A model generated the notes under the pieces. The model was given only the letters and a program-made list of their open reading frames with translations, had not been told where the DNA came from and did no database searches. A program made the translations under genes and the position numbers. A stretch of 64,000 nucleotides of DNA from Candidatus Saccharimonadota bacterium (GTDB lineage: Bacteria > Patescibacteriota > Saccharimonadia > Saccharimonadales > Saccharimonadaceae), in NCBI GenBank assembly GCA_017511645.1, contig JAFWJH010000001.1:1-64000 (forward strand), in the 5' to 3' direction. Positions within the stretch are counted from its first letter, which is position 1, and the number at the start of each line of letters is the position of its first letter. This document shows positions 1 to 64,000 of this stretch, piece by piece.

Positions 1-2556
1 TACGCTGCCACCTAATCTGCTTGGTGATGCGAATGGGGTAGTGGCGTCAGTTGTTGTTCCATATCCAGTACCTGCACCAGAAGCAAGTCCAGTGACTGTA
101 CCGTTTGCAACAAGACCTAGTTCTCCCCAGGAGCCGAAAACGGTGTAGTTAGATGGAATCAAACTATAATTGCTAAGCCCCTGCATCGCATCATCTTTAT
201 TAGCAGCTACATGACCCTTAACGCTGACTCTCGTTCCTAGATTGCCCGCAGAATACACGCCGCCACCCCAAACTTGGAAATTAGGTTTTTTAGCTATCAC
301 AAAGCAACGCTCCGGTGATTCAGCCCACTGGTTATCACCTTCGGGGTGGTTCCAGTTTTTATATTCTTGTCCCGGATATCTGCTAGAAGCCGGCCAAACT
401 AATGCTTTCACACATATGGTACTACCAGCCGGAAGATCAGGAACATTTATTGTAATACTCTTCTTCCTAACGACTGGTGCATTGTACGTCTTCAAATCAT
501 ATTCTAAACCTAAAGCTTCACTATTTAAATATGGCAAATTACCATTGGTTACATTGTGGAGGGCATCCTGGATGCTCGTAGGATCAGTTTCCATAGTTCT
601 ACCATTGTAGGTATAGCGTAATTTCCACTTTGCATTCGGAACCGCAGTAGCATATGTATCACCAATAACCGAATTATATATTGGATTTGTAGAAATATTA
701 AAGTCAAATGTCTTATCTTCGCCAGCCGCCAAGCTAGCAGGATTGTCTCTGTCCCAAGAAGCCTCAGTCTCACCATCTACCAATACCTCTCCATTTATCT
801 CATTCTCAAAGTTATATGGAGTGTACGTTGTTACGGTCTCGCTTTCTTTAGGATCAATATCCACATTAGCCTGCAAATCGTAATTACCATCATAGGAAAA
901 AACAATTCTTTCTGGCGTATTTTTTGTACCACTAGTTTGGTTCGTTTGGGACTTTGCGCTCCTAGATGTGCCAAGTTTTGCAAGATAAGTTCCGATATCA
1001 CTACTATTACTATCACCATATTTATCATTACTTCCTACTGTACCAGAAACGTCTTTTAGCGATTCACCGTTACTCATAATAGAAAAGGCATTCTTCCATG
1101 AACCAGCGTTCTTCCATGATGAATCTCTATAGGCATTGAAATATGTCTGGATAGTATAAACGCCTGTAAAATTATTATTAGACCAATTAGGAGTATTTAA
1201 ATATTTATTATCATTACTAAATAACTTTATTTTTTGAGGCTTCATGTCTTTTTTATTCTGATAATCCGAGATAAAGCTACCCTTAAGATAGACTTTCTCA
1301 CCCGGTTTCATATACAAAGCGTTTTTAGTATAACCAGAATCTTGATTTTTGCTCTGATTTATATCAATAGTAGAATCACAAACAGTACTAGAATAACCAC
1401 CGCCACACGGAAGCGGTTCTACCAATTTATAGTAGGCATAAACATTTTTGTTATTTTCAAGCGGATTAATAGTACATTTTGTTCCACTTCTACTACTGCT
1501 AGGACAACTATCGCCCCATGTATTAAATTTGTAAGGAGAGTTGTCCGTTCCTAGCACTAGATCAACAGTCACATCAGAAGAAGCGCCCCAATCGACAGTT
1601 TTAGAAACCTTATAAGCATCACTAGGAGGCGACGTAAGCCACCCACTCACCGAGCCATTTGTCTTTAAAAACTTATGCGCACTGTCACTAGAGCGATATT
1701 CTGTCACAGCATAAGCAGTTAAGGTACGATACGCTCGCTTGTAATAAGCGTAAACTGTCTTGTCTGAATTTAGTGAATCGACGGTACATTCCCTTCCATC
1801 TTGACCATCACTAGGACAGCTACTACCCCAATATGCCCATTCATACCATATGTTGTTATGCCTTTGCCAATAACCAACAGTCACGCTTGCGGATGATCCA
1901 GCCTTAACCGTACTCGAATCAATATTGTCCCAAACTACAGTACTCGTGTCCCCAGTAATCTTCCCATCAGCCGTTAATGTTCGTTTTATATCATCCTTAG
2001 TCCTTGGACCACAAAACCAAGCCAAGTTACTACCGTTGCCAAACCCTTCCGTTAAACTAGGGTCTATTTTTTTGAGCTCATTATATATGTCTTTTACTGT
2101 GTCCCAATCTTCATTATGAAATTTATCTGTGTTTTTAGGTATATAATTCATCCTGCCGCCAAGAAACTCCGAATCAAAAGTACTACTTCTATTACCATCA
2201 ATCCCAATAACGCCATATTGATCACCAGCATTAACGCCAGAATGTTCGTTATCTTTTGCTACCATGGCATATCGCCAATATCCATGCCATTTTTTACAAC
2301 CGGTAATAGTAGTTGCGCGCGCATAATATTTATCCGAATCGGTGTATCCAGCGATACTTACACTATCCGATGATGTAGAATACCACCTCCATGTGGCACC
2401 ATAACAAGTAGAAAACGTGTAATTACAGCCACTATTACCGCCACCACCAGTACTAGTTCCTTCAGTAGCAAATACCGAATAGCCAAACAAATTTGATAAT
2501 AAAATAACTAATACCCCTAAAAGCAATTTATTACTGTGTAATTTTTTTTTACTCAT
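1..2556 (-). CDS. Large secreted surface protein with InlB-type repeats (3' end outside window)
   Basis: An uninterrupted reading frame runs from an ATG at 2556 through base 1 (852 codons, no stop reached), so the protein continues beyond the left edge. Residues 1-31 form a signal peptide: KKK near the N-terminus, a hydrophobic core, and cleavage probable after SVFA. Two Cys-containing repeats end in VYAYYK (about residues 213-273 and 310-377). They resemble the InlB/Listeria-Bacteroides repeat seen in many surface proteins. Between and after them lie Trp/Tyr/Ser/Thr-rich beta-type segments typical of adhesins. The start codon overlaps the stop of the upstream membrane protein by 8 bases, suggesting translational coupling. 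Function is inferred only as cell-surface interaction; no enzyme motif was seen. Confidence 0.8.
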   Translation of the reverse strand, partial: MSKKKLHSNKLLLGVLVILLSNLFGYSVFATEGTSTGGGGNSGCNYTFSTCYGATWRWYSTSSDSVSIAGYTDSDKYYARATTITGCKKWHGYWRYAMVAKDNEHSGVNAGDQYGVIGIDGNRSSTFDSEFLGGRMNYIPKNTDKFHNEDWDTVKDIYNELKKIDPSLTEGFGNGSNLAWFCGPRTKDDIKRTLTADGKITGDTSTVVWDNIDSSTVKAGSSASVTVGYWQRHNNIWYEWAYWGSSCPSDGQDGRECTVDSLNSDKTVYAYYKRAYRTLTAYAVTEYRSSDSAHKFLKTNGSVSGWLTSPPSDAYKVSKTVDWGASSDVTVDLVLGTDNSPYKFNTWGDSCPSSSRSGTKCTINPLENNKNVYAYYKLVEPLPCGGGYSSTVCDSTIDINQSKNQDSGYTKNALYMKPGEKVYLKGSFISDYQNKKDMKPQKIKLFSNDNKYLNTPNWSNNNFTGVYTIQTYFNAYRDSSWKNAGSWKNAFSIMSNGESLKDVSGTVGSNDKYGDSNSSDIGTYLAKLGTSRSAKSQTNQTSGTKNTPERIVFSYDGNYDLQANVDIDPKESETVTTYTPYNFENEINGEVLVDGETEASWDRDNPASLAAGEDKTFDFNISTNPIYNSVIGDTYATAVPNAKWKLRYTYNGRTMETDPTSIQDALHNVTNGNLPYLNSEALGLEYDLKTYNAPVVRKKSITINVPDLPAGSTICVKALVWPASSRYPGQEYKNWNHPEGDNQWAESPERCFVIAKKPNFQVWGGGVYSAGNLGTRVSVKGHVAANKDDAMQGLSNYSLIPSNYTVFGSWGELGLVANGTVTGLASGAGTGYGTTTDATTPFASPSRLGGSV

Positions 2557-3040
2557 TATTCTCTTCATCCACATCAATAATTTCATAATATGTCTCAACA
2601 AACTTATTACTATAATAATCAGCATTTCTCGTATCACCTAATCCAGTATAAGCTTTATCTAAAGCCGAATATAAATTTAATTTTTCAGAACTACCCAAAG
2701 ATTGTTCGTCGATTTCACTAGCAATCATAACTGCATCGCTAAATTGCTCTGCATTGATACAAGCATTAAGCTTCATCATTTTAATAGCAGATACCAAATT
2801 CGTCTCATTATAAATCAATAGTTGTTCATCTAAATATGACAAAGTATCCTCTATGCTCATAGGCTCTATAGTATTTAATATATCATTTATAATATCTTCA
2901 TCACTTTTTATTTCTACAACCTCATTATTGTACGATCTCACAAATACTATCCCCACCCCCAACCCCACAATCACCACACACAAAACCCCAAACAAAATCA
3001 AGAGACCACGATTTTCAAATCTCACCCTGCCCTTTTTCAT
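2549..3040 (-). CDS. Single-pass membrane protein with helical outside domain
   Basis: 163 residues. A basic N-terminus is followed by one hydrophobic segment (about residues 12-33), then an acidic, helix-rich region containing SALDKAYTGLGDTRNADYYSNKF, which resembles a tetratricopeptide-like helical pair. It precedes and overlaps the large InlB-repeat protein, so the two are probably co-translated and the small protein may assist its assembly or export (inference). An AT-rich TATATA stretch lies just before the ATG, without a Shine-Dalgarno sequence. I do not recognise the family. Confidence 0.75.
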   Translation of the reverse strand: MKKGRVRFENRGLLILFGVLCVVIVGLGVGIVFVRSYNNEVVEIKSDEDIINDILNTIEPMSIEDTLSYLDEQLLIYNETNLVSAIKMMKLNACINAEQFSDAVMIASEIDEQSLGSSEKLNLYSALDKAYTGLGDTRNADYYSNKFVETYYEIIDVDEENNE

Positions 3041-3113
3041 ATACTATATATATTACCACAAGCAAAATAAAAAATCCAAATTTTATCGCAAAATTAGCTA
3101 AAATTATCGCAAA

Positions 3114-4331
3114 TTATTTATTAAACTTTTCTCTCAGCCACACATCCGCCGGGCCAGCCGTCATTAATATCACCAAATACCCATCTGCTACATGCTGTTT
3201 CAGTTTCTCTGCCAACTCATCATTTAATTCTGCCGCTTCAGCCACATCTTTATTATTAAGCCCGCTAGTTAGCTCAGCCGGCGTTAATACTGCTAGATTC
3301 GGGTCTTCCCGCGTTAGATACGTCGGCAGCCAATATATCTTATCCGCCCCATCAAACGCATCCTTATATCCATCTCGCACCTCATGTTGCCTGGTATTCT
3401 GATGTGGCTGATACACCACCACTACACCCTTATATCCGTGAAGTCGTTTTTCATCCTTCACAATACCCATCGTTGCCGCAATCTCCTCTGGATGATGTGC
3501 ATAATCCGTATATACCCCATCACTAATTCTCTCAAACCTCCGCCCCACACCCGGAAATTCATTTAAAACTTTTACTATTTCCTCGCGCGAAATCTCCGGC
3601 ACCATCTCCATAATCGCCACTGTTGCTAGCGCCGCATCGTGTCGCCGCACCTTACCCGCTAAATTAATCCCCTCAGTGCTAGCAACATCCTCAATCACTT
3701 CTTCACTCTGCAATTTAAATTGCCTAAATGCCGCCATGTAATCTTCTCTCGTCGGATAAATATCTGGATGATCATAACTCACCGCCGGTATCACCGCTAG
3801 CCACGGATAATATTTCAAAAAGTTCCGATCGTACTCGTCCGCCTCATACACAAAATATTTATCACCCGCCTTATACGATCCAGACACCGCGAATCCAAGA
3901 GTCGTACCCACGATATAAGCTACTGGTAAGCCTAGTTTTAAAGCCGCCCATACGATCATTGCCGTAGTAGTAGTCTTGCCGTGCGTCCCCGCTACCGCCA
4001 CCATTTTAAGACCCAACTTTTCTACCAAAAATGCCGTAAAATCATCTCGTTTTGTATACTTAATCTCTGATTCTCGCGCCAACATAAGTTCCGGATGATT
4101 CCCCGGTAAAGCCGAAGTATATACAAACCAATCTACCCCCTTCTTCAATTTCTCTTTCAAAAACTCGCCATCCTGCGGCCCAATTTTTACTTCAATTCCA
4201 GCCGCGGCAAGTTCATCATAAATCGCCCCCCTCACAAGGTCCGACCCCCACACCGTGAACCCAGCCTGTTTTGCCATCAGCGCCAACGGCCCCATCCCCG
4301 TTCCTGATATACCTGAGATATAGATATTCAT
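3114..4331 (-). CDS. murC: UDP-N-acetylmuramate--L-alanine ligase (MurC)
   Basis: Cytosolic Mur ligase that adds L-Ala to UDP-MurNAc in peptidoglycan synthesis. The order of motifs fits MurC: an N-terminal Rossmann motif GISGTGMGPLA (7-17), ATP-binding GTHGKTTTT (115-123), a metal/substrate region YEADEYDRNF (162-171), and the Mur-family C-terminal motif DYAHHPEEI (276-284). At 405 residues it is shorter than the usual 450-490, mostly through a compact middle domain. The ATG at 4331 faces the tsaE start 18 bp away, and both have opposed TATAAT boxes in that gap. Mpl is a close relative and cannot be fully excluded, but MurB elsewhere in the window supports a de novo pathway. Confidence 0.88.
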   Translation of the reverse strand: MNIYISGISGTGMGPLALMAKQAGFTVWGSDLVRGAIYDELAAAGIEVKIGPQDGEFLKEKLKKGVDWFVYTSALPGNHPELMLARESEIKYTKRDDFTAFLVEKLGLKMVAVAGTHGKTTTTAMIVWAALKLGLPVAYIVGTTLGFAVSGSYKAGDKYFVYEADEYDRNFLKYYPWLAVIPAVSYDHPDIYPTREDYMAAFRQFKLQSEEVIEDVASTEGINLAGKVRRHDAALATVAIMEMVPEISREEIVKVLNEFPGVGRRFERISDGVYTDYAHHPEEIAATMGIVKDEKRLHGYKGVVVVYQPHQNTRQHEVRDGYKDAFDGADKIYWLPTYLTREDPNLAVLTPAELTSGLNNKDVAEAAELNDELAEKLKQHVADGYLVILMTAGPADVWLREKFNK

Positions 4332-4349
4332 GATATAATATATTATACA
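4332..4349. promoter_or_regulatory. Overlapping divergent promoters of murC and tsaE
   Basis: The whole 18-bp gap between two divergent start codons holds two TATAAT hexamers facing opposite ways: 4334-4339 on the plus strand and 4347-4342 on the minus strand. Each ends exactly 10 nt before its ATG, and no Shine-Dalgarno sequence fits. Very short or no leaders are expected on both mRNAs. Confidence 0.6.
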
Positions 4350-4748
4350 ATGAAAATCGCTTCAGAAAAAGAGATGTTGGATCTTGGCAAACAATTTGCC
4401 AAAAAGTGTCCAAAGGTCATCGAACTCATCGGTGACGTCGGTGCCGGCAAAACCACCTTCACTCGTGGCCTCGCCGCAGGCCTCGGCATCACAGAACCCA
4501 TCACTAGCCCCAGCTTCACCATCTCCAAATCCTACGCTCTAAAAAACGGCGGCCGCCTCATTCATTATGATTTTTACCGCCTCCCCGACCCCGGCCTCAT
4601 GCTAGACGACCTTCAAGAAAATCTCCAAGACCCAAACAACATCATTATTGTTGAATGGGGTGAGTCTATCACAGACATTCTTCCCGAAAATCGCACCAAA
4701 ATCACAATCAAATACACTAACAATGATTCTCGCGAGGTTATATTATGA
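4350..4748 (+). CDS. tsaE: tRNA threonylcarbamoyladenosine biosynthesis ATPase TsaE
   Basis: 132 residues. The Walker A motif GDVGAGKTTFTRG lies at residues 28-40, followed by ITSPSFTISKSY and a later IIVEWGE motif, all characteristic of TsaE (YjeE). TsaE is the ATPase partner in the TsaBDE complex that makes t6A at position 37 of ANN-decoding tRNAs. The stop overlaps the next gene (tsaB) by 4 bases (ATGA), fitting a shared complex. TsaD is not in the window. Confidence 0.92.
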   Translation: MKIASEKEMLDLGKQFAKKCPKVIELIGDVGAGKTTFTRGLAAGLGITEPITSPSFTISKSYALKNGGRLIHYDFYRLPDPGLMLDDLQENLQDPNNIIIVEWGESITDILPENRTKITIKYTNNDSREVIL

Positions 4749-5077
4749 AACTATACTTAGATACCTCCACCCCCGAAACTCTTTTAAAGCTAAACGATCA
4801 AGAATATCGTTATGTTTTCGCTAACGACCTCGCCGAAAAATTACTAAAGTTCATCCACGATAAATTAGAAGAGAATAACAAAACCTTTCAAGATATCACT
4901 GAAATCACCTTCATGTCTGGCCCCGGTTCTTTCACTGGCCTCCGCATCGGCGCCACAATTGTAAATACCCTAGCCGCAGAATTAAACATTCCCCTTTACG
5001 ACCACAAAGGCGAGAAACATAAAATCATCATCCCAGAATACGGCCGCCCGGCCAATATTTCCAAGCCTCGCAAATAA
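4745..5077 (+). CDS. tsaB: Short TsaB-like protein (N-terminal domain only)
   Basis: 110 residues against about 220 for usual TsaB. The signature MSGPGSFTGLRIGA is present (residues 57-70), and LDTST at the N-terminus matches the ASKHA-type fold of TsaB. The second half is missing: translation ends in a basic tail (NISKPRK) and a stop. The 4-bp overlap with tsaE supports a functional link to t6A synthesis. It may be a reduced scaffold subunit that still pairs with TsaD through its N-terminal lobe (inference). It ends 6 bp before the convergent fibro-slime gene. Confidence 0.8.
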   Translation: MKLYLDTSTPETLLKLNDQEYRYVFANDLAEKLLKFIHDKLEENNKTFQDITEITFMSGPGSFTGLRIGATIVNTLAAELNIPLYDHKGEKHKIIIPEYGRPANISKPRK

Positions 5078-5083
5078 TCAAAT

Positions 5084-6208
5084 CTATTTTCTAACTTTTT
5101 GCTTCACCATAAATCGCGCCACCGAAGCTACCAGCACCGCAATCACCACAATCATCACACCTTCTACTGTCGCCATCACGATTAATCCTTTTGTCGAATC
5201 TGGCCTAAACACCGAGCTCTCACCTAATGGTGCCACATAAGTCGGATCACTTGGGTCATATGCTATTTGCACACCATCATCACCATTATCCGCCATTTTA
5301 GCATCCGTTACACTTAGGTTCATTCCCGTGAACTTCACATCAAACTCCGACTCTTCCGAATCTCTATCCGCATGGAATATTCTCACGATCGAGCTTTCAT
5401 CCTTATTCACATTTACTCCTGAATACGCCAAGTCTTCGCCTTCCACCCCAGTATACACCTCACCATTTTCATGAATTACCAATCTACCCGTCGTCGCCTC
5501 ATGCACTCCACCCATATCTATCGCTAACTTATTTCCCACAAACACAAACGTGTCATCATCTGCCGTCACTTCCACTGATTCATCGCCACTCACAAGCACC
5601 GTAAACGGCACCGCAAAACTCATTGTAAATAGATGGTTGTGTCCATCTTTGTTCGTAAAATCACCCACGCTAAATTCCGCTGCATCCAAAGGATAAAAAT
5701 CTTCCGCCTCAAAACTAAACTCTGCCCCCGCCGCCTGATATTTCATTTTTAACGTCCCTGCATAACTCGTACTTTGTTCATCTACTACGTTAAACCATCG
5801 CTTGGTATCTATTCCTCGATTTGCCGTCAAAACACCGTCCCCAGTAGCCACCGGCAAATAACCTTTATCTAGTTCATATTCTACTAGTCCTTGCTCTACC
5901 CCTTTGTTGTAATATCCACAACTTGTCCACTCAAACTGCCTCTTGTGCAATTCATTTGTAAGCCCAGTATCATATATATTTACACATGGGTCCGCTTTTT
6001 GATCATAGTAGATCACTGGCACCGACACCAACTTTTCTTCGCTCACCCCCGCACTTGCTAATATCGCATCTGGTGTTTTTGAAATCGCCTTTTCCGATAT
6101 TTCAGACACCGTATTAGACATCCCAAGTATTGCCAAAATCGCCCCTAGGCTCAACACCCCCAGCGCAATCCCCCCAAACATCGTTTTTTTGTTCTTCTTT
6201 TGCTTCAT
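5084..6208 (-). CDS. Membrane-anchored fibro-slime domain protein
   Basis: 374 residues with an N-terminal hydrophobic anchor (about 10-30) and a C-terminal transmembrane segment (about 346-367) followed by a basic tail, so most of the chain is probably outside. The segment around residues 217-236 (DDDTFVFVGNKLAIDMGGVH) matches the core of the fibro-slime domain, a PA14-related fold found in secreted surface proteins. It is the last gene of an apparent operon with two small exported proteins. A purine-rich AGGAGAAAGGG lies upstream of the ATG but rather far from it. Binding or adhesion is inferred; the ligand is unknown. Confidence 0.75.
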   Translation of the reverse strand: MKQKKNKKTMFGGIALGVLSLGAILAILGMSNTVSEISEKAISKTPDAILASAGVSEEKLVSVPVIYYDQKADPCVNIYDTGLTNELHKRQFEWTSCGYYNKGVEQGLVEYELDKGYLPVATGDGVLTANRGIDTKRWFNVVDEQSTSYAGTLKMKYQAAGAEFSFEAEDFYPLDAAEFSVGDFTNKDGHNHLFTMSFAVPFTVLVSGDESVEVTADDDTFVFVGNKLAIDMGGVHEATTGRLVIHENGEVYTGVEGEDLAYSGVNVNKDESSIVRIFHADRDSEESEFDVKFTGMNLSVTDAKMADNGDDGVQIAYDPSDPTYVAPLGESSVFRPDSTKGLIVMATVEGVMIVVIAVLVASVARFMVKQKVRK

Positions 6209-6248
6209 CTTTAGTTTAAGTATAAGCCCTTTCTCCTAAATTAGCAAG

Positions 6249-6617
6249 CTACTCCTCTGGTCCCACCGCCGGTATCCCCAGCCTCTCGTCCGAAAGTACA
6301 TTCTCATCAAACGGCTTCTCGTATGCATCTATCGCTTTTACATCCGCTTTCAATTTTTCCAAATATTCCTCTATCACCTCCATCGTCAATTTCCCGCTTT
6401 TTTCTAGACTATACTCCTCTTCCTCGCTCTCTTGTTCAATTTCCTCCTCATCCGGCAAATATCCCGGTCGCGACCGATCCAAATAAATATCACCCGAATT
6501 GTGATAAATAATTAACGATACTCCAGTCGTGATCAGCGCGAGAATCGTAGCCACCACGCCTAATATTACCAAGTTCCGCCCACCATGAATCTTTTTCTTT
6601 TTTTGCTCCACTTCCAT
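6249..6617 (-). CDS. Small single-pass membrane protein, acidic outside part
   Basis: Start taken at the ATG at 6617, because the GGGGAG ribosome site sits 6 nt upstream of it; a GTG one codon earlier (6620) is possible. About 122 residues: KKKK-rich cytoplasmic head, one transmembrane helix (about 15-38), then an acidic stretch (EEEEIEQESEEEE type) and a helical region. Stop and start overlap as TGATG with the upstream secreted protein. I do not recognise the family. It may act with its operon partners at the cell envelope. Confidence 0.7.
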   Translation of the reverse strand: MEVEQKKKKIHGGRNLVILGVVATILALITTGVSLIIYHNSGDIYLDRSRPGYLPDEEEIEQESEEEEYSLEKSGKLTMEVIEEYLEKLKADVKAIDAYEKPFDENVLSDERLGIPAVGPEE

Positions 6618-7120
6618 CACAATCTCCCCTTTAGCCCTTCCACTAACCGAATATGGGCAGAAGTCAGACTCCGGATCTTTAGTACGTCTTGCGTCATCAC
6701 CTTACGTTTTTGTCGTACCACCCTCAAATTATCATAAAACTTCTCTGGCTCTTTTTTACAATCCATTCCCACCAGCTCTTCTAACCCCTGTTGATAAGTC
6801 ACAAAATCGTTTACAAAAAGTGCCTTTGCTGCCGCAAAATCATTCTGATTTTCCACCAGATCTGCGCTCGACAAGTTATTTTCCACCAACCGCACATTAA
6901 GCGGCGTGACAAACTTCGTCAAAATCGTCTCGTAATATCCCCCTAGATATACCCGTACTCTAGCATCTTCTTTTTGTACCTTTTTGAGGTCTTCCCGAAT
7001 TGTGTCGCAGTGGTCTACAATCGCCGCACTCTGCCCCTCCGTAATCGCACTCGCCCATGGTACACCTTGACAAATTAACATAAGCATGATAAAATAAAAG
7101 ATTAAACTCTTTTTCTTCAT
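6617..7120 (-). CDS. Secreted alpha-helical protein of unknown function
   Basis: 167 residues with a clear signal peptide (MKKKSLIFYFIMLMLICQG, cleavage probably after WASA near residue 25). The mature part is predicted to be mainly helical, with two cysteines (in DHCDTI and GMDCKK) that could form a disulfide. First gene of the three-gene operon ending with the fibro-slime protein. TATAAT (7133-7128, minus strand) ends 7 nt before the ATG, so the transcript is probably leaderless. No family recognised. Confidence 0.75.
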   Translation of the reverse strand: MKKKSLIFYFIMLMLICQGVPWASAITEGQSAAIVDHCDTIREDLKKVQKEDARVRVYLGGYYETILTKFVTPLNVRLVENNLSSADLVENQNDFAAAKALFVNDFVTYQQGLEELVGMDCKKEPEKFYDNLRVVRQKRKVMTQDVLKIRSLTSAHIRLVEGLKGRL

Positions 7121-7140
7121 ATTTACGATTATACCATAAA

Positions 7141-7195
7141 AAGAGATTAAACCTTTTAGTCTACTATTTACAGACTGAAAAGTTTAATCCCTCTT
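7141..7195 (-). terminator. Rho-independent terminator of lepA
   Basis: A long imperfect hairpin with arms at about 7141-7161 and 7173-7195 and an 11-nt loop, followed on the minus strand by CTTTTTATGG. It overlaps the lepA stop codon at 7184-7186, so the last codons form part of the stem. Confidence 0.75.
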
Positions 7196-8953
7196 TAGCA
7201 TCACCGTAAACGCTTCGGAAGGAATATCTACCTTACCAAATCTCTTCATCCGCGCTTTACCCCGCTTTTGTTTTTCAAGCAATTTCGCTTTCCGATCTCG
7301 ATCGCCCGTATGTATCTTTACGGTCACATCCTTACGATACGCCCCAATCGTCTCACGCGCGATAATTCTCGCCCCAATCGCCGCTTGCAAAGCCACCTCG
7401 TAATTTTGCCGCGGTATCACTTCCTTCAACTTCTTTGTTACTTCTCGGCCAATCGCTTCCGCTTCACTTCGGTGGCACATAATAGACAACGCATCCATCT
7501 TGTGCCCCGCCACCAAGAAATCTACTCGCACCAAGTCTTCCGGCCGATAGCCATTTAGCTCATAATTAAACGACGCGTACCCAGAAGTCGCCGACTTCAG
7601 CTGATCATAAAAATCCGTCAAAAGGTTTGCCATCGGCGCTTCAAAATCTATCACCGCCCGTTCTTCGATATACGACAAGTTTGTTTGATGTCCCCGTTTT
7701 TCGTTAATTAAGTTCAGTACATTTCCAATCATTGACTTCGGCAAAATAATTTCACCCTTCACCCATGGTTCACGGATCTCCCTCACCTCACTCACGTCTG
7801 GCAAATCTGCCGCCGATTTTATTTCTAAAATCTCGCCATTATTCATTACTACTTCGTAATTTGTTGAGGGGTTCGTCACGATTAAATCTAACTTAAACTC
7901 GCGCTCTAATCTCTCTCTAATAATGTCCATATGAAGTAGCCCCAAAAACCCAATTCTAAGGCCAAATCCCAATACCGGCGAATTTTCCGGCTCAAATCTC
8001 AAAGCCGAGTCAGACAAACTTAATTTTTCAATCGCCTCTCTTAAATCCTTATATTGGTCATTCGAGACAGGGAAAAACCCCGCATACACAAACGGTAGCA
8101 CATCCTTATATCCAGGCAAAGCTTCCTTTGCCGGGCTTTTGGTTAGCGTCACCGTGTCACCCACTTTTGCTTCACGCGTAGTTTTGAGATTTGTCACAAT
8201 ATAACCAATTTCGCCCGCTTTCAAACTTTCGCGTGGCGACATTTTTGGTGTTAGCACCCCCATCTCTAGCGCTAGCCCCTTACTCTCTGCCGCCATCATC
8301 AAAATTTCGGAGTTTTTAGATATTTCCCCCTCAAATACCCTTACGTATAGTACCACCCCGCGATAGTCGTCGAAATAAGAATCGAAAATCAACGCTTTTG
8401 TTTCATTAGAATCATTAGTCTTAATATCATCTAAACTAATAATTTTATCTAATATTTTATCAATATTGTATCCAGTCTTACCACTTACCTCAATTATAGC
8501 TTCTCTTTTGCAGCCCAATAAATTAATTATCTGCGCTGCCACCCCTTCTACATCCGCCGCCGGCAAATCCACTTTATTAATCACCGGTATTATCTTAAGA
8601 TCCTGCTCCAAAGCTAAATACACATTTGCTAGAGTCTGCGCTTGTATCCCTTGCGTTGCATCCACTACTAGCACTGCCGTCTCTACTGCCTGTAAAGACC
8701 TCGATACTTCATACGAAAAATCCACATGCCCGGGCGTATCAATTAAATTCAGCGTATACCCCTTCCACTTCATCGTCACCGGCGCAAGCTTAATCGTGAT
8801 CCCCTTCTCGCGCTCAAGTTCCATCGAGTCGAGTAGCTGCGATTTCATCTCGCGCTGCTCCACCGTACCCGTCAACTCCATCATCCGATCAGCAATTGTC
8901 GACTTGCCATGATCGATATTCGCAATAATGCAGAAGTTTCGTATTTTTTCCAA
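7184..8953 (-). CDS. lepA: Elongation factor 4 (LepA), ribosome back-translocating GTPase
   Basis: 589 residues, the normal LepA length. It has the GTP-binding signature ANIDHGKSTIADRM (about 11-24), DTPGHVDF and NKVDLP. The LepA-specific C-terminal domain lacks EF-G domain IV and ends in KRGKARMKRFGKVDIP. LepA acts on stalled or mistranslocated ribosomes. The ATG lies one base after the pnp stop, so it is co-transcribed with pnp. A hairpin overlapping its stop ends the transcript. Confidence 0.96.
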   Translation of the reverse strand: MEKIRNFCIIANIDHGKSTIADRMMELTGTVEQREMKSQLLDSMELEREKGITIKLAPVTMKWKGYTLNLIDTPGHVDFSYEVSRSLQAVETAVLVVDATQGIQAQTLANVYLALEQDLKIIPVINKVDLPAADVEGVAAQIINLLGCKREAIIEVSGKTGYNIDKILDKIISLDDIKTNDSNETKALIFDSYFDDYRGVVLYVRVFEGEISKNSEILMMAAESKGLALEMGVLTPKMSPRESLKAGEIGYIVTNLKTTREAKVGDTVTLTKSPAKEALPGYKDVLPFVYAGFFPVSNDQYKDLREAIEKLSLSDSALRFEPENSPVLGFGLRIGFLGLLHMDIIRERLEREFKLDLIVTNPSTNYEVVMNNGEILEIKSAADLPDVSEVREIREPWVKGEIILPKSMIGNVLNLINEKRGHQTNLSYIEERAVIDFEAPMANLLTDFYDQLKSATSGYASFNYELNGYRPEDLVRVDFLVAGHKMDALSIMCHRSEAEAIGREVTKKLKEVIPRQNYEVALQAAIGARIIARETIGAYRKDVTVKIHTGDRDRKAKLLEKQKRGKARMKRFGKVDIPSEAFTVMLKRD

Positions 8954-8954
8954 A

Positions 8955-11129
8955 CTAGTCTAAACCTTTCATTGTTAGCGACATCCGACCTTTGTCATCA
9001 ATCGCCACAAGCCGCACGCGCACCTTATCACCCACGTGTAGCACTTCTTCTACTTTCTTTAGTCTCTTATCCGAAATCTGCGAAATATGAAGCATCCCGT
9101 CAATACCTGGCAAAATTGTCACAAATGCCCCAAAATCTTTGATCGACGCCACCGTACCATTATAAATCTTACCCACTTCCGGCTCTTCTACTAACCCGCG
9201 AATCCATTCTACCGCCGCTTGAATCCTTTCTGGGTCATTACCAGAAACCGTCACCAAACCCGAATCTTCAATATCCACCTCCGCGCCAGTTTCAGATGTA
9301 ATCTTATTGATCATTTCGCCGCCCTTACCAATAATCGCGCCAATCTTGTCAGGCTTCACCATCAATTTTTCAATTCTTGGCGCATATTCGCTAATTTCCT
9401 TCTTCGGCTCGCTAATCACCTCCATGATGTGGTCAAGAATAAACATCCTTCCCGCATGGCTCTGCTTGATCGCCTTTTCAAGGATCTCCACCGGCAAACC
9501 GTGCACTTTCATATCCATCTGCAATGCCGTTACGCCCTCACGCGTACCAGTCACCTTAAAGTCCATATCGCCCGCAAAATCTTCCGCATCCATCAAATCC
9601 GTCAATACATACGCCTTGTCAATATCGTCTGCAGTAATTGGCTGCCCTTTTGGTACATCCACCATCAACCCCATTGCTACACCAGATACCGGACGCTTCA
9701 AAGGCACGCCTGCATCCATCAATGCCATACAGCTCGAACAAGTCGCCGCCATCGAAGTCGACCCATTTTGCGACATAATTTCAGTCACACTCCGAATCGC
9801 ATAAGGGAAGTCTTCTTCACTCGGCAGCACCGGTATCAAGGCCCGTTCTGCCAAATACCCATGGCCAATCTCGCGCCGACCAGGTGATCCCATTCGACCC
9901 GGCTCACCCACCGTATAAGATGGTGCGTTGTAGTGGTGCATATAGCGCCGCTTACCATTCGTCACTTCCATTGTATCCACCTCTTGCGCATAGCTCAGCG
10001 GTGCCAACGTCACAATATTCATCGCCTGTGTCACTCCACGCGTAAACAGAGAAGATCCGTGCGTTCTCGGTAAGATCGACACCTGACTCGACAAAGGTCG
10101 CACCTCATCTAGCTTTCGCCCATCCGGCCTCACTCCTTCTTCTACAATCCCCCGTCGCACTTCCTTATGTACTGCCAACTCAAACGCCTGATCATACACA
10201 TCGCGCAAATTCTCATCGTACCATTCTACCTTTTCGTTATCCGTTTCGCCCTCACCGTGCTTCAAGGCCATCTCATCATGCATTGCATATTTCAAATCAT
10301 CTAACATCTGCGCGCGCTCCATCACATTACCACGCACCTTCGAGCCAAACTTTCCGTCCGTCCATTTTGCCACTTCTTCCATCACCACCTCATCTGGCAA
10401 CACCAACTCATACTCTTGCGCCGGCGCATTTACCTGCTTAGCTAGTTCTCTCTGCAAATCCAATACTGGCTGCACCTTATCCACTGCCCAGTGCATCGCC
10501 TCAATAATCATTTCTTCTGGTACTTCGTTAGCACCAGCTTCTACCATCATTACCTTACCATCTTTACAAGCTACCACAAAATCTAGCGGGGAAGCTTCAC
10601 GTTCTTCTTTGCTTAGGAATCCCTTAAATTCGCCCCCGATGCGCCCAATTCGAATCCCTGCGATTGGCCCGTCGAACGGCACACCCGCATTCATCAACGC
10701 CGACGACGCTGCGATCATCGCCACACAATCTGGCCGAAAGTTCGGATCCATCGATAGCACCGTACATACCACCTGCACCTCCTGGCGATATCCCTTCGGG
10801 AACAAAGGCCGAATCGGCCGGTCAATTAGCCGCCCCACCAGCACTGCTTCGTCCGCCGGCTTACCCTCACGCTTGATAAACTTCGACCCACTAATTTTCC
10901 CCGCTGCATAAAACTTCTCTTCATAGCTAATCGATAGCGGGAAAAAATCCTGCACCACTGGCTTCGTACCTACCACTACCGAGCCTAGCACCACCGTATC
11001 ACCATAGGTCACAAGCACCGACGAAGTCGTCCGAAACCCAACTCTATTTACCTCTAAAGTCAATTCTCGCCCCAGCCACTCGGTCGACACCCGTATCGTC
11101 TTCTTGCCATTGGGATTGATAATTTCCAT
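8955..11129 (-). CDS. pnp: Polyribonucleotide nucleotidyltransferase (PNPase)
   Basis: 724 residues. Two RNase PH domains are separated by a helical linker; the C-terminal part has a KH domain with GxxG in IIGKGGEM (about 599-606) and an S1 domain from about 651 to 722. PNPase is the phosphorolytic 3'-5' exoribonuclease of RNA decay, normally a trimer. A GAAAGGG ribosome site lies before the ATG, and a minus-strand TATAAT at 11218-11213 serves as the -10. It is co-transcribed with lepA. Confidence 0.96.
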   Translation of the reverse strand: MEIINPNGKKTIRVSTEWLGRELTLEVNRVGFRTTSSVLVTYGDTVVLGSVVVGTKPVVQDFFPLSISYEEKFYAAGKISGSKFIKREGKPADEAVLVGRLIDRPIRPLFPKGYRQEVQVVCTVLSMDPNFRPDCVAMIAASSALMNAGVPFDGPIAGIRIGRIGGEFKGFLSKEEREASPLDFVVACKDGKVMMVEAGANEVPEEMIIEAMHWAVDKVQPVLDLQRELAKQVNAPAQEYELVLPDEVVMEEVAKWTDGKFGSKVRGNVMERAQMLDDLKYAMHDEMALKHGEGETDNEKVEWYDENLRDVYDQAFELAVHKEVRRGIVEEGVRPDGRKLDEVRPLSSQVSILPRTHGSSLFTRGVTQAMNIVTLAPLSYAQEVDTMEVTNGKRRYMHHYNAPSYTVGEPGRMGSPGRREIGHGYLAERALIPVLPSEEDFPYAIRSVTEIMSQNGSTSMAATCSSCMALMDAGVPLKRPVSGVAMGLMVDVPKGQPITADDIDKAYVLTDLMDAEDFAGDMDFKVTGTREGVTALQMDMKVHGLPVEILEKAIKQSHAGRMFILDHIMEVISEPKKEISEYAPRIEKLMVKPDKIGAIIGKGGEMINKITSETGAEVDIEDSGLVTVSGNDPERIQAAVEWIRGLVEEPEVGKIYNGTVASIKDFGAFVTILPGIDGMLHISQISDKRLKKVEEVLHVGDKVRVRLVAIDDKGRMSLTMKGLD

Positions 11130-11212
11130 AAAAATATACCCTTTCTCGGGAAAACCTCAGATATAGGCCCCTCTCCCGTATCCGCTGTCTTCCCTTTGTT
11201 AATTTTGTATTT

Positions 11213-11254
11213 ATTATACCAAATATTGACATTTTCAGCAATCTGTGCTATAAT
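11213..11254. promoter_or_regulatory. Divergent promoters: pnp (minus) and small-protein gene (plus)
   Basis: On the plus strand TTGACA (11226-11231), a 17-bp spacer and TATAAT (11249-11254) preceded by TG form a consensus sigma70-type promoter for the gene at 11318. On the minus strand TATAAT (11218-11213) points toward pnp. The two overlap, so mutual interference is possible. Confidence 0.7.
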
Positions 11255-11317
11255 TAAAGGACAGTCTAGGTTTTTGCTGCTGGATTGATAGTATTTTTAC
11301 AAGAGGTGATCAATTGT

Positions 11318-11824
11318 ATGGAAAAAATCCCATACATCAGCTGCAATAGCAGCTTCAAAAATGGCTATGGTAGTCTCACCATAGAAGGCTTAGAAATTTC
11401 TATGGATTTCATGAGTAGATTCTTTGCGCAATACAAAAAGGAAATTGCCAAAGATTACCATATCGGCGTCAGCGCTACATTCTTAGAATTTCCCGAAGAA
11501 AACAATCTCGAGATCAGATGCCTTTTTCTCGAGAACATAGCTTACGCCGAAAAACACAATATAGACCCTAGAATTCACGCCAAACGCTTCGAAGAAACTT
11601 TCGGCCATTGGATCTCCAACTTTGAAGAAATATTGGACGATATCTCTTTCAAAATCAATGACGGAAAATCTGAAGACCAAATCTTCAAGGATTATTACCC
11701 TGAAGCCTTCAAGAGAAGAAAGCGCAAAGAGCGTAAAGCGGCAGCCAAAAAAGCTGCTAAAAGGGCCAAGAAACACCCCCAAAACGATATCAACGGGACC
11801 AACACAGCAAAAGCGTCCCTCTAA
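11318..11824 (+). CDS. Uncharacterised protein with lysine/arginine-rich C-terminal tail
   Basis: 168 residues from the ATG at 11318, chosen because AGAGGTGAT (11302-11310) sits at ribosome-site distance; an in-frame upstream start at 11285 is less likely. The N-terminal two thirds look globular and mixed alpha/beta. The last 40 residues are strongly basic (RRKRKERKAAAKKAAKRAKK), suggesting nucleic-acid or ribosome binding. It has its own consensus promoter, a 60-nt leader, and an unusually long 3'UTR containing an anti-Shine-Dalgarno sequence before the terminator. Family not recognised. Confidence 0.75.
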   Translation: MEKIPYISCNSSFKNGYGSLTIEGLEISMDFMSRFFAQYKKEIAKDYHIGVSATFLEFPEENNLEIRCLFLENIAYAEKHNIDPRIHAKRFEETFGHWISNFEEILDDISFKINDGKSEDQIFKDYYPEAFKRRKRKERKAAAKKAAKRAKKHPQNDINGTNTAKASL

Positions 11825-11907
11825 AAGACGCGTTGGCCTCTAGACATATCACCTCCTCAGGTTCCAACTGCCAAATGGAACTCCTTAATCGGCTCGCTCT
11901 AGAGCCC
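11825..11907 (+). ncRNA. Structured 3'UTR with anti-Shine-Dalgarno segment, possible 3'UTR-derived sRNA
   Basis: Between the stop codon and the terminator lie ATCACCTCCT (11848-11857), complementary to strong ribosome sites, and two small hairpins (GTTCCA/TGGAAC and GGCTC/GAGCC). ATCACCTC is the exact complement of GAGGTGAT in the same mRNA's ribosome site. A stable RNA released by processing would have CCUCCU exposed and a terminator stem at its 3' end. This is inference from sequence only. Confidence 0.3.
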
Positions 11908-11934
11908 AAACCCCCGCTCCAAGAGCGGGGGTTT
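11908..11934. terminator. Bidirectional terminator between the basic-tail protein gene and rpsO
   Basis: A perfect 12-bp stem, AAACCCCCGCTC (11908-11919) with GAGCGGGGGTTT (11923-11934), and a CAA loop. T-rich sequence follows on the plus strand, and the structure also lies just downstream of the rpsO stop on the minus strand. Confidence 0.85.
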
Positions 11935-11955
11935 AAACTTTTCTGACTATTTTTA

Positions 11956-12222
11956 TTACTTACGCAAGCCAAGCTTCGAGATGGTCTTCTTGTACAGCTC
12001 AAAATCGGTCTCTTCTAGGTATTTCAGCAATTTCTTGCGCTTCCCTACCATCTGGATTAAACCTCTTTTGGCCATAAAGTCATGTTTGTTATTCTTCACG
12101 TGTTCGGTCACTTCTTTGATCCGCTCAGTTAGAATCGAAACTTGAACTTCAGGAGAACCAACGTCTGCTTTGTTACGAGCAACCTTGGCAATAGCCTTGT
12201 CCTTATTCTCTTTTGTTATCAT
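11956..12222 (-). CDS. rpsO: 30S ribosomal protein uS15
   Basis: 88 residues, the standard S15 length, with the conserved GSPEVQVSILTERI and HDFMAKRGL motifs that contact 16S rRNA helices. TATAAT (12234-12229, minus strand) ends 6 nt before the ATG and no ribosome site is present, so the mRNA is predicted leaderless, which is notable for a ribosomal protein. In many bacteria rpsO precedes pnp; here the two are separated by one unrelated gene on the other strand. Confidence 0.96.
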   Translation of the reverse strand: MITKENKDKAIAKVARNKADVGSPEVQVSILTERIKEVTEHVKNNKHDFMAKRGLIQMVGKRKKLLKYLEETDFELYKKTISKLGLRK

Positions 12223-12228
12223 TGCCCC

Positions 12229-12250
12229 ATTATATCACATCTGTTATAAT
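12229..12250. promoter_or_regulatory. Divergent leaderless promoters of rpsO and truB
   Basis: Minus-strand TATAAT at 12234-12229 is 6 nt from the rpsO ATG, and plus-strand TATAAT at 12245-12250 is 7 nt from the truB ATG at 12258. Neither gene has a ribosome-binding site. Confidence 0.65.
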
Positions 12251-12257
12251 AACGCAA

Positions 12258-12968
12258 ATGGAAGATCAAATTATCCTCATCGACAAACCAGCCGGTATTT
12301 CTAGTTTTGGTGTTGTTGCCAAAGTTCGCGGCAAACTAAAAGCCGAATTTGGCCACAAAGTCAAAGTTGGCCACACCGGCACTCTTGATCCCTTCGCTAC
12401 AGGGCTTTTGATTTTACTTTCTGGCAAAATGACCAAAAAATCCAATGATTTTCTAAAACTCGATAAAGTCTACGAAGCCACCATGAAGCTCGGCTATATT
12501 TCTACCACTGGAGACCCAGAGGGAGAGATTTTAATATATCCCAATCCGGGGACATTCGGAGGTTACGACCGAGAAGCAGGGCGCGAGCCCCGTAACGACG
12601 GGTGCGAGCGACCCGTCCCCGAATGGGGTATATTAAAATCCACTGTCAACGCTTTTGTTGGAAAAATATCCCAAACTCCTCCTCGCTTCAGCGCCATCAA
12701 AATCAACGGCCAACGTGCATACAAATTAGCCCGCAAAGGCGCAGATTTTGAGATCCCTAGCCGCGAAGTCGAGATCTATAGTATTGAAATATTAGATTAT
12801 CATTACCCAGAGCTTACTATTCGCTGTCACGTCTCATCTGGCACTTACATCCGCACTCTCGCCGAAGACATCGGCAAAGCCCTCGGTACCGGAGCCTACC
12901 TTACCGCTCTTCGCCGCTTACGAATAGGAAATTACGACATCAAAAACGCCACTAAACTTGTGTTATAA
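12258..12968 (+). CDS. truB: tRNA pseudouridine-55 synthase with an in-frame palindromic insertion
   Basis: 236 residues from the ATG at 12258 (7 nt after TATAAT). TruB makes pseudouridine 55 in the tRNA T-loop. The catalytic motif GHTGTLDPFATGLL (about 38-51) carries the essential Asp. Further motifs are KVYEATMKLG, TPPRFSAIKINGQRAY and RCHVSSGTYIRTLAEDIG. About 38 residues (91-128) come from a GC-rich palindromic DNA element placed between STTGDPEGEI and VNAFVGKI. It keeps the frame open and sits in a variable loop region of the family, so activity may be retained (inference). The stop overlaps the -10 box of the next gene. Confidence 0.92.
   Translation: MEDQIILIDKPAGISSFGVVAKVRGKLKAEFGHKVKVGHTGTLDPFATGLLILLSGKMTKKSNDFLKLDKVYEATMKLGYISTTGDPEGEILIYPNPGTFGGYDREAGREPRNDGCERPVPEWGILKSTVNAFVGKISQTPPRFSAIKINGQRAYKLARKGADFEIPSREVEIYSIEILDYHYPELTIRCHVSSGTYIRTLAEDIGKALGTGAYLTALRRLRIGNYDIKNATKLVL
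12527..12640. repeat. Palindromic element copy A, in frame inside truB
   Basis: 114 bp bounded by complementary arms of about 26 nt (12527-12553 and 12615-12640), differing at only a few positions. The GC-rich core contains mini-hairpins with stable loops: GGT-TACG-ACC, GGGC-GCGA-GCCC and CGGGT-GCGAGCG-ACCCG. The core matches copy C in the O-antigen-ligase-like gene closely (TTCGGAGGTTACGACCGAGAA and GAGCGACCCGTCCCCGAA are shared), while the outer arms do not match. No stop codon occurs in the truB frame. Confidence 0.85.
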
Positions 12969-12975
12969 TTAGCTT

Positions 12976-13584
12976 ATGTTAGTTACTTCTACTAGACTAA
13001 TCGGCACGCCGATTCTTAGCATGCAAGCCGGCGGTCCTATCGGCCAAATCGCCGAGCCTATCGTCGATCCCGACAAGCTCAAGATCGTCGCTTTTCGTCT
13101 CACCGGTGGTGTAGTGCCACGCTCTGGCGCTAACATCCTAGATGTTTCTAGTATCCGCGAATACTCCCAGTATGGCATGGTAATCGACGATATCGACGAG
13201 CTCGTTGCGCCCGACGATGTTATTAAAATCTCCGAAGTCATCCAGTTAAACTTCTCTCTCACTGGTCTTAAAGTTGAGACCAAAAAAGGGTCCAAGCTCG
13301 GCAAAGTCCTAGATTATGCCGTAAATTCTAACGATTTCATCGTCCAGCAAATCATCGTCAAGCGCCCCATAATAAAAAGTTTTATCGACCCAGAGCTTAC
13401 CATTCATCGTCGCGAAATTATTGAAATCACCGATTACAAAATTATCATCAAAGACGAAGAAAAAGTCCTCAAAGAAAAGGCCGAAAAAGAAGATTTTGTG
13501 CCCAACTTCGTTAATCCGTTTCGCGAGTCACCAGACTTTGCGCCAGCTGATACGAAAACCCCTGCCGACAAAGATACTGAATAA
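12976..13584 (+). CDS. PRC-barrel domain protein
   Basis: 202 residues with two consecutive PRC-barrel-like segments: GTPILSMQAGGPIGQIAEPIVDP at about 10-32, and VETKKGSKLGKVLDYAVNSND at about 100-120. The fold is known from RimM and photosynthetic reaction-centre H subunits. An acidic, proline-containing C-terminal tail follows. A role in RNA processing or as a cytosolic scaffold is only inferred. TATAAT at 12964-12969 overlaps the truB stop and ends 6 nt before the ATG. The last 74 bp overlap the convergent recX gene. Confidence 0.8.
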   Translation: MLVTSTRLIGTPILSMQAGGPIGQIAEPIVDPDKLKIVAFRLTGGVVPRSGANILDVSSIREYSQYGMVIDDIDELVAPDDVIKISEVIQLNFSLTGLKVETKKGSKLGKVLDYAVNSNDFIVQQIIVKRPIIKSFIDPELTIHRREIIEITDYKIIIKDEEKVLKEKAEKEDFVPNFVNPFRESPDFAPADTKTPADKDTE

Positions 13585-14164
13585 GTTTATCGTTATCATA
13601 TTTTGTCCGCTTTTTAGCAATAATTTTCAAGATCTCTTCTTCGTCGTCTCTCGCGTCCACCACTTCATCAATAATTTCCTTAGAGATTCCCTTTTTCATG
13701 AGCTCCATCTTAAGTCGCTTCCTAGAAATCCCCTTTTTCACAAACCGATTCTCAACATAATACCGCGCAAACTTCGCGTCGTCTACATACTTTTTATTTT
13801 TTAATCTATCTATAACAGTATTTATATAATTTTTATCTATTTTTTTTTCATAAATCTTTTTATACAAATAATCATACAATTCTTTTTCAGATCTAGGCCT
13901 TACCAAGACCCATTCTAGGGCTCTTTGGTATAATTTCCCAAACTCTGAAGCTTTTTTATATTCAACCAATTCTTCTTCCGAAATTTTCAAGCCAACCTTC
14001 AGCTTACAATCCACTATTTGCGAAATATCTAGTGAAAAGGCATATTTATCATTGATAAATATATTCACCCGATTCGGATTTTTCACGCCTTGTCTGATAT
14101 CTGTAATAACAAAATTAGAAGCAGCAGCATCCGAGATTTCATCGCTAAGCTTATAAATCTCCAT
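13511..14164 (-). CDS. recX: RecX-like regulator of RecA
   Basis: 217 residues with the three-helix repeats of RecX: ALEWVLVRPRSEKELYDYL, INTVIDRLKNKKYVDDAKFA and the C-terminal KKGISKEIIDEVV region. RecX normally limits RecA filament growth. It is last in a recA-NUDIX-recX set; its start overlaps the NUDIX gene by 14 bp, and its 3' end overlaps the PRC-barrel gene by 74 bp on the opposite strand. The N-terminal extension (about 50 residues) is typical of longer RecX forms. Confidence 0.87.
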   Translation of the reverse strand: MEIYKLSDEISDAAASNFVITDIRQGVKNPNRVNIFINDKYAFSLDISQIVDCKLKVGLKISEEELVEYKKASEFGKLYQRALEWVLVRPRSEKELYDYLYKKIYEKKIDKNYINTVIDRLKNKKYVDDAKFARYYVENRFVKKGISRKRLKMELMKKGISKEIIDEVVDARDDEEEILKIIAKKRTKYDNDKLIQYLCRQGFSYQLAQSLVTRETD

Positions 14165-14699
14165 ATTTCTCTAAAATCTTAGTCTTCCATTCTTTTAGAT
14201 AATACCTAAACACCGTATTACCTGTTAAGCTCTCTTTAATATTCGGCCAAAACTCCTCCAGCTCAGAATATTTCACCCACTTCACCTCCTCTACTTCCTC
14301 ATCATCAAAATGAAAAACATCTTCCCTACCAGTCCAATCATAAAAATATAAATTTGTCATTATCTTCCAGCGCAAATAAGTAGCGGCCAGCTCAAGTTTA
14401 TCTCTTTCAAGCTCTACGCCGATTTCCTCCCGCGCCTCGCGCACCATAGCATCAACTTTTGATTCGTCTAGATTAACATGCCCGCCAGCCGAAGTATCCC
14501 ACTTGTCCGGGTTAGCCTTCAAAAACTTTGACCTATGTTGGAACAAATATTCCACTTCACCGTTTTTATACCGATACATCATCACTATAGACGCGCTAAA
14601 AAGCTTTATTTCATGCTCTTCTAGTTTTGCCGGTTCAATACCGCCAATCTGTTCACCATTATAGCCAAGCTCTTGCCAAATCTCACCCGGATGTTCCAT
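14151..14699 (-). CDS. NUDIX hydrolase
   Basis: 182 residues. The Nudix box spans about residues 72-95 with the pattern G-x5-E-x7-REAREEIG, giving the metal-binding glutamates. The surrounding sequence (LFQHRSKFLKANPDKWDTSAGGH) resembles the YfcD / isopentenyl-diphosphate-isomerase-like branch. It hydrolyses an X-linked nucleoside diphosphate or similar; the substrate cannot be told. It lies between recA and recX, starting 4 bp after the recA stop, so a role in clearing damaged nucleotides is plausible but inferred. Confidence 0.87.
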   Translation of the reverse strand: MEHPGEIWQELGYNGEQIGGIEPAKLEEHEIKLFSASIVMMYRYKNGEVEYLFQHRSKFLKANPDKWDTSAGGHVNLDESKVDAMVREAREEIGVELERDKLELAATYLRWKIMTNLYFYDWTGREDVFHFDDEEVEEVKWVKYSELEEFWPNIKESLTGNTVFRYYLKEWKTKILEKYGDL

Positions 14700-14702
14700 A
14701 TT

Positions 14703-15725
14703 TTAGTCTTCCGCCGCCTTTTCGCGTACCTTTGTTTCAATTTCCGTCATCAGCTCGGGCTTTTCGCGGAATAGTTTTTTCACTGCTTCGCGACCTTGGC
14801 CCAAAGTTTCACCATTATATTTAATAAATGCCCCAGCCTTGTCAAGGATTCCATATTGTACGCCAAGGTCTAGCACATCGCCCGGCTTCGATATCCCTTC
14901 GTTATACATGATATCAAACTCTGCCGTACGAAATGGCGCCGCAATCTTATTCTTCACTACTTTGATCTTAGTTCTGTTTCCCGAGATATTATCGCCTTCC
15001 TTTATCTGGCCAATCCGGCGAATATCTACCCTTACACTCGCGTAAAACTTCAGCGCATTACCACCAGTAGTCGTCTCTGGGTTGCCAAACATCACACCAA
15101 TCTTCATCCGAATCTGGTTGATAAATATCACCGTCGCACGCGACTTAGAGATAATGCCAGTGAGTTTACGCATCGCCTGACTCATCAACCGTGCCTGAAG
15201 CCCCATCTGCGCATCGCCCATATCACCATCAATCTCTGCCTGTGGCACTAGCGCCGCCACCGAGTCTACCACAATTAAGTCTACCGCGTTAGACCTTACC
15301 AAGGTTTCACAAATCTCCAGCGCCTGCTCGCCATTATCTGGTTGCGAGATTAGTAAGTTCGCCGTATCCACGCCAATCTTCTTTGCATACGCTGGGTCCA
15401 ACGCATGCTCCGCATCAATAAATGCCGCCTGTCCGCCTTGTTTTTGCATCTCGGCAATCGCATGTAGTGCCAAAGTTGTCTTACCAGATGACTCCGGCCC
15501 ATAAATCTCTATAATGCGCCCTTTTGGCCAACCACCGCCTAACGCCAGATCCAAACTCAGCGACCCAGATGGCAATAATTCTACGTCCATCTTTGGCGTC
15601 TCGCCTAGCTTCATGATCGAGCCATCACCAAATTGTTTTGTAATCTGCGCAATCGCGAGCTTCAAAGCCTCGCTTTTCCCATCCTCTTGTTTATTTTTCT
15701 CTGCCACCGCATCCTTTTTTGCCAT
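14703..15725 (-). CDS. recA: Recombinase RecA
   Basis: 340 residues. Walker [10 protein letters not shown] (76-84), the [12 protein letters not shown] Walker B segment, and [10 protein letters not shown] and [22 protein letters not shown] (loop region) are all intact. RecA forms filaments on single-stranded DNA for strand exchange and recombination, relevant here beside ComEC-based DNA uptake. A ribosome site AAGAAAGG precedes the ATG, and a minus-strand TATAAT lies at 15755-15750. No LexA-type operator was seen upstream. Confidence 0.97.
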
Positions 15726-15779
15726 AATAGTATTACCTTTCTTTCGACTATTATATCATCTTTACTATAATAGAAATAG

Positions 15780-15877
15780 AATTGATTTTCACATTAGTGT
15801 ATGGTAGAACCACCATAGTTTGCAAAACTTCACCAACCCTATTTTCTGGCCCCTGTATAACATAGTAAAAATCAATT
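15780..15877. repeat. Intergenic inverted-repeat element between recA and murB
   Basis: AATTGATTTTCAC (15780-15792) and GTAAAAATCAATT (15865-15877) form a 13-bp inverted repeat with one mismatch. Inside is a perfect dyad TATGGT-6-ACCATA (15800-15817). It starts just upstream of the recA promoter region, so it could be an operator, a small palindromic element, or part of an unannotated RNA. The remaining intergenic sequence up to 15935 shows nothing else. Confidence 0.4.
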
Positions 15878-15935
15878 TTCAACCCCCGCCCTCATGCTTA
15901 TACTTATTAACCTTAAAATCTACCTCTAAATATGG

Positions 15936-15947
15936 TATAATTTCACC
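15936..15947 (+). promoter_or_regulatory. Leaderless-type -10 promoter of murB
   Basis: TATAAT at 15936-15941 is followed by only 6 nt (TTCACC) before the ATG. A transcript starting at the usual distance begins at the A of ATG. Confidence 0.6.
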
Positions 15948-17024
15948 ATGCGAATTAATCAAAATATCTTGATTTCCAGCCTTACCACCATGCGCCTAGG
16001 CGGCCCTGCTCGCTATGTTTTGGAAATAGAAACTCCCGCTGATATCCCCGACGCTTATGGTTTTGCCGCCACGTATCATCTACCTACTTTCGTACTCGGC
16101 TACGGCGCCAACACTCTCGGCCACGACGAAGGTTTCAACGGTGTCATTATCATCAATCGCATGAAGGGTATTGATATTACATGGGCGGGTGACGGAGCTG
16201 GGGGGGACCCCGCCGCGCACAGCGTAGCGAGCACGGTGGGGGAAACTGCGACGGCAGGACCCGCCCAGATAAAGATCATGGGTGGTGAATACTGGGACGA
16301 CGTTGTCGCCTACGCTTGCGAGAGAGGCCTCACCGGTATCGAAGCCCTTAGCAAGATCCCCGGCCTCGCCGGCGCCGCCCCTGTGCAGAACATCGGCGCC
16401 TACGGCCAAGAAATCGCCGACACCTTGGAGTCCATCGAAGTTTACGATACAGCCAGTGGCACTTTCCGCACCCTCACCCACGCCGATCTCAATTTTTCCT
16501 ACCGCAAAAGCATCCTCAACACCACCGAGAAAAACCGCTATTTTGTCATCTCTATCACCCTAGCTCTCAAAAAAGGCCAAATGTCTCGCCCGTACTATCG
16601 CTCTATCGAACAATACATTTCCGACCACAACCTTACCGACTTCTCCCCCCAAGGCATCCGCGAGATCGTCAGCGCCATCCGCGCCGACAAACTTCCCGAC
16701 CCACTAGACAAGGCCAGCTCTGGTTCTTTCTTCAAAAACATCTACCTCACCAACGAACAGGCCGAACTCGCCGAGTCCAAGGGCTACCCCGTTTATCGCG
16801 GCAAAGACGGCAACAAAATCAATTCCGGCTGGCTCATCCAGCACGCCGGCTTTTCTGGCCAACTTCTTCATGGCATCCGCGTCAGCGACAAAGCCTCGCT
16901 CGTCCTCATCAACGAATCCGCCCAGTCTTACAACGACCTCGCCAAGGCCCGCGACGAAATCGTCGGCAAAGTCTACGACATGTATGGTTATTGGCTCGAA
17001 CAAGAGCCAGTGGAGATCGTATGA
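15948..17024 (+). CDS. murB: UDP-N-acetylenolpyruvoylglucosamine reductase with in-frame insertion
   Basis: 358 residues. MurB reduces UDP-GlcNAc-enolpyruvate to UDP-MurNAc using FAD and NADPH. Visible motifs are TTMRLGGPARY near the N-terminus, LGYGANTL (49-56), IPGLAGAAPVQNIGAYGQE (137-155) and the catalytic serine region ASSGSFFKN. Residues about 79-107 (from TWAGDGAGG to GPAQ) come from a GC-rich palindrome between the strand ending GIDI and IKIMGGEYWDDV, where the family has a short turn. Its stop overlaps the folD start (ATGA), forming an operon. Confidence 0.93.
   Translation: MRINQNILISSLTTMRLGGPARYVLEIETPADIPDAYGFAATYHLPTFVLGYGANTLGHDEGFNGVIIINRMKGIDITWAGDGAGGDPAAHSVASTVGETATAGPAQIKIMGGEYWDDVVAYACERGLTGIEALSKIPGLAGAAPVQNIGAYGQEIADTLESIEVYDTASGTFRTLTHADLNFSYRKSILNTTEKNRYFVISITLALKKGQMSRPYYRSIEQYISDHNLTDFSPQGIREIVSAIRADKLPDPLDKASSGSFFKNIYLTNEQAELAESKGYPVYRGKDGNKINSGWLIQHAGFSGQLLHGIRVSDKASLVLINESAQSYNDLAKARDEIVGKVYDMYGYWLEQEPVEIV
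16182..16267. repeat. Palindromic element copy B, in frame inside murB
   Basis: 86 bp bounded by perfect arms TGGGCGGGT (16182-16190) and ACCCGCCCA (16259-16267). Inner stems include CCCC-G-CCG with CGG-T-GGGG and CTGC-GACG-GCAG. Much more GC-rich than the surrounding gene. The architecture (outer stem with small inner hairpins) is like copies A and C, but the primary sequence is different, so it may be a second family. Confidence 0.7.
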
Positions 17025-17806
17025 AAATACTAAACGGTAGCGAGCTCGCCGGCTTTATCAAAGAACGCCAAGCTCACGAAGTCGCCAGCTTAAAGATTAG
17101 ACCCGAGCTTCTCATCATCCGCGATAGCGACGACCCAGTCATCACCAAATACGTCAATCTCAAAATCGCCTACGGCGAAGATATTGGCGTAATAGTCGAA
17201 GATTACAGCGCCAAAGATGCTGATGATATAGCAAGCAAAATCCTCTCTGCCAATACCGACCCCACCATTCATGGCATCATCCTCCAGCTGCCGATTACCA
17301 ATAAGGATCAAACCGACGAACTCTGCAACCTCATCGCCCCAGATAAAGATGTCGACGGCCTCGGGCAAAACTCTACCTACGACTCTGCCACTGCTACCGC
17401 CATCCTCTGGCTACTAGCCGGTTATGATATTAAATTAGAAGGCAAAAACATCGCCATCATCGGGCGTGGCAAGCTAGTCGGCGCCCCACTTTACAAGATG
17501 TTTACTGATTCAAATTACCGCGTCACTCTCTTTCACAAGGGCAGCGACTTGACAAACCTTAAGAACTTTGATATAATAATCAGTGCCACGGGCGTCCCGG
17601 GTTTGATTTCTAATGAGTTTATTTCCCCCGGCGCCACTCTTGTAGATGCTGGCACTGCCAGCGAAAAAGGCGTCATCAAAGGCGACCTTGCTTCCGAGCT
17701 CTACACCCGCACCGACCTTGCCGCCATCACTCCGACAAAAGGTGGCGTCGGCCCCCTCACCGTCACCTGCCTTTTTGACCACGTCCTCCACTCAGCAAAG
17801 CAATAA
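17021..17806 (+). CDS. folD: Bifunctional methylenetetrahydrofolate dehydrogenase/cyclohydrolase FolD
   Basis: 261 residues from the ATG at 17021, which overlaps the murB stop by 4 bases; an in-frame upstream start at 16991 lies inside murB. FolD interconverts methylene-, methenyl- and formyl-tetrahydrofolate. The catalytic motif YVNLK (44-48), ILQLPI, DKDVDGLGQNS, IIGRGKLVGAPL (dinucleotide binding) and TPTKGGVGPLT are present. It provides one-carbon units even in a reduced genome. It ends 17 bp before the convergent surface-protein gene. Confidence 0.94.
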   Translation: MKILNGSELAGFIKERQAHEVASLKIRPELLIIRDSDDPVITKYVNLKIAYGEDIGVIVEDYSAKDADDIASKILSANTDPTIHGIILQLPITNKDQTDELCNLIAPDKDVDGLGQNSTYDSATATAILWLLAGYDIKLEGKNIAIIGRGKLVGAPLYKMFTDSNYRVTLFHKGSDLTNLKNFDIIISATGVPGLISNEFISPGATLVDAGTASEKGVIKGDLASELYTRTDLAAITPTKGGVGPLTVTCLFDHVLHSAKQ

Positions 17807-17823
17807 TTCGATACATTATTTAA

Positions 17824-19569
17824 CTACGGGGCATCTACCACCCACGGGTCTGCCGCAGTGCCAGTACCACTAGAGTAGATAGTTCCAGAAGTGAGTGAAA
17901 TGGCCGGGCGCACCCCGTTCGCGATGATCACGAGATTGCCGTTGAGGTGACCACTCGAGTCCAGGAGGAAGCCGACCGCACCGTTGACCGCCTCACGCAA
18001 AAAAGGCGAAAGCAACCAGAAATTCGATCCAGAACGCAGGTAAGAACTGTAACTATAATTAGATGAAGAAGTAGAGTCCGTTGTCCTACGGCCATAGCCA
18101 CTGCCCGCTAAGGCAGATTCATCTGCAGTAATAAGAGCTATTGGCTTAGTCAGCTGACCATTACCACCATTTAGATTAGTGTTGTTATCAGTTTTATAGG
18201 TATATAGATCTACTACGCCACGCGGACAAGAGAGGGTCAGAGTTTTGTTGCCATTCGCAAGAAAATTTCGTGTATATGATCCGAAGTAATATGCCGTTAA
18301 GCCACTAGTGCCATATGGAACTATAGTGTCAGAATCTATTAGTGGAGTAGTCCAGGAGGTACCGCTATTTAGAGTACGGTCGTTACAATATCCAGCGTTT
18401 GGCTCCAAGATAGATTCATAAGCACTAATACCATTAGATCCAGCAAACCAGGTTTCTATATAGTTTTTAATATTAGAGTTTTCGCCATTTACTCCATAAT
18501 TATCATTACTACCAAATACAGTGCCAACCGAAGTAGCAGTAGTATTATCTTGGATACTAGGATCGTTATTAAAGGTGTAACCTACTCTGTTAATGTTTCT
18601 GTGCCACTCCATAGATTGTGCTGAATTACCCTGTAGACCAAAAGCTTGTCGCGTAGCAAGCTGTGCACCAGTTTGCGCATGAGCACAAGTATTATTAGTG
18701 GTATCCCAAGTGCCATTATAGATCATCTTTACACCGCCACTGGCGGTAGTACGCACAATTCGCCAACAAGTATCAGTAGCGTCCTTAGTACTATTTGCAT
18801 CCAGAATGACATAGTTTGGATAATAAAATCCATCACCGTTAGAGCCATATGAAGAGCTAGATGTCTCATCTAGATTACTATCTAGAATACCGCGATAGTA
18901 GTAAATGTTAGCTCTAGTGCCATCACTCTTATTAGAATCAGCTGCGGTGCCAAAAGTAGATTCGTCATAGAGATACACGCCCGAGTTAGAAGTATCAGTG
19001 GCTGGGTCATTAGATGTAGGTTTGGTGATTACTGATTTGAGGTTTGCCGTAGTCTGAGTACCTTTACTCATGGCAGCTACTTCATCATAAATAGTTGGCT
19101 GAACCCACCTGGCATACAGAGTAAAAGTATTATTACCAGTAAGGTAGTCTATGTTATAGGTACTACTGGGTTGGTATTCAGTACCAGTACAAGCTGCATC
19201 ATCTGCTACTTGTATTGTACACCAGCCTTTAAAGACATAGCCAGATCTGGTAGGAGTATTATTAGATAGAGTAACGGTAGTAGTGCTGTTAACATCTAGA
19301 TTACCAGCCTGTGGGTTAGGAGTTGGCATGTTTGATACAGTGTCTGTAGTGTTTTGATTATAAGTAATGCTATATGGGATGAGGTTTGCTACAGCAGTAA
19401 TCACAAAGGTATTAGTATAGGTTCCTGGTGGGGTATCATTGTTTACTCTTGCACCTATAGCTATGTTATAGCCATCTGTACTCCCAGAAGTATTAGCGGA
19501 TGTTGTTTTAGCTATAATGGTTTGGTTAGCTGTTTCTGTACTAGTAGGAGCAGGAAGATAGTCTGTGTT
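17824..19569 (-). pseudogene. C-terminal part of a C-lectin-like surface protein, separated by an in-frame TAA
   Basis: Continuous open frame in the same phase as the upstream fragment (19570-20022), from the codon after TAA to a TAG at 17824; the first internal ATG is at 19404. It holds an InlB-type repeat (TRSGYVFKGWCT to TFTLYARW), then a long domain with CWRIVRTT and NGVRPAISL motifs. These resemble DUF6273/FGE-like C-type lectin folds used as ligand-binding and as diversity-generating retroelement targets. The last 45 codons have quite different codon use. Without readthrough or correction this half is not made with its signal peptide. Confidence 0.7.
17895..18030 (-). other. Candidate DGR-type variable region at the 3' end of the lectin-like gene
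   Basis: In the coding strand this stretch switches from AT-rich codons to G/C-ended codons. A run of NNC codons (GTC, AAC, GTC, GGC, TTC, CTC, GAC, CAC, CTC, AAC, GGC, CTC, ATC, ATC, AAC) is what results when adenines of AAC codons in a template are randomised. It ends at a GC-rich GGGGTGCGCCCGG, as expected for a mutagenesis-homing end. No reverse transcriptase or template repeat was found in the window, so this remains a hypothesis. Confidence 0.45.
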
Positions 19570-20022
19570 TTAGACATTTGTATCATTAGTAGAATCATAG
19601 AGAGTACTTGGTCTGTAGCCCCAAGTATTATTTAGACTATTAGCTTTAGCATAGGTATCATCTGCATAATTAGTAGGTGAGACGGTAGCTGTAATAGAAG
19701 GCAAGGTCTTAGTATTATCACTTTGGTTTATCAGTGCAGTACTATTTGCTGTTTTGGCTAGAATACCTAGTGTGTAGCCAGTATAGTTATTAGTAGAGAC
19801 TGAGATATTGTTAGTAGTAGTATCTGAAGTCCTAAAGGTACCATTAGAACTAAGTGATGCTATATCTAAAGAAATAGCATTAGAGCCTCCGGCGATCGTA
19901 AGAGTAAGTGAAAGGTTAGAAGCAAAAGAAGGTTGAGTATTCAAGGCAGCCCAAAATACAGCACCTATCGCGCCCACCGCTAATAATACACTTCTTAACC
20001 TTTCACTCCTCAAAGGATTCAC
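19570..20022 (-). CDS. N-terminal fragment of the lectin-like surface protein (signal peptide plus beta domain)
   Basis: 150 codons from a GTG start at 20022, with AAAGGAGAAGGA just upstream, to TAA at 19570-19572. A signal peptide spans about residues 1-35 (VLLAVGAIGAVFWAALNT core, cleavage near SFAS). The rest is a Ser/Thr/Asn-rich beta-sandwich-like segment with GYTLGILAKT. The frame continues past the TAA with closely matching composition (NTDYLPAP...), so the original gene spanned 17824-20022. It might still be secreted as a short protein. Confidence 0.65.
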   Translation of the reverse strand: MNPLRSERLRSVLLAVGAIGAVFWAALNTQPSFASNLSLTLTIAGGSNAISLDIASLSSNGTFRTSDTTTNNISVSTNNYTGYTLGILAKTANSTALINQSDNTKTLPSITATVSPTNYADDTYAKANSLNNTWGYRPSTLYDSTNDTNV

Positions 20023-20113
20023 TCCTTCTCCTTTTTGTTTTATGACCTAAAACATATACCTTTATTCTACTCCATCCCCCGTAAAACACAAGCTTTTTTC
20101 CTGCATCAAAAAA

Positions 20114-20139
20114 TCTCCCCAAGCTATAGCTCAGGGAGA
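20114..20139 (-). terminator. Rho-independent terminator of the 418-residue surface protein gene
   Basis: TCTCCC and GGGAGA arms with an inner AGCT/AGCT stem. On the minus strand the hairpin is followed by TTTTTT. It lies 39 bp after the stop codon at 20178. Confidence 0.8.
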
Positions 20140-20177
20140 CTTTTCAAGATTTCCCGCCCTAATGTGAAGCGGTCATC

Positions 20178-21434
20178 TTACATTAACTTTTTGCGGCTAG
20201 CAATATAGTAACCAAGCATCGTCACTACCGAACCAGCACCCACCGCACCAGTAGCAATCGTACCAGCACCAGTGTTTACGATCGTGGTAGGAGTATCGCC
20301 ACCATTATCCTGAGTTGGAGTAGGATTTACTGGCGTATCGCCACAAGACTTCGTTACCATCACAGACGCATCATCCTTGGTCACCGTGCCATTCACTGTA
20401 GAATTAGCCCAGTTTACAAGTTGGTTTTTGCCACAAGCAAGGCTCTTGTCCACTACCTTACCGGTAAAGCGGATATACGAGTTTGCCTTAGCGTCATGAT
20501 TACCAATATTGATACCAGTAGTCGTCAAAGTATTCTCAGACAACTTGACACCACTTTGGTGGTTAGAGTTGTAAAGGTAGGTAGAATCTTGTACATATTC
20601 AACGTTAGTTGGGAGAATATCCCGAATCATCACGTCTTTTACGGTATCGGCGAGCAAGTTTACATACTCAATTTGGTATTCAACTTCGTCGCCAACCTTA
20701 GCTTCTACAGATTCGCTCCAATCCTTAGTACCCTTAATGCGAACCTTCTTCGAAAGTTTCGCCGATACCGAAGTATGGACCTTTACCTGAATAGTCACTT
20801 CGCCGTCATATTGATAACAACCAGGAATCTTACCATCAAGCTTGTCATAACCAAGCGTTGCACCAGAGATAATTACATCATCTGGCAAAGCTACTGTACC
20901 CATCTTGCCGTTGGAATATTTGGCAGAGCCACCAACGTATTCTAGGTAAAAGTTATCATTAGACTTCAAAGTCACTTCATCCCAATAGCGTGTAGGGGTT
21001 GCATTGGACGAATCCAAGTAACCAATCACGGTGTGAGATTTTGCAACCGTAGTAGGAAGCGAGAACGTAGCTTTTACATTCTCGGCAATCCGTTCTGTAC
21101 CCTTAGGGCTGTTGTTGTGTACATAAAGACGAATCGTATAAGTTTGACCATCTTGTACATTAATTTCATTGGCATTCCAAGTTTTGTTCTTGTTAGAAAC
21201 ATCTGAACTCAACTTAGCACCAACGAAGTTACGTTCATCACCGATTGCACCATCAGTGATAGAGTTAAAGGTGATAGTATCACCAAGTTTACCATCGTTA
21301 ATTTCGGCAATAGTATAAGTAGCACGACCATTAGAATTGTCGCCCCACGCATTTACTAACACCGGAGTAATAGTGGCCGCTGCGAGCACTGCCGCCGCCG
21401 ACACACCAATCAAAGATTTATAAATCTTATTCAT
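20178..21434 (-). CDS. Cell-wall/surface protein with DUF11-like repeat and sorting-like C-terminus
   Basis: 418 residues. A signal peptide covers about residues 1-29 (cleavage after VNA). It is followed by Ig-like beta domains; the second (about 230-360, with GDEVEYQIEYVNLLADTVKDVMIRDILP) matches the DUF11 conserved repeat of cell-wall proteins. A Pro/Thr linker is followed by NTGAG, a hydrophobic helix and the basic end SRKKLM, arranged like an LPxTG sorting signal but with a non-canonical motif. A good AGAAAGGA ribosome site and codon use unlike its neighbours suggest high expression, possibly a major surface protein. It lies downstream of the 544-residue membrane protein in the same direction. 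Confidence 0.8.
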   Translation of the reverse strand: MNKIYKSLIGVSAAAVLAAATITPVLVNAWGDNSNGRATYTIAEINDGKLGDTITFNSITDGAIGDERNFVGAKLSSDVSNKNKTWNANEINVQDGQTYTIRLYVHNNSPKGTERIAENVKATFSLPTTVAKSHTVIGYLDSSNATPTRYWDEVTLKSNDNFYLEYVGGSAKYSNGKMGTVALPDDVIISGATLGYDKLDGKIPGCYQYDGEVTIQVKVHTSVSAKLSKKVRIKGTKDWSESVEAKVGDEVEYQIEYVNLLADTVKDVMIRDILPTNVEYVQDSTYLYNSNHQSGVKLSENTLTTTGINIGNHDAKANSYIRFTGKVVDKSLACGKNQLVNWANSTVNGTVTKDDASVMVTKSCGDTPVNPTPTQDNGGDTPTTIVNTGAGTIATGAVGAGSVVTMLGYYIASRKKLM

Positions 21435-21537
21435 AATAATCCTTTCTAATTAATATTTATAAGTCTTGGTTGCTAGCCGAATTGTTAATTTTCGTCTATG
21501 ACAACCGAATCGTCTCAGTCTCAAAATCTTGGTGTCA

Positions 21538-21559
21538 CCCGGCAGCCGAAGCTGCCGGG
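21538..21559 (-). other. Intercistronic hairpin with UUCG tetraloop
   Basis: On the minus strand CCCGGCAGC-TTCG-GCTGCCGGG forms a perfect 9-bp stem with a C(UUCG)G loop. It sits between the stop of the 544-residue protein (21580) and the start of the surface-protein gene (21434). No T-run follows on the minus strand, so mRNA stabilisation or processing is more likely than termination. Confidence 0.6.
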
Positions 21560-21579
21560 CTTTAAAAGGTACTCAGAAA

Positions 21580-23214
21580 TCAATCGGCAGGACCATCCCA
21601 TGCCTGCGCGTTTTGATCTCCACTTATCTCCGACGCTTTGTCCGATTTTGGCGTCGGGTCATTGGCTTTGTCGGCATTGCTGTCAACATTGGTCCCAGAT
21701 CCGCCATTGGTTGATGGCTTATTGGAGCTGTTGTTGCTGCCGTTACCAGAATTAGCATCCTGGATTTCCTTAATCTTCTCCTTATATTCATCATAAGAAT
21801 TCAGATTATTGGAATTGCTATCCTTCTCTTTGGATGACTTATTGCCACCAGTGTTAGTGTTTTCACCGGGGCCCTTATCGTCGTTCTGCCCAGAATTATT
21901 AGACTGCGAAGGATCTTTGTTGTACTTCTTCTTCGTAGTCTCTTCGGGCTTAGTGGTCGGCTCAGGGTTACCGCCTTTACCGCCACCGCCGCTAGGGCTA
22001 TTGCCTCCAGACGGTTTGCTTGGCTTTTCTTGTGGCGTAATATTCATTACGACCTTAACATTCGTCGGCTGATATCCACAAGGGATACGATATTCAACCT
22101 TAAACGTATTGCCTTTGATCTTAAAGGTGTATACCAAGAATGGACCATCCTGCTGCTTTGTCTTGAGGACAATTACATCAGGAATCGTATCAGTTGTATA
22201 CGGGTTCATATACATCTGATCCGTGATGTTCTTGCCTTTAGCGGCAACAGATACTTCGGCTTTGTCAAAATAAGCGAACACCGCTACGAGCGTTCTATGG
22301 TAGGCATTAGGATTGTCAATCCACTCTGCCTTTGCAGCATTAATGGTTTTCGCCCAATCATGCTTGCACGACTCATAAAACTCTCCGAGAAAACGTGTAC
22401 CAACATTAGCGTCAAGCCACGCTATGTCAGCTGCCCCAAGCGCAGGGTCTTTTTCAAGCCTACTACGGAAGTCATTATCATATTCCGCTGCAGTCCAGTC
22501 TTTGTTATAAGGATTCGGACCAAAATTAAAGTCATTATCCTCATCATTATCAGACTGCAGGTCGAGATTATAAAAATGCCAACCATTTTCATCTTCATCT
22601 GTATATCCGCTGTCGTCATCACTATTGCCACTAGGCCAATCAGCACCCAGTGCCAATGTCGTCACAGAACCAATCGCGAGAAGAATCGCTAAAATAATCG
22701 CGATAATTCGGCAAATTCCGTTCCTCTGACGCCAAAGCAGCACCGCAATCGGTACACCTAGGCCAATAATCAGCACTAATATCGGTACCACTATCGCAAC
22801 TATTGACATCAATAAGTCACTCGTAATACCACTAGCCAGTGCCGTACCGATATGCCTAAAGACGAAATAAATAATCAGCGGAAGCGGTAAAAATACTACC
22901 AATTCCCACCAACTATTTGCGTCTCTCAGCCACCATACCAACACCGCCGTCAGTAGAGCCAACATAATAACGAATATCATCCAGTTAAGCCACATTATAG
23001 TAAATGCTGTGGCTACAAAATTCGCAGCTCCTACAATCAACGCCGTAAGCGCCGCGATGATCCATCTATGAGGTTTGATACCTCTCAGATAATGGAAGAG
23101 TACAAACGACCCTCCCTGAATAATCCTGCCGTTGTTGAGAAAATTCTCAGTCAACATTGCCAGCACAAAAAACGCCAGCGTCATGAAAATAGATGCTACT
23201 AACATCTGCTTCAC
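21580..23214 (-). CDS. Polytopic membrane protein with long low-complexity C-terminal region
   Basis: 544 residues with about six transmembrane segments in the first 200 residues. An acidic loop is followed by a folded extracellular-looking domain (about 235-395), then more than 130 residues rich in Ser, Asn, Gly, Lys and Pro. Overall it looks like a membrane anchor carrying a secreted domain on a flexible tail. The gene has a consensus minus-strand promoter (TTGACA-17-TACAAT), a leader of about 150 nt and an AAAGGAAG ribosome site. Not recognised as any known family; type IV secretion VirB6/TrbL-like proteins share this layout, but the evidence is weak. Confidence 0.72.
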   Translation of the reverse strand: MKQMLVASIFMTLAFFVLAMLTENFLNNGRIIQGGSFVLFHYLRGIKPHRWIIAALTALIVGAANFVATAFTIMWLNWMIFVIMLALLTAVLVWWLRDANSWWELVVFLPLPLIIYFVFRHIGTALASGITSDLLMSIVAIVVPILVLIIGLGVPIAVLLWRQRNGICRIIAIILAILLAIGSVTTLALGADWPSGNSDDDSGYTDEDENGWHFYNLDLQSDNDEDNDFNFGPNPYNKDWTAAEYDNDFRSRLEKDPALGAADIAWLDANVGTRFLGEFYESCKHDWAKTINAAKAEWIDNPNAYHRTLVAVFAYFDKAEVSVAAKGKNITDQMYMNPYTTDTIPDVIVLKTKQQDGPFLVYTFKIKGNTFKVEYRIPCGYQPTNVKVVMNITPQEKPSKPSGGNSPSGGGGKGGNPEPTTKPEETTKKKYNKDPSQSNNSGQNDDKGPGENTNTGGNKSSKEKDSNSNNLNSYDEYKEKIKEIQDANSGNGSNNSSNKPSTNGGSGTNVDSNADKANDPTPKSDKASEISGDQNAQAWDGPAD

Positions 23215-23370
23215 TTCCTTTCAAAGATTAGTAAATTCTGAGGGTATCCAACCCCCAGTTCAGATTTATATATAAATGGGGATGGATTTCCAGCTTTTTT
23301 TGAAAGCTGAGATGATTCGGTTGTTAATGGTCTTCGTTGTCTTAAACACACTAAAACTCAGACTACTTAC

Positions 23371-23399
23371 ATTGTATCACACTTTCGCTTTTTTGTCAA
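23371..23399 (-). promoter_or_regulatory. Promoter and long leader of the 544-residue membrane protein
   Basis: Reading the minus strand: TTGACA (23399-23394), 17-bp spacer, TACAAT (23376-23371) with upstream TG. The start codon is at 23214, leaving a leader of about 150 nt that can form an AGCTTT/AAAAGCT hairpin around 23292-23308. No known riboswitch motif was recognised in it. Confidence 0.7.
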
Positions 23400-23439
23400 T
23401 ACATATATCAACTTTTTGCGCTTATGTCTAAAATATGAA

Positions 23440-23465
23440 AAAGACCGACATTACTGTCGGCCTTT
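23440..23465 (-). terminator. Rho-independent terminator of the coiled-coil protein gene
   Basis: Arms AAAGACCGACA (23440-23450) and TGTCGGCCTTT (23455-23465) with a 4-nt loop, followed on the minus strand by TTTTTCAT. It is 17 bp past the stop at 23482. Confidence 0.85.
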
Positions 23466-23481
23466 CCTTGGGAAGTGGTGG

Positions 23482-24087
23482 TTAAATGACGCCCTTGAGG
23501 GTGTCCTGACGTCTTGCGACTTTATGAGCTTTTTCTTTCAGCTCTTCAACCTTGTCAAGCGCCGCATTAAGCTCTTCCTTCTCAGCATCCGTAAGCATCG
23601 AAAGGAAGCTCAAATCGCTACCGAGGCCCTCACCCTTAGCAATAGCCTTAGGTGCTGCTGCAAGCTTCTGCTTAAGGTCATCAATTTCTCCTTCGAGAAC
23701 CTTGTTCGCAGCCGCTGCATCAGCAAGCGCCTTTTCAGCTTTGGCTTTATCAGCCTCTGCATCCTGCGCACGCTTTTCGGACGCCGCTTTTGCAGTTTCA
23801 GCGTCCTTAGCGCGCTTTTCAGCGTCCTTTGCCGCCTGTTCTGCAGTCTGCTTCGCCGCTTCCGCCGCCTGAAGTTTCTTTGTGAGATCGGATTTCTCGT
23901 CATCCCACTTCTGCTTGGCGGTATCATATACCTTAGTAGCGCGCTCTTCCTGTGCTTTTGCTTCTTTTTTAGACTTCTCGAGTTCCTCAGACAGTTTTTT
24001 ATTCTGAGCTTCAAGTTCGAAAATATCGTCCTCAAGGTCAGCTCGAGTCTTAAAAGGATACGGGTTTGCATTTGTTCTTCTACTCAT
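23482..24087 (-). CDS. Coiled-coil protein, Ala/Lys/Glu-rich
   Basis: 201 residues from the ATG at 24087, selected because GGAGGTG lies 6 nt upstream; an in-frame upstream start at 24147 lacks one. Residues about 17-140 are a continuous heptad-rich coiled coil (KKLSEELEKSKKEAKAQEE, repeated AxxAKxxAE units), then a short helical C-terminal part. No signal peptide or membrane segment. Likely a cytoplasmic structural or scaffold protein; in its promoter, leader and strong ribosome site it resembles the other highly expressed genes here. Composition bias makes homology hard to judge. Confidence 0.78.
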   Translation of the reverse strand: MSRRTNANPYPFKTRADLEDDIFELEAQNKKLSEELEKSKKEAKAQEERATKVYDTAKQKWDDEKSDLTKKLQAAEAAKQTAEQAAKDAEKRAKDAETAKAASEKRAQDAEADKAKAEKALADAAAANKVLEGEIDDLKQKLAAAPKAIAKGEGLGSDLSFLSMLTDAEKEELNAALDKVEELKEKAHKVARRQDTLKGVI

Positions 24088-24169
24088 AGTAGCACCTCCA
24101 TGAATACATAAAAATTTATTAAAGATCAATTTATACTGATTTTTCACTTCCCAAAGTCAGTATACCCTC

Positions 24170-24198
24170 ATTATAGCACACAAGCTTATTTTTGTCAA
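24170..24198 (-). promoter_or_regulatory. Consensus promoter of the coiled-coil protein gene
   Basis: Minus strand TTGACA (24198-24193), 17-bp spacer, TATAAT (24175-24170) with extended TGTGC before the -10. It gives a leader of about 75 nt ending in the GGAGGTG ribosome site. Confidence 0.75.
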
Positions 24199-24250
24199 TA
24201 CTTAAAACATAAAATTTTACAAAATACTAGAAATATTCCCTAGCCACACC

Positions 24251-24279
24251 TTGATTTTTTTGAGATAAAACGCTATAAT
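24251..24279 (+). promoter_or_regulatory. Promoter of the tRNA-His/tRNA-Gly unit
   Basis: TTGATT (24251-24256), 17-bp spacer and TATAAT (24274-24279), ending 16 nt before the 5' end of tRNA-His. Confidence 0.7.
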
Positions 24280-24295
24280 ACACACGTACCTATCT

Positions 24296-24373
24296 GGTGG
24301 GATTAGCTCAGATGGTTAGAGCGTCTGATTGTGGTCCAGAAGGTCGTCGGTTCGATCCCGATATCCCACCCCA
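24296..24373 (+). tRNA. tRNA-His(GUG)
   Basis: Complete cloverleaf: acceptor GTGGGAT (24297-24303) with ATCCCAC (24363-24369), anticodon loop TTGTGGT giving GTG, and T-loop TTCGATC. The extra G at 24296 opposite C73 is the histidine identity G-1:C73 pair, here encoded in DNA, and CCA is encoded. The anticodon stem has an A-C mismatch next to the loop. Confidence 0.93.
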
Positions 24374-24384
24374 GGTACAAATTT

Positions 24385-24459
24385 GCGGGTATAGTACAGT
24401 GGTTAGTATGCAAGTTTTCCAAACTTGAGATGAGAGTTCGATTCTCTCTACCCGCACCA
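24385..24459 (+). tRNA. tRNA-Gly(UCC)
   Basis: Acceptor GCGGGTA (24385-24391) with TACCCGC (24449-24455), anticodon loop TTTCCAA giving TCC, and encoded CCA. It follows tRNA-His by 11 nt under one promoter. Confidence 0.93.
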
Positions 24460-24460
24460 A

Positions 24461-24502
24461 GCACAAATGAAGATAAGAATTTATTCTTATCTTATTTTGT
24501 GC
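24461..24502 (+). other. Long hairpin downstream of tRNA-Gly
   Basis: GCACAAAT.GA.AGATAAGAA pairs with TTCTTATCT.TA.TTTTGTGC around a TTTA loop, giving about 17 pairs with a small internal loop. It begins right after the tRNA CCA end and has no T-run, so it is probably a processed spacer structure and not the terminator. Confidence 0.55.
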
Positions 24503-24510
24503 TGCCTGCA

Positions 24511-24540
24511 CGGGAAAAGGCAAAGCCTTTACCCGCACCA
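24511..24540 (+). other. CCA-ended minihelix repeating the tRNA-Gly 3' end
   Basis: CGGGAAAAGGC (24511-24521) pairs with GCCTTTACCCG (24525-24535) with one A-A mismatch, then CACCA follows. TACCCGCACCA at 24530-24540 repeats the last 11 nt of tRNA-Gly (24449-24459). It looks like an acceptor-stem mimic or a decayed tRNA copy. Confidence 0.5.
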
Positions 24541-24545
24541 TAAAA

Positions 24546-24571
24546 AGAGAGTCTCCGCTCTCTGTTTTTTT
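24546..24571 (+). terminator. Terminator of the tRNA-His/tRNA-Gly unit
   Basis: AGAGAG (24546-24551) pairs with CTCTCT (24558-24563) and is followed by GTTTTTTT. Confidence 0.8.
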
Positions 24572-24926
24572 ATTTCCCAAACCTGTTCTTATACGCTGGT
24601 GGGGTAAAATTCTTCCCTGCGCCTGATTGTCCGATCGCCCCACGAACCGAACCATTATCTAGTTTTTTCACGCCCAGACTCTCTTTTTTCTCTGGCACCA
24701 CATACTCTTTGGCCCGCACTCCGCCATTGAATCTCTGTTCCGCTACTCGCGAATCATTATATCGCCGCACAATCTGCCGATTTTTCTCCATTTCCATCCG
24801 CATATCAAAACTCTCCGCCGAAGTAGCCCCCATTGCTTCCCCACTTTGCGCTCGCCCGTATTCCGAAGAATGAAAAATCTCCTCTTTCTTGTCTCTTATT
24901 ACAAACTTTGCAAACGGATTTTTCAT
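24570..24926 (-). CDS. Small hydrophilic protein of unknown function
   Basis: 118 residues from the ATG at 24926; a TTG two codons earlier is unlikely. Hydrophilic, charged, probably disordered, with the segment EMEKNRQIVRRYNDSRVAEQRF as the most helical part. No membrane segment or known motif. It starts 7 bp after the stop of the upstream tail-anchored protein, so they are likely co-transcribed with tpiA. Confidence 0.65.
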   Translation of the reverse strand: MKNPFAKFVIRDKKEEIFHSSEYGRAQSGEAMGATSAESFDMRMEMEKNRQIVRRYNDSRVAEQRFNGGVRAKEYVVPEKKESLGVKKLDNGSVRGAIGQSGAGKNFTPPAYKNRFGK

Positions 24927-24932
24927 AACCAA

Positions 24933-25562
24933 CTATTTTGGCAACAATAAAAATGCCACTGTCCCCGCTGCCGCTCCTAGTATAATCGTCAATATTATCG
25001 TCACCACTAGGCTTACTTTGGTGTCTTTTTCTGGTTTTGAAATAATTGTCACCGGACCAGTAGTAATCTCCTCGGTCGGTTTTACCGTACGTTCATAGAT
25101 ATTTTTCGACAGAGGCCGCTTCGCCACCTTGGCTTGATTGATAAACGGTGATTTTGGAATCTTCATCTTGGCTTTATCTTCAGCTGACTTTGTTGATTTC
25201 TCTGTTTTTTCAGACTTTTCCACAGGTTTTTCCACAGGCTTAGCTACTTCATTTAGCCCCACCTTTTTTGCTTTTGCCGCTGCCAGCTCTGTCTTTTTTT
25301 GAGTAAAATGACCCCGCGATAATGGTCGTTTTTCTACCTCTGTCTTCACAAATTTCGACCTAAACTCCTCTACTACGCCATATTTTGGTTCTTTTTTAAG
25401 AGAGAAAGTCTCCGCACCCGTACTAAGTACATCTTCTTCTACTACTGGCTTTTCTACTACTTTAGGCTTTTTAGCTACTACAGTAACCTTTTTGGGTGCA
25501 GTCTTTTTTACCGCTGCCTTTTTCGGCTTCGCCGGCACAAAATCCATGTATTTCTTGTTCAT
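24933..25562 (-). CDS. Tail-anchored Lys/Ala/Pro-rich membrane protein
   Basis: 209 residues. The first 180 are basic and low-complexity (KKAAVKKTAPKKVTVVAKK, repeated VEKP units), and the C-terminus is a single transmembrane helix (about 184-206) ending LLLPK. The topology suggests a cytoplasmic, possibly DNA- or wall-associated, tail-anchored protein. The start overlaps the tpiA stop by 4 bases. Function not recognised. Confidence 0.7.
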   Translation of the reverse strand: MNKKYMDFVPAKPKKAAVKKTAPKKVTVVAKKPKVVEKPVVEEDVLSTGAETFSLKKEPKYGVVEEFRSKFVKTEVEKRPLSRGHFTQKKTELAAAKAKKVGLNEVAKPVEKPVEKSEKTEKSTKSAEDKAKMKIPKSPFINQAKVAKRPLSKNIYERTVKPTEEITTGPVTIISKPEKDTKVSLVVTIILTIILGAAAGTVAFLLLPK

Positions 25563-26329
25563 GCTTTGACTCTTTTAGCTGTCTCGATTATATCAGCGAA
25601 TTCACTCAGAATCAAGGACGACCCACCAATTAAAAGCCCATTTACGCCTGGCACCGTCAGATATGCCCCTGCATTGGCCGGACTCACGCTTCCGCCAAAT
25701 AGCACCGGAATTTTCTCCGCCGCTTTCATCCCATATACCTCTGTCAAAGTTTTGCGAATCAGTTTCACTACCTCACTAATCTCGTCTGGTGTAGCCAACT
25801 TTGCCGCCTTTGTAGATGAAATTGCCCACACCGGCTCGTATGCCACAATTACTTTCTCAATATCATCATCTGCCACCTCCGACAATCCACCAATTAGCTG
25901 ATCTCTAATCACATCTGCCGTCTCACCAAAAGCCCGCTCACTCTCAGTCTCACCGATACATAATATCGGAGTAATCTTATTGCGAATCGCTGCTGCCATT
26001 TTTTTGGCGATCATTTTATTATCTTCCCCGAAAATATGTCGCCGTTCCGAATGCCCAATAATACAATAATCTACTATCCCACGAAGCTGCGTAAACGAAA
26101 TCTCTCCAGTAAACGCCCCATAATCTCTATAAAACGCATTTTGCGCTGCAAGTTTCAGCTTATGCCGATCCACCTGTAAAGACAGTGGTTGCAACGCGAC
26201 GACAGATGGTGCCACCACCACATCAATATCTCTGTAATTTGGTAAAGCTTTGAGTAGCTTATGAAGATAGATAGAAGCCTCCCCCACATTAAAATTTAAC
26301 TTCCAATTGCCCACAATATATGTTTTCAT
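25559..26329 (-). CDS. tpiA: Triosephosphate isomerase
   Basis: 256 residues from the ATG at 26329; the in-frame extension to 26371 has no support and overlaps the divergent gene. TIM interconverts DHAP and glyceraldehyde-3-phosphate. NWKLN (7-11, catalytic Lys), IIGHSERR (catalytic His), VAYEPVWAI (catalytic Glu) and LFGGSVSPANA (phosphate binding) are intact. Minus-strand TATAAT (26341-26336) lies 6 nt upstream of the ATG, so the mRNA is probably leaderless. It fits with the aldolase fusion gene at 27118. Confidence 0.96.
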   Translation of the reverse strand: MKTYIVGNWKLNFNVGEASIYLHKLLKALPNYRDIDVVVAPSVVALQPLSLQVDRHKLKLAAQNAFYRDYGAFTGEISFTQLRGIVDYCIIGHSERRHIFGEDNKMIAKKMAAAIRNKITPILCIGETESERAFGETADVIRDQLIGGLSEVADDDIEKVIVAYEPVWAISSTKAAKLATPDEISEVVKLIRKTLTEVYGMKAAEKIPVLFGGSVSPANAGAYLTVPGVNGLLIGGSSLILSEFADIIETAKRVKA

Positions 26330-26345
26330 GTTACAATTATAACAT
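26330..26345. promoter_or_regulatory. 16-bp divergent promoter region between tpiA and the HAD phosphatase gene
   Basis: Minus-strand TATAAT (26341-26336) and plus-strand TACAAT (26332-26337) overlap each other between start codons at 26329 and 26346. Both RNA polymerases cannot open this region at once. Confidence 0.6.
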
Positions 26346-27110
26346 ATGAAAAAAGTATTAGCATTCGACATAGATCAAACCTTAAACGTGGCCAAGACCC
26401 CTATCAACAACGAAATTGCCGATTTGTTGGTAAAATGTCTCGACCGTTTCGAAATCTGCCCCATTTCGGGCCAAAAATTCGACCAATTTCTGATCCAAAT
26501 TGTCAACCGGCTACCTAACCCTACTCCCGAGCAACTATCGCATCTACACCTCTTCGTAGCCCAAGGGACACAATATTACCGCTACGATACCACCAAAAAC
26601 GACTGGGTTCAAGTATATAACTATCCCCTCACAAAGGAGCAAGTTGCCAAAATCACAGAGACTATCAAAACCGCTGCTAGCGAACTTGGCTACTGGGAAG
26701 AAGACAAACTCCAGCCTGGCGATGAAATTATCGAAAACCGCCTTTCTCAAGTTACTTTCTCGGCGCTCGGCCAAAAAGCTGGCACCGAAGAAAAATACGC
26801 TTGGGATCCAGACTGCAAAAAACGCGAAGCTATCTGTGCCCGCTGTCGCGAACTCGCCCCTGAATTCGAATATGAAATCGGCGGTACTACTTCTATCAAC
26901 GCCATCACCCCTGGCATGAACAAAGTTTTTGGCATGACTCACCTCTTAGAAGAGCTAAATGTCAAAAAAGAAGATATTCTCTATTTTGGCGACATGACCC
27001 AACCTGGTGGCAATGATTATCCAGTCGTTCAAATGGGTATCGAGACAATTACAGTAAGGAGTCACGAAGACACTGCCTACGCTTTGCGCGGCATTCTCGG
27101 CGTGCTATAA
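26346..27110 (+). CDS. HAD-family phosphatase / phosphomannomutase-like protein
   Basis: 254 residues. HAD motif I is DIDQTLN (8-14), a Lys-containing ITPGMNKVFGM serves as motif III, and the acidic motif IV is FGDMTQPGGND. The cap-domain segment RLSQVTFSALGQKA resembles the eukaryotic-type phosphomannomutase (PMM) branch of HAD-IIB. It may interconvert hexose phosphates or remove phosphate; the substrate is unproven. Its stop overlaps the -10 box of the next gene, and it is divergent from tpiA. Confidence 0.82.
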   Translation: MKKVLAFDIDQTLNVAKTPINNEIADLLVKCLDRFEICPISGQKFDQFLIQIVNRLPNPTPEQLSHLHLFVAQGTQYYRYDTTKNDWVQVYNYPLTKEQVAKITETIKTAASELGYWEEDKLQPGDEIIENRLSQVTFSALGQKAGTEEKYAWDPDCKKREAICARCRELAPEFEYEIGGTTSINAITPGMNKVFGMTHLLEELNVKKEDILYFGDMTQPGGNDYPVVQMGIETITVRSHEDTAYALRGILGVL

Positions 27111-27117
27111 TACTCTT

Positions 27118-28944
27118 ATGAATGTCTTAGTGGTGGGCAATGTCTTAAAAGACGTTTATCTAAATCTCGACCCTCGCACCGAAACTTTTGAAGCCGACAA
27201 ATACAACACCAAATGGCTAGATATCGGCTTTAATACTAGCGAGCACCACTTTTTTAATCGCAACGCCAGCCTCGGCGGTGCCGCTATTTCACTGGAAGTT
27301 CTCCAAAAAATGGGGCTTAGTGCCACTATTTCAGACTCCGATCTCCAACTAACTAATGACGGCTTTACTTCTAGCTCTCCCGCCGGTACCTACCGCTATA
27401 TTCTAATCGCCGACGACCAAGTCAGCTATTTTGCCCCCACCAACTACAACTTCACTACTTTTATTTCTCCCACCCGACCGATAGACTACCTCTATATTGA
27501 CCGCTCTGCCGAATTAAACTCTGCTACCACCGCCAAAATCACCGCTTTTCTCGACACCTCGCCTAACACCAAACTCGTACTCTACGCCCGCACCCTCGAT
27601 AATTCAAACTTTACTAAACTTATTCCCCGCGCTGATTTAATTTTCCTAGAAAACAATGAAAAAATCGACAATGTTAACCCGGCCAAACTCATCCACATTT
27701 CCGAACACAAGCTTTCCTATCTTGACATCACCGAAAAAATCTCTATCGATCGCATCGACATCCTCACCCATCTCTCGGCCTACTCTATCGCCGCCGCTAC
27801 CGTGCTAGGCAGTTTCATCCTAGGCAATTCCGTCGAAGATGGCTTTACTCTCGCACGAATCAACATAGAAAACTCTCGTCTAAACTCCGTCCTTCCGCTA
27901 GACGAAATGATAGATATCGCCGAGCACACCAACCCTAGCGACAATCTCGAACTCATCGCCGCTAATCTTGTATTAAAACCCAAAGGTATCCTCGCAGCCG
28001 ACGAATCTGGCGGATCAATCAAGAAAAAGTTTGCCCAATTAAACATCCCCGACACTTATGACAACCGCCGCAATTATCGCAACCTTTTCTTTACCACCAA
28101 AGACCTCGAAAAATACGTTAATGGCGTAATTCTCTTCGATGAAACCGCTCGCCAGCTCGCCGACAATAGCCAAAATTACGTCGACTTTCTCACTACTCGC
28201 CAGATTATACCTGGTATCAAAGTTGATCAAGGTCTAAAAAAACTTGACCATTCCCTTGAAACTTACACCGCCGGCCTCGACGATCTTGACGATAGATTAA
28301 AAGAATACTATCTTATGGGTCTTCGTTTTGCCAAATGGCGCGCTGCTTTTGAAATTCGCCTCTCTACTTCTGGCAACCTTCTCACTCCCACCACATACGC
28401 TATAGACGAAAACTGCCGCATCCTCGCCGAGTATGCCAAAAAATGCCAATCTGCTGGCCTTGTGCCTATCGTCGAGCCCGAAGTTGTCTACGACGGATAT
28501 TATTCTATCGACCAAAACGCTGAGATTACCGGCCAAATTCTCGATCGCCTCTTTACTGAGCTTAATAATTTCGGAGTAAACCTACGCGCTTGCATTCTCA
28601 AAGTCAACATGGTTCTTGCCGGCAAAAACTACGAAACCCCCTCTACCCCAGCAGAAGTCGGACAAAAAACCGCCGAAGTGTTAAAAAATCACGTCCCAGC
28701 TAATCTCGCTGGTGTAGTATTCCTCTCCGGCGGCCAAACAGTCGAGCAGGCCACCGACAACCTCGCCGCAATCATCAAAAACGGCCCCTTCCCTTGGCCT
28801 GTCACCTTTTCCTTTGCCCGCGCTCTACAAGACCCCGCTCTCTACGCCTGGGCTGGCAATAACGAAAATGCCGACCACGCCCGCCAAGCCTTCTTGGACA
28901 GGTTGATCGCTAATGTGAATACTATAAAAAATAGCCCCTCCTAG
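27118..28944 (+). CDS. Fusion of degenerate PfkB-type kinase domain and class I fructose-bisphosphate aldolase
   Basis: 608 residues. Residues 1-270 match the PfkB/ribokinase fold (VVGNVLKDVYL, ASLGGAAISLEVLQKMG), but the catalytic DTxGAGD is replaced around THLSAYSIAAA (217-227), so the general-base Asp is missing. Residues 277-608 are a complete class I aldolase: KGILAADESGG (289-299), GVILFDETARQ, GLRFAKWRAAFE (Lys406), PIVEPEV and the Schiff-base Lys495 in ACILKVNMVLAG. The aldolase half cleaves fructose-1,6-bisphosphate in glycolysis; the front half may regulate or bind a sugar (inference). TATAAT lies 6 nt before the ATG. Confidence 0.9.
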   Translation: MNVLVVGNVLKDVYLNLDPRTETFEADKYNTKWLDIGFNTSEHHFFNRNASLGGAAISLEVLQKMGLSATISDSDLQLTNDGFTSSSPAGTYRYILIADDQVSYFAPTNYNFTTFISPTRPIDYLYIDRSAELNSATTAKITAFLDTSPNTKLVLYARTLDNSNFTKLIPRADLIFLENNEKIDNVNPAKLIHISEHKLSYLDITEKISIDRIDILTHLSAYSIAAATVLGSFILGNSVEDGFTLARINIENSRLNSVLPLDEMIDIAEHTNPSDNLELIAANLVLKPKGILAADESGGSIKKKFAQLNIPDTYDNRRNYRNLFFTTKDLEKYVNGVILFDETARQLADNSQNYVDFLTTRQIIPGIKVDQGLKKLDHSLETYTAGLDDLDDRLKEYYLMGLRFAKWRAAFEIRLSTSGNLLTPTTYAIDENCRILAEYAKKCQSAGLVPIVEPEVVYDGYYSIDQNAEITGQILDRLFTELNNFGVNLRACILKVNMVLAGKNYETPSTPAEVGQKTAEVLKNHVPANLAGVVFLSGGQTVEQATDNLAAIIKNGPFPWPVTFSFARALQDPALYAWAGNNENADHARQAFLDRLIANVNTIKNSPS

Positions 28945-28953
28945 AGGGGCTAT
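28931..28953. terminator. Bidirectional terminator between the aldolase fusion and rplY
   Basis: ATAGCCCCTC (28931-28940) with GAGGGGCTAT (28944-28953) and a CTA loop, preceded by AAAAA and followed by TTTTAT. It overlaps the aldolase stop codon (28942-28944) and lies 11 bp downstream of the rplY stop. Confidence 0.85.
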
Positions 28954-28963
28954 TTTATAAACT

Positions 28964-29656
28964 TTATTCTTTTGCTTCTTCAGTCTTTTCAGCTTCAGCT
29001 TCTGGCTCAGCGGTCTTCTCAGCCTCAGTCTCAACTTCAGCAACCTCTTCTGCCTCTGCTTCGGCCTCAGCCTCACGCGCCGCTGCCTCCGTCGCTGGAT
29101 CGTATAGCGATGCCACCATCTGCTCAGTATCAAGCTCCTTGTCTGCAAACTCTACACCTTCTGGCAATACGATATTCGCAATGGTAAGCTTATCTTCTAA
29201 ACTATTCATCTCTGTAGCATCTATCTCAAGCTCACTCGGTAAATCTGCCGGCTTTGCCTTTACTTCAATCTCTGCGATCGCTTGATTTAGGGCAAAATGA
29301 TAAGTCTTAGCCGCCTCAGACGCCTCAAAGTTAATAATCACCACTGGCGTCGTTGCCGTTACCGCTTCTTTCGCCGAAATTTTCTGAAACTCTACATTCA
29401 TAATCTTACGCGAAACTGGGTCAATCTGCACATCTTTTACAATTGCTAGACGCTTCTTGCCTTCTACATCAAGATCAATTGGCGAATGATAACCCGCTTT
29501 CTCTAGTACCTTCTCAGTCGCTACATATTCAGATGCCAAAAGTACTGGCTCTTTACCGCCATACATCACCGAAGGGATCATTCCCTCCGCCCTTAATACT
29601 TTCAGTTTCTTGCCAGTCGCTTCACGATTTTTTAAACTCAACTTGTATTCAGCCAT
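28964..29656 (-). CDS. rplY: 50S ribosomal protein bL25, CTC-type with acidic tail
   Basis: 230 residues. The N-terminal 5S-rRNA-binding domain (KLSLKNREATGKKLKVLRAEG, PSVMYGG, HSPIDL) is followed by the CTC beta domain (PADLPSELEIDATEM). Last comes an Ala/Glu-rich acidic tail of about 40 residues. It binds 5S rRNA in the large subunit. GAAAGGAAAATT precedes the ATG and a minus-strand TATAAT lies further upstream, so this gene is of the leadered class. Confidence 0.93.
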   Translation of the reverse strand: MAEYKLSLKNREATGKKLKVLRAEGMIPSVMYGGKEPVLLASEYVATEKVLEKAGYHSPIDLDVEGKKRLAIVKDVQIDPVSRKIMNVEFQKISAKEAVTATTPVVIINFEASEAAKTYHFALNQAIAEIEVKAKPADLPSELEIDATEMNSLEDKLTIANIVLPEGVEFADKELDTEQMVASLYDPATEAAAREAEAEAEAEEVAEVETEAEKTAEPEAEAEKTEEAKE

Positions 29657-29681
29657 AATTTTCCTTTCTCTCTTTATTATA

Positions 29682-30101
29682 TCAAATTTTCTTTACTTTT
29701 ACCATCGCTGGGCGCAGCACCTCCCCTTCATAATAATACCCAGGTCGCAAAGTCTCAGCGATTACTTCTTTCTCACCATCGCCCTCCACCATCACCGCAT
29801 CATGTAGATCTGGGTTAAACTCTACCCCCTCACCAGACACCACCTTCGCAAGCTTCAACTCTTTCAATGTCTTTTCTAAAGATTTTGCCAAAGGCGCCAA
29901 CTCTTGATAATTCAAAAATGCCCGGTCTAGATCGTCTAGTAGTGGCAATATCTTATATACCGTAGCCAGTCGTGTAGTCCTGCGCTCGTTTTCTTTTTGC
30001 GCTTCTACCTGCTTACGAAAATTTTCAAAATCCGCCCGCGTTCGCTGTAAATCATTTGTCAGCTCTACAATTTTTTCATCATTTTTGGTTTCTTTTTTCA
30101 T
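29682..30101 (-). CDS. grpE: Nucleotide exchange factor GrpE
   Basis: 139 residues, short for GrpE through loss of the N-terminal tail. The coiled-coil start RADFENFRKQVEAQKENERR, LLPLLDDLDRAF-type motif (ILPLLDDLDRAF) and C-terminal beta domain (FNPDLHDAVM, VLRPAMVKVKK) identify it. It releases ADP from DnaK. It overlaps hrcA by 4 bases (ATGA) with GGAGGAG upstream, so it is co-regulated through CIRCE. Confidence 0.94.
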   Translation of the reverse strand: MKKETKNDEKIVELTNDLQRTRADFENFRKQVEAQKENERRTTRLATVYKILPLLDDLDRAFLNYQELAPLAKSLEKTLKELKLAKVVSGEGVEFNPDLHDAVMVEGDGEKEVIAETLRPGYYYEGEVLRPAMVKVKKI

Positions 30102-30850
30102 AAAATCTCCTCCAACATATTACCAGCATGTTTTACCAACGACATCACTTTTGAATAATTTTGTCGCGTCGGACCCAACACTCCTATGTAACTACGGTCC
30201 GAAAACGGCGAACGAAACTTTGATATAATCAGCGACACCTCCGAGTTTTTACCAATCGGATTTTCATGCCCAATAAAGATATTCAAAGCTTCACCTGGCG
30301 CCGCTTCCCTTAGCCATGGCTCAAGGTTATCTAACAACTTCGCCACTGCCTGTACTCGCCTAGTATCGCCAAACTCCGGCTGCATAAATAGCCGCGAGAT
30401 ACCAGATAAATACAACTGGCTACCAATCGTCGCAAGACCCAAATTACCAGTCAGCTCCACTAGTGTATCCACTGCCTCACGGATCGCTGCATCCGCCTGC
30501 GACTGTGACATCGCTCGACGTTCCAGTGCGTATTTACCCCGCCCCAAGCTATTTCCTTCAATCATCTTTACTTCTGGCCTATATTCCGCATAATTAACCC
30601 CCGCCTCATAATCGTCCGCCAAATGATTTACGTAAAACCTATATCCCGCGTCCGTTGGCACTCGCCCCGCCGAAGTATGTGGCTGCGCAATTAGCCCCAA
30701 CACTTCTAGGCGCGCCATTTCCGCCCGTACCGTCGCCGGCGACACACCAAAAAGTTTCGCCATCGTCACGCTTCCTACTGGAGAAGCTGTCTCGGCATAT
30801 TCCTCAATAATTTGACAGAGTATTTTCTTTTGTCTCTCTGTAATTTCCAT
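30098..30850 (-). CDS. hrcA: Heat-inducible transcription repressor HrcA
   Basis: 250 residues from the ATG at 30850 (MEITERQKKIL), 6 nt downstream of TATAAT; the in-frame extension to 30910 would run through the operator. The N-terminal winged helix has VGSVTMAKLFGVSPATVRAEM, and GLIAQPHTSAGRVPTDAGYRFYV is the family signature. It represses chaperone genes by binding CIRCE, one of which lies directly upstream (autoregulation). It forms an operon with grpE. Confidence 0.94.
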   Translation of the reverse strand: MEITERQKKILCQIIEEYAETASPVGSVTMAKLFGVSPATVRAEMARLEVLGLIAQPHTSAGRVPTDAGYRFYVNHLADDYEAGVNYAEYRPEVKMIEGNSLGRGKYALERRAMSQSQADAAIREAVDTLVELTGNLGLATIGSQLYLSGISRLFMQPEFGDTRRVQAVAKLLDNLEPWLREAAPGEALNIFIGHENPIGKNSEVSLIISKFRSPFSDRSYIGVLGPTRQNYSKVMSLVKHAGNMLEEIL

Positions 30851-30856
30851 GCTTTT

Positions 30857-30894
30857 ATTATACAAAATTAGCACCGAGAATGCAAGAGTGCCAA
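30857..30894 (-). promoter_or_regulatory. hrcA-grpE promoter with CIRCE operator
   Basis: The plus strand shows TTAGCACCG (30868-30876), a 9-bp spacer and GAGTGCCAA (30886-30894), matching TTAGCACTC-N9-GAGTGCTAA with few changes. On the minus strand the -35 TTGCAT (30885-30880) lies in the operator spacer and TATAAT is at 30862-30857, 17 bp apart and 6 nt before the ATG. Confidence 0.85.
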
Positions 30895-30913
30895 CTCGCC
30901 TCGATTTCACCTC

Positions 30914-30942
30914 TTTACAAAACGCTTATCTTATGCTATAAT
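30914..30942 (+). promoter_or_regulatory. Promoter of the 80-residue basic protein gene
   Basis: TTTACA (30914-30919), 17-bp spacer, TATAAT (30937-30942) with TGC before it. The leader of about 90 nt contains a CTGGGTCAAAGCCCAG hairpin and ends in GAGGAGGGTGAT. Confidence 0.7.
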
Positions 30943-31038
30943 AGACGTGGCTCGTGAGAACGACTAGGTTTTTAGTTGTCTTTCGAGACTATTCTACTGG
31001 GTCAAAGCCCAGCGCACCTTGAGGAGGGTGATTTATCA

Positions 31039-31281
31039 ATGGCAGCTAGCAAGCCAAAGCAGAAAAAATTCATAGACAGAGGGAGAGTATTTTCTGCAAC
31101 CGCAAGAAACGGTAAAGTCACAGTAAAATTAGAAAGGACAGCTCGTGGTCAAAACATAACCGTGGGCACATTAAATCTCGAAGAGAGAAAGTGGGAAAAT
31201 ACGGGAGGTAAAGCATACCTACCCACCCACATCAGAGTAAACATAGAAAAGATCTTTCTTGGCTCAACCGTCTCCTCATAA
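31039..31281 (+). CDS. Small basic protein of unknown function
   Basis: 80 residues from the ATG at 31039, placed by the strong GAGGAGGGTGAT ribosome site; an in-frame start at 30976 lies in the leader. Basic N-terminus (ASKPKQKKFIDRGR), then short beta strands (KVTVKLERTARGQNITVGTL). It could be a nucleic-acid or ribosome-associated beta protein. It has its own promoter and terminator. Family not recognised. Confidence 0.72.
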   Translation: MAASKPKQKKFIDRGRVFSATARNGKVTVKLERTARGQNITVGTLNLEERKWENTGGKAYLPTHIRVNIEKIFLGSTVSS

Positions 31282-31291
31282 CCTAATCCCG

Positions 31292-31320
31292 GCCTCAGCA
31301 ATCCGCTGAGGCTAATTTTT
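31292..31320 (+). terminator. Terminator of the 80-residue protein gene
   Basis: GCCTCAGC (31292-31299), AATCC loop, GCTGAGGC (31305-31312), then TAATTTTT. Confidence 0.85.
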
Positions 31321-31336
31321 ATGCTACAATAAAACC

Positions 31337-31960
31337 ATGGAAGGAAAAATTGCAACTATTAAAGAATGGCTCGGCACTGGATCCATCAATATTTTTGGCT
31401 TACCTATGTCTGGCAAAGACACCCAAGGCATCAAATTAGCCGAAGCTCTTGGCGCCAAATTCCTATCTTCTGGCATGATTATCCGCGCTATGGAAAAGGA
31501 GACCAAGAAAAACTACACCAGTAATGGCGCTTTACTTCCATCTAATCTTTTTTACGAATGGGTTCTACCATATTTTGAACGACGCGACCTTTTCAAATAT
31601 CCCCTAGTCCTATCTTCTATCGGACGCTGGTATGGCGAAGAAGCTCAAGTCATATCAGTCGCCGCAGGCGCTGGCCACGAAATCAAAGCCGCCGTTATCC
31701 TCAATATTTCCGAAGCTGACGTCGAAAACCGTTTCAAAGAAGCTCAAGTTATAAACGACCGTGGCGAGCGTGCCGACGACAAAGATCTTACAATCTTCAA
31801 AAACCGCCTCAACGAATTCCGCACTAAAACTTTACCAGTTATTAAGTATTATCAATCCCTTGGCCTTCTTGTCGAAGTCAATGGCGATCAATCACGCGAA
31901 GCCGTCTTTAACGATCTCGTCGACAAACTTTACGCCAAAGCTTTGCAATCTCGTGTCTAA
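31337..31960 (+). CDS. Adenylate kinase-like nucleoside monophosphate kinase
   Basis: 207 residues. A P-loop variant GLPMSGKDTQG (about 21-31) replaces the usual GxPGxGKGTQ, followed by LGAKFLSSGMIIRA in the NMP-binding position. RFKEAQVINDRGERADD resembles the lid/arginine region. It probably phosphorylates AMP or a related nucleotide, but the altered P-loop leaves specificity open. TACAAT ends 6 nt before the ATG. The last 53 bp overlap the convergent surface-protein gene. Confidence 0.8.
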   Translation: MEGKIATIKEWLGTGSINIFGLPMSGKDTQGIKLAEALGAKFLSSGMIIRAMEKETKKNYTSNGALLPSNLFYEWVLPYFERRDLFKYPLVLSSIGRWYGEEAQVISVAAGAGHEIKAAVILNISEADVENRFKEAQVINDRGERADDKDLTIFKNRLNEFRTKTLPVIKYYQSLGLLVEVNGDQSREAVFNDLVDKLYAKALQSRV

Positions 31961-33296
31961 ACTCATACACTAAATACACTATACCAAGCCCCATTACTAA
32001 AAGTACCGCATATAATGCCACAAAAGACGATTTTTCCTCGTAATTTTCTGGCTCCAAACTGTATTCTGCCCCCTTATTTTCCTTAATCTTACGACACCGA
32101 TTCGTCTCTGGATTAAGATAGTATCCCTCTTTGCAAGTTTTTTCCGCCGTCGTCTTTATTTTGTTGCATCGCCCTGTCAAAATATTCAGATAATACCCTT
32201 CCTTACAAATCTTTTCCTTTATGCTAGCTATCTTTACACAATTCCCCGTCGCCTCGTTGATTGCTTTTCCGGCTTCACAAGTCCGGAACTCTTGATAATT
32301 ATTCGCCGTACCCGGCGTTGGCGCATAGGTCGTCCGCCAAATCTCACTGCCACTTTTATCATACCCAATCAATGCATAAGCCGTACCCTTACGCTGTCCA
32401 TTTGGGTAAACCAATTTATCCACTACTGCGCCATCTGTATCCACCAACTCTAACGTATTCGAATTAGTTGGATTCTTCGTTAGACTAAATCCTTCCGGAT
32501 AGTAGACAAAATATTCCTCCGGCCGCACGATACCATTCAAAGCATAATATTTATTCTTATATTTCAATTTACATCCGTCCAGCAGAATTTGCTCTGGCTT
32601 TGGATTATAAAACTCTATAAATTGTTCCGACCGCAATGTCTCGTAGTAACTCAAAATCTCCGAAAACTGTAGCCCCCTACACTGGCTCTCTATTGCACCA
32701 TAGCCCTCACCTTCTATCACTTCCACATAATAACTTTCTGAGTCATAATCTGGCTCATATTCCAACACATGTTCAAACTCCCCAGTCTCTAAGTTCCGCA
32801 CTAAAGTTGTCGGGTTAGCAGATTTAAACTCTTTATAGCAGCCGTCTTTACTCGTCCAACATACCTCATCTATCACCTCGCCACCCATCATAAGCTCGAT
32901 CCCCGCTTTAAACGCTAGCGTCTTAGTGTAATTCACGGCCGCCAGCTCACTCTCGGGCGAGCTGGCCAAGCGAAGGAGTAGAGTCTCGCCGATGAACCAA
33001 CTATCCTCGGGAAACTCTACTAACACAGTATAATTCCCGCTTGAATTAGTATAGCCTATAGTGGCTCCGGCGAGCGAAATCGAGGTGTCGGCATTTTTTC
33101 GGGCAATCTCTATCATTTCACCGACATTACTTTTGCCATCAACTGTATAGCCTGGATTAATGGCCTTGATGTATAGTTCGGGTATTTCGGCATTTATTTC
33201 TTCTGGTTCCGGTATTTCTTCTGCGTGGCAAAGTGGCGCCAAAACTCCCAAACTTACTCCACACACCACGCCCAAAAATATAATTAATTTTTTCAT
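31908..33296 (-). CDS. Membrane-anchored surface protein with lamin-tail domain and Cys repeats
   Basis: 462 residues from the ATG at 33296; a TTG two codons earlier is possible. Signal peptide about 1-26 (ending CHA). The region about 208-330 (LQFSEILSYYE, QFIEFYNPKPEQILLDGCKLKY, EEYFVYYP) matches a lamin-tail (LTD) domain, known in secreted bacterial proteins. Three Cys repeats of the type C-EG-YLNxxTxRCxKI follow, then a transmembrane helix (about 430-450) and a basic tail. Probably displayed on the cell surface; ligand unknown. The 3' end overlaps the kinase gene by 53 bp. Confidence 0.78.
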   Translation of the reverse strand: MKKLIIFLGVVCGVSLGVLAPLCHAEEIPEPEEINAEIPELYIKAINPGYTVDGKSNVGEMIEIARKNADTSISLAGATIGYTNSSGNYTVLVEFPEDSWFIGETLLLRLASSPESELAAVNYTKTLAFKAGIELMMGGEVIDEVCWTSKDGCYKEFKSANPTTLVRNLETGEFEHVLEYEPDYDSESYYVEVIEGEGYGAIESQCRGLQFSEILSYYETLRSEQFIEFYNPKPEQILLDGCKLKYKNKYYALNGIVRPEEYFVYYPEGFSLTKNPTNSNTLELVDTDGAVVDKLVYPNGQRKGTAYALIGYDKSGSEIWRTTYAPTPGTANNYQEFRTCEAGKAINEATGNCVKIASIKEKICKEGYYLNILTGRCNKIKTTAEKTCKEGYYLNPETNRCRKIKENKGAEYSLEPENYEEKSSFVALYAVLLVMGLGIVYLVYEFRHEIAKLWRKVCRRDR

Positions 33297-33356
33297 GCCC
33301 AAGTATCTAGCATGCTTAAACTAGAAAATCAACCCCCCTCGTGTTATAATTTAACC

Positions 33357-34064
33357 ATGAGCTTTTTTATCTCTTTGGGAATTGTGTTTCTGGCTATGCT
33401 TATCATGGCTTCTTTGCAGTTACAGCCCGGTGTTTTTGCGCTTTTTTATCATTACGCTCTTGGCAAATATTCCAAATCTCGCGCATCCGACATGGCTCTA
33501 CTTTTTATCCTTGGCGCCGAAGTTTCTGCCGCTTGTCTTTTCCTTTGCGCCTACTATATCGTCAATCTATTTTTCTTGTGCCAATTCCGGCCCGAGACTA
33601 GCTTTTTTGCTTGGTTTATCGTCGGTGTCTTGATCGCTCTCGCTTTTATGGGTTTTTTCTGCTATTTTCGGCCTGGCACTGGCACCAAATTATTCATCTC
33701 ACGAAAATGCGCCCGCGCTCTTGACGCCCACGCATTAAACGCCAAATCTCGTTCCGACGCTTTTACTCTTGGCGCACTCTCCGGCGTCTGTGAAATACCT
33801 TTTACCATGCCGCTTTATCTCATCACCTCAATGGAGATCATGGAAATGTCTGTGGAGTTTTTCCCTAGCCATCTTCTTACTATTTTGTATATTGTGGTGC
33901 CCACTCTGCCACTTTTCTTTATCCGCTGGAAATACCAAACCGGCCACAATCTCGCCAATATCGAACGCTCTCGCGTCAAAGACAAAGCCTTTACTCGTAT
34001 CATTCTATGTCTTAGCTACGTCGCTATCAGCGTATTATTTATTTATTTTAGGATACTCGCATGA
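33357..34064 (+). CDS. Polytopic membrane protein of unknown function
   Basis: 235 residues from the ATG at 33357, 6 nt after TATAAT (33345-33350). About six transmembrane helices, with a loop containing ARALDAHALNAKSRSDAF and the in-membrane motif LGALSGVCEIPFTMPLYL. No transporter signature recognised. It overlaps the next gene by 4 bases and probably forms an operon with it and the flavoprotein gene, hinting at a redox- or cofactor-linked membrane role (inference). Confidence 0.72.
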   Translation: MSFFISLGIVFLAMLIMASLQLQPGVFALFYHYALGKYSKSRASDMALLFILGAEVSAACLFLCAYYIVNLFFLCQFRPETSFFAWFIVGVLIALAFMGFFCYFRPGTGTKLFISRKCARALDAHALNAKSRSDAFTLGALSGVCEIPFTMPLYLITSMEIMEMSVEFFPSHLLTILYIVVPTLPLFFIRWKYQTGHNLANIERSRVKDKAFTRIILCLSYVAISVLFIYFRILA

Positions 34065-34303
34065 AAGATTCTCTCGATCTAAAAACCGTTATTAAAAACC
34101 TCAAAATCGACGCCCGCGGGCTCGGCATTCCTAGTGGCGCCGCCGAAGTCTTTATCGATAAATCCGTCCAAGCCGCTGAAAAATCCTTGAGATCCAAAAA
34201 AATCATCACCGAAAAAGATCTCAAAGTCGCTATCGCAAAAGAACTCAAAAAATATAACGCCGATTTCGCTTATGTTTACGAAAATCGTGATAAAATAATA
34301 TAA
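34061..34303 (+). CDS. Small ATP-cone-like protein
   Basis: 80 residues. The segment ARGLGIPSGAAEVFIDKSVQ, followed by KDLKVAIAKELKKYNADFAYVYENRDKII, resembles the C-terminal half of an ATP-cone domain (GIP...AEEI, ...A..Y..YRxR). The cone's VVKRDG strand is absent, so the match is only partial. It is embedded between a membrane protein and a flavoprotein gene with 4-bp and 1-bp junctions. A nucleotide-sensing role is inferred. Confidence 0.6.
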   Translation: MKDSLDLKTVIKNLKIDARGLGIPSGAAEVFIDKSVQAAEKSLRSKKIITEKDLKVAIAKELKKYNADFAYVYENRDKII

Positions 34304-34304
34304 A

Positions 34305-35678
34305 ATGGGTAGGAAATACGACTTTAATTATATAGTAATCGGTAGCGGCCCCGCCGGCTCGGCTGCTGCACTTACTCTCGCTAAAGCCAAAAAACGCGTT
34401 GCTCTCGTCGAAGGTAAATATTTTGGTGGTACCAATCTCAACACTCGCGATATCCCCTACGGCGTAGCTCTAGATTTTGCCCACACTTATCACAAAGTTT
34501 CACGTTTACCCGAGTTCAGTCATCAAGATCTTACCTTTAATTTTCCCACTATCGTCGCCCAGCAATTCAAAGCTATTATCGAGTCTGGCGGTGGCAACAA
34601 AAAACCCTACGAAGATGCTGGTATTATTTGCATCAATGGCTACGCTAATTTCCTCGACAACAACACTATCGCCATCGGCGAACACAAGTTTACCGCAGAA
34701 CATTTCATCATCGCTACCGGCGCTCACCTTAATACTTCCACCATCGCTGGCACCACCGCGGTTAATTACCTCACCCCCGACACGGCTCTCAAGATTCGTC
34801 GCCTGCCAAAGGCTGTTTTGGTTGTTGGTGGTGGCTCTACTGGCTGCGAAATCGCCGAATATTACGCCAAGCTCGGCGCCAAAACGCTCATCATGGAGCG
34901 CTCCGCCCGCTTACTTCCACGCGAAGATGCCGACGCGAGCCAAGCCCTTACTGACCATTTCACTAATGATCTTGGTATTATGGTATTGACTTCCTGTAAA
35001 GTCATCGCACTCGAACAAGACGATCTCTCCAAGCGCGTCATTTTCCAAAACAGTCGCACCGAAAAAATGGTTCGTGTCGACTGTATTGTCCTTGCCACCG
35101 GCAGTCAGCCGAATATCGACCTCGGCCTCGAAAATACCGACATCAAGTTTACCAAGACCGGCAGTATCAAGATCGACAAATATTTCACTACCTCCGCCAA
35201 AAATATCTACGCAGTCGGCGACGTCGTAAATGACGAATCTTCAACCGAACGTGCTAAATACGAAGGCAAACTTCTCGCAACTAATATCGTAAACAAAACC
35301 AAAAGCTCAATTAATTACAAAGGTTTTGCCCGCACCACTAATACTTGCCCTGCCATTGTCACTATCGGCCTTACCGAAGACGATCTAAAGCGCCAAAAAC
35401 GCAAATATAAAAAATCTGTTATCTATCTAAAAGACCTTCCCAGTGGCAAAATTAACAGCACTTACTATGGTTTTGTTAAGCTTATTGCCGATCGCAACAA
35501 TCACATCATTGGCGGTTGCATCATCGCACCGTACGCCCAAGCTATGGCCGGCGAGTTGGCCCTTACCGTACGTCACAACCTCACCGCTCTAGAGTTAGCC
35601 AGTACTCCTCATATCGCTAATGATTTTAATTACGCCATTCAGCTTGCTGCCAGAAAACTAATTGCCAAGAAAAAATAA
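34305..35678 (+). CDS. FAD/NAD(P)-dependent oxidoreductase lacking the redox-active cysteine pair
   Basis: 457 residues with the fold of dihydrolipoamide dehydrogenase/mercuric reductase: FAD motif GSGPAGSAA (13-21), NAD(P) motif VVGGGSTGCEIAE (about 173-185), NIYAVGDVV near 300 and a C-terminal dimerisation domain. The active-site GGTCxNxGCxP is GGTNLNTRDIP (41-51), so both cysteines are lost. The C-terminal HPTxSE motif is also absent (STPHIANDF). It cannot act as a normal disulfide reductase; an NAD(P)H oxidase, transhydrogenase or quinone role is possible. Last gene of a three-gene operon. Confidence 0.87.
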   Translation: MGRKYDFNYIVIGSGPAGSAAALTLAKAKKRVALVEGKYFGGTNLNTRDIPYGVALDFAHTYHKVSRLPEFSHQDLTFNFPTIVAQQFKAIIESGGGNKKPYEDAGIICINGYANFLDNNTIAIGEHKFTAEHFIIATGAHLNTSTIAGTTAVNYLTPDTALKIRRLPKAVLVVGGGSTGCEIAEYYAKLGAKTLIMERSARLLPREDADASQALTDHFTNDLGIMVLTSCKVIALEQDDLSKRVIFQNSRTEKMVRVDCIVLATGSQPNIDLGLENTDIKFTKTGSIKIDKYFTTSAKNIYAVGDVVNDESSTERAKYEGKLLATNIVNKTKSSINYKGFARTTNTCPAIVTIGLTEDDLKRQKRKYKKSVIYLKDLPSGKINSTYYGFVKLIADRNNHIIGGCIIAPYAQAMAGELALTVRHNLTALELASTPHIANDFNYAIQLAARKLIAKKK

Positions 35679-35690
35679 TCAGCCCTAGAT

Positions 35691-35722
35691 TCAGCCTGAG
35701 TTAGGGGGGTAACTCAAGCTGA
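35691..35722 (+). terminator. Hairpin, probable terminator of the flavoprotein operon
   Basis: TCAGC-C-TGAGTTA (35691-35703) pairs with TAACTCA-A-GCTGA (35710-35722). An outer AATAATCAG/CTGATTATT pair can close it. Only a weak T-rich stretch follows, so termination is likely but not certain. Confidence 0.6.
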
Positions 35723-35752
35723 ACTTAAAACTGATTATTAATTTATTCCTTG

Positions 35753-35829
35753 TGGTTGCGGGGGCTGGATTTGAACCAGCGACCTTTTGGTTATGAGCCA
35801 AACGAGCTACCAGGCTGCTCTACCCCGCG
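35753..35829 (-). tRNA. Initiator tRNA-fMet(CAU)
   Basis: The acceptor CGCGGGG with CCCCGCA leaves a C1-A72 mismatch, the mark of bacterial initiator tRNA. The D-arm AGCAGCCTGGTAGCTCGT also fits, the loop CTCATAA gives CAT, and CCA is encoded. The anticodon stem is TTTGG/CCAAA, so one of the three usual G-C pairs is a T-A pair. Confidence 0.93.
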
Positions 35830-35901
35830 GCATCCAAAATACTGGGAACACCGTACATTATAGCGCACTTTGAAGAAATTGTCAAGCTTATTTACCAAGC
35901 T

Positions 35902-37230
35902 CTAGTCAGCTAACTTTTCTTTACAAAGTCCCTTCGGCCCAGTGGCATCGCCAAAATTCCACTCACAAGTTGGCATCTCATTTTTCTCAATCAACGAACC
36001 ATTACTATCATTCCCTAACACCTGTATCGCATATAACGGATACGGGAACCCCACTTCACCGGGCTGTAATCTAGTCTCCACCCTACGATATAAATCATTT
36101 GCTCGCCCTGTAGAATCTATCTTAACCTGCACACCATCCAATATAGCCTGATCACCATAATTAACCGTCTCACCAGTATCTAAAGTTACTGCTTCTTTAC
36201 ACTCGGAATCGCATAAAAACTCCAACGAAAAATGCGTGCTTGGCCCACCATATGGCAAAGTTATCGCAAAGATAAACGTCTCCTCACTCCTATTGCCCCC
36301 TACTGGGTCTGGTATTCCTATCTCTGCCGAACAAGCAAAATCATTTCCTTCTTTATTACAATACACTGCATAAGGCAAATTTTTGACTGTCTTATCATTA
36401 GATTTCAAGAAACCATTAGTATCAATAGTATTTTTAGTTCCATTCCAACTTACATTATATTTGCCACCTGCGGCTTCAAGATCGTCCTGGTCCGTAGGCA
36501 CCAAATACACCGTCCCCCGATCTGTTTGATTATCTTTCGTCACATCAAAATTATTTAATTTAAAAGTCTCACTAGTTTGCACCATCCCTACCGAAATTAC
36601 CGCTGGTTTTACTATCTGGTCACCAAATATGCCATCACTACCAAAGTCTTCGTACTGGAACTCATTCTGGCTCCCATCGTCATCCGAATGCCAACTCACT
36701 CTTACTTTTTTTATAGCCTTCGTACTTACACCATCAGCAAACTTCACCCGCACTGTATAAGCCGGGTTGTTTTCTGTAATATACCCTAGCACGTCCTTTG
36801 TCCTATTCGTCATCGTCACACAAGTATAATACTGCTGCATATTATTCGCAGCCGTCTCTTGTACTAATACTCCTTCATTCTCAGAAATTCCTCTCCCAAG
36901 TGTCTTTGCCACCATATCACATTCATTAGTTCCTTCTGGCATTTCTCCTTTTTCTACCCATTTTATTAATTCATCACAAGAAAAACCCACACCGGAATAC
37001 GTCGCCCCATTCTTGCAATTTTGGTAATTATAATAAGCCAATTTCGCATCTTCTATCCCCGCCAGCGCCGAATCATAGGCTGACTGCGCCAAATCATCGT
37101 TTGATGTACGCGTCACTTCCGAGATAATTACCGCCGCAAAACTCGCCGCAATAATTACCAGTATCAACGTTGATATCGCCACAATATAAAACGACGCCGC
37201 ACCCTTTTTAAACTTCTTCACTTTCCCCAT
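35902..37230 (-). CDS. PilX/PilW-like pilus-assembly protein
   Basis: 442 residues from the ATG at 37230; GGAGGATAAA precedes it and the previous stop is at 37232. The N-terminus KKFKKGAASFYIVAISTLILVIIAASFAAV is a basic head plus one membrane helix, followed by the helical segment AQSAYDSALAGIEDAKLAYYNY, as in PilX-like minor pilins. The rest is a large beta-rich extracellular domain with several Cys. It follows two prepilin genes in the same direction. Probably a minor pilin or pilus-tip component (inference). Confidence 0.75.
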   Translation of the reverse strand: MGKVKKFKKGAASFYIVAISTLILVIIAASFAAVIISEVTRTSNDDLAQSAYDSALAGIEDAKLAYYNYQNCKNGATYSGVGFSCDELIKWVEKGEMPEGTNECDMVAKTLGRGISENEGVLVQETAANNMQQYYTCVTMTNRTKDVLGYITENNPAYTVRVKFADGVSTKAIKKVRVSWHSDDDGSQNEFQYEDFGSDGIFGDQIVKPAVISVGMVQTSETFKLNNFDVTKDNQTDRGTVYLVPTDQDDLEAAGGKYNVSWNGTKNTIDTNGFLKSNDKTVKNLPYAVYCNKEGNDFACSAEIGIPDPVGGNRSEETFIFAITLPYGGPSTHFSLEFLCDSECKEAVTLDTGETVNYGDQAILDGVQVKIDSTGRANDLYRRVETRLQPGEVGFPYPLYAIQVLGNDSNGSLIEKNEMPTCEWNFGDATGPKGLCKEKLAD

Positions 37231-37231
37231 T

Positions 37232-38110
37232 TTATCCTCCAGTTGCCTGAACAGCAAAATTAAATTTGTTTATCGCACAATAATCAAAATTACTATTATA
37301 TTCTGTCGGCGTCTTGCAAAAGTTCCCTGTAGACATCACATTAATACCACCTTGCACCGTACCCAAAATAAATGATATCGAATAAAATAACGAATTACCT
37401 AACGAATTTGCTGCTGGCGATGCCACTCCCAGATCATATAACGCCAAAGAATTAGCAATATCATTTGCTAATATCACCTCTGGATCTTCACCTACATTTC
37501 CATAACTACTAATATCTATTACGCCGCCGTCAATATCAGCCTGTCCATAATTAACGTCAATCGCAACCTTGCATACCGCCCTTTGTTGGTCTCTCACCTT
37601 CAACAACCTAAAATCATCTGCCGAAGCGTCATCCCCATCTTTATTTTTATATTTAAGTGTAGCTCTGTTTATCCCGCCCATATTATATTCTTCAGAATAA
37701 AAATATCCCGAGTTCCAGATATATGAATAGGCTCCCGTACAAAACGCCCCGTATACCGGCACATCCCTCATCTCGCCTACATCCGCCTTCCGGTTAAACA
37801 CCACAAACCTTTGTGCACCATCCCCCTCGCAAGCACTCTTCGCATCAATTTTTTCACTACTACTACCACTATAATTATTCAAACATTCCCCCACTACTGC
37901 CTTTGATGGTGAACTCTGCACCGCCACCCTAATATCATCCACCAGGTCCATCCCCACGGTATTCACCTGGTTCAGTGTTAAACCCCGCCGATATGTAGAG
38001 ATCGCATCATTCGTAATCAAAGCTACCGTGATCGAAAGTATCGAAATAAACGCTATCGACAACGACAACTCCACCAAGGTAAATCCTTTTCTGCTTTCGA
38101 CCTCCCACAT
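37232..38110 (-). CDS. Type IV prepilin-like protein
   Basis: 292 residues from the ATG at 38110; the in-frame ATG at 38119 lies in the -10 box (38123-38118), so the downstream start is preferred. The class III signal RKGFTLVELSLSIAFISIL has Gly at -1, Phe +1 and Glu +5, cut by a prepilin peptidase. A Cys-containing C-terminal domain follows. Predicted leaderless. Second of three clustered pilin-type genes. Confidence 0.88.
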   Translation of the reverse strand: MWEVESRKGFTLVELSLSIAFISILSITVALITNDAISTYRRGLTLNQVNTVGMDLVDDIRVAVQSSPSKAVVGECLNNYSGSSSEKIDAKSACEGDGAQRFVVFNRKADVGEMRDVPVYGAFCTGAYSYIWNSGYFYSEEYNMGGINRATLKYKNKDGDDASADDFRLLKVRDQQRAVCKVAIDVNYGQADIDGGVIDISSYGNVGEDPEVILANDIANSLALYDLGVASPAANSLGNSLFYSISFILGTVQGGINVMSTGNFCKTPTEYNSNFDYCAINKFNFAVQATGG

Positions 38111-38134
38111 ATTCTTCATTATACCATAACCTCT

Positions 38135-38944
38135 TTAGTCCCCACACCTACTATCATCATCCGATATCATTTCGATTCCCGAAGCATTTCTCGCATTTTT
38201 GATTATCCGTATATCACGCCTTAGCGTACTTTTATCCACACCATTTGGGTTCACGCAAAAATCCACATCTTCCTGCCTAAAACTATCGTCAGTCAAACGA
38301 TTCATTTCTACGCCATCTTTCGTATACAAAAATGGGTTCTTGCCGGCGGCAATAGCTTTATCTACATCTATAGCATCGTTATCAACCGTTTCTAGGCTAT
38401 ATTCATACTTATATATATATGTGTACACCGTACCGGTATTTGGACTCCTAACGATCAAAAGTGCGCCAGTAAACAATCGATAGCCCTTATCTTCACCCTC
38501 CGACTCATTCCACGAAGCAGTATCCTGGATCTGCGACGCCCAACGCGGCGTATAATTTTCTACAAATCCTACCGGCTTACTATCCATCACCACATTGGCA
38601 TCTAAGTCAGCTAATTTCTTCAGTACATTCCCCTCGCTAGCATTACCAATCCTTCCTATCACATTATAAGAAGTAATCGCATTACCTCCCTCATCATTTC
38701 TATTAAAAGTCACCAACTTCCCATAGATCGCCCAGCCAGATCTACCTGTACTCTCACTCTGCACATTTGTCACCTGCGAATATATCGTTCTTAAAAATTC
38801 TACATAATTTTGCACCGCATCATTATAGCGCTGCTGAAAAATCGAGTTTTGTGTTCCCACTGCCACTCCCACAAACACTGCCGCCGTAATCACTAAGAAA
38901 AGCGAAACTTCTATCAAAGTAAACCCACACCGAACTCTTTTCAT
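38135..38944 (-). CDS. Type IV prepilin-like protein
   Basis: 269 residues. Short leader MKRVRCG followed by FTLIEVSLFLVITAAVFVGV, the prepilin cleavage and assembly helix with Glu at +5. The globular part is beta-rich with two cysteines near the end. Minus-strand TATAAT (38956-38951) lies 6 nt before the ATG. It starts the local set of pilus genes; a PilB-type ATPase is 6 kb away at 44870. Confidence 0.88.
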   Translation of the reverse strand: MKRVRCGFTLIEVSLFLVITAAVFVGVAVGTQNSIFQQRYNDAVQNYVEFLRTIYSQVTNVQSESTGRSGWAIYGKLVTFNRNDEGGNAITSYNVIGRIGNASEGNVLKKLADLDANVVMDSKPVGFVENYTPRWASQIQDTASWNESEGEDKGYRLFTGALLIVRSPNTGTVYTYIYKYEYSLETVDNDAIDVDKAIAAGKNPFLYTKDGVEMNRLTDDSFRQEDVDFCVNPNGVDKSTLRRDIRIIKNARNASGIEMISDDDSRCGD

Positions 38945-38981
38945 AACTTAATTATACCATAAACATTTTACTTTAAGCACA

Positions 38982-39407
38982 TCAATAATTCGGAAATAAA
39001 TACAACATCCATTTTTCAAAGTTCGAATACTCCTTATCTACCATTCTCACGTTTTCTTTCTTGTATTTATTCTCTGCCACTTCCGAGTTTTTCGGCAACA
39101 CCACCATATTTTCCCCACTCAGTTTCTTATCTAATAATTTCCGCGCCATTAATTCTTGGTACTCTTCTGTTTTATAATATTCATTTTCAAGCTCTGCTGC
39201 CTCCACTTCGATATTTAAAAGCTCGAGCTCCTTTTTCTCAGTAATCAAAGTTTCCGCTAACCCCCAGTTCCTAGACATCGCAGCAATAGATTGATATGTC
39301 CACACCAAACATAACGTAACCGCTAGTACCAACACCACATTTTCGATCGTAAAAAAATCTCGTTTCAGCCTAAACTTCGTGCGCCTGAGATTATCCTTTA
39401 CGCTCAT
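38982..39407 (-). CDS. FtsB/DivIC-like septum formation protein
   Basis: 141 residues from the ATG at 39407, 7 nt after TATAAT; the earlier in-frame start overlaps that box. One transmembrane helix (about residues 22-42) is followed by a coiled coil (ETLITEKKELELLNIEVEAAELENEYYKTEEY), the layout of FtsB/DivIC, which link FtsL and FtsQ in the divisome. Sequence identity is low in this family, so the call rests on topology. Confidence 0.68.
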   Translation of the reverse strand: MSVKDNLRRTKFRLKRDFFTIENVVLVLAVTLCLVWTYQSIAAMSRNWGLAETLITEKKELELLNIEVEAAELENEYYKTEEYQELMARKLLDKKLSGENMVVLPKNSEVAENKYKKENVRMVDKEYSNFEKWMLYLFPNY

Positions 39408-39445
39408 GCTTATCATTATAGCATTTTGTGATAAAATAAAGTAGC

Positions 39446-39522
39446 GGGGGTATAGCTCAGTTGGTCAGAGCATGCGTCTTATACACGCAGTGTCCTAGGT
39501 TCGAGTCCTAGTACCCCCACCA
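39446..39522 (+). tRNA. tRNA-Ile(UAU)
   Basis: Acceptor GGGGGTA (39446-39452) with TACCCCC (39512-39518), anticodon stem TGCGT/ACGCA, and loop CTTATAC, giving the anticodon TAT at 39480-39482. CCA is encoded. The anticodon reads AUA directly, instead of the lysidine-modified CAU that most bacteria use. Confidence 0.92.
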
Positions 39523-39534
39523 AATAAAGCCAAT

Positions 39535-39562
39535 AAAATATACCGCTTTCGCGGTATATTTT
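39535..39562. terminator. Bidirectional terminator after tRNA-Ile and the 67-residue protein gene
   Basis: AAAATATACCGC (39535-39546), TTTC loop, GCGGTATATTTT (39551-39562), with T-runs on both strands. Confidence 0.85.
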
Positions 39563-39588
39563 TCGCACCTAATTAACTCGCGCGCCGA

Positions 39589-39792
39589 TTATTTTTTCTT
39601 GAGAGTCAAGAAACCGTTGCGAGGATTTTCAACAACCATACGGTCTGCTGGGAGATCGCAAGGCGTACCTTTACCACCATTCTCTTCCTTTGTGAAGAAA
39701 TAAATAGTTTGAGGTTTGCCACCACGAAGAGTTACTTCAGATTTGTGAAGGTAGTACTTTACTCCCTTGCCATTGGTATGTTCGTAAGCCAT
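39589..39792 (-). CDS. Small conserved-looking protein of unknown function
   Basis: 67 residues beginning MAYEHTNGKGVKYYLHKSEV, with a basic end (GFLTLKKK). Beta-strand-rich and soluble. It has a strong promoter (TTGACA-17-TAAGAT), an AAGGAGGAAG ribosome site and a terminator, so it is probably well expressed despite its size. Function not recognised. Confidence 0.78.
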   Translation of the reverse strand: MAYEHTNGKGVKYYLHKSEVTLRGGKPQTIYFFTKEENGGKGTPCDLPADRMVVENPRNGFLTLKKK

Positions 39793-39823
39793 TTAAGCTT
39801 CCTCCTTAAGTTAATATATCCTT

Positions 39824-39852
39824 ATCTTATGACCCCGTAGACTAATTGTCAA
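39824..39852 (-). promoter_or_regulatory. Promoter of the 67-residue protein gene
   Basis: Minus strand TTGACA (39852-39847), 17-bp spacer, TAAGAT (39829-39824); the leader ends in AAGGAGGAAG. Confidence 0.7.
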
Positions 39853-39880
39853 GAGGGTTTCCCTGAAAATATTCAAAAAA

Positions 39881-40555
39881 TCATACAAACAACAGAGATA
39901 ACCTCAAGAAGACCCAAACTATCCCTCTAATAAAAATTACAACAATTATAATCAGCGTAATTAGCAGTATCAACCCTGTAAACGTTGGCGCCCATAATGG
40001 CGAAGCGTAATTCTTACGATATAGTTCAGTAGATGGCAAACTCGCTGCTATCGTATCATTTATTTCATCTGCCGCTGGATATTTTTGAATCTCACCCACC
40101 ATACAATTAATATAATTCGCATCATTCCAACTCCAACCATTCGCAATCGCCTGCGGCCGGCACACCTCCGAAGCCATCTGATATACATTGCCATTCGGGT
40201 TACTATCATTAGTGATCGCTTTCTCCGCCTCTTCGAGCGCCTTATTCGCTGCTCGAATATACTGATGTTCTAGATAAAACGGCCCCGTCCCAAAGGTCAC
40301 CTCCTGCTCACCATTATTATCCACCACATTAATTACAATATTCGAAAACACAAAGTTTTTTAGCTCTTCAAGGTTCCTTGCTACCGCTTCATCGTCTTCA
40401 TTCTTATCCGCTTCTAGCACCGCATCTCGAAGCTCTGTCATCCTTACGTGATCTATCCGAAGCAAAGTCGCATCCACAAAAAGCAACGGCAATAACACCA
40501 GCAATAGTTTCCAAGTTTTCACTTTATGAAGTTTCAGGCGCCCACGCTTTTTCAT
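39881..40555 (-). CDS. Membrane protein with two transmembrane helices
   Basis: 224 residues from the ATG at 40555, 7 nt after TATAAT (40568-40563); the earlier in-frame ATG lies inside that box. One helix is near residues 15-32 and one near 190-215, with an extracytoplasmic domain of about 150 residues between them that contains two Cys and a helical AANKALEEAEKAI segment. No family recognised. Confidence 0.7.
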   Translation of the reverse strand: MKKRGRLKLHKVKTWKLLLVLLPLLFVDATLLRIDHVRMTELRDAVLEADKNEDDEAVARNLEELKNFVFSNIVINVVDNNGEQEVTFGTGPFYLEHQYIRAANKALEEAEKAITNDSNPNGNVYQMASEVCRPQAIANGWSWNDANYINCMVGEIQKYPAADEINDTIAASLPSTELYRKNYASPLWAPTFTGLILLITLIIIVVIFIRGIVWVFLRLSLLFV

Positions 40556-40579
40556 ATTACCCATTATAACATTTTATGC

Positions 40580-40608
40580 TTGCAAGTTTTAAAAACCTTT
40601 GCTAGAAT
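40580..40608 (+). promoter_or_regulatory. Promoter of the 28-residue peptide gene
   Basis: TTGCAA (40580-40585), 17-bp spacer, TAGAAT (40603-40608) with TGC in front. The leader contains CGCTC/GAGCG complementary segments and an AAGGAG ribosome site. Confidence 0.65.
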
Positions 40609-40675
40609 AAGTTCTATCGCTCGCTAATTTCTAGTCGGTCGTAAGAGCGAGAATATTAAGGAGATAATTCGATAC

Positions 40676-40762
40676 ATGCGTATCAAACGACTAAAACGCT
40701 CGCACGAGCGCAAAAAGTCAACTATCCCTCCTGCCGCTTGGCAAGAGTTTATCGAAATCTAA
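40676..40762 (+). CDS. Very small basic protein (28 residues)
   Basis: ATG at 40676, stop TAA at 40760-40762; the N-terminal half is basic (MRIKRLKRSHERKK), the C-terminal half is TIPPAAWQEFIEI. Support comes from signals: promoter with 17-bp spacing, AAGGAG 10 nt upstream of the ATG, and a perfect terminator 8 bp after the stop. It could be a ribosome-associated or regulatory peptide, or a leader peptide. No family recognised. Confidence 0.6.
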   Translation: MRIKRLKRSHERKKSTIPPAAWQEFIEI

Positions 40763-40770
40763 TTTCGTCA

Positions 40771-40799
40771 AAAAATCCCCGCCTCATGCGGGGATTTTT
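40771..40799. terminator. Bidirectional terminator after the 28-residue gene and the DsbA-like gene
   Basis: AAAAATCCCCGC (40771-40782), loop CTCAT, GCGGGGATTTTT (40788-40799). It lies 10 bp past the DsbA-like stop on the minus strand. Confidence 0.88.
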
Positions 40800-40808
40800 G
40801 GCTCTGTA

Positions 40809-41567
40809 TTATTCACCCAATTTTGCAGCAACGATATCTTTCAACAGCTTCACAAAATCATCGCCCGATCTCGCCGAATCCCACGTAATAGTTTTACCAT
40901 TTACTGTCACTTCGCCCGCATTTCCCCAATCAATTAATTGCCCATCTATATAAAATGCCGGTGTGCCGCCCACATCAATTCTCTTTGCAATCCCCATATC
41001 AAAACTAATTTTCTTAGACACCGCTTCGCTCGCCAAGTCTTCATTAAACTTGTTTATATCGCCCTCACCCTCCGTTACTTCTTCAAAATACTGGTTAAAC
41101 AGCGCCGTCCGCTCACTTGCCGAAGCATATTCCCACTCAGCCTGCTCAGCAAAAAGTTTATCCGCATATTCTTTCCAATAACCTTGCAGCCCAGCCGCTT
41201 CTGCTGCCGACGCTGCCGCCGTTCCATTCTTATGATAAGACAACAAAAAACTACGATACACCACTCCAAGTTTGCCATCTAGTTCTTCTATCGTTTTATT
41301 CACGCGCGAGTTCACAGACGCGCAACCCGGACACTGATAATCTGCGTATTCAAATATCAACACCGGTGCCTCGGCACTACCTTTTACATGGTCGCCAATA
41401 TTACCATTATCCTTAGTAGGCTCTATTATCGAATAAAAATCGTAATTACTGAAATCCGTCGCCTTATTGTTGCCGTCTATAATAAAATATGTCGCGATTG
41501 CTAAAAATACCACTACTGCCACACCAATAATCGCACCAATAGTAGAAAATCCTCTAAACTTTTTCAT
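40809..41567 (-). CDS. Membrane-anchored DsbA-like thiol oxidoreductase
   Basis: 252 residues. N-terminal anchor (about 9-31), then a thioredoxin-fold domain with YADYQCPGCASV (active site CPGC near residues 78-81) and the cis-Pro motif GGTPAFYIDG. Helical insert typical of the DsbA/Thioredoxin_4 family. It probably forms disulfides in secreted proteins; many exported proteins in the window carry Cys pairs. AAAGGAG precedes the ATG. Divergent from the CBS-domain gene. Confidence 0.88.
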   Translation of the reverse strand: MKKFRGFSTIGAIIGVAVVVFLAIATYFIIDGNNKATDFSNYDFYSIIEPTKDNGNIGDHVKGSAEAPVLIFEYADYQCPGCASVNSRVNKTIEELDGKLGVVYRSFLLSYHKNGTAAASAAEAAGLQGYWKEYADKLFAEQAEWEYASASERTALFNQYFEEVTEGEGDINKFNEDLASEAVSKKISFDMGIAKRIDVGGTPAFYIDGQLIDWGNAGEVTVNGKTITWDSARSGDDFVKLLKDIVAAKLGE

Positions 41568-41598
41568 ATAACTCCTTTAATGTTATAATAATTATATC

Positions 41599-42165
41599 AT
41601 GTTGGAAGAGTTGCTACGTAAGTTTGTTAAGTTTATTGACCCCAAACTGGCCAAATACCGCACTTCTAAGCCTACTCCAAAATACACCCCTGGCACCCTT
41701 CCCGAGTTTATCGACCTCTTAAGGCGCACCCCCAAAACTATCCTCTCCACTACCGACCGTAATCGTATTGCCGCGATTATGAGTTTCGATACCCGCACCG
41801 TCGGCGACCTTATGGCCCCCAAGGCCAAAATGGTCTTTGTTAAAGACAAAGAAGTGCTCGGCCCACTCATCTTAGACAAACTTTATAAGTCTGGCTTTAC
41901 TAATTTCCCAGTGGTAGACAATAAAGATAAAGTCCTCGGTATCATTCACACCGAAGCCCTCAATACCTTAGAAATCAAAAACACCGACCGCGCCAGCAAA
42001 TATCTCGATCCCTCTGTAAACTATCTTCATATTGGCGACTCGTTACAATTTGCCGTTGAGGAGATCGAACGCACCAATAGTTATTATTTCCTCGTATTAG
42101 ACGGATCCGACTCTCTCGCTGGATTTTTCACCATCCAAATGTTATTAGATTATTTACTTAACTGA
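41599..42165 (+). CDS. CBS-domain pair protein
   Basis: 188 residues. After a 50-residue lead, two CBS motifs follow: FDTRTVGDLMAPKAKMVFV with GFTNFPVVDNKDKVLGIIHTE, then VNYLHIGDSLQFAVEEIERT with YYFLVLDGSDSLAGFFTI. The first resembles CorC-type proteins, but no membrane (DUF21) domain is present. It probably binds adenosyl nucleotides and regulates a partner. TATAAT lies 9 nt before the ATG. Confidence 0.83.
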   Translation: MLEELLRKFVKFIDPKLAKYRTSKPTPKYTPGTLPEFIDLLRRTPKTILSTTDRNRIAAIMSFDTRTVGDLMAPKAKMVFVKDKEVLGPLILDKLYKSGFTNFPVVDNKDKVLGIIHTEALNTLEIKNTDRASKYLDPSVNYLHIGDSLQFAVEEIERTNSYYFLVLDGSDSLAGFFTIQMLLDYLLN

Positions 42166-42203
42166 AATAGCTTTTTCCTCAAAAAAATGCTATAATATAC
42201 CCT

Positions 42204-44003
42204 ATGAGAATTTTAGTAGAAGCGTTAAACGATTTTTTAGGTAAAGCTGTTACAGTAGAAGGCTGGGTTAACTCGCGCCGCGATCACGGCGGACTCATCT
42301 TTATCGACCTCCGCGACCACACCGGCATCATCCAGCTTGTCGTCACCCCCGAAACTACCGATTCTTTCAAGCTCGCCGAAACCGTCCGCGATGAATTCGT
42401 CTTGAAAGCTACCGGCATCCTACGCGAGCGCGGGTCAGAACTCATCAATCCCAACATTCCTACCGGCAAAATCGAACTCGTCGTAAACGAACTTACACTT
42501 CTCAACAAATCTGAGCCACTACCAGTTAATACCCACGACGACGGCGAAAAATCTTCCGAAGAGCTTCGTCTCAAATACCGCTACCTAGACCTCCGTCGCC
42601 CTAGCATGCAAAATCTCTTGAAGCGTCGCTCCGAATACTATCGTTTTATTCGCAACTACATGTATGACCACGATTTCACCGAAATCACCACGCCTATCCT
42701 TGCCAACTCTTCTCCAGAGGGTGCTCGTGATTTTCTCGTCCCATCTAGGCTTCACCCCGGCAAGTTTTACGCTTTGCCGCAAGCTCCTCAGCAATTCAAA
42801 CAGCTCTTGATGGTGGGCGGCATCAACAAATACTTCCAGATAGCTCCGTGTTTTCGCGACGAGGACCCTCGTGCTGATAGATTATACGGCGACTTTTACC
42901 AATTAGATATGGAAATGGCTTTCGTAGAAGATGGCGAAACTGTACGCAAGGAGATAGAACCACTCTACATCTCATTAGCTACCAGTTTTGCCCATAAAAA
43001 ATTAGCCATTAATTCTGAACCTGCCAAAGCCTACATTCCAGAAGGTAGTGAAGTTCCACGCCTCCCCTACGAATTTGCTATGGAAACTTACGGCGTAGAC
43101 AAACCTGACCTCCGTTACGGTATGGAGTTAATCGACCTCACCGACACTTTCAAAAACACCGATTTCAAAGTCTTCAAAACCGAGTGCATCAAAGCTATTT
43201 GCGTTAAAAATGGCGCCTCCCTCACTCGTCGCGAAATCGACGATTTTACCGACAAGGCCAAAAAACTCGGTGCTGGCGGCCTTGCTTACATATTATATGT
43301 AGACGGCGAAGCCAAATCTCCAATCGCCAAGTTTCTCACTGATGCCGAGCTCGCTGCCATCAAAAATGCCACTGGCGCCACAGACGGCGACGCGGTATTC
43401 TTCGGTGCCGACGACCGCGCCAAAGTCAACAAAATCTTAGGCCAGCTTCGCATCGCTTTTGCTGACCACTTCAATCTCAAAGATCCAAACGAAATCGCTT
43501 ACTGCTGGGTTATTGATTTTCCATTCTACGAATGGGATGAGAATAACAAGAAGATCGACTTTGGTCATAACCCATTCTCCATGCCAAAAGGTGGCCTCAC
43601 CGCACTCGAAAACGCTAAGACTGACACCGACAAACTTGCCATCAAGGCTGATCAATACGACATGGTAATGAATGGCTACGAAGTTGCTTCGGGTGCCGTC
43701 CGTAACTACAACCCAGAAATCATGTATAAAGTATTCAATATCTTAGGCTACAACAACGCCTACGTCGAAACTCGCTTTGGCGGCATGCTGGGTGCCTTTA
43801 AATTTGGTGCTCCGCCTCACGCTGGCTGCGCGCCTGGCCTCGACCGTATCTTTATGGTACTCGAAGGCGTAGAAAACATCCGTGACATCGTTGCATTCCC
43901 AAAAAACGGCTCTGGCGTAGACCTCATGATGGATTCCCCATCTCCAGTCGACCAAATTCAGCTCGACGAAGCCCACCTCGCCATCATCCCCGAAGAAGAT
44001 TAA
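42204..44003 (+). CDS. aspS: Aspartyl-tRNA synthetase
   Basis: 599 residues with an OB-fold anticodon domain (VEGWVNSRRDHGGLIFIDLRD) and class II motifs: SPEGARDFLVPSR, FQIAPCFRDEDPRADR (motif 2), a GAD insertion domain (about 290-420) and GCAPGLDRIFMVL (motif 3). Bacterial-type AspRS; discrimination between tRNA-Asp and tRNA-Asn cannot be read directly. TATAAT ends 7 nt before the ATG, so it is predicted leaderless. Confidence 0.96.
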   Translation: MRILVEALNDFLGKAVTVEGWVNSRRDHGGLIFIDLRDHTGIIQLVVTPETTDSFKLAETVRDEFVLKATGILRERGSELINPNIPTGKIELVVNELTLLNKSEPLPVNTHDDGEKSSEELRLKYRYLDLRRPSMQNLLKRRSEYYRFIRNYMYDHDFTEITTPILANSSPEGARDFLVPSRLHPGKFYALPQAPQQFKQLLMVGGINKYFQIAPCFRDEDPRADRLYGDFYQLDMEMAFVEDGETVRKEIEPLYISLATSFAHKKLAINSEPAKAYIPEGSEVPRLPYEFAMETYGVDKPDLRYGMELIDLTDTFKNTDFKVFKTECIKAICVKNGASLTRREIDDFTDKAKKLGAGGLAYILYVDGEAKSPIAKFLTDAELAAIKNATGATDGDAVFFGADDRAKVNKILGQLRIAFADHFNLKDPNEIAYCWVIDFPFYEWDENNKKIDFGHNPFSMPKGGLTALENAKTDTDKLAIKADQYDMVMNGYEVASGAVRNYNPEIMYKVFNILGYNNAYVETRFGGMLGAFKFGAPPHAGCAPGLDRIFMVLEGVENIRDIVAFPKNGSGVDLMMDSPSPVDQIQLDEAHLAIIPEED

Positions 44004-44016
44004 AGCCATCAAAAAA

Positions 44017-44091
44017 TGGTGAGCCCGGCTGGAATCGAACCAGCATTGTATCCTTAGAGGGGATATGTCCTATCCGTTGAACGACGAGCCC
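44017..44091 (-). tRNA. tRNA-Arg(UCU) with C33
   Basis: Acceptor GGGCTCG with CGGGCTC (one G-T and one T-G pair), anticodon stem TATCC/GGATA, and loop CCTCTAA, giving anticodon TCT. Position 33 is C instead of the nearly universal T. T-arm GCTGG-TTCGATT-CCAGC and encoded CCA are regular. Confidence 0.85.
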
Positions 44092-44114
44092 GCCGTAATC
44101 TATATTATACCCTA

Positions 44115-44861
44115 TTACTCTGGTTTTCTCAACTTATAATAAATAGACGGCGCAAACCGTACCGGCGCCAAAGTCTGCTGCGCCCGTTTTTCCATCTTGA
44201 TCAAATTCTCAGTCCCAAAAATCTTCTTTAACCCCTTGCTTCGAAAATTTGACACCGACAACACTTTTTCGCACTTAAACCCAATTTTATCAAAAATCTC
44301 TTCCACGTATTTTGGGTGATAATTATAAAACCCATTTTTTGCGATTTCCTTATAGTTCGCCACCTTGCGATCGAACGGGTTCACGTCACTACGCCCAGTA
44401 ATGTATCGCGCTATCTTTGGCAAAGTCCGCTTATTAGCCACTTCAATCACCGCTACACCACCCGGCTTCAACACCCGATAAAGCTCTGCAATCGCCTTAT
44501 TCATATCTTTTAAATGATGCGTCACCCGCACCATAATTAAACCGTCCAATTCATTGTCTTTAAACGGCAACTCATAAATATCGCCAGCTTTCGTCTCTAC
44601 CTTATCACCATAAATCTCTTTAGCCTGCTGGAGCTCAGTCTTAGAATAATCAAAAATATAGACTTTACGCGCCCGCTTCAAATACTCATTTGCAAGCCGT
44701 CCATAGCCGCCACCGATATCAGCAAACTTTTCCATCCGCTTTGGCAAAAGCTTCCGTATTGCCATCCGGTCTGCCTGATCCTCATACTCGCGATCCGCAT
44801 CTTCCCAAAAGATCTTTTTATAATCATAGCCATTATAGTCAGAAATAACTTTTTCACTCAT
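44115..44861 (-). CDS. SAM-dependent methyltransferase (class I)
   Basis: 248 residues. Motif I ADIGGGYGRLANEYLKRA (about 47-64), an acidic residue in YIFDYSKTEL, motif MVRVTHHLKDMNKAIAELYRVLKPGGVAVIEV: the Methyltransf_11 layout. Substrate unknown; it may act on a lipid, quinone or small molecule. TATAAT lies 7 nt before the ATG. It stands alone between tRNA-Arg and the PilB-type gene. Confidence 0.87.
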   Translation of the reverse strand: MSEKVISDYNGYDYKKIFWEDADREYEDQADRMAIRKLLPKRMEKFADIGGGYGRLANEYLKRARKVYIFDYSKTELQQAKEIYGDKVETKAGDIYELPFKDNELDGLIMVRVTHHLKDMNKAIAELYRVLKPGGVAVIEVANKRTLPKIARYITGRSDVNPFDRKVANYKEIAKNGFYNYHPKYVEEIFDKIGFKCEKVLSVSNFRSKGLKKIFGTENLIKMEKRAQQTLAPVRFAPSIYYKLRKPE

Positions 44862-44869
44862 AACAATTA

Positions 44870-46492
44870 TTATATCACACGTGAGATTTCTTCTAAAGTT
44901 GTTTCGCCACGTAGCACCGCTAGCACGCCTTTTTGTTCCAAAGTCAGCATACCATTTTTTTTCGCAGTTTCCTCAATCGCCTTAGTATTGATATCTGCCA
45001 CATCTCCCCGGATAAACGCCTGGATATCGTCGCTCACCACCAATTGTTCCATAATCACTGTCCGCCCTTTATAACCAAACGGGTCTTCGTCTGTCACCAC
45101 TGGGTCGTATAGCAATGGATTTTCCATATCAAAATCTGACAAAATATCTGCATCCACCCCTTCCATCACTTCACGAATATAATCTCGCTCTGCTTCAGTA
45201 GCTGGGCGCGCTTTTTTCGTATCCGACAGTTTTCTTACCAGCCGCTGCGCGACAATTAATCTTATTGAGCTAGCAAAAATCGGATTCACACCAATCAAAT
45301 CTATCATTCTCGAAAACGCCGCACTGGTAGAATTAGCGTGAAAAGACGACAATACCAAATGCCCAGTGATCGACGCTTGAATCGCCGTCTTTGCCGTATC
45401 GGCATCACGAACCTCGCCAACCATCACTACATCCGGGTCTAGTCGCAAGACCGACCGAAGCCCCTCCGCAAACGACCCACCTGCATTTGTATTCACCGGA
45501 ATTTGCGAAATACCCGTAATACCATATTCGATCGGGTCTTCCAAAGTAATAATCTTCCTATCTGGCGTATTCAAGGCATTTAGCATAGAATACAGCGTCG
45601 TAGATTTACCCGAACCAGTCGGGCCTACCATCAGTACTAGCCCACGCGGATGCGAAATCACTTCGTCTATCTCAGCTCGCTCTTCTTTAGACAGTCCCAA
45701 CAAATCTAAGTTAAGTAAAGTCTCGTCAAAATTAAACAACCTCAGCACCGCATCCTGCCCATACATCGTAGGGATCGTCTCTACACGAATATTAAGTAGA
45801 TGAGTCGCTCCGTCACGATGAACCTCTTTTTGCATATGCCCAGACTGTGGCTTATTCGACGCCATCGACACATTAGCTCGCGACGACAACTCTCCCATAA
45901 ATATCCGATACCTATCTTTATCAACATCCGCTACTGGGTGAAGCAATCCGTCTACCCGCATCCGAATCCGTATTTCATCACGCATATTCTCAATATGAAT
46001 ATCCGACGCGCCCAACTTATCCGCCTGATCTAGCAAAAAATCAAATACCTTTTCCGTAGACACCGCACTGAGAGTCTTAGACACGCTTGCAATCGTCTCA
46101 CTATCACCATCACCTGCAATCTTTATATCATCATATTCTATCACCTTTGGAGGATCATAACGCAGCATAAACACCTTATATGCCGAGTTTGAAACCAAGA
46201 AAAAATCAACCTTCTCGCCCTTATCGGTATATTCCTGCCGCATCTTCTCAATCAACGTACGTGGTGTCTGGCTCGTCACCATAAATTGATAATGCTCTTC
46301 ACCGCCACCCTTTTGTAAAGGGATGATAAAGTCTTGGTGCATTTCTTGAATATTGAGTAAGTTCGGCACCAAAGGTATCTCATTTTCAAAATCTCTCGTG
46401 TCAAGATACGGCAAACCCAATATCCGCGCCCGACCCGCTGTCGCTTGTTCTTCGTTTTCACGTCTTTTTAGCTGGATCTCATTTTCATCCAT
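44870..46492 (-). CDS. pilB: Type IV pilus assembly ATPase (PilB/GspE family)
   Basis: 540 residues. An N-terminal domain is followed by DKLGASDIHIENM (about 158-170), Walker A GPTGSGKST (290-298), Asp box ITLEDPIEYGI, Walker B LDPDVVMVGE (351-360) and the His box GHLVLSSFHAN. It powers pilus extension or DNA uptake. The Cys4 zinc-binding insert found in many PilB proteins is missing (the stretch after LVRKLSDTKK has no Cys). TATAAT lies 7 nt before the ATG. It supports a working pilus with the prepilin genes at 37-39 kb. Confidence 0.92.
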   Translation of the reverse strand: MDENEIQLKRRENEEQATAGRARILGLPYLDTRDFENEIPLVPNLLNIQEMHQDFIIPLQKGGGEEHYQFMVTSQTPRTLIEKMRQEYTDKGEKVDFFLVSNSAYKVFMLRYDPPKVIEYDDIKIAGDGDSETIASVSKTLSAVSTEKVFDFLLDQADKLGASDIHIENMRDEIRIRMRVDGLLHPVADVDKDRYRIFMGELSSRANVSMASNKPQSGHMQKEVHRDGATHLLNIRVETIPTMYGQDAVLRLFNFDETLLNLDLLGLSKEERAEIDEVISHPRGLVLMVGPTGSGKSTTLYSMLNALNTPDRKIITLEDPIEYGITGISQIPVNTNAGGSFAEGLRSVLRLDPDVVMVGEVRDADTAKTAIQASITGHLVLSSFHANSTSAAFSRMIDLIGVNPIFASSIRLIVAQRLVRKLSDTKKARPATEAERDYIREVMEGVDADILSDFDMENPLLYDPVVTDEDPFGYKGRTVIMEQLVVSDDIQAFIRGDVADINTKAIEETAKKNGMLTLEQKGVLAVLRGETTLEEISRVI

Positions 46493-46528
46493 ATCTAATA
46501 TTATACCACAAGCATTTTAATCAGCGCA

Positions 46529-46558
46529 CAAAAAAAGAAACCCTCCTCAGGTTTCTTT
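46529..46558 (-). terminator. Terminator of the 34-residue basic protein gene
   Basis: Minus strand: AAAGAAACC / GGTTTCTTT stem with a 7-nt loop, followed by TTTTTT. It overlaps the stop codon at 46557-46559. Confidence 0.8.
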
Positions 46559-46661
46559 AGCGACCATTTTTTAATCGTGGATGTTTGCGCTTATCACTGT
46601 GTTTGTGATTATTGTTGCGGTTTTGTTTTGAAACCACCTTCATTTTAAACTTTCTTGCCAT
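46557..46661 (-). CDS. Very small, highly basic protein (34 residues)
   Basis: ATG at 46661, 34 codons, TAA at 46557. The sequence starts MARKFKMKVVSKQNRNNN and continues with His/Lys/Arg (HKHSDKRKHPRLKNGR), with no acidic residue but one Asp. TATAAT (46673-46668) ends 6 nt before the ATG, the same leaderless arrangement as the housekeeping genes, and a terminator overlaps the stop. Size and charge suggest a ribosome-bound protein. It is not a ribosomal family I recognise. Confidence 0.65.
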   Translation of the reverse strand: MARKFKMKVVSKQNRNNNHKHSDKRKHPRLKNGR

Positions 46662-46726
46662 ATCCACATTATAACACATCTATATGAAAATCTCCAGTCG
46701 CAAAATCAATATGTTATAATATCCTT

Positions 46727-47107
46727 ATGGCTATTACCGAAATGTTTTTCTGGTGGTATTCTCAAGGGTGGCAAGTCTTCATCGCCAAAATCCGCACTTG
46801 GCTTTCTGGTGTCACCGACTTTTTCTCGATGGACTCACTCGTTCGCACCCTTTTCAAACCTTACCGCCAAATCTCTGCCGAGTCCGCCACTAGTACTACC
46901 TCTCTCGACCTCAAGTTTCACATGTTTATTGACCGGCTTGTTTCCCGCCTTATCGGCTTTATTTCTAGACTGATTTTGCTCATCATCGGCACTGTCATTA
47001 TCATCCTTGGCAGCATCCTTAGCCTTATATTGATTATCTTGTGGCCAGTCATCCCACTTTTGCCAATTGTTGGTATTATTCTAAGCATCGCGGGAGTCAT
47101 CCTATGA
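46727..47107 (+). CDS. Small membrane protein preceding the Clp-like ATPase
   Basis: 126 residues. A soluble N-terminal half (WWYSQGWQVFIAKIRTW, FRTLFKPYRQI-like) is followed by two long hydrophobic helices from about residue 72 to the end. It overlaps the Clp-like gene by 4 bases (ATGA), so the two proteins probably work together at the membrane. TATAAT (46715-46720) lies 6 nt before the ATG. No family recognised. Confidence 0.75.
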   Translation: MAITEMFFWWYSQGWQVFIAKIRTWLSGVTDFFSMDSLVRTLFKPYRQISAESATSTTSLDLKFHMFIDRLVSRLIGFISRLILLIIGTVIIILGSILSLILIILWPVIPLLPIVGIILSIAGVIL

Positions 47108-49488
47108 AAAACAGTTTCGACCCCAAAAACCCTCGCGTCAAAAAAGCTTACCAAAAACGCATCCTAAATAGCCCGGCGGTCTTGGTGCTAAATCTTGTCA
47201 TTTTTATCGCTTTACTTTTTGGCGGCAGCGCTCTTTTGTATCTCAAAGAAAGTATCGGCTGGACCCCAATAGGTTTCTCCGTCTTACCAGCCATGCTGAT
47301 TTACTGGATCAAAAACGCGCTTTCCTATATTAACATCGGCAAGACCGACAATTTCACCGACCTCATCTCCGAAAGCCTCCTGCTTTCGCTCTCTGAAAAT
47401 ACCACCCCTGCCAACCTAATCAAAATACTCCCTAAGACTCGCAGCGGTTCATTTATCATGGCTCGCTTTGGCCTACCTATTCCATTTTTCAATCAAATCA
47501 TAGAATTTCTCCCTGCTGCTACCGAACCAATCTATGCTGCAGCCCATGATATCCGTGAAGTCACCGATTCAGAAGAAATCACTGGCGCTGTGCTTACCGT
47601 AGCTATTATCTCTACTCTTCCAAATTATGAATTACTTCTAAACCAAATGAAGCTCACCATGGCGGATCTCCATCAAGGCATTATTTGGTTTAACTATCTT
47701 AATGGTATGGTCAAAAACACCAAAAAAACCATTCGTTCCGGCGGTATTGCCCGCGACTTCGCTTTTGGCTACACCCCCACTCTGCAACGTTTTGCAATCA
47801 ATTTATCCGAACGCTATTCCGGCTCGCATACCAAAGTTCAACAAGCCGACCATACTAAAATCATTAATCAAATTATTGATACTTTTACTCACGGTGGCCG
47901 CCAAAATGTTGCTCTGGTCGGAGCCTATGGTTCCGGACGCTCCACTATTGTCAACTCGCTTGCCGAAACTCTTATGAACGCCGACACCAAAATCCCACAT
48001 TCTCTCAAATATCGCCAAATCTATTCCCTAGATGCACCCAGTCTCATCTCTGCAGCCAAAAACGATGGTGAATTAGAATACCTCATTATCAGCATCCTCA
48101 ACGAAATCTATTCCGCCAAAAACATTATTCTCTGCCTAGACAATGCCCATCTTTTCTTTGAAGAAGGACCCGGCTCAGTGGATATCGCCAATTTACTTGT
48201 CCCCGTACTCGAAGCCGGTCGTATCCGAATAGTTCTTATCATGGACGATCAAAAGTTCCTCGAAATCTCCGCCAAAAACCCAGCTCTTGCTAATACTCTC
48301 AACAAAATTGTCGTTAAACCCGCTGATCGCACCGAAACTCTCAAGATTCTCATGGACCAAGTTCCCTTCTTTGAATATCAAAAAAATGTCATCTACACTT
48401 ACAAATCTCTCACCGAAGCTTATCGTCTCAGCGAGCAATATATTCATGATGTAGAAATGCCTGGTAAAGCCAAGTTACTACTCGAATCTGCCGCCAGTTA
48501 TGCCATCAATAATGTCGTTACGTCAGAGTCTGTCCAGACCGCCGTTGAAAAATCTTACGGCGTCAAAGTTAAAGTCGCCTCCGACGAAGAAGACCGTGCC
48601 AAGCTCCTCAATCTCGAATCTCTCATTCACGACCGCATGATTGACCAAGTCGAAGCTGTCTCTGCCGTTTCAAACGCCCTCCGCCGCGCTGGCGCCGGCG
48701 TCAAAAACCAAAGTCGTCCTATCGGTACTTTTCTCTTTCTTGGCCCTACCGGTGTCGGCAAAACCGAGCTCGCCAAAACCCTCTCCGAAGTTTATTTTGG
48801 CGGCGAAGGCAACCTCATTCGCCTAGATATGAACGAATTCGTTGCTGCTTCCGACGTCTCACGCCTTATCAAAGACGGCGCTTCAGATAGCCTCAGCCTC
48901 ACCGCCCAGGTCATGAAACAGCCCTTTTCCGTCGTGTTATTAGACGAAATTGAAAAAGCCCACCCCTCAGTCCTTACCACATTATTACAAGTACTAGACG
49001 AAGGCATCCTCCGCGACGAAAAAAACCGCGAAATCAGCTTCCGCGATTCTATCATCATTGCCACTTCCAACGCCGGCGCCAACGAAATTCGTGACAAAAT
49101 CACTGCTGGCGAAAAAATTAACGACTTTAAAGAAGCCTTGATCGAAAACCTCATCTCTAGCGGTGAATTCAAACCCGAATTCCTCAATCGCTTCGACGAA
49201 ATCTGCCTCTTTAAGCCTCTGTCCAAAGAAGATCTACTTCAAGTCCTAGACCTCATCATCGCCTCCACTAATAAAACTCTCGAACCGCAAAAAATCTCCG
49301 TCACCGTCAACCCTGAAGCCAAACAAATCTTGATCGACAAAGGCTACGATCCCAAAATGGGCGCCCGCCCTATGCGTCGCATCGTCCAAAAGACCGTGGA
49401 AAATATCGTCGCCGCCGCTATATTATCTGGCCACGCTACCCCGGGCTCTACCCTTCACATCACTCCAAACGAAATCGAAATCAATTAA
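47104..49488 (+). CDS. Membrane-anchored ClpC/ClpB-type AAA+ ATPase
   Basis: 794 residues from the ATG at 47104, which overlaps the previous stop. Two transmembrane segments (about 23-47 and 57-75) replace the usual soluble start, then a ClpN-like helical region. AAA module 1 has an altered Walker A, GAYGSGRST (273-281), where GKT/S is GRS. AAA module 2 is canonical: GPTGVGKTE (547-555), VVLLDEIEKAHPSV, ATSNAGA and GARPMRRIVQ. It probably unfolds or disaggregates membrane or secreted proteins; a partner protease is not in the window. The paired small membrane protein may be an adaptor. Confidence 0.87.
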   Translation: MKNSFDPKNPRVKKAYQKRILNSPAVLVLNLVIFIALLFGGSALLYLKESIGWTPIGFSVLPAMLIYWIKNALSYINIGKTDNFTDLISESLLLSLSENTTPANLIKILPKTRSGSFIMARFGLPIPFFNQIIEFLPAATEPIYAAAHDIREVTDSEEITGAVLTVAIISTLPNYELLLNQMKLTMADLHQGIIWFNYLNGMVKNTKKTIRSGGIARDFAFGYTPTLQRFAINLSERYSGSHTKVQQADHTKIINQIIDTFTHGGRQNVALVGAYGSGRSTIVNSLAETLMNADTKIPHSLKYRQIYSLDAPSLISAAKNDGELEYLIISILNEIYSAKNIILCLDNAHLFFEEGPGSVDIANLLVPVLEAGRIRIVLIMDDQKFLEISAKNPALANTLNKIVVKPADRTETLKILMDQVPFFEYQKNVIYTYKSLTEAYRLSEQYIHDVEMPGKAKLLLESAASYAINNVVTSESVQTAVEKSYGVKVKVASDEEDRAKLLNLESLIHDRMIDQVEAVSAVSNALRRAGAGVKNQSRPIGTFLFLGPTGVGKTELAKTLSEVYFGGEGNLIRLDMNEFVAASDVSRLIKDGASDSLSLTAQVMKQPFSVVLLDEIEKAHPSVLTTLLQVLDEGILRDEKNREISFRDSIIIATSNAGANEIRDKITAGEKINDFKEALIENLISSGEFKPEFLNRFDEICLFKPLSKEDLLQVLDLIIASTNKTLEPQKISVTVNPEAKQILIDKGYDPKMGARPMRRIVQKTVENIVAAAILSGHATPGSTLHITPNEIEIN

Positions 49489-49490
49489 AA

Positions 49491-49511
49491 GTGCCGCGAG
49501 ACTCGCGGCAC
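49491..49511. terminator. Hairpin between the Clp-like gene and the 112-residue protein gene
   Basis: GTGCCGCG / CGCGGCAC stem with an AGACT loop. TTTTAATT follows on the minus strand, so it best terminates the 49536-49874 gene, and it also lies 2 bp past the Clp-like stop. Confidence 0.75.
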
Positions 49512-49535
49512 CAAACTTTACGCCTTATTAAAAAT

Positions 49536-49874
49536 CTATTTGGTGTTAACTCTCCTGTTGAGTCTTTTAAAAATCCAATAAGCATCTTTTTTGCTATCGA
49601 CATAGTATTCTACATCCCAACCAGCCCTACGATACTCATCTGTTATTTTATTAAGCAAGCCTTTCTCAAACACATCAATATAAGAAATAGGTTTACAATC
49701 TCTATTCATTAGACCCAAAACCAAACTAATGACTTCTGCTTGATAAATTTTTATTTCACGGTTATCAAATTTTTCAGCCAACAATCTATTGACTGCCTCA
49801 TAGACTTCTTCAGGCACCAAGGCCTTATGAGCCCGAAATGCATCACCAGGCGTAAAAGGTCCTACGCTATTCAT
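49536..49874 (-). CDS. Small soluble protein of unknown function next to a tRNA-Ser repeat scar
   Basis: 112 residues from the ATG at 49874, fixed by the AAGGGGGTG ribosome site; an upstream in-frame start is possible. Helical, with LVPEEVYEAVNRLLAEKF and DEYRRAGWDVEYYVDSKKDAYWIFKRL. The layout recalls small phage or plasmid proteins, but no family is recognised. It has its own minus-strand TATAAT (49923-49918) directly beside the copied tRNA-Ser end, so it could be cargo of an old integration (inference). Confidence 0.7.
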   Translation of the reverse strand: MNSVGPFTPGDAFRAHKALVPEEVYEAVNRLLAEKFDNREIKIYQAEVISLVLGLMNRDCKPISYIDVFEKGLLNKITDEYRRAGWDVEYYVDSKKDAYWIFKRLNRRVNTK

Positions 49875-49927
49875 AATTTCACCCCCTTCCAATAAAAAAT
49901 AGACTAGCGTCCATTAAATTATATCAT

Positions 49928-49949
49928 ATTGTGGCGGAAAGGACAGGAT
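49928..49949. repeat. 22-bp direct copy of the tRNA-Ser 3' end
   Basis: ATTGTGGCGGAAAGGACAGGAT here is identical to 50040-50061, which covers the last bases, CCA and downstream flank of tRNA-Ser. Direct repeats of a tRNA end are typical attachment-site traces. The 90 bp between the copies holds a hairpin and no gene. Confidence 0.7.
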
Positions 49950-50016
49950 ACGGGAATCTCGTGCTTCGCGCTCGATGCGAACCTTGGCTCGAATCTATCC
50001 TCATCACAATAAGAAC

Positions 50017-50038
50017 AAACCCCTACGGGGTTTCTTTT
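50017..50038. terminator. Hairpin downstream of tRNA-Ser
   Basis: AAACCCC (50017-50023), TAC, GGGGTTT (50027-50033) followed by CTTTTT on the plus strand. On the minus strand it is downstream of tRNA-Ser and followed by GTTCTTATT. Direction is uncertain. Confidence 0.55.
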
Positions 50039-50043
50039 TATTG

Positions 50044-50129
50044 TGGCGGAAAGGACAGGATTCGAACCTGCGGATGTTTCCATCTCTGGTTTTCAAGACC
50101 AGTGCCTTCAACCACTCGGCCACCTTTCC
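50044..50129 (-). tRNA. tRNA-Ser(UGA)
   Basis: Acceptor GGAAAGG with CCTTTCC, anticodon stem CTGGT/ACCAG with loop CTTGAAA (TGA), and the long variable arm of class II tRNAs (GATG...CATC). G73 and encoded CCA. Confidence 0.93.
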
Positions 50130-50205
50130 ACCGATTATTATAGCATATTAAAGCACTCAAAATCAATCCCCCTCACCTCAACTATATCACACTTATGCTA
50201 AAATG

Positions 50206-51300
50206 TCAAATATCAGTATCCAGTACAATATATACCTTATATCCAGAATACAGTCTTTTGATCTTTCTCTGAATTTCTCGCATCTTCGTCACTGCATCCT
50301 TTTCCTCAAACGAAAAAACTAGATCCAAAGATATCACTTTCACTTCCTCATCCACATAAAATCCATGCATCTGTACCACCGTAGAATATTCTTTCACTAC
50401 AGCTTCTACCTCTTGTTTCATCTTTTTGTATTTACCACTTTCATTAGCCGCATATACACCCAATGTCAAAATAATGCCATACTTTTCATAAATCTGTACC
50501 TCTATCTGTCGCGAAAGCCGATGAATTTCCCTGGTGTGCAATTCATCACCCACTTGTATATGCGCACTTGCGATAATTTTATTTGGTCCATAATTATGCA
50601 AAGCCAAATCATATACCCCTTGCACTTCACTAAATTTTTCGATTGTTTTCTTTACCTTAGCAATTGTCTCGTCATCTACCCGCACACCGATCAAATCGTT
50701 TACCGCATCGCGCATAATCTCTACGGCTGTCTTGACAATCATCACCGCAATCAATATACCGATATAGCCTTCCGAGCTAATATGCCAAATAAAACTAATC
50801 ACTGCCCCCACCAACACCGATAATGAAAGTGCCGCATCCGATATCGCATCTACCCCACTCGCTACCAAACTCCCAGAGGTCAGTGCCTCTCCTTTTCGTT
50901 TCACAAACCGCCCAAAGAAAAACTTTACCAGTACTGCCACTGCAATTATCACAAGCGACACTACCGAATAATCCGCCTCTTCTGGCATAATAATCTTTTC
51001 AACTGATTCTTTAAATGCCATCACCCCTGCCGCTAGCACAATCGTCGCCACCACTGCCGCCGAAAAATATTCTACTCTACCATAACCAAACGGATGTTTA
51101 CGATCTGGCCTTTTGGTTGCTAATCTTAGCCCAACTATCGTTACTACAGACGATAATACGTCCGTCAAATTATTTACCGCGTCCAAAATAATAGAAATAG
51201 AATTTGCAATCAGCCCCACTACGGCTTTAAAGCCCACCAAAACTAAATTGACCAAAATCCCGTAAATACTAATTCTGACAATTTCTTTATTACGTTGCAT
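50206..51300 (-). CDS. Cation diffusion facilitator (CDF) family transporter
   Basis: 364 residues. Six transmembrane helices in the first 210 residues; metal-site motifs in SISIILDAVNNLTDVLSS and ASGVDAISDAALS, and RPDRKHPFGYGRVEYFSA between helices. The C-terminal cytosolic domain is longer than usual (about 150 residues, two ferredoxin-like parts). It exports Zn, Fe or Mn in exchange for protons. In the first metal motif, D-x3-N replaces the H/D-x3-D found in many members. It starts 2 bp after the yebC stop. Confidence 0.92.
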   Translation of the reverse strand: MQRNKEIVRISIYGILVNLVLVGFKAVVGLIANSISIILDAVNNLTDVLSSVVTIVGLRLATKRPDRKHPFGYGRVEYFSAAVVATIVLAAGVMAFKESVEKIIMPEEADYSVVSLVIIAVAVLVKFFFGRFVKRKGEALTSGSLVASGVDAISDAALSLSVLVGAVISFIWHISSEGYIGILIAVMIVKTAVEIMRDAVNDLIGVRVDDETIAKVKKTIEKFSEVQGVYDLALHNYGPNKIIASAHIQVGDELHTREIHRLSRQIEVQIYEKYGIILTLGVYAANESGKYKKMKQEVEAVVKEYSTVVQMHGFYVDEEVKVISLDLVFSFEEKDAVTKMREIQRKIKRLYSGYKVYIVLDTDI

Positions 51301-51302
51301 TT

Positions 51303-52004
51303 TTACTCTGCATTTGTGTAAACATTCGTCACATCATCAAGATCGTCTATCGCACTTAGTAGCTTCTCTAATTTTTCGGCCACTTCACCTTCTACTGGCA
51401 CATAATTATTCGGAACATACTGTAACTCTGCCGAATTTACGGTCAAACCTACCTCAATTAGAGCTCCGCGCACTTTCATCAAATCCGAAGCCGCCGTATA
51501 TACTACGCTGCCATCTTCCTCTTCTACCACATCTTCCGCACCTGCTTCCAAAGCCGCCATCATTGCGTCTTCGTTTTTCTCAGTAATCTCAATTACGCCT
51601 TTTCTAGTAAACTGGAACATCACGCTACCCGGATCCGCCATTCGCCCACCGGCCTTATCTAAAGTATGGCGCACTTCCGGCATTGTACGATTCTTGTTAT
51701 CCGTCGCGACCTCTATCACTATACCAACCCCGCCTGGTCCATAAGCCTCATAGACCTCCTCAATTAACGCCGCCGCCGACTTGTCTGCCGCTCTCGCAAT
51801 CGCTCGTTCAATATTCGCCTTTGGCATATTAGCATGGCGCGCCTTTTCCAGCACCATCGCAAGGCTCGGGTTCATCGCTGGATCTGTACCGCCACGCGCC
51901 GCAATCGCAATTTGATTCCCAATTTTTGTAAAAAGCGCCCCACGCTTGGCATCTACTACGGCCTTTTGCCTTTTGGTCGTCGCCCATTTACTATGTCCAG
52001 ACAT
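51303..52004 (-). CDS. yebC: YebC/TACO1-family protein
   Basis: 233 residues with the family signature MSGHSKWATTKRQKAVVDAKRGALFTKI, HANMPKANIERAI and YEAYGPGGVGIVIEV. Members act as translation factors at difficult stretches such as proline runs, and some as DNA-binding regulators. GGAGAG precedes the ATG. It lies between comEC and the CDF gene in one direction. Confidence 0.94.
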   Translation of the reverse strand: MSGHSKWATTKRQKAVVDAKRGALFTKIGNQIAIAARGGTDPAMNPSLAMVLEKARHANMPKANIERAIARAADKSAAALIEEVYEAYGPGGVGIVIEVATDNKNRTMPEVRHTLDKAGGRMADPGSVMFQFTRKGVIEITEKNEDAMMAALEAGAEDVVEEEDGSVVYTAASDLMKVRGALIEVGLTVNSAELQYVPNNYVPVEGEVAEKLEKLLSAIDDLDDVTNVYTNAE

Positions 52005-52020
52005 AATCTCTCCAAGTTAT

Positions 52021-53472
52021 TTAATAATTCTCTTCCCTTAATTTTACCATTTTTTGCTTAATAAGTCCAATCAGTATTGGGACCAAAATCAATAAGTAGC
52101 CCCCAAACACCCACACTTGGTATGACTCTATTTCTATCAAAAAACTTTTCATCCCTCCAAAAAACTCCACCACTGCAATATGAAAATCTAGTAACTTCGT
52201 CGCCACAAACCCCATCACTATTTCTAAGACCGGCACGCCTGCCACCACTCCAGACAAAAACACCAGCCCCATCGCATACGGCAAAGTTGGCAAAATCAGT
52301 AAATTCGCCACCACCGAAATCAGCGACACCGTCCCATAATAATACAAAATTATTGGCAACGTCATCAACGTCGCCGCCACCGTAGTAATCACCACTTCCG
52401 CCACAAATCCTGGCTTTTTCGCTCCATAGAAAAACCTAGTAAGTCTCGGCCCCAACACCATAATCCCAGCAAAGCTCGCAAAAGACAACAGCCACCCCAA
52501 ATTAATCACAAACATTGGGTTTACCAGCAAAGTCCCCGCCGCCACAATCAAAATCATTCGCCACGGCTCAAACCTCCGCCCCACATACCACGCCATAAGC
52601 GTCAAAATCGTCATAATTCCTGCCCGCATGATCGATGGTGTCCACCCTACCATCGCCATAAAAAACACCACAAAAATCACCGAAAACAAAAGACCGCTAA
52701 ACCTCGACAGTCTCCCAAAAATCTTTCGCGCAATCTCCACTAATATAGAAAGATGCGCCCCACTCGCCACCACGATATGCACTAGTCCCACCGTCCGCAA
52801 TTTTTCGTCTAAGCCATCCGGTAACCCAGCTTTCATCCCAAGTAGATACGAAAGTCCCAGTTTTACCTGCGGCTCTGGTACCAATTTTTCTACCCTTCCC
52901 GCAAACCAATTTCGTACCCCTAAGACCCAGTCACCTGGTTCAGGCCGTTCCCATTTTTTGATTTCTGGCTTATACATATATCCCACATATGTACCGAATC
53001 CCATCGCTAATTTACCAGATAAAACTACCTTATCGCTCCGCGCCAATTTTTCGTTTTTGTATTCCGAAATATACAAATTGCCCCGCGTGACATACTCACT
53101 ATTCTCGCCAAATCTCAGATCCTTTAATTTGAACTTCGTACCACTTTCGTCTGTTTCCGGATCACCATCTATCACTCCACTTACTACTACCGTCTGCCCA
53201 TAAAATTGCTGAATATAGCTCTCGCCTTTTAATTCTTCCGAACTCCTAAAAAACGCTAAAATCATCCCCGCCAAAAGCGCCACCACTACAAAAACTAACT
53301 TTGGTTGAAAATATGTAAAAAACATTAGTCCCGCCGCTAAGCCTATCCATACCGGTGACGCGAAAAAATTGATCCTAAACACCAGCGCCAATATCGTGCC
53401 CATCACCACGCCTACACACATCGCCACCACGAAATATGATTGATGTAAAGTCTTCCCAAGCATCTTTATCAT
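52021..53472 (-). CDS. comEC: ComEC/Rec2-type DNA uptake channel protein
   Basis: 483 residues. N-terminal membrane helices, an OB-like DUF4131 region (VVSGVIDGDPETDESG), then the competence domain with LSYLLGMKAGLPDGLDEKLRTVGLVHIVVASGAHLSIL and GWTPSIMRAGIMTIL. No C-terminal metallo-beta-lactamase domain, so it matches the membrane-channel part only. It carries single-stranded DNA into the cell; with PilB, prepilins and RecA it suggests natural competence. Minus-strand TTGAAA-17-TAGAAA ends 6 nt before the ATG. Confidence 0.9.
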   Translation of the reverse strand: MIKMLGKTLHQSYFVVAMCVGVVMGTILALVFRINFFASPVWIGLAAGLMFFTYFQPKLVFVVVALLAGMILAFFRSSEELKGESYIQQFYGQTVVVSGVIDGDPETDESGTKFKLKDLRFGENSEYVTRGNLYISEYKNEKLARSDKVVLSGKLAMGFGTYVGYMYKPEIKKWERPEPGDWVLGVRNWFAGRVEKLVPEPQVKLGLSYLLGMKAGLPDGLDEKLRTVGLVHIVVASGAHLSILVEIARKIFGRLSRFSGLLFSVIFVVFFMAMVGWTPSIMRAGIMTILTLMAWYVGRRFEPWRMILIVAAGTLLVNPMFVINLGWLLSFASFAGIMVLGPRLTRFFYGAKKPGFVAEVVITTVAATLMTLPIILYYYGTVSLISVVANLLILPTLPYAMGLVFLSGVVAGVPVLEIVMGFVATKLLDFHIAVVEFFGGMKSFLIEIESYQVWVFGGYLLILVPILIGLIKQKMVKLREENY

Positions 53473-53551
53473 GCGGCTTTTCTAGCACGTCGGCAACATA
53501 TTTTCAACCCCCACCCCAGAGCTTACGCTTTATCGCTACCCCATAATATGT

Positions 53552-53557
53552 TATAAT
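53552..53557 (+). promoter_or_regulatory. -10 box of the tandem tRNA-Arg unit
   Basis: TATAAT at 53552-53557, 8 nt before the 5' end of the first tRNA-Arg. Confidence 0.55.
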
Positions 53558-53565
53558 TTATCCAT

Positions 53566-53640
53566 GCGCCCGTAGTTCAACGGATAGAACGTTGGTTTCC
53601 GGAACCAATGATATCAGTTCGATTCTGGTCGGGCGTACCA
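53566..53640 (+). tRNA. tRNA-Arg(CCG)
   Basis: Acceptor GCGCCCG with CGGGCGT (G1-T72 wobble), anticodon stem TTGGT/ACCAA and loop TTCCGGA giving CCG. CCA encoded. Confidence 0.92.
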
Positions 53641-53646
53641 ACGCCT

Positions 53647-53723
53647 GCACTCGTAGCTCAGCTGGATAGAGCATCTGGCTTCGAACCAGAAGGTCGCACG
53701 TTCGAGTCGTGTCGAGTGTACCA
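53647..53723 (+). tRNA. tRNA-Arg(UCG)
   Basis: Acceptor GCACTCG with CGAGTGT (G1-T72 wobble as in its neighbour), anticodon stem TCTGG/CCAGA, loop CTTCGAA giving TCG. CCA encoded. It starts 6 nt after the first tRNA-Arg. Confidence 0.92.
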
Positions 53724-53727
53724 AAAC

Positions 53728-53756
53728 TTGATTTTTTATATAAAATATGCTATAAT
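53728..53756 (+). promoter_or_regulatory. Promoter of the AbrB-like gene
   Basis: TTGATT (53728-53733), 17-bp spacer, TATAAT (53751-53756) with TGC in front, then a 29-nt leader ending in AGGAGGTG. Confidence 0.7.
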
Positions 53757-53785
53757 GTAATAGACTATCCATAGGAGGTGCTAGT

Positions 53786-54103
53786 ATGGACAAGAAGTAC
53801 ATTGTTAGTCGTATCAAAATCGATCCCCAATGGAGGATTTCTGTTCATAATTTTTTCACGAAAACCCCAGAAAAAGTTATATTTACAGTTAATGAAGAGG
53901 GCAAAGCTATTAAAATCATAAATGCCGATGATTTACCCGGGACTTCAATAGGCAACCAGGTCGACAAAAAGTATAGAGTTTCTATACCGAAATGGTTAAG
54001 AGAAGAACTTGGCCTAAATCGCAACTCCCCTCCAGGGCTATATTTAGCGATCGATAAACATGGCGACCATTATATCGTTGCCAAGGATAAAAACCTTTTT
54101 TAA
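53786..54103 (+). CDS. AbrB/SpoVT-like swapped-hairpin protein
   Basis: 105 residues. The middle segment VDKKYRVSIPKWLREELGLNRNSP (about 58-81) matches the AbrB/MazE DNA-binding hairpin (D..GRV.IPK.LRe.LGl). The N-terminal half may repeat a related strand pattern (VSRIKIDPQWRISVHNFF). A transcription regulator or antitoxin is possible, but no toxin gene is adjacent. Strong AGGAGGTG ribosome site, own promoter and own terminator. Confidence 0.78.
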   Translation: MDKKYIVSRIKIDPQWRISVHNFFTKTPEKVIFTVNEEGKAIKIINADDLPGTSIGNQVDKKYRVSIPKWLREELGLNRNSPPGLYLAIDKHGDHYIVAKDKNLF

Positions 54104-54130
54104 AAATACCGGATACTTTCCGGTATTTTT
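54102..54130. terminator. Bidirectional terminator after the AbrB-like gene
   Basis: AAAAATACCGG (54102-54112), 7-nt loop, CCGGTATTTTT (54120-54130). It overlaps the stop region of the AbrB-like gene and also lies downstream of tRNA-Met on the minus strand. Confidence 0.88.
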
Positions 54131-54142
54131 TACTACAAAAAA

Positions 54143-54219
54143 TGGTGGTACCGGGTGGGGTCGAACCACCGACCTTGGGCTTATGAGTCCCACGCTCTAA
54201 CCAGCTGAGCTACGGTACC
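54143..54219 (-). tRNA. tRNA-Met(CAU), elongator
   Basis: Fully paired acceptor GGTACCG/CGGTACC, so not the initiator; anticodon loop CTCATAA gives CAT, CCA encoded. A lysidine-type tRNA-Ile2 is the alternative, but the separate tRNA-Ile(UAU) in this window makes elongator Met more likely. An A-G mismatch closes the anticodon stem. Confidence 0.85.
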
Positions 54220-54261
54220 AACTTCCATCATTATACCACAAAAACATGTTATAATGAAAGC

Positions 54262-54651
54262 ATGACAACTAAAAAAGGTTTTACTGTTCTCGAAATCATC
54301 ATCGTCGCCACCTTTGCGTCGCTACTCCTTATTCTCTTTTTCATTCAAAAGTCCAACCTCGACGCCATGAAACGCGACGAAGACCGTAAAACTGCCATCA
54401 ATGCCATGTATTACGCTTTGGAAGAAAGTTTTTACAAAGACCACAAATACTACCCAGAGTCTATTTCTGAAGACAATATCAAAGTTATCGATCCCGCCCT
54501 CTGGACCGACCCACTCGGTTTTAATCTCGGTGATCCAGCTAGCTCTTATTCCTACGAACCAGCCAATTGCACCGATGGCAAATGTAAAGAATATACTTTA
54601 AAAGCCGACCTCGAAAAAGAAGACGCTTACATCAAATACAACCGCAACTAG
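54262..54651 (+). CDS. Type IV pseudopilin
   Basis: 129 residues. Leader MTTKKG, then FTVLEIIIVATFASLLLILF with Glu at +5: a prepilin signal. The short globular part has YYPESISEDNIKVIDPALWTDPLGF, which resembles the GspG/PulG-type calcium or C-terminal region, and two Cys. TATAAT lies 6 nt before the ATG. Its stop overlaps the convergent PH-domain gene by 4 bp. Confidence 0.88.
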   Translation: MTTKKGFTVLEIIIVATFASLLLILFFIQKSNLDAMKRDEDRKTAINAMYYALEESFYKDHKYYPESISEDNIKVIDPALWTDPLGFNLGDPASSYSYEPANCTDGKCKEYTLKADLEKEDAYIKYNRN

Positions 54652-55226
54652 TCTTTACCTTTTTTAACCTCTTTTTTCGCACTTGAAATCAACTTAGTTA
54701 TAGCCTTTAAATCTTCCCCCGACACATCCGAATACTTAAAAGTATACGTCGTTTCATCTCCCACCGTAGATAGCCGCAAAGTTCCATAGTGGAATAAGTT
54801 TTCCATCAAACTGTTTCGCCGGAAACTCGCATCTTCCACCGAACCTAAATCAATAATATTAATCGAACTCACCACCGGCGACGTCATCACCATCTGAATC
54901 ACATGTCTATTCGTGATAAACAGTTTATTCCCCTGATAAATCATCAGCGCTATCACCCCCGCCACAATCGCCACCGCCAGCAAAGTAAATAAAATAATAA
55001 ACAAATAATTCTTTCCCATCTCATCCAGCGCAGATTGCCCCATCAGCACCAACAAAAACGCCAAGAGCACTACTGTCAAACTAGCCGATATGCCCATTAG
55101 AATCATGATTAAGCACGTCTTCGCCCGCCGAAAAGCAAACTCTACGTACTCATCATCTTCAAGTTTCAGCCCAGGAAAATCTTTTTTACTTCGTTCATGA
55201 CGAATTTTTGCTAGAGATTTATCCAT
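54648..55226 (-). CDS. Bacterial PH-domain membrane protein
   Basis: 192 residues. Two transmembrane helices (about 36-60 and 75-96), followed by a YdbS/bPH2-type pleckstrin-like domain: KLFITNRHVIQMVMTSP, then NIIDLGSVEDASFRRNSLMENLFHYGTLRLSTVGDETTYTF. Function unknown; such proteins sit at the inner membrane. GGAGTTGTT precedes the ATG. It lies downstream of ruvB in the same direction. Confidence 0.82.
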   Translation of the reverse strand: MDKSLAKIRHERSKKDFPGLKLEDDEYVEFAFRRAKTCLIMILMGISASLTVVLLAFLLVLMGQSALDEMGKNYLFIILFTLLAVAIVAGVIALMIYQGNKLFITNRHVIQMVMTSPVVSSINIIDLGSVEDASFRRNSLMENLFHYGTLRLSTVGDETTYTFKYSDVSGEDLKAITKLISSAKKEVKKGKD

Positions 55227-55244
55227 AACAACTCCTTTTTGTCA

Positions 55245-56264
55245 TCATAACTTATCTTGAAATTTTTGTAAATGTCGTTTTCCCTTTTCGGTCACCATTC
55301 TCCCTCTTGGTGTTCGCGCCAGCAAGCCTAATTGCAATAAATACGGCTCATAATAATCTTCGATTGTTGCCGCTTCATCGCCAGTTAACGCCGCTATTGT
55401 CGTTAATCCCACTGGCCTATCACCATAGTTCTCGTACATCAACTGTAACATATTTCGATCTGCTGGATCTAGCCCCAGTTCATCCACTTCCATTAATTTC
55501 AAAGCGTCCTGAGCCACAGTCTTTTCAATAATTCCATCACCATTCACATCCGCAAAGTCCCGCACCCGCTTAAAAATCCGGTTCGCAATCCGCGGCGTCA
55601 AACGTGACCTTGTTGCTAAAAGCTTCGTCGCCTCCGGCACAATTTTGGTATTTAATATCCCTGCTGTACGATTAATAATCTGCTCGATTTCCGGCTCTTT
55701 ATAATACTCCAGCCGATGAATAATCCCAAATCTATCCCTTAGCGGCCCTGCAAGAGAACCCGTCCTCGTAGTCGCACCTATCACCGTAAACTTCGGCAAA
55801 TCCAACCGCACCGAACGCGCCGCCGGGCCCTTGCCTATCACGATATCCAGCTTATAGTCTTCCATTGCCGAATAGAGCACCTCTTCTACCGCTCGCCTCA
55901 ACCGATGAATCTCGTCAATAAACAGCACGTCGCCATCTTTCAAATTCGTCAAGATTGACGCCAAGTCCCCCGCCCGTTCTATCGCCGGCCCACTGGTCAC
56001 CCTTAACGACGCGCCTAACTCGTGCGCTATCACGCCCGCCATCGTCGTCTTACCTAGCCCCGGCGGACCATATAATAATACGTGATCTAACGTAGTACCG
56101 TCGTTACGCTTCTTCACCGCCTCTATTGCTAGCTTTATATTATTCTTCAGATGCTCCTGGCCAATATATTCCTTAAAACTAGTTGGCCTCAAAGTTATTT
56201 CAATCTTCTCTTCCTCAGAATTATCTTCCGCCAGCGTTGGCTCTACTAACCTCTCAATTGCCAT
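55245..56264 (-). CDS. ruvB: Holliday junction branch migration helicase RuvB
   Basis: 339 residues. [18 protein letters not shown], Walker [13 protein letters not shown] (about 66-77), Walker [12 protein letters not shown], sensor [18 protein letters not shown] and a C-terminal winged helix ending [15 protein letters not shown] are typical. It drives branch migration with RuvA in recombination. TATAAT (56276-56271, minus strand) ends 6 nt before the ATG. Confidence 0.96.
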
Positions 56265-56312
56265 GTCTGTATTATAACATATCGATATACAAAAAAATAA
56301 CCCACCTCTATA

Positions 56313-56386
56313 TTGGCACTATTGACACACGAGTGCCAATTTGCTACAATAGAGATATATTAGCACTCACTACACACGAGTGCCAG
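56313..56386 (+). promoter_or_regulatory. dnaK promoter with two CIRCE operators
   Basis: CIRCE 1: TTGGCACTA (56313-56321), 9-bp spacer, GAGTGCCAA (56331-56339). CIRCE 2: TTAGCACTC (56360-56368), 9-bp spacer, GAGTGCCAG (56378-56386). The -35 TTGACA (56322-56327) lies in the first CIRCE spacer, and TACAAT (56345-56350) is 17 bp further, between the operators. HrcA bound at either site would block the polymerase. Confidence 0.9.
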
Positions 56387-56414
56387 ACATTAGAACTAAT
56401 AAAAGGAGAAAAAC

Positions 56415-58298
56415 ATGTCAAAAATCATCGGTATTGACCTTGGCACCACTAACAGTGCATTTGCCTATATGGTCGCCGGCAAACCCGAAGTTATCACCAA
56501 CGCCGAAGGTGACCGCACTACCCCATCAGTAGTCGCTGTCACCAAAAAAGGTGAGCGCCTCGTAGGCAAAGTTGCTCAGCGTCAACGTGTAACTAACCCC
56601 AAAAACACCATTTATGGCATCAAACGTTTGATCGGCCGCAAATTTGACGACGAAGAAGTCCAACGCGATACCAAAATTAGTCCATACAAGATTGTCAAAA
56701 AAGGCAACGGTGTAGCTGTGGAAATGGACGGCAAAGAATACACTCCTGAAGAAATCAGTGCCATGATTTTGTCCAAAATCAAAGCCGACGCCGAAGCTTT
56801 TCTCGGCGAACCAGTCACCGAAGCTATCATTACAGTGCCTGCCTACTTTGACGATTCTCAACGCCAAGCTACCAAAGACGCCGGTAAAATCGCTGGCCTC
56901 GAAGTTAAACGTATCATCAACGAGCCTACTGCCGCAGCACTCGCTTACGGACTAGAAGGTAAAAAAGACGAAAAAATTGCCGTCTTCGATCTAGGTGGTG
57001 GTACTTTCGACGTATCTATTATGGATATCGGCGATGGTGTATTTGAGGTTCTCTCCACCAACGGTGACACTCATCTCGGCGGTGAAGATTTCGACAACAT
57101 TATCGTTAATTTCCTAGTAGACGAGTTCAAAAAAGAATCCGGTATCGATATCAAAGGTGATGCTGCCGCTATGCAACGCGTCAAAGACGAAGCCGAAAAA
57201 GCCAAAAAAGAACTGTCGTCTAGCACCAGCACCGACATCAACCTTCCTTTCCTTTCTGCCGACGCCGATGGCCCAAAACATTTCGAGTATACGCTTACTC
57301 GCGCCAAGCTTGAAGAGCTAGTCAAGCCTCTACTAGACCGCCTCGCCAGCCCAGTAGAAAAAGCCCTCCAAGACGCCAAGTTAAATACCAAAGATATCAA
57401 TGAAATCGTCATGGTCGGCGGCATGACTCGTATGCCAGCTGTAGTAGAAAAAGTTAAAAACCTCTTCGGTAAAGACCCGATGCAAGGCGTCAACCCAGAC
57501 GAAGTCGTAGCCGTTGGTGCCGCTATCCAAGGTGGTGTACTTCAGGGCGATGTCAAGGACGTGCTTCTTCTTGATGTTACTCCACTTACACTCGGCATTG
57601 AGACCATGGGCGGCGTCCGCACTCCATTAATCGACCGCAATACTACAATCCCCACTTCCAAGTCCGAAGTTTTCTCTACCGCTAGCGACAACCAACCACA
57701 AGTAGAGATCCATGTATTACAAGGTGAACGCGAATTTGCCAAAGATAACAAATCTCTCGGCCGCTTTATCCTTGATGGCATCGCGCCAGCCCCACGTGGT
57801 GTTCCACAAATTGAAGTTACTTTCAACCTAGATGCCAACGGTATCCTAAACGTTACCGCCAAAGATAAGGGCACCGGCAAAGAGCAATCTATCACTATCC
57901 AAAACTCTGGCAATATGAGCAAAGAAGATATCGAAAAAGCTCAAAAAGAAGCCGAAGTTCATGCCGAAGAAGACAAAAAGAAAAAAGAAGGCATCGATGC
58001 AAAAAACCACCTAGAAAACACTATTTACCAAGCCGAAAAAATGCCTGATGAATACAAAGATAAAATCAGCGACGAAGACAAAGAAACTGTCAAAAAAGCT
58101 GTCGAAGAAGCTAAAAAAGTCCTAAACGACACTGAAGCCGACAAAGATAAATACGAAGCTGCTACCAAAGAGCTTTCTGACAAAATCATGCCAATCGGTG
58201 CAAAAATGTATCAAGCTTCGGCCGAAGATGCCAAACCAAAAGAGGGCGACAAGTCTTCTGACGACGAACCAGTCGAAGGCGAAGTAGTAGACAAATAA
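56415..58298 (+). CDS. dnaK: Molecular chaperone DnaK (Hsp70)
   Basis: 627 residues. [62 protein letters not shown] and [10 protein letters not shown] form the ATPase domain; the substrate domain has [12 protein letters not shown]. An acidic tail ends in [12 protein letters not shown]. It folds proteins with GrpE (29682) and a DnaJ that is not in the window. GGAG precedes the ATG by 8 nt. It is controlled by HrcA through two CIRCE sites. Confidence 0.98.
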
Positions 58299-58315
58299 CA
58301 TGTTATAATGGGGAT

Positions 58316-59065
58316 ATGAAAATCGTATTTCCAGAACTAGAAAACTCGACGGCTGCGGAAGCTATCAAAAACTTCCCGAACGTCGAGTTTTTGCCTGCAC
58401 CAAACCTAGACGTTGCCGCCGCAATGCTAAATGAGAACCAAGCCGACTCTATGATTTCCGGTCTCGATTATTCATCGCGCGACGTCCTCATTTCCTACAA
58501 AAACCATCTGCCGCTACAATCTAGCTATTTTTCTAGTTGCTTTATTTGTAAAAAAGGTGGGCTTCATCTCACTCTTGCCGACGGCGGCGTCAACAAACTC
58601 CCAACCAAAGAGCAATTCTATACTATAGTCGAAGATACCGCTAAGACTCACGAAAAATATTTCGGTGAGCAACCCAAAATCGCCATGCTTTCCTACTCTA
58701 CCAAAGGTAGCGGCGGTAAAAACCCCGATCTCGAAAAAATCTCTTACGTCATCACAAACATTCACCAAAATCACCCCGACTGGATAATCGATGGAGAAAT
58801 GCAACTCGACGCTGCAATCGACGAAACTATTTCCGCCAAGAAAACTCCCGATTCCCCACTCCAAGGTAAAGCCAATATCCTTATCACCCCCGACCTTAAT
58901 TCCGGTAACATCCTTTACAAATCTCTCGAACGTTTCGGCGGCTTTACCTGTGCTGGCCCCATCATTCAGGGCTTTAAAATGCCCCTTGCCGACCTCTCCC
59001 GTGGCAGCACCGTAGCAGATGTTATCCTCACTATCGATGTTATTAAAAAATTATACGAGGCTTAA
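58316..59065 (+). CDS. pta: Compact phosphate acetyl/butyryltransferase
   Basis: 249 residues against about 330 for usual Pta. The C-terminal part is well conserved: MLSYSTKGSGGKNP, IDGEMQLDAAI, KANILITPDLNSGNILYKSLERF and GPIIQGFKMPLADLSRGSTV. The N-terminal region is about 60-80 residues shorter. It interconverts acetyl-CoA and acetyl-phosphate, useful for ATP production in fermentative cells. TATAAT lies 6 nt before the ATG. It precedes glmM by 3 bp. Confidence 0.87.
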   Translation: MKIVFPELENSTAAEAIKNFPNVEFLPAPNLDVAAAMLNENQADSMISGLDYSSRDVLISYKNHLPLQSSYFSSCFICKKGGLHLTLADGGVNKLPTKEQFYTIVEDTAKTHEKYFGEQPKIAMLSYSTKGSGGKNPDLEKISYVITNIHQNHPDWIIDGEMQLDAAIDETISAKKTPDSPLQGKANILITPDLNSGNILYKSLERFGGFTCAGPIIQGFKMPLADLSRGSTVADVILTIDVIKKLYEA

Positions 59066-59068
59066 ACC

Positions 59069-60385
59069 ATGAAATATTTTGGCACCGACGGCATTCGCAG
59101 CAAAGCCGACCAATTCACTCCAGATTTTCTCACCGCTATCATCAAGGGTTTAATTGATTACACCAGTGATAATATCAAAGTTTTAATCGGTGGCGACACT
59201 CGCGAGTCTACCGAATGGATACTCGCCGATCTCGAAACCGCCCTCGAAACTTTTGGCATCGAATATGCCAATGTTGGTGTCCTGCCTACCCCAGCCATTA
59301 ATTACTGCTTTAATAAAATGGGCTTTGATATCGCAATAGACGTCACCGCTTCGCACAATCCTTACACCGACAATGGCATCAAGATCTTCGAGCTCGGCCC
59401 TCACGGCACCCAAAAACTTTGCGACGAAGGTTGCGCTGCTATCGAAAAATCTCTCGAAAATCCCCAGTCTTATACTACCATCTCACCCAGTATCCGCGAA
59501 AGTCTCCACGACGATGCTGTAGATCTTTACAAAAATCACCTTAAAGATTATCTTAGCGATATAGATCTCTCTAATCTTCACCTCGGCCTAGATTGCGCCA
59601 ACGGTGCTACCAGCGCCCTAAATAAATCTATCTTCGAAGAACTCGGCGCCACAGTCGACCTTATCAATGTCAACGCTAATTACAATACTGAGATTAACAA
59701 AGATTGCGGCAGCACTCATCTTGAATCCCTCCAAAATCTCGTTAAAGACAAAAACCTGGATTTCGGCGTCGCCTTCGACGGTGACGGCGACCGCTGTCTC
59801 CTAGTAGACAAAAACGGCAATATTATAGACGGCGATCACATCATCGCCATCCTTATAAAATATCTTAATCTCAAATCCGCCGCCACCACCGTAATGGCAA
59901 ATCAAGGCCTTCTCAATTGGGCCAAAGAAAATAATATCACTCTAGAGATCACTTCTGTTGGTGATTCCAACGTCGCCGCCGCCATGCGTGAAAAAAATAT
60001 TCAGCTCGGCGGCGAACAATCCGGCCATATTATATTACCTGGCGAAATCACCGGCGACGGCATGCTTACCGCTCTTCTTCTTTCTAAAGTCGTCGTCAAG
60101 ACCGGCAAAAACTTAGACGAGCTCGCTAAGACTATTACCAAACTTCCCCAAATCATGATTAATATCCCTGCTAATTCCGCCCAAAAACAAGCCCTCAAAG
60201 AAAACCAAAAAATCAAAGATCTTTTACTAGAATATAGCAAAAAACTAGATTCTATCTTGGGCCGCTTACTTGTCCGCCCTTCCGGTACCGAAGATCTAAT
60301 TCGTATCACCATGTGGGGCGAAGACGAAGACAAAGTCAACCACCTCGCCCACAAACTTAAAAAATCATTAGGAGAACTTTTATGA
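59069..60385 (+). CDS. glmM: Phosphoglucosamine mutase / phosphohexomutase
   Basis: 438 residues. FGTDGIRSKAD at the start, the active-site phosphoserine loop VTASHNPYTDNGIKIF (about 91-106), the metal loop AFDGDGDRCLLVD, the sugar motif GGEQSGHIIL, and the phosphate-binding RPSGTEDLIRI. The order and FGTDGIR start favour GlmM (GlcN-6-P to GlcN-1-P) for wall synthesis. It overlaps the next gene, a GNAT acetyltransferase, by 4 bases. Confidence 0.92.
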   Translation: MKYFGTDGIRSKADQFTPDFLTAIIKGLIDYTSDNIKVLIGGDTRESTEWILADLETALETFGIEYANVGVLPTPAINYCFNKMGFDIAIDVTASHNPYTDNGIKIFELGPHGTQKLCDEGCAAIEKSLENPQSYTTISPSIRESLHDDAVDLYKNHLKDYLSDIDLSNLHLGLDCANGATSALNKSIFEELGATVDLINVNANYNTEINKDCGSTHLESLQNLVKDKNLDFGVAFDGDGDRCLLVDKNGNIIDGDHIIAILIKYLNLKSAATTVMANQGLLNWAKENNITLEITSVGDSNVAAAMREKNIQLGGEQSGHIILPGEITGDGMLTALLLSKVVVKTGKNLDELAKTITKLPQIMINIPANSAQKQALKENQKIKDLLLEYSKKLDSILGRLLVRPSGTEDLIRITMWGEDEDKVNHLAHKLKKSLGELL

Positions 60386-60819
60386 TTATAAAACGCCTAA
60401 ACAAATATACGCCCGAAGCTGCCGACCAAATTCGCCAATTACTAATTCAGCTTTCCCGCAGCGGCAAGGATCGCGGCGAGATCTCAAAAGAATGGTTCGA
60501 CGAGCTTATCGCCTCGCCTTACCACGATATGCTCATTGCCGTAGAAGACGACAAAATCATCGGCATCGCTACTCTTTCTATCCATATGGGGCCGATCATC
60601 CGCAAGAACGTTTATCTCGAAGACTTTGTCACAGACTCATCTATACGCGGCAAAGGTGTCGGTTCGGCTCTTTGGGATGAAATTATCAAATGGGGACAAG
60701 AAAAAGGTTGCAACAAATTAGAGTTTACCTGCGGTAATGGTCGCGAAGCTTCACAACAGTTTTACAAGAATCACGGCGCCACTATTTATGATACAAACTT
60801 TTTCCGCAAAGCGCTATAA
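60382..60819 (+). CDS. GNAT-family N-acetyltransferase
   Basis: 145 residues with the acetyl-CoA site VYLEDFVTDSSIRGKGVGSALWDEI (GKGVG loop) and the end motif EASQQFYKNHGATIYDTNFF. It overlaps glmM by 4 bases, so a sugar-amine substrate is possible, as in GNA1-type glucosamine-phosphate acetyltransferases; the CoA-binding and C-terminal motifs are compatible but not diagnostic. Its 3' end overlaps the convergent ligase gene by 38 bp. Confidence 0.86.
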   Translation: MIIKRLNKYTPEAADQIRQLLIQLSRSGKDRGEISKEWFDELIASPYHDMLIAVEDDKIIGIATLSIHMGPIIRKNVYLEDFVTDSSIRGKGVGSALWDEIIKWGQEKGCNKLEFTCGNGREASQQFYKNHGATIYDTNFFRKAL

Positions 60820-62296
60820 ATAACGCCGGCAACAAGTATATATGTAGCACATTAGGTAACCCCGAGAAAAACAGCAGCGTAATAGCATACGCCACGATTA
60901 ATGTCGTCACCATCTCGTTTTGATAAACCGCCCGAACTATTAGCCCCACTGTCAAAATCAAAAGAGCCACACCGATAAATCCCGTCTCCAGCAACAAACT
61001 CGCATATTCATTTTGTACAATTTCTTTTGGAGCTGGCGACAGCTTATTTACATAAAGCGCCTGCCCCGCCCCCCCAATACCTACTCCAAACATCATAGTA
61101 GTAAAATCTTGTTTCCATACTTCCGCCGCAGCACCAGACAGTCTCAGCCTGGTATCAGTAGACTCCTCTACATAGCCGTCAAATACCGCCTCGCTTTTTT
61201 CATCATTGTCTACATTTTCCTCTGTTATTTCTGATACAAGCGCGTCCGTTTCTTCCGAAACTTTTTTCTCATCACCACCCCGAATGTCAATAATTCCAAG
61301 TGACAAATGGTTCAAAACCTTTGCTACGCCCGTACTATAATTATCGCTAGTTGGGCCAAACTCCGCCATCATTCCTTGCAAATTTAAAGTAAACAAAAAC
61401 GCCACTAAAATCACCGGCCACACCAACATCACTCTCCACTTTTTCGTTCGTACCACCATCATCGCCGTCATAAAAATCATCGACACCGCAAAAGCATATA
61501 TCGCCCCCCGCGAAAATGTCAAAAATATCGTTGCTACAAAAACAAAAAACATAAAGACGACTAATAACAGGTGACAATTAAAGATATTTGGCAATGGTAT
61601 TTTGAGGGGCTTTCGGAGGTTACGACCGAGAATGAGGGCGCGAACCCCGCGACGGCGGGCGTGAGCGACCCGTCCCCGAAAAGTACCATTGCAAATATCC
61701 TGCATTACCATCCAAGCACTTGTTATCGCTGGCGCGAGCAACAAATTGCCCATAAATTGTGGCTCTATCGCCCACCCATTCGGATGCGGAAACCCAAACA
61801 TCTGATACGTACATCCCGCACACACCAAACTCACCCCGCGCGGCACTCCGGCAATATCTAATATACATTGTAATAGACACCACCCACACGCCACCAACGC
61901 ACTCGCAAAAAACACTTTCCAAAACTTCTCTAAAAACCCAAACTCCGAAAATAGACTCCTTAAACTCCAAAACGCATACCCCGCAAAATACACCAGCCAA
62001 AGTATCCCCACCGTAAGTAGCCCCCTCAAACTATTCATAGACCACAGCACAGACAAACTCACAAACACAGGGAACAGCAGCCACAGCCATTTTCGCCAAA
62101 TACCTTTTAGTAGTTTCTTCTTCACCAAAATCCAAAACGCCAAGACATCAAAAATCACCAACCATATCAAAGGCAGCGATAGTTCAAAGTTCATCGACTC
62201 ACTTGCGCCCAGCGATATCACCGGCCAATAAGAAAAAAACAACACCGCCGGCAAAATATACACCAAAAATCTATAAACTTTAACGAGTTTTACCAC
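60782..62296 (-). CDS. O-antigen ligase/Wzy-like polysaccharide membrane protein with in-frame insertion
   Basis: 504 residues, about ten or more transmembrane helices and a long hydrophilic loop (about 315-390, acidic). The general layout and FLTFSRGAIYAF (Arg in a TFSRG motif) match the Wzy_C/O-antigen ligase family, which joins or polymerises lipid-linked polysaccharide. Residues about 200-238 are basic (RGRVAHARRRGVRALILGR) and encoded by the palindromic element. It overlaps the glycosyltransferase gene by 17 bp in an exopolysaccharide operon. Confidence 0.85.
   Translation of the reverse strand: MVKLVKVYRFLVYILPAVLFFSYWPVISLGASESMNFELSLPLIWLVIFDVLAFWILVKKKLLKGIWRKWLWLLFPVFVSLSVLWSMNSLRGLLTVGILWLVYFAGYAFWSLRSLFSEFGFLEKFWKVFFASALVACGWCLLQCILDIAGVPRGVSLVCAGCTYQMFGFPHPNGWAIEPQFMGNLLLAPAITSAWMVMQDICNGTFRGRVAHARRRGVRALILGRNLRKPLKIPLPNIFNCHLLLVVFMFFVFVATIFLTFSRGAIYAFAVSMIFMTAMMVVRTKKWRVMLVWPVILVAFLFTLNLQGMMAEFGPTSDNYSTGVAKVLNHLSLGIIDIRGGDEKKVSEETDALVSEITEENVDNDEKSEAVFDGYVEESTDTRLRLSGAAAEVWKQDFTTMMFGVGIGGAGQALYVNKLSPAPKEIVQNEYASLLLETGFIGVALLILTVGLIVRAVYQNEMVTTLIVAYAITLLFFSGLPNVLHIYLLPALFIALCGKSLYHK
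61583..61699. repeat. Palindromic element copy C, in frame inside the O-antigen-ligase-like gene
   Basis: Outer arms of about 25 nt: GATATTTGGCAATGGTATTTT from 61583 pairs with the complement of AAAAGTACCATTGCAAATATC ending at 61699. The core carries TTCGGAGGTTACGACCGAGAA (also in copy A), GGGC-GCGA and the GACGG...CCGTC hairpin. The element lies in the opposite orientation to its host gene compared with copy A in truB, and is still read through without a stop. Confidence 0.85.
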
Positions 62297-63410
62297 CCTT
62301 TTTCTCCACTTTTTTTACAAAGTTTTTAAGCTCTGTGTCAAATCTATCTTCGCCAAACTTTTCCGCCGTTTTTGCCACCTTCGTCCGGCTAAACTTCATT
62401 TTTTCAAATTTCAAAATCGCTTCCGCCAAAGCTTTCGCCGTCTGTTTTTCAAACAACACCCCGTTTTTGCCATCCTCCACATAATCTCTCACACCGCCCA
62501 CTCCATACGCTATCACCGGGCACCCCGCCGCCAATGCCTCTACCGGCGCTATCCCAAACGGCTCCAAACTAGGGAACAAGTACCCCTTCGCCACGCCTAG
62601 ATATTTCGCCAACTTTTCCTTTTTCATCAGTGGCAAAAACTTCACCAAACCAGAATCTTTTGCCAACTTCACCAATTTTTTATGCTCCGGTCCCTCGCCT
62701 ATCACCACCAAGTGTCGCTGCGTCATCATACAAGCCTTCACCGCAAGATCTAGTTTTTTCCAATTTACTTGCCGACTCGTCACAATATAAGAGTTTTCCA
62801 CATACTTTTCCACAGGCTTACCATTTCCCCGCTTCGCCTCAAAATCTTTTATCTCCACCGGCGGATGTATCACCACCGATTCTCTACCATAATATTTCTT
62901 TATAGCATCTTTCGCATACTTGCTAATCGTCACATAATAATCTGGACTTTGCGCCGCCTTGAGGTCTGCTCTGCGCAAAGGCCGCACTAACAGCCGAAAG
63001 AAAAACCTCACCACCGGATTAAGTATTCCAAACCCTGGGTTTTTCACATACTCATCATACATCTGCCAATAATATTGCGTCGGCACATGACAATAAGAGA
63101 TGTGAAGTCCGTTTGGCGCCTTCACAGCTTTTGCCTCCGCCCCTGTTACCGATATCACCAAATCATATTCCGACAAATCTAAATGCGAAAAATATCTCTG
63201 CCTCAAAGGCCCCAACACTCTACGTAGGCACGTCGGGAACTTTTGTAACCACCCGGTTCTTACTTCCGCATCCTTAAACCAGTCAATTCCCTTTGGGTCG
63301 TATTTCGAAGTATAAATCGGCGCCTCCGGATACAATTTGTGTATACGTAGTAAAACCTTCTCTGCCCCACCTACATTGGTTAGCCAATCACATACCAGGG
63401 CGACTTTCAC
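62280..63410 (-). CDS. Family 4-type glycosyltransferase
   Basis: 376 residues, GT-B fold. N-terminal VALVCDWLTNVGGAEKVLLRI with the G-GGAE donor loop; the C-terminal UDP-sugar region has VVIGEGPEHKKL, KGYLFPSLEPFGIAPVEALAAGCPVIAYGVGG (E-x7-E). It adds a sugar to a lipid-linked or polysaccharide acceptor at the membrane face. It overlaps its neighbours on both sides (17 and 4 bp), in a polysaccharide operon. Confidence 0.92.
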   Translation of the reverse strand: MKVALVCDWLTNVGGAEKVLLRIHKLYPEAPIYTSKYDPKGIDWFKDAEVRTGWLQKFPTCLRRVLGPLRQRYFSHLDLSEYDLVISVTGAEAKAVKAPNGLHISYCHVPTQYYWQMYDEYVKNPGFGILNPVVRFFFRLLVRPLRRADLKAAQSPDYYVTISKYAKDAIKKYYGRESVVIHPPVEIKDFEAKRGNGKPVEKYVENSYIVTSRQVNWKKLDLAVKACMMTQRHLVVIGEGPEHKKLVKLAKDSGLVKFLPLMKKEKLAKYLGVAKGYLFPSLEPFGIAPVEALAAGCPVIAYGVGGVRDYVEDGKNGVLFEKQTAKALAEAILKFEKMKFSRTKVAKTAEKFGEDRFDTELKNFVKKVEKKGGKTR

Positions 63411-64000
63411 TTTGCCCCCTCACCCTTAAACACCGTCGCAATTGTCTTAAAGAAAATCGCAAGGTCCAACCCTAGCGACCAATTTCTCACATAATAAATA
63501 TCTAGCGCCCGCCGCTCTTCAAACGAAATATTTCTCCGCCCGCTCACCTGCGCAAACCCAGTCAGCCCCGACTTTACTGTAAGTATTAGCGACCTATCAC
63601 CGTAGTCACGTAGCTCTCCCGGCAACAACGCTCTTGGCCCAATCAACGAAATATCACCCTTCAAAATATTAAATAGTTGAGGCAACTCATCCAGAGAAGT
63701 CTTCCGAATAAAATGCCCAATTTTTGTAATTCGCGGATCGTCTTTTAGATAATCACCGTCTCTGCGATATTTTTTAATTAGCTCCGGCTTCCCCATTTTA
63801 ATAAATGCCTCCTCCGCCGTCATCCCACTATATTCTGACTTCATCGACCGAAACTTGTAGCACCTAAATTTCCGGTTGTACTGCGTCAACCGATCGTCCG
63901 CATAAATTGGCGAATGCTTAAAATCTGACAACTTCAACACCAACCAAATCATCGCCATCGGTATCGCCACAATTATTATCCCCGCCAAACTAAACAAAAT
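63407..64000 (-). CDS. Bacterial sugar transferase, undecaprenyl-phosphate type (5' end outside window)
   Basis: 198 codons seen; the frame is open to base 64000 with no convincing start, so the gene begins beyond the right edge. A membrane helix at the edge is followed by QYNRKFRCYKFRSMKSEYS, the KFRSM motif of the family, then DDPRITKIGHFIRKTSLDELPQLFNILKGDISLIGPRALLP and TVKSGLTGFAQVSGR. It transfers the first sugar phosphate to undecaprenyl phosphate, starting polysaccharide synthesis. It overlaps the glycosyltransferase by 4 bases. Confidence 0.93.
   Translation of the reverse strand: MLFSLAGIIIVAIPMAMIWLVLKLSDFKHSPIYADDRLTQYNRKFRCYKFRSMKSEYSGMTAEEAFIKMGKPELIKKYRRDGDYLKDDPRITKIGHFIRKTSLDELPQLFNILKGDISLIGPRALLPGELRDYGDRSLILTVKSGLTGFAQVSGRRNISFEERRALDIYYVRNWSLGLDLAIFFKTIATVFKGEGAK

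Follow-up and report, generated by a model that had tools for sequence, protein, structure and literature searches.

The locus studied here raises the question of how a long palindrome comes to lie within the reading frame of a conserved protein gene, and whether it belongs to that gene or is one copy of an element that moves. The window, that is, the whole stretch of 64,000 nucleotides that was analysed (positions 1 to 64,000 of contig JAFWJH010000001.1 from a Candidatus Saccharimonadota bacterium), carries such a palindrome in frame within truB (12258..12968, plus strand). A covariance model built from 84 aligned copies, R1, matches the whole element at 12524..12642 on the plus strand with 111 bits (E 4.8e-27), and a genome-wide search places it at the same position.

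The truB palindrome and its second copy in the window

The truB element (element 1) is about 119 nt long and consists of two arms of 24 nt each around a GC-rich core. The left arm (12527..12550, plus strand) and the right arm (12617..12640, plus strand) form inverted repeat I4 and are 88% complementary, while the core contains hairpin 1, TTCGGAGGTTACGACCGAGAA (12555..12575, plus strand), and hairpin 2, GGGCGCGAGCCCCGTAACGACGGGTGCGAGCGACCC (12579..12614, plus strand), which includes a GA/GA internal loop. Both hairpins were defined by RNAalifold on 84 copies, and the stem pairs of hairpin 1 have changed on both sides. The palindrome folds at -60.7 kcal/mol, compared with -33.4 +/- 3.5 for shuffled sequences (z -7.9), and its opposite strand gives a folding z of -6.8. 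Together with the R1 match, the arm complementarity and folding energy establish that the palindrome reported at 12527-12640 by the initial annotation is real. The truB frame is indeed unbroken, as had been claimed: it is open across the element, and the TruB_N profile (PF01509), which is split by the element, matches in two flanking pieces, 7-64 and then 77-149; the gene also contains TruB_C_2. An addition of about 38 residues, however, was an overestimate. The gain is in frame, but the stretch that separates GD(P/x)EG from FxG has 51 residues in the TruB of the window and 27-31 in typical uninterrupted TruB of the same genus, so the net gain is only about 21 residues and part of the arm length is native loop. 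The filled/empty comparison of truB also shows that the outer part of the left arm, which is otherwise locus-specific, overlaps the native codons GEI-x-x-Y. A structure model of TruB puts the insert, residues ~94-121, in a loop that joins a strand to a helix and is predicted with low confidence (pLDDT 45-67 for residues ~91-120).

The second copy in the window (element 2; 61580..61701, plus strand; R1 120 bits, E 2e-29) lies antisense in the Wzy_C / O-antigen ligase-like gene (PF04932; 60782..62296, minus strand), whose frame is also open through the copy, and forms direct repeat D2 with element 1. The near-identity of the two cores, already pointed out from the sequence, is borne out by an 87% match over 75 nt (61606-61680). 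So is the description of the outer arms as locus-specific and self-paired: the arms of the two elements are unrelated in sequence, and each pair is self-complementary.

Range, structure and coding behaviour of the family

Searches beyond the window, of the kind the initial annotation had proposed, show that the palindrome belongs to a large family. R1 finds 8 copies in the window's own genome, and members of the family in 59 of the 60 genomes of the genus, with up to 34 copies per ~0.7 Mb. Copies are absent or few in G033, G002 and G020 and abundant in G005, G048 and G053. Core DNA matches occur in 51 of these 60 genomes, and the same type of search returned no match in 40 genomes of the order that belong to other families. 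Across the order, 49 of 295 genomes are positive with R1, all from three genera (this genus and two sisters) of one family, and no other family gives a match. When the GTDB genome collection was scanned with a core pattern of 33 positions, it returned 73 stretches, every one titled Candidatus Saccharibacteria and nothing outside Saccharibacteria; wherever the title names a source, it is ruminant gut. The carriers of the family belong to one genus of Saccharibacteria from the ruminant gut and to two sister genera, and we found no earlier literature on such an element in Saccharibacteria or Patescibacteria. Carriage by phage is disfavoured, as two core patterns have no exact match in IMG/VR viral contigs, and so is a known RNA family, as an Rfam search at 7 loci gave no match above the gathering score at the element.

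The conserved part of the element is a core of about 65 nt. Hairpins 1 and 2 make up this core together with an outer stem, GGG(G)/CCC(C), and GA/GA internal loops can be read straight from the sequence. RNAalifold on the 84 copies yields 27 pairs, 21 of which have changes on both sides, and the core stems of 214 copies are 97.8% Watson-Crick. The arms of different loci are unrelated, with an identity near random (0.49). Beyond about 26 nt from the core their complementarity is no higher than background, so that the length of the element is fixed though the sequence of its arms is free; the R1 match is 119-125 nt long in 197 of the 214 copies. Two other matches, L131:6989-7183 and L126:3702-3897, extend over 195-196 nt, well over the usual 121, which suggests that a second hairpin has been inserted inside the element.

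Within protein genes the element behaves as coding sequence. The frame is kept at 94 of the 103 sites that are open on both sides, where about one third would be expected, and two of the six frames hold 66 of the 77 gene insertions among the first 106 copies. Genes with an in-frame copy include truB, tsaD, ileS, mnmA, alaS and pheT. The element persists in genes almost only where the frame is kept. We propose that it may survive there because its two commonest frames, PEVTTEDEGASPVTTGASDPS and DGSLAPVVTGLAPSSSVVTSG, would be stop-free, hydrophilic and placed in surface loops. A non-translated insert, skipped by bypass or cut out of the RNA, appears disfavoured by the frame keeping and the two-frame preference, as far as sequence can tell.

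Arms of the site, cores of the genome

Comparison of orthologous sites, whose flanks are about 75% identical, reveals that their arms are related. Where arm pairs differ between orthologues, both sides have changed in compensation in 266 of 396 (67%), compared with the roughly 5% that independent change of the two sides would give. The arms belong to the site and co-evolve in place, and these compensated changes strongly support one of the two possibilities raised at the outset, that arms are under pressure to stay paired. The cores follow another pattern. Identical cores are found in 13 of 431 same-genome pairs and in 91 of 20234 between-genome pairs, that is, 6.9 times more often within a genome (p 2.6e-7). 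Such identical-core pairs within a genome have unrelated arms, whereas identical-core orthologues have arms that are 90% identical; likewise, two mnmA sites of one genome (G298) and two ileS sites of another (G331) share rare cores but not arms. Among non-identical cores the effect is modest, with a similarity of 0.767 within and 0.746 between genomes. Cores resemble each other within the genome, and arms within the site.

The core also flips. Opposite core orientations are seen in 78 of 245 orthologous pairs, and both orientations occur at 13 of the 24 multi-species sites. Opposite-core orthologues have arms more than 60% alike in 38% of cases, compared with 7.6% of random pairs, and arm asymmetries flip together with the core (23 vs 6, p 0.007). 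A given site can hold the core either way round between arms that are homologous.

That the element moves is shown by a double copy in tsaD and by empty sites. The tsaD gene of genome G016 holds two copies 672 bp apart that are identical over ~117 bp, arms included, except for one core mismatch; their flanks are unrelated and both are in frame. Empty orthologous sites are found for ileS, mnmA, alaS and a terminator-like hairpin loop, and at all four both arms are absent and the net insertion is 98-120 nt; across sites in general, net insertions vary from core-sized to whole-element-sized. In TruB, 30 genomes of the genus are uninterrupted and ~27 are interrupted at the same loop, by the element family in both orientations as well as by other inserts, and TsaD has a similar hot loop that likewise takes unrelated inserts. 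Clear recent transposition is limited to one case among ~205 copies. No target duplication is evident at the tsaD copies or at the empty sites, where the relatives compared are distant. With many genomic copies, empty sites and in-frame tolerance, the suggestion of a mobile coding palindromic family is supported, and none of the tests that the initial annotation had named against its own mobile-element reading overturned it.

Several local observations concern the choice of site. All three copies found in genome G016 (C14; 69531, 70203 and 78224) lie within 9 kb, which hints at local spread. An intergenic terminator-like hairpin (L123/L140/L131, the same site near window position 11163) has the element inserted in the host hairpin loop, a hint of an insertion preference for hairpin loops. 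The sequence of the empty ileS site (L105), GTGGATTC-T-GAATCCAC, is itself a perfect if short palindrome, either a target or a scar.

Mechanism and comparison with known elements

We regard the palindrome as probably a non-autonomous selfish insertion element of ~119-124 nt, shaped by template switching and by conversion of the core between copies. A DNA hairpin or cruciform would make the polymerase switch template; within a copy, the switch would recopy one arm onto the other, flip the core and sometimes extend the palindrome into host codons. Between copies, conversion would be confined to the core, the only shared stretch, and would homogenise the cores of each genome, while new copies would arise rarely, by a trans-acting factor or by replication itself. 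Studies of template switching between inverted repeats describe that it homogenises arms, inverts spacers and maintains hairpins by paired changes (PMC8604942, PMC8794818). Such switching could account for the co-evolution of arms at sites and the flipping of cores, and conversion limited to the homologous core could account for core sharing within the genome. Bursts of new copies acquiring new arms could also homogenise the cores, although several such sites are old.

A search of the 60 genus genomes for candidate enzyme families yielded no mobilising enzyme. Y1_Tnp is present in 2 of the 60 genomes and absent from 58, which rules out mobilisation of the REP/RAYT kind, and a TnpB profile search gave 0 of 60, which rules out an IS605/TnpB-type mobile RNA system. 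RVT_1 occurs in 39 of the 60, but its presence is not tied to copies: two genomes lack it, G018 (99% complete, 19 copies) and G036 (99%, 28 copies), so that a reverse transcriptase is not a requirement. Reverse transcriptases of ~390 aa are thus widespread in these reduced genomes.

A different reading gives the core strand a function of its own, as RNA or as single-stranded DNA in folded form, to which a protein acting in trans binds; the arms would need only to pair and would drift with compensation under selection, as in attC. Integron attC sites are recognised by structure, which is conserved while much of their sequence is free; unlike in attC, the conserved part of the Saccharibacteria element is its centre and not its ends, and the element does not lie beside cassettes. 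The strand bias of arm mismatches bears directly on this reading. Counted on the core strand, isolated arm mismatches show G.U:A.C of 109:42 overall, with 44:7 in copies antisense to the host gene, 29:9 outside genes and 31:25 in sense copies; the ratio is 55:15 (p 1.7e-6) in a subset chosen without the model, and since a strict recount on 106 copies is not significant, the bias rests on the larger set. The excess suggests a role for one particular strand, of fixed polarity. It is not predicted by plain arm-to-arm correction, and it weakens DNA correction alone without strand bias. Its direction, the same whatever the direction of the host gene, agrees with a functional core strand, as do the strongly conserved core loops, the covarying stems and the fixed arm length. 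In the core stems, however, G.U (0.5%) and A.C (0.4%) are both rare and equal, unlike in the tRNA stems of the same loci, where 52 of 646 pairs are G.U and none is A.C. As sense copies are close to unbiased, Rfam gives no match and the known single-strand transposases are wanting in nearly all of the genomes, we consider a functional core strand unlikely.

It is quite improbable that insertion brings the core only and that fold-back copying of flanking host DNA produces the arms in place, the mechanism offered at the outset as the other possibility. Part of it holds in two genes: the outer left arm of truB matches empty-site codons at 59%, against 33% in shuffles, with a net insertion that is about core-sized, and in both truB and pheT (the latter judged by eye) one arm has native host codons in its outermost 7-14 nt, and the opposite arm mirrors them. 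Locus-specific arms, and identical cores with unrelated arms in one genome, would also fit. The middle and inner arms, however, do not match host DNA, the empty sites of ileS, mnmA, alaS and the terminator lack both arms, and the tsaD pair took identical arms to two sites, which together rule out copying and inversion of host flank as a general rule. Very improbable, finally, is that the same permissive loops received the element again and again in independent events, that neither inversion nor conversion happened in place and that arm likeness reflects a target motif; unrelated inserts in the truB and tsaD loops and the two orientations at multi-species sites would suit it, but arms at a site are homologous over most of their length even with opposite cores, and their asymmetries follow the core. 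Beside the selfish insertion element that we prefer, we raise as a tentative possibility that the element has a split identity, in which a genome-shared, strand-specific structured core, serving as an RNA or single-stranded DNA substrate of a putative host-encoded mobiliser, would sit on complementary arms rewritten at each site and invert while being translated in essential proteins.

The closest parallel is found in the Rickettsia palindromic elements (RPEs) and their Wolbachia equivalents, palindromes of ~105-150 bp in many copies, intergenic or fused in frame in conserved protein genes, that form a long stem-loop (PMC2229807, PMC10969869). The Saccharibacteria element is similarly a multi-copy palindrome, of 119-125 nt and with as many as 34 copies in a genome, lying in frame in unrelated conserved protein genes, as the 94 of 103 sites that keep frame attest. 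It differs in its phylum, with a core pattern that matches only Saccharibacteria in the GTDB genome collection, and in its site-specific arms, genome-shared core, reading of both core orientations and flipping in place, none of which we found reported for RPEs in the reviews cited. Judged by such description the element works like RPEs, an analogy with which we claim no kinship by homology. Palindromic repeats with coding potential are also listed for the archaeon Methanocaldococcus jannaschii (Suyama 2005, as listed in PMC2229807), and resemble the present element as far as that description goes. MITEs such as ERIC, RUP and Correia/NEMIS share with the element their small size, palindromic form and lack of autonomy, and some of them contain reading frames. 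Their terminal inverted repeats are conserved and most have a duplicated target (PMC2229807), whereas the termini of the Saccharibacteria element are not conserved among copies. REP sequences are also structured palindromes in many copies, but at 20-40 bp (PMC3733652) they are shorter, and Y1_Tnp is missing from most of the genomes here. To call the element a new class of coding mobile element, as was proposed, is therefore too strong, since Rickettsia, Wolbachia and Methanocaldococcus were already known to have coding palindromes (PMC2229807); it is a previously undescribed palindromic family with unusual behaviour.

The family adds an independent case of coding palindromes, so far a curiosity of Rickettsia and Wolbachia, in reduced Patescibacteria genomes. 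Many genomes hold 8 to 34 copies, dozens of species carry the family, and filled, empty and flipped orthologous sites are numerous. This density makes it possible to follow a palindrome in protein genes through its life cycle, from insertion through arm-to-arm correction and spacer inversion to homogenisation between copies. The family may thereby offer a natural, replicated data set for testing in bacteria whether template switching creates and keeps up hairpins, as PMC8794818 and PMC8604942 propose. The essential enzymes TruB, TsaD, IleS and MnmA, judging from their genes, appear to tolerate repeated insertions of 20-40 residues in the same loops; for Rickettsia, a guanylate kinase has been assayed for activity with and without its insert. 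At the truB loop, an AT-rich insert of a different kind, ISKHGETFPKEKSSDSPDFYNISPLKNS..., is carried in frame by L148 and L155 (genomes G054 and G006) and has long complementary stretches nested in one another, and L145 (G035:C7) has an in-frame interruption of 80 residues. The DNA of the latter stretch folds into a very long nested palindrome, apparently of another family.
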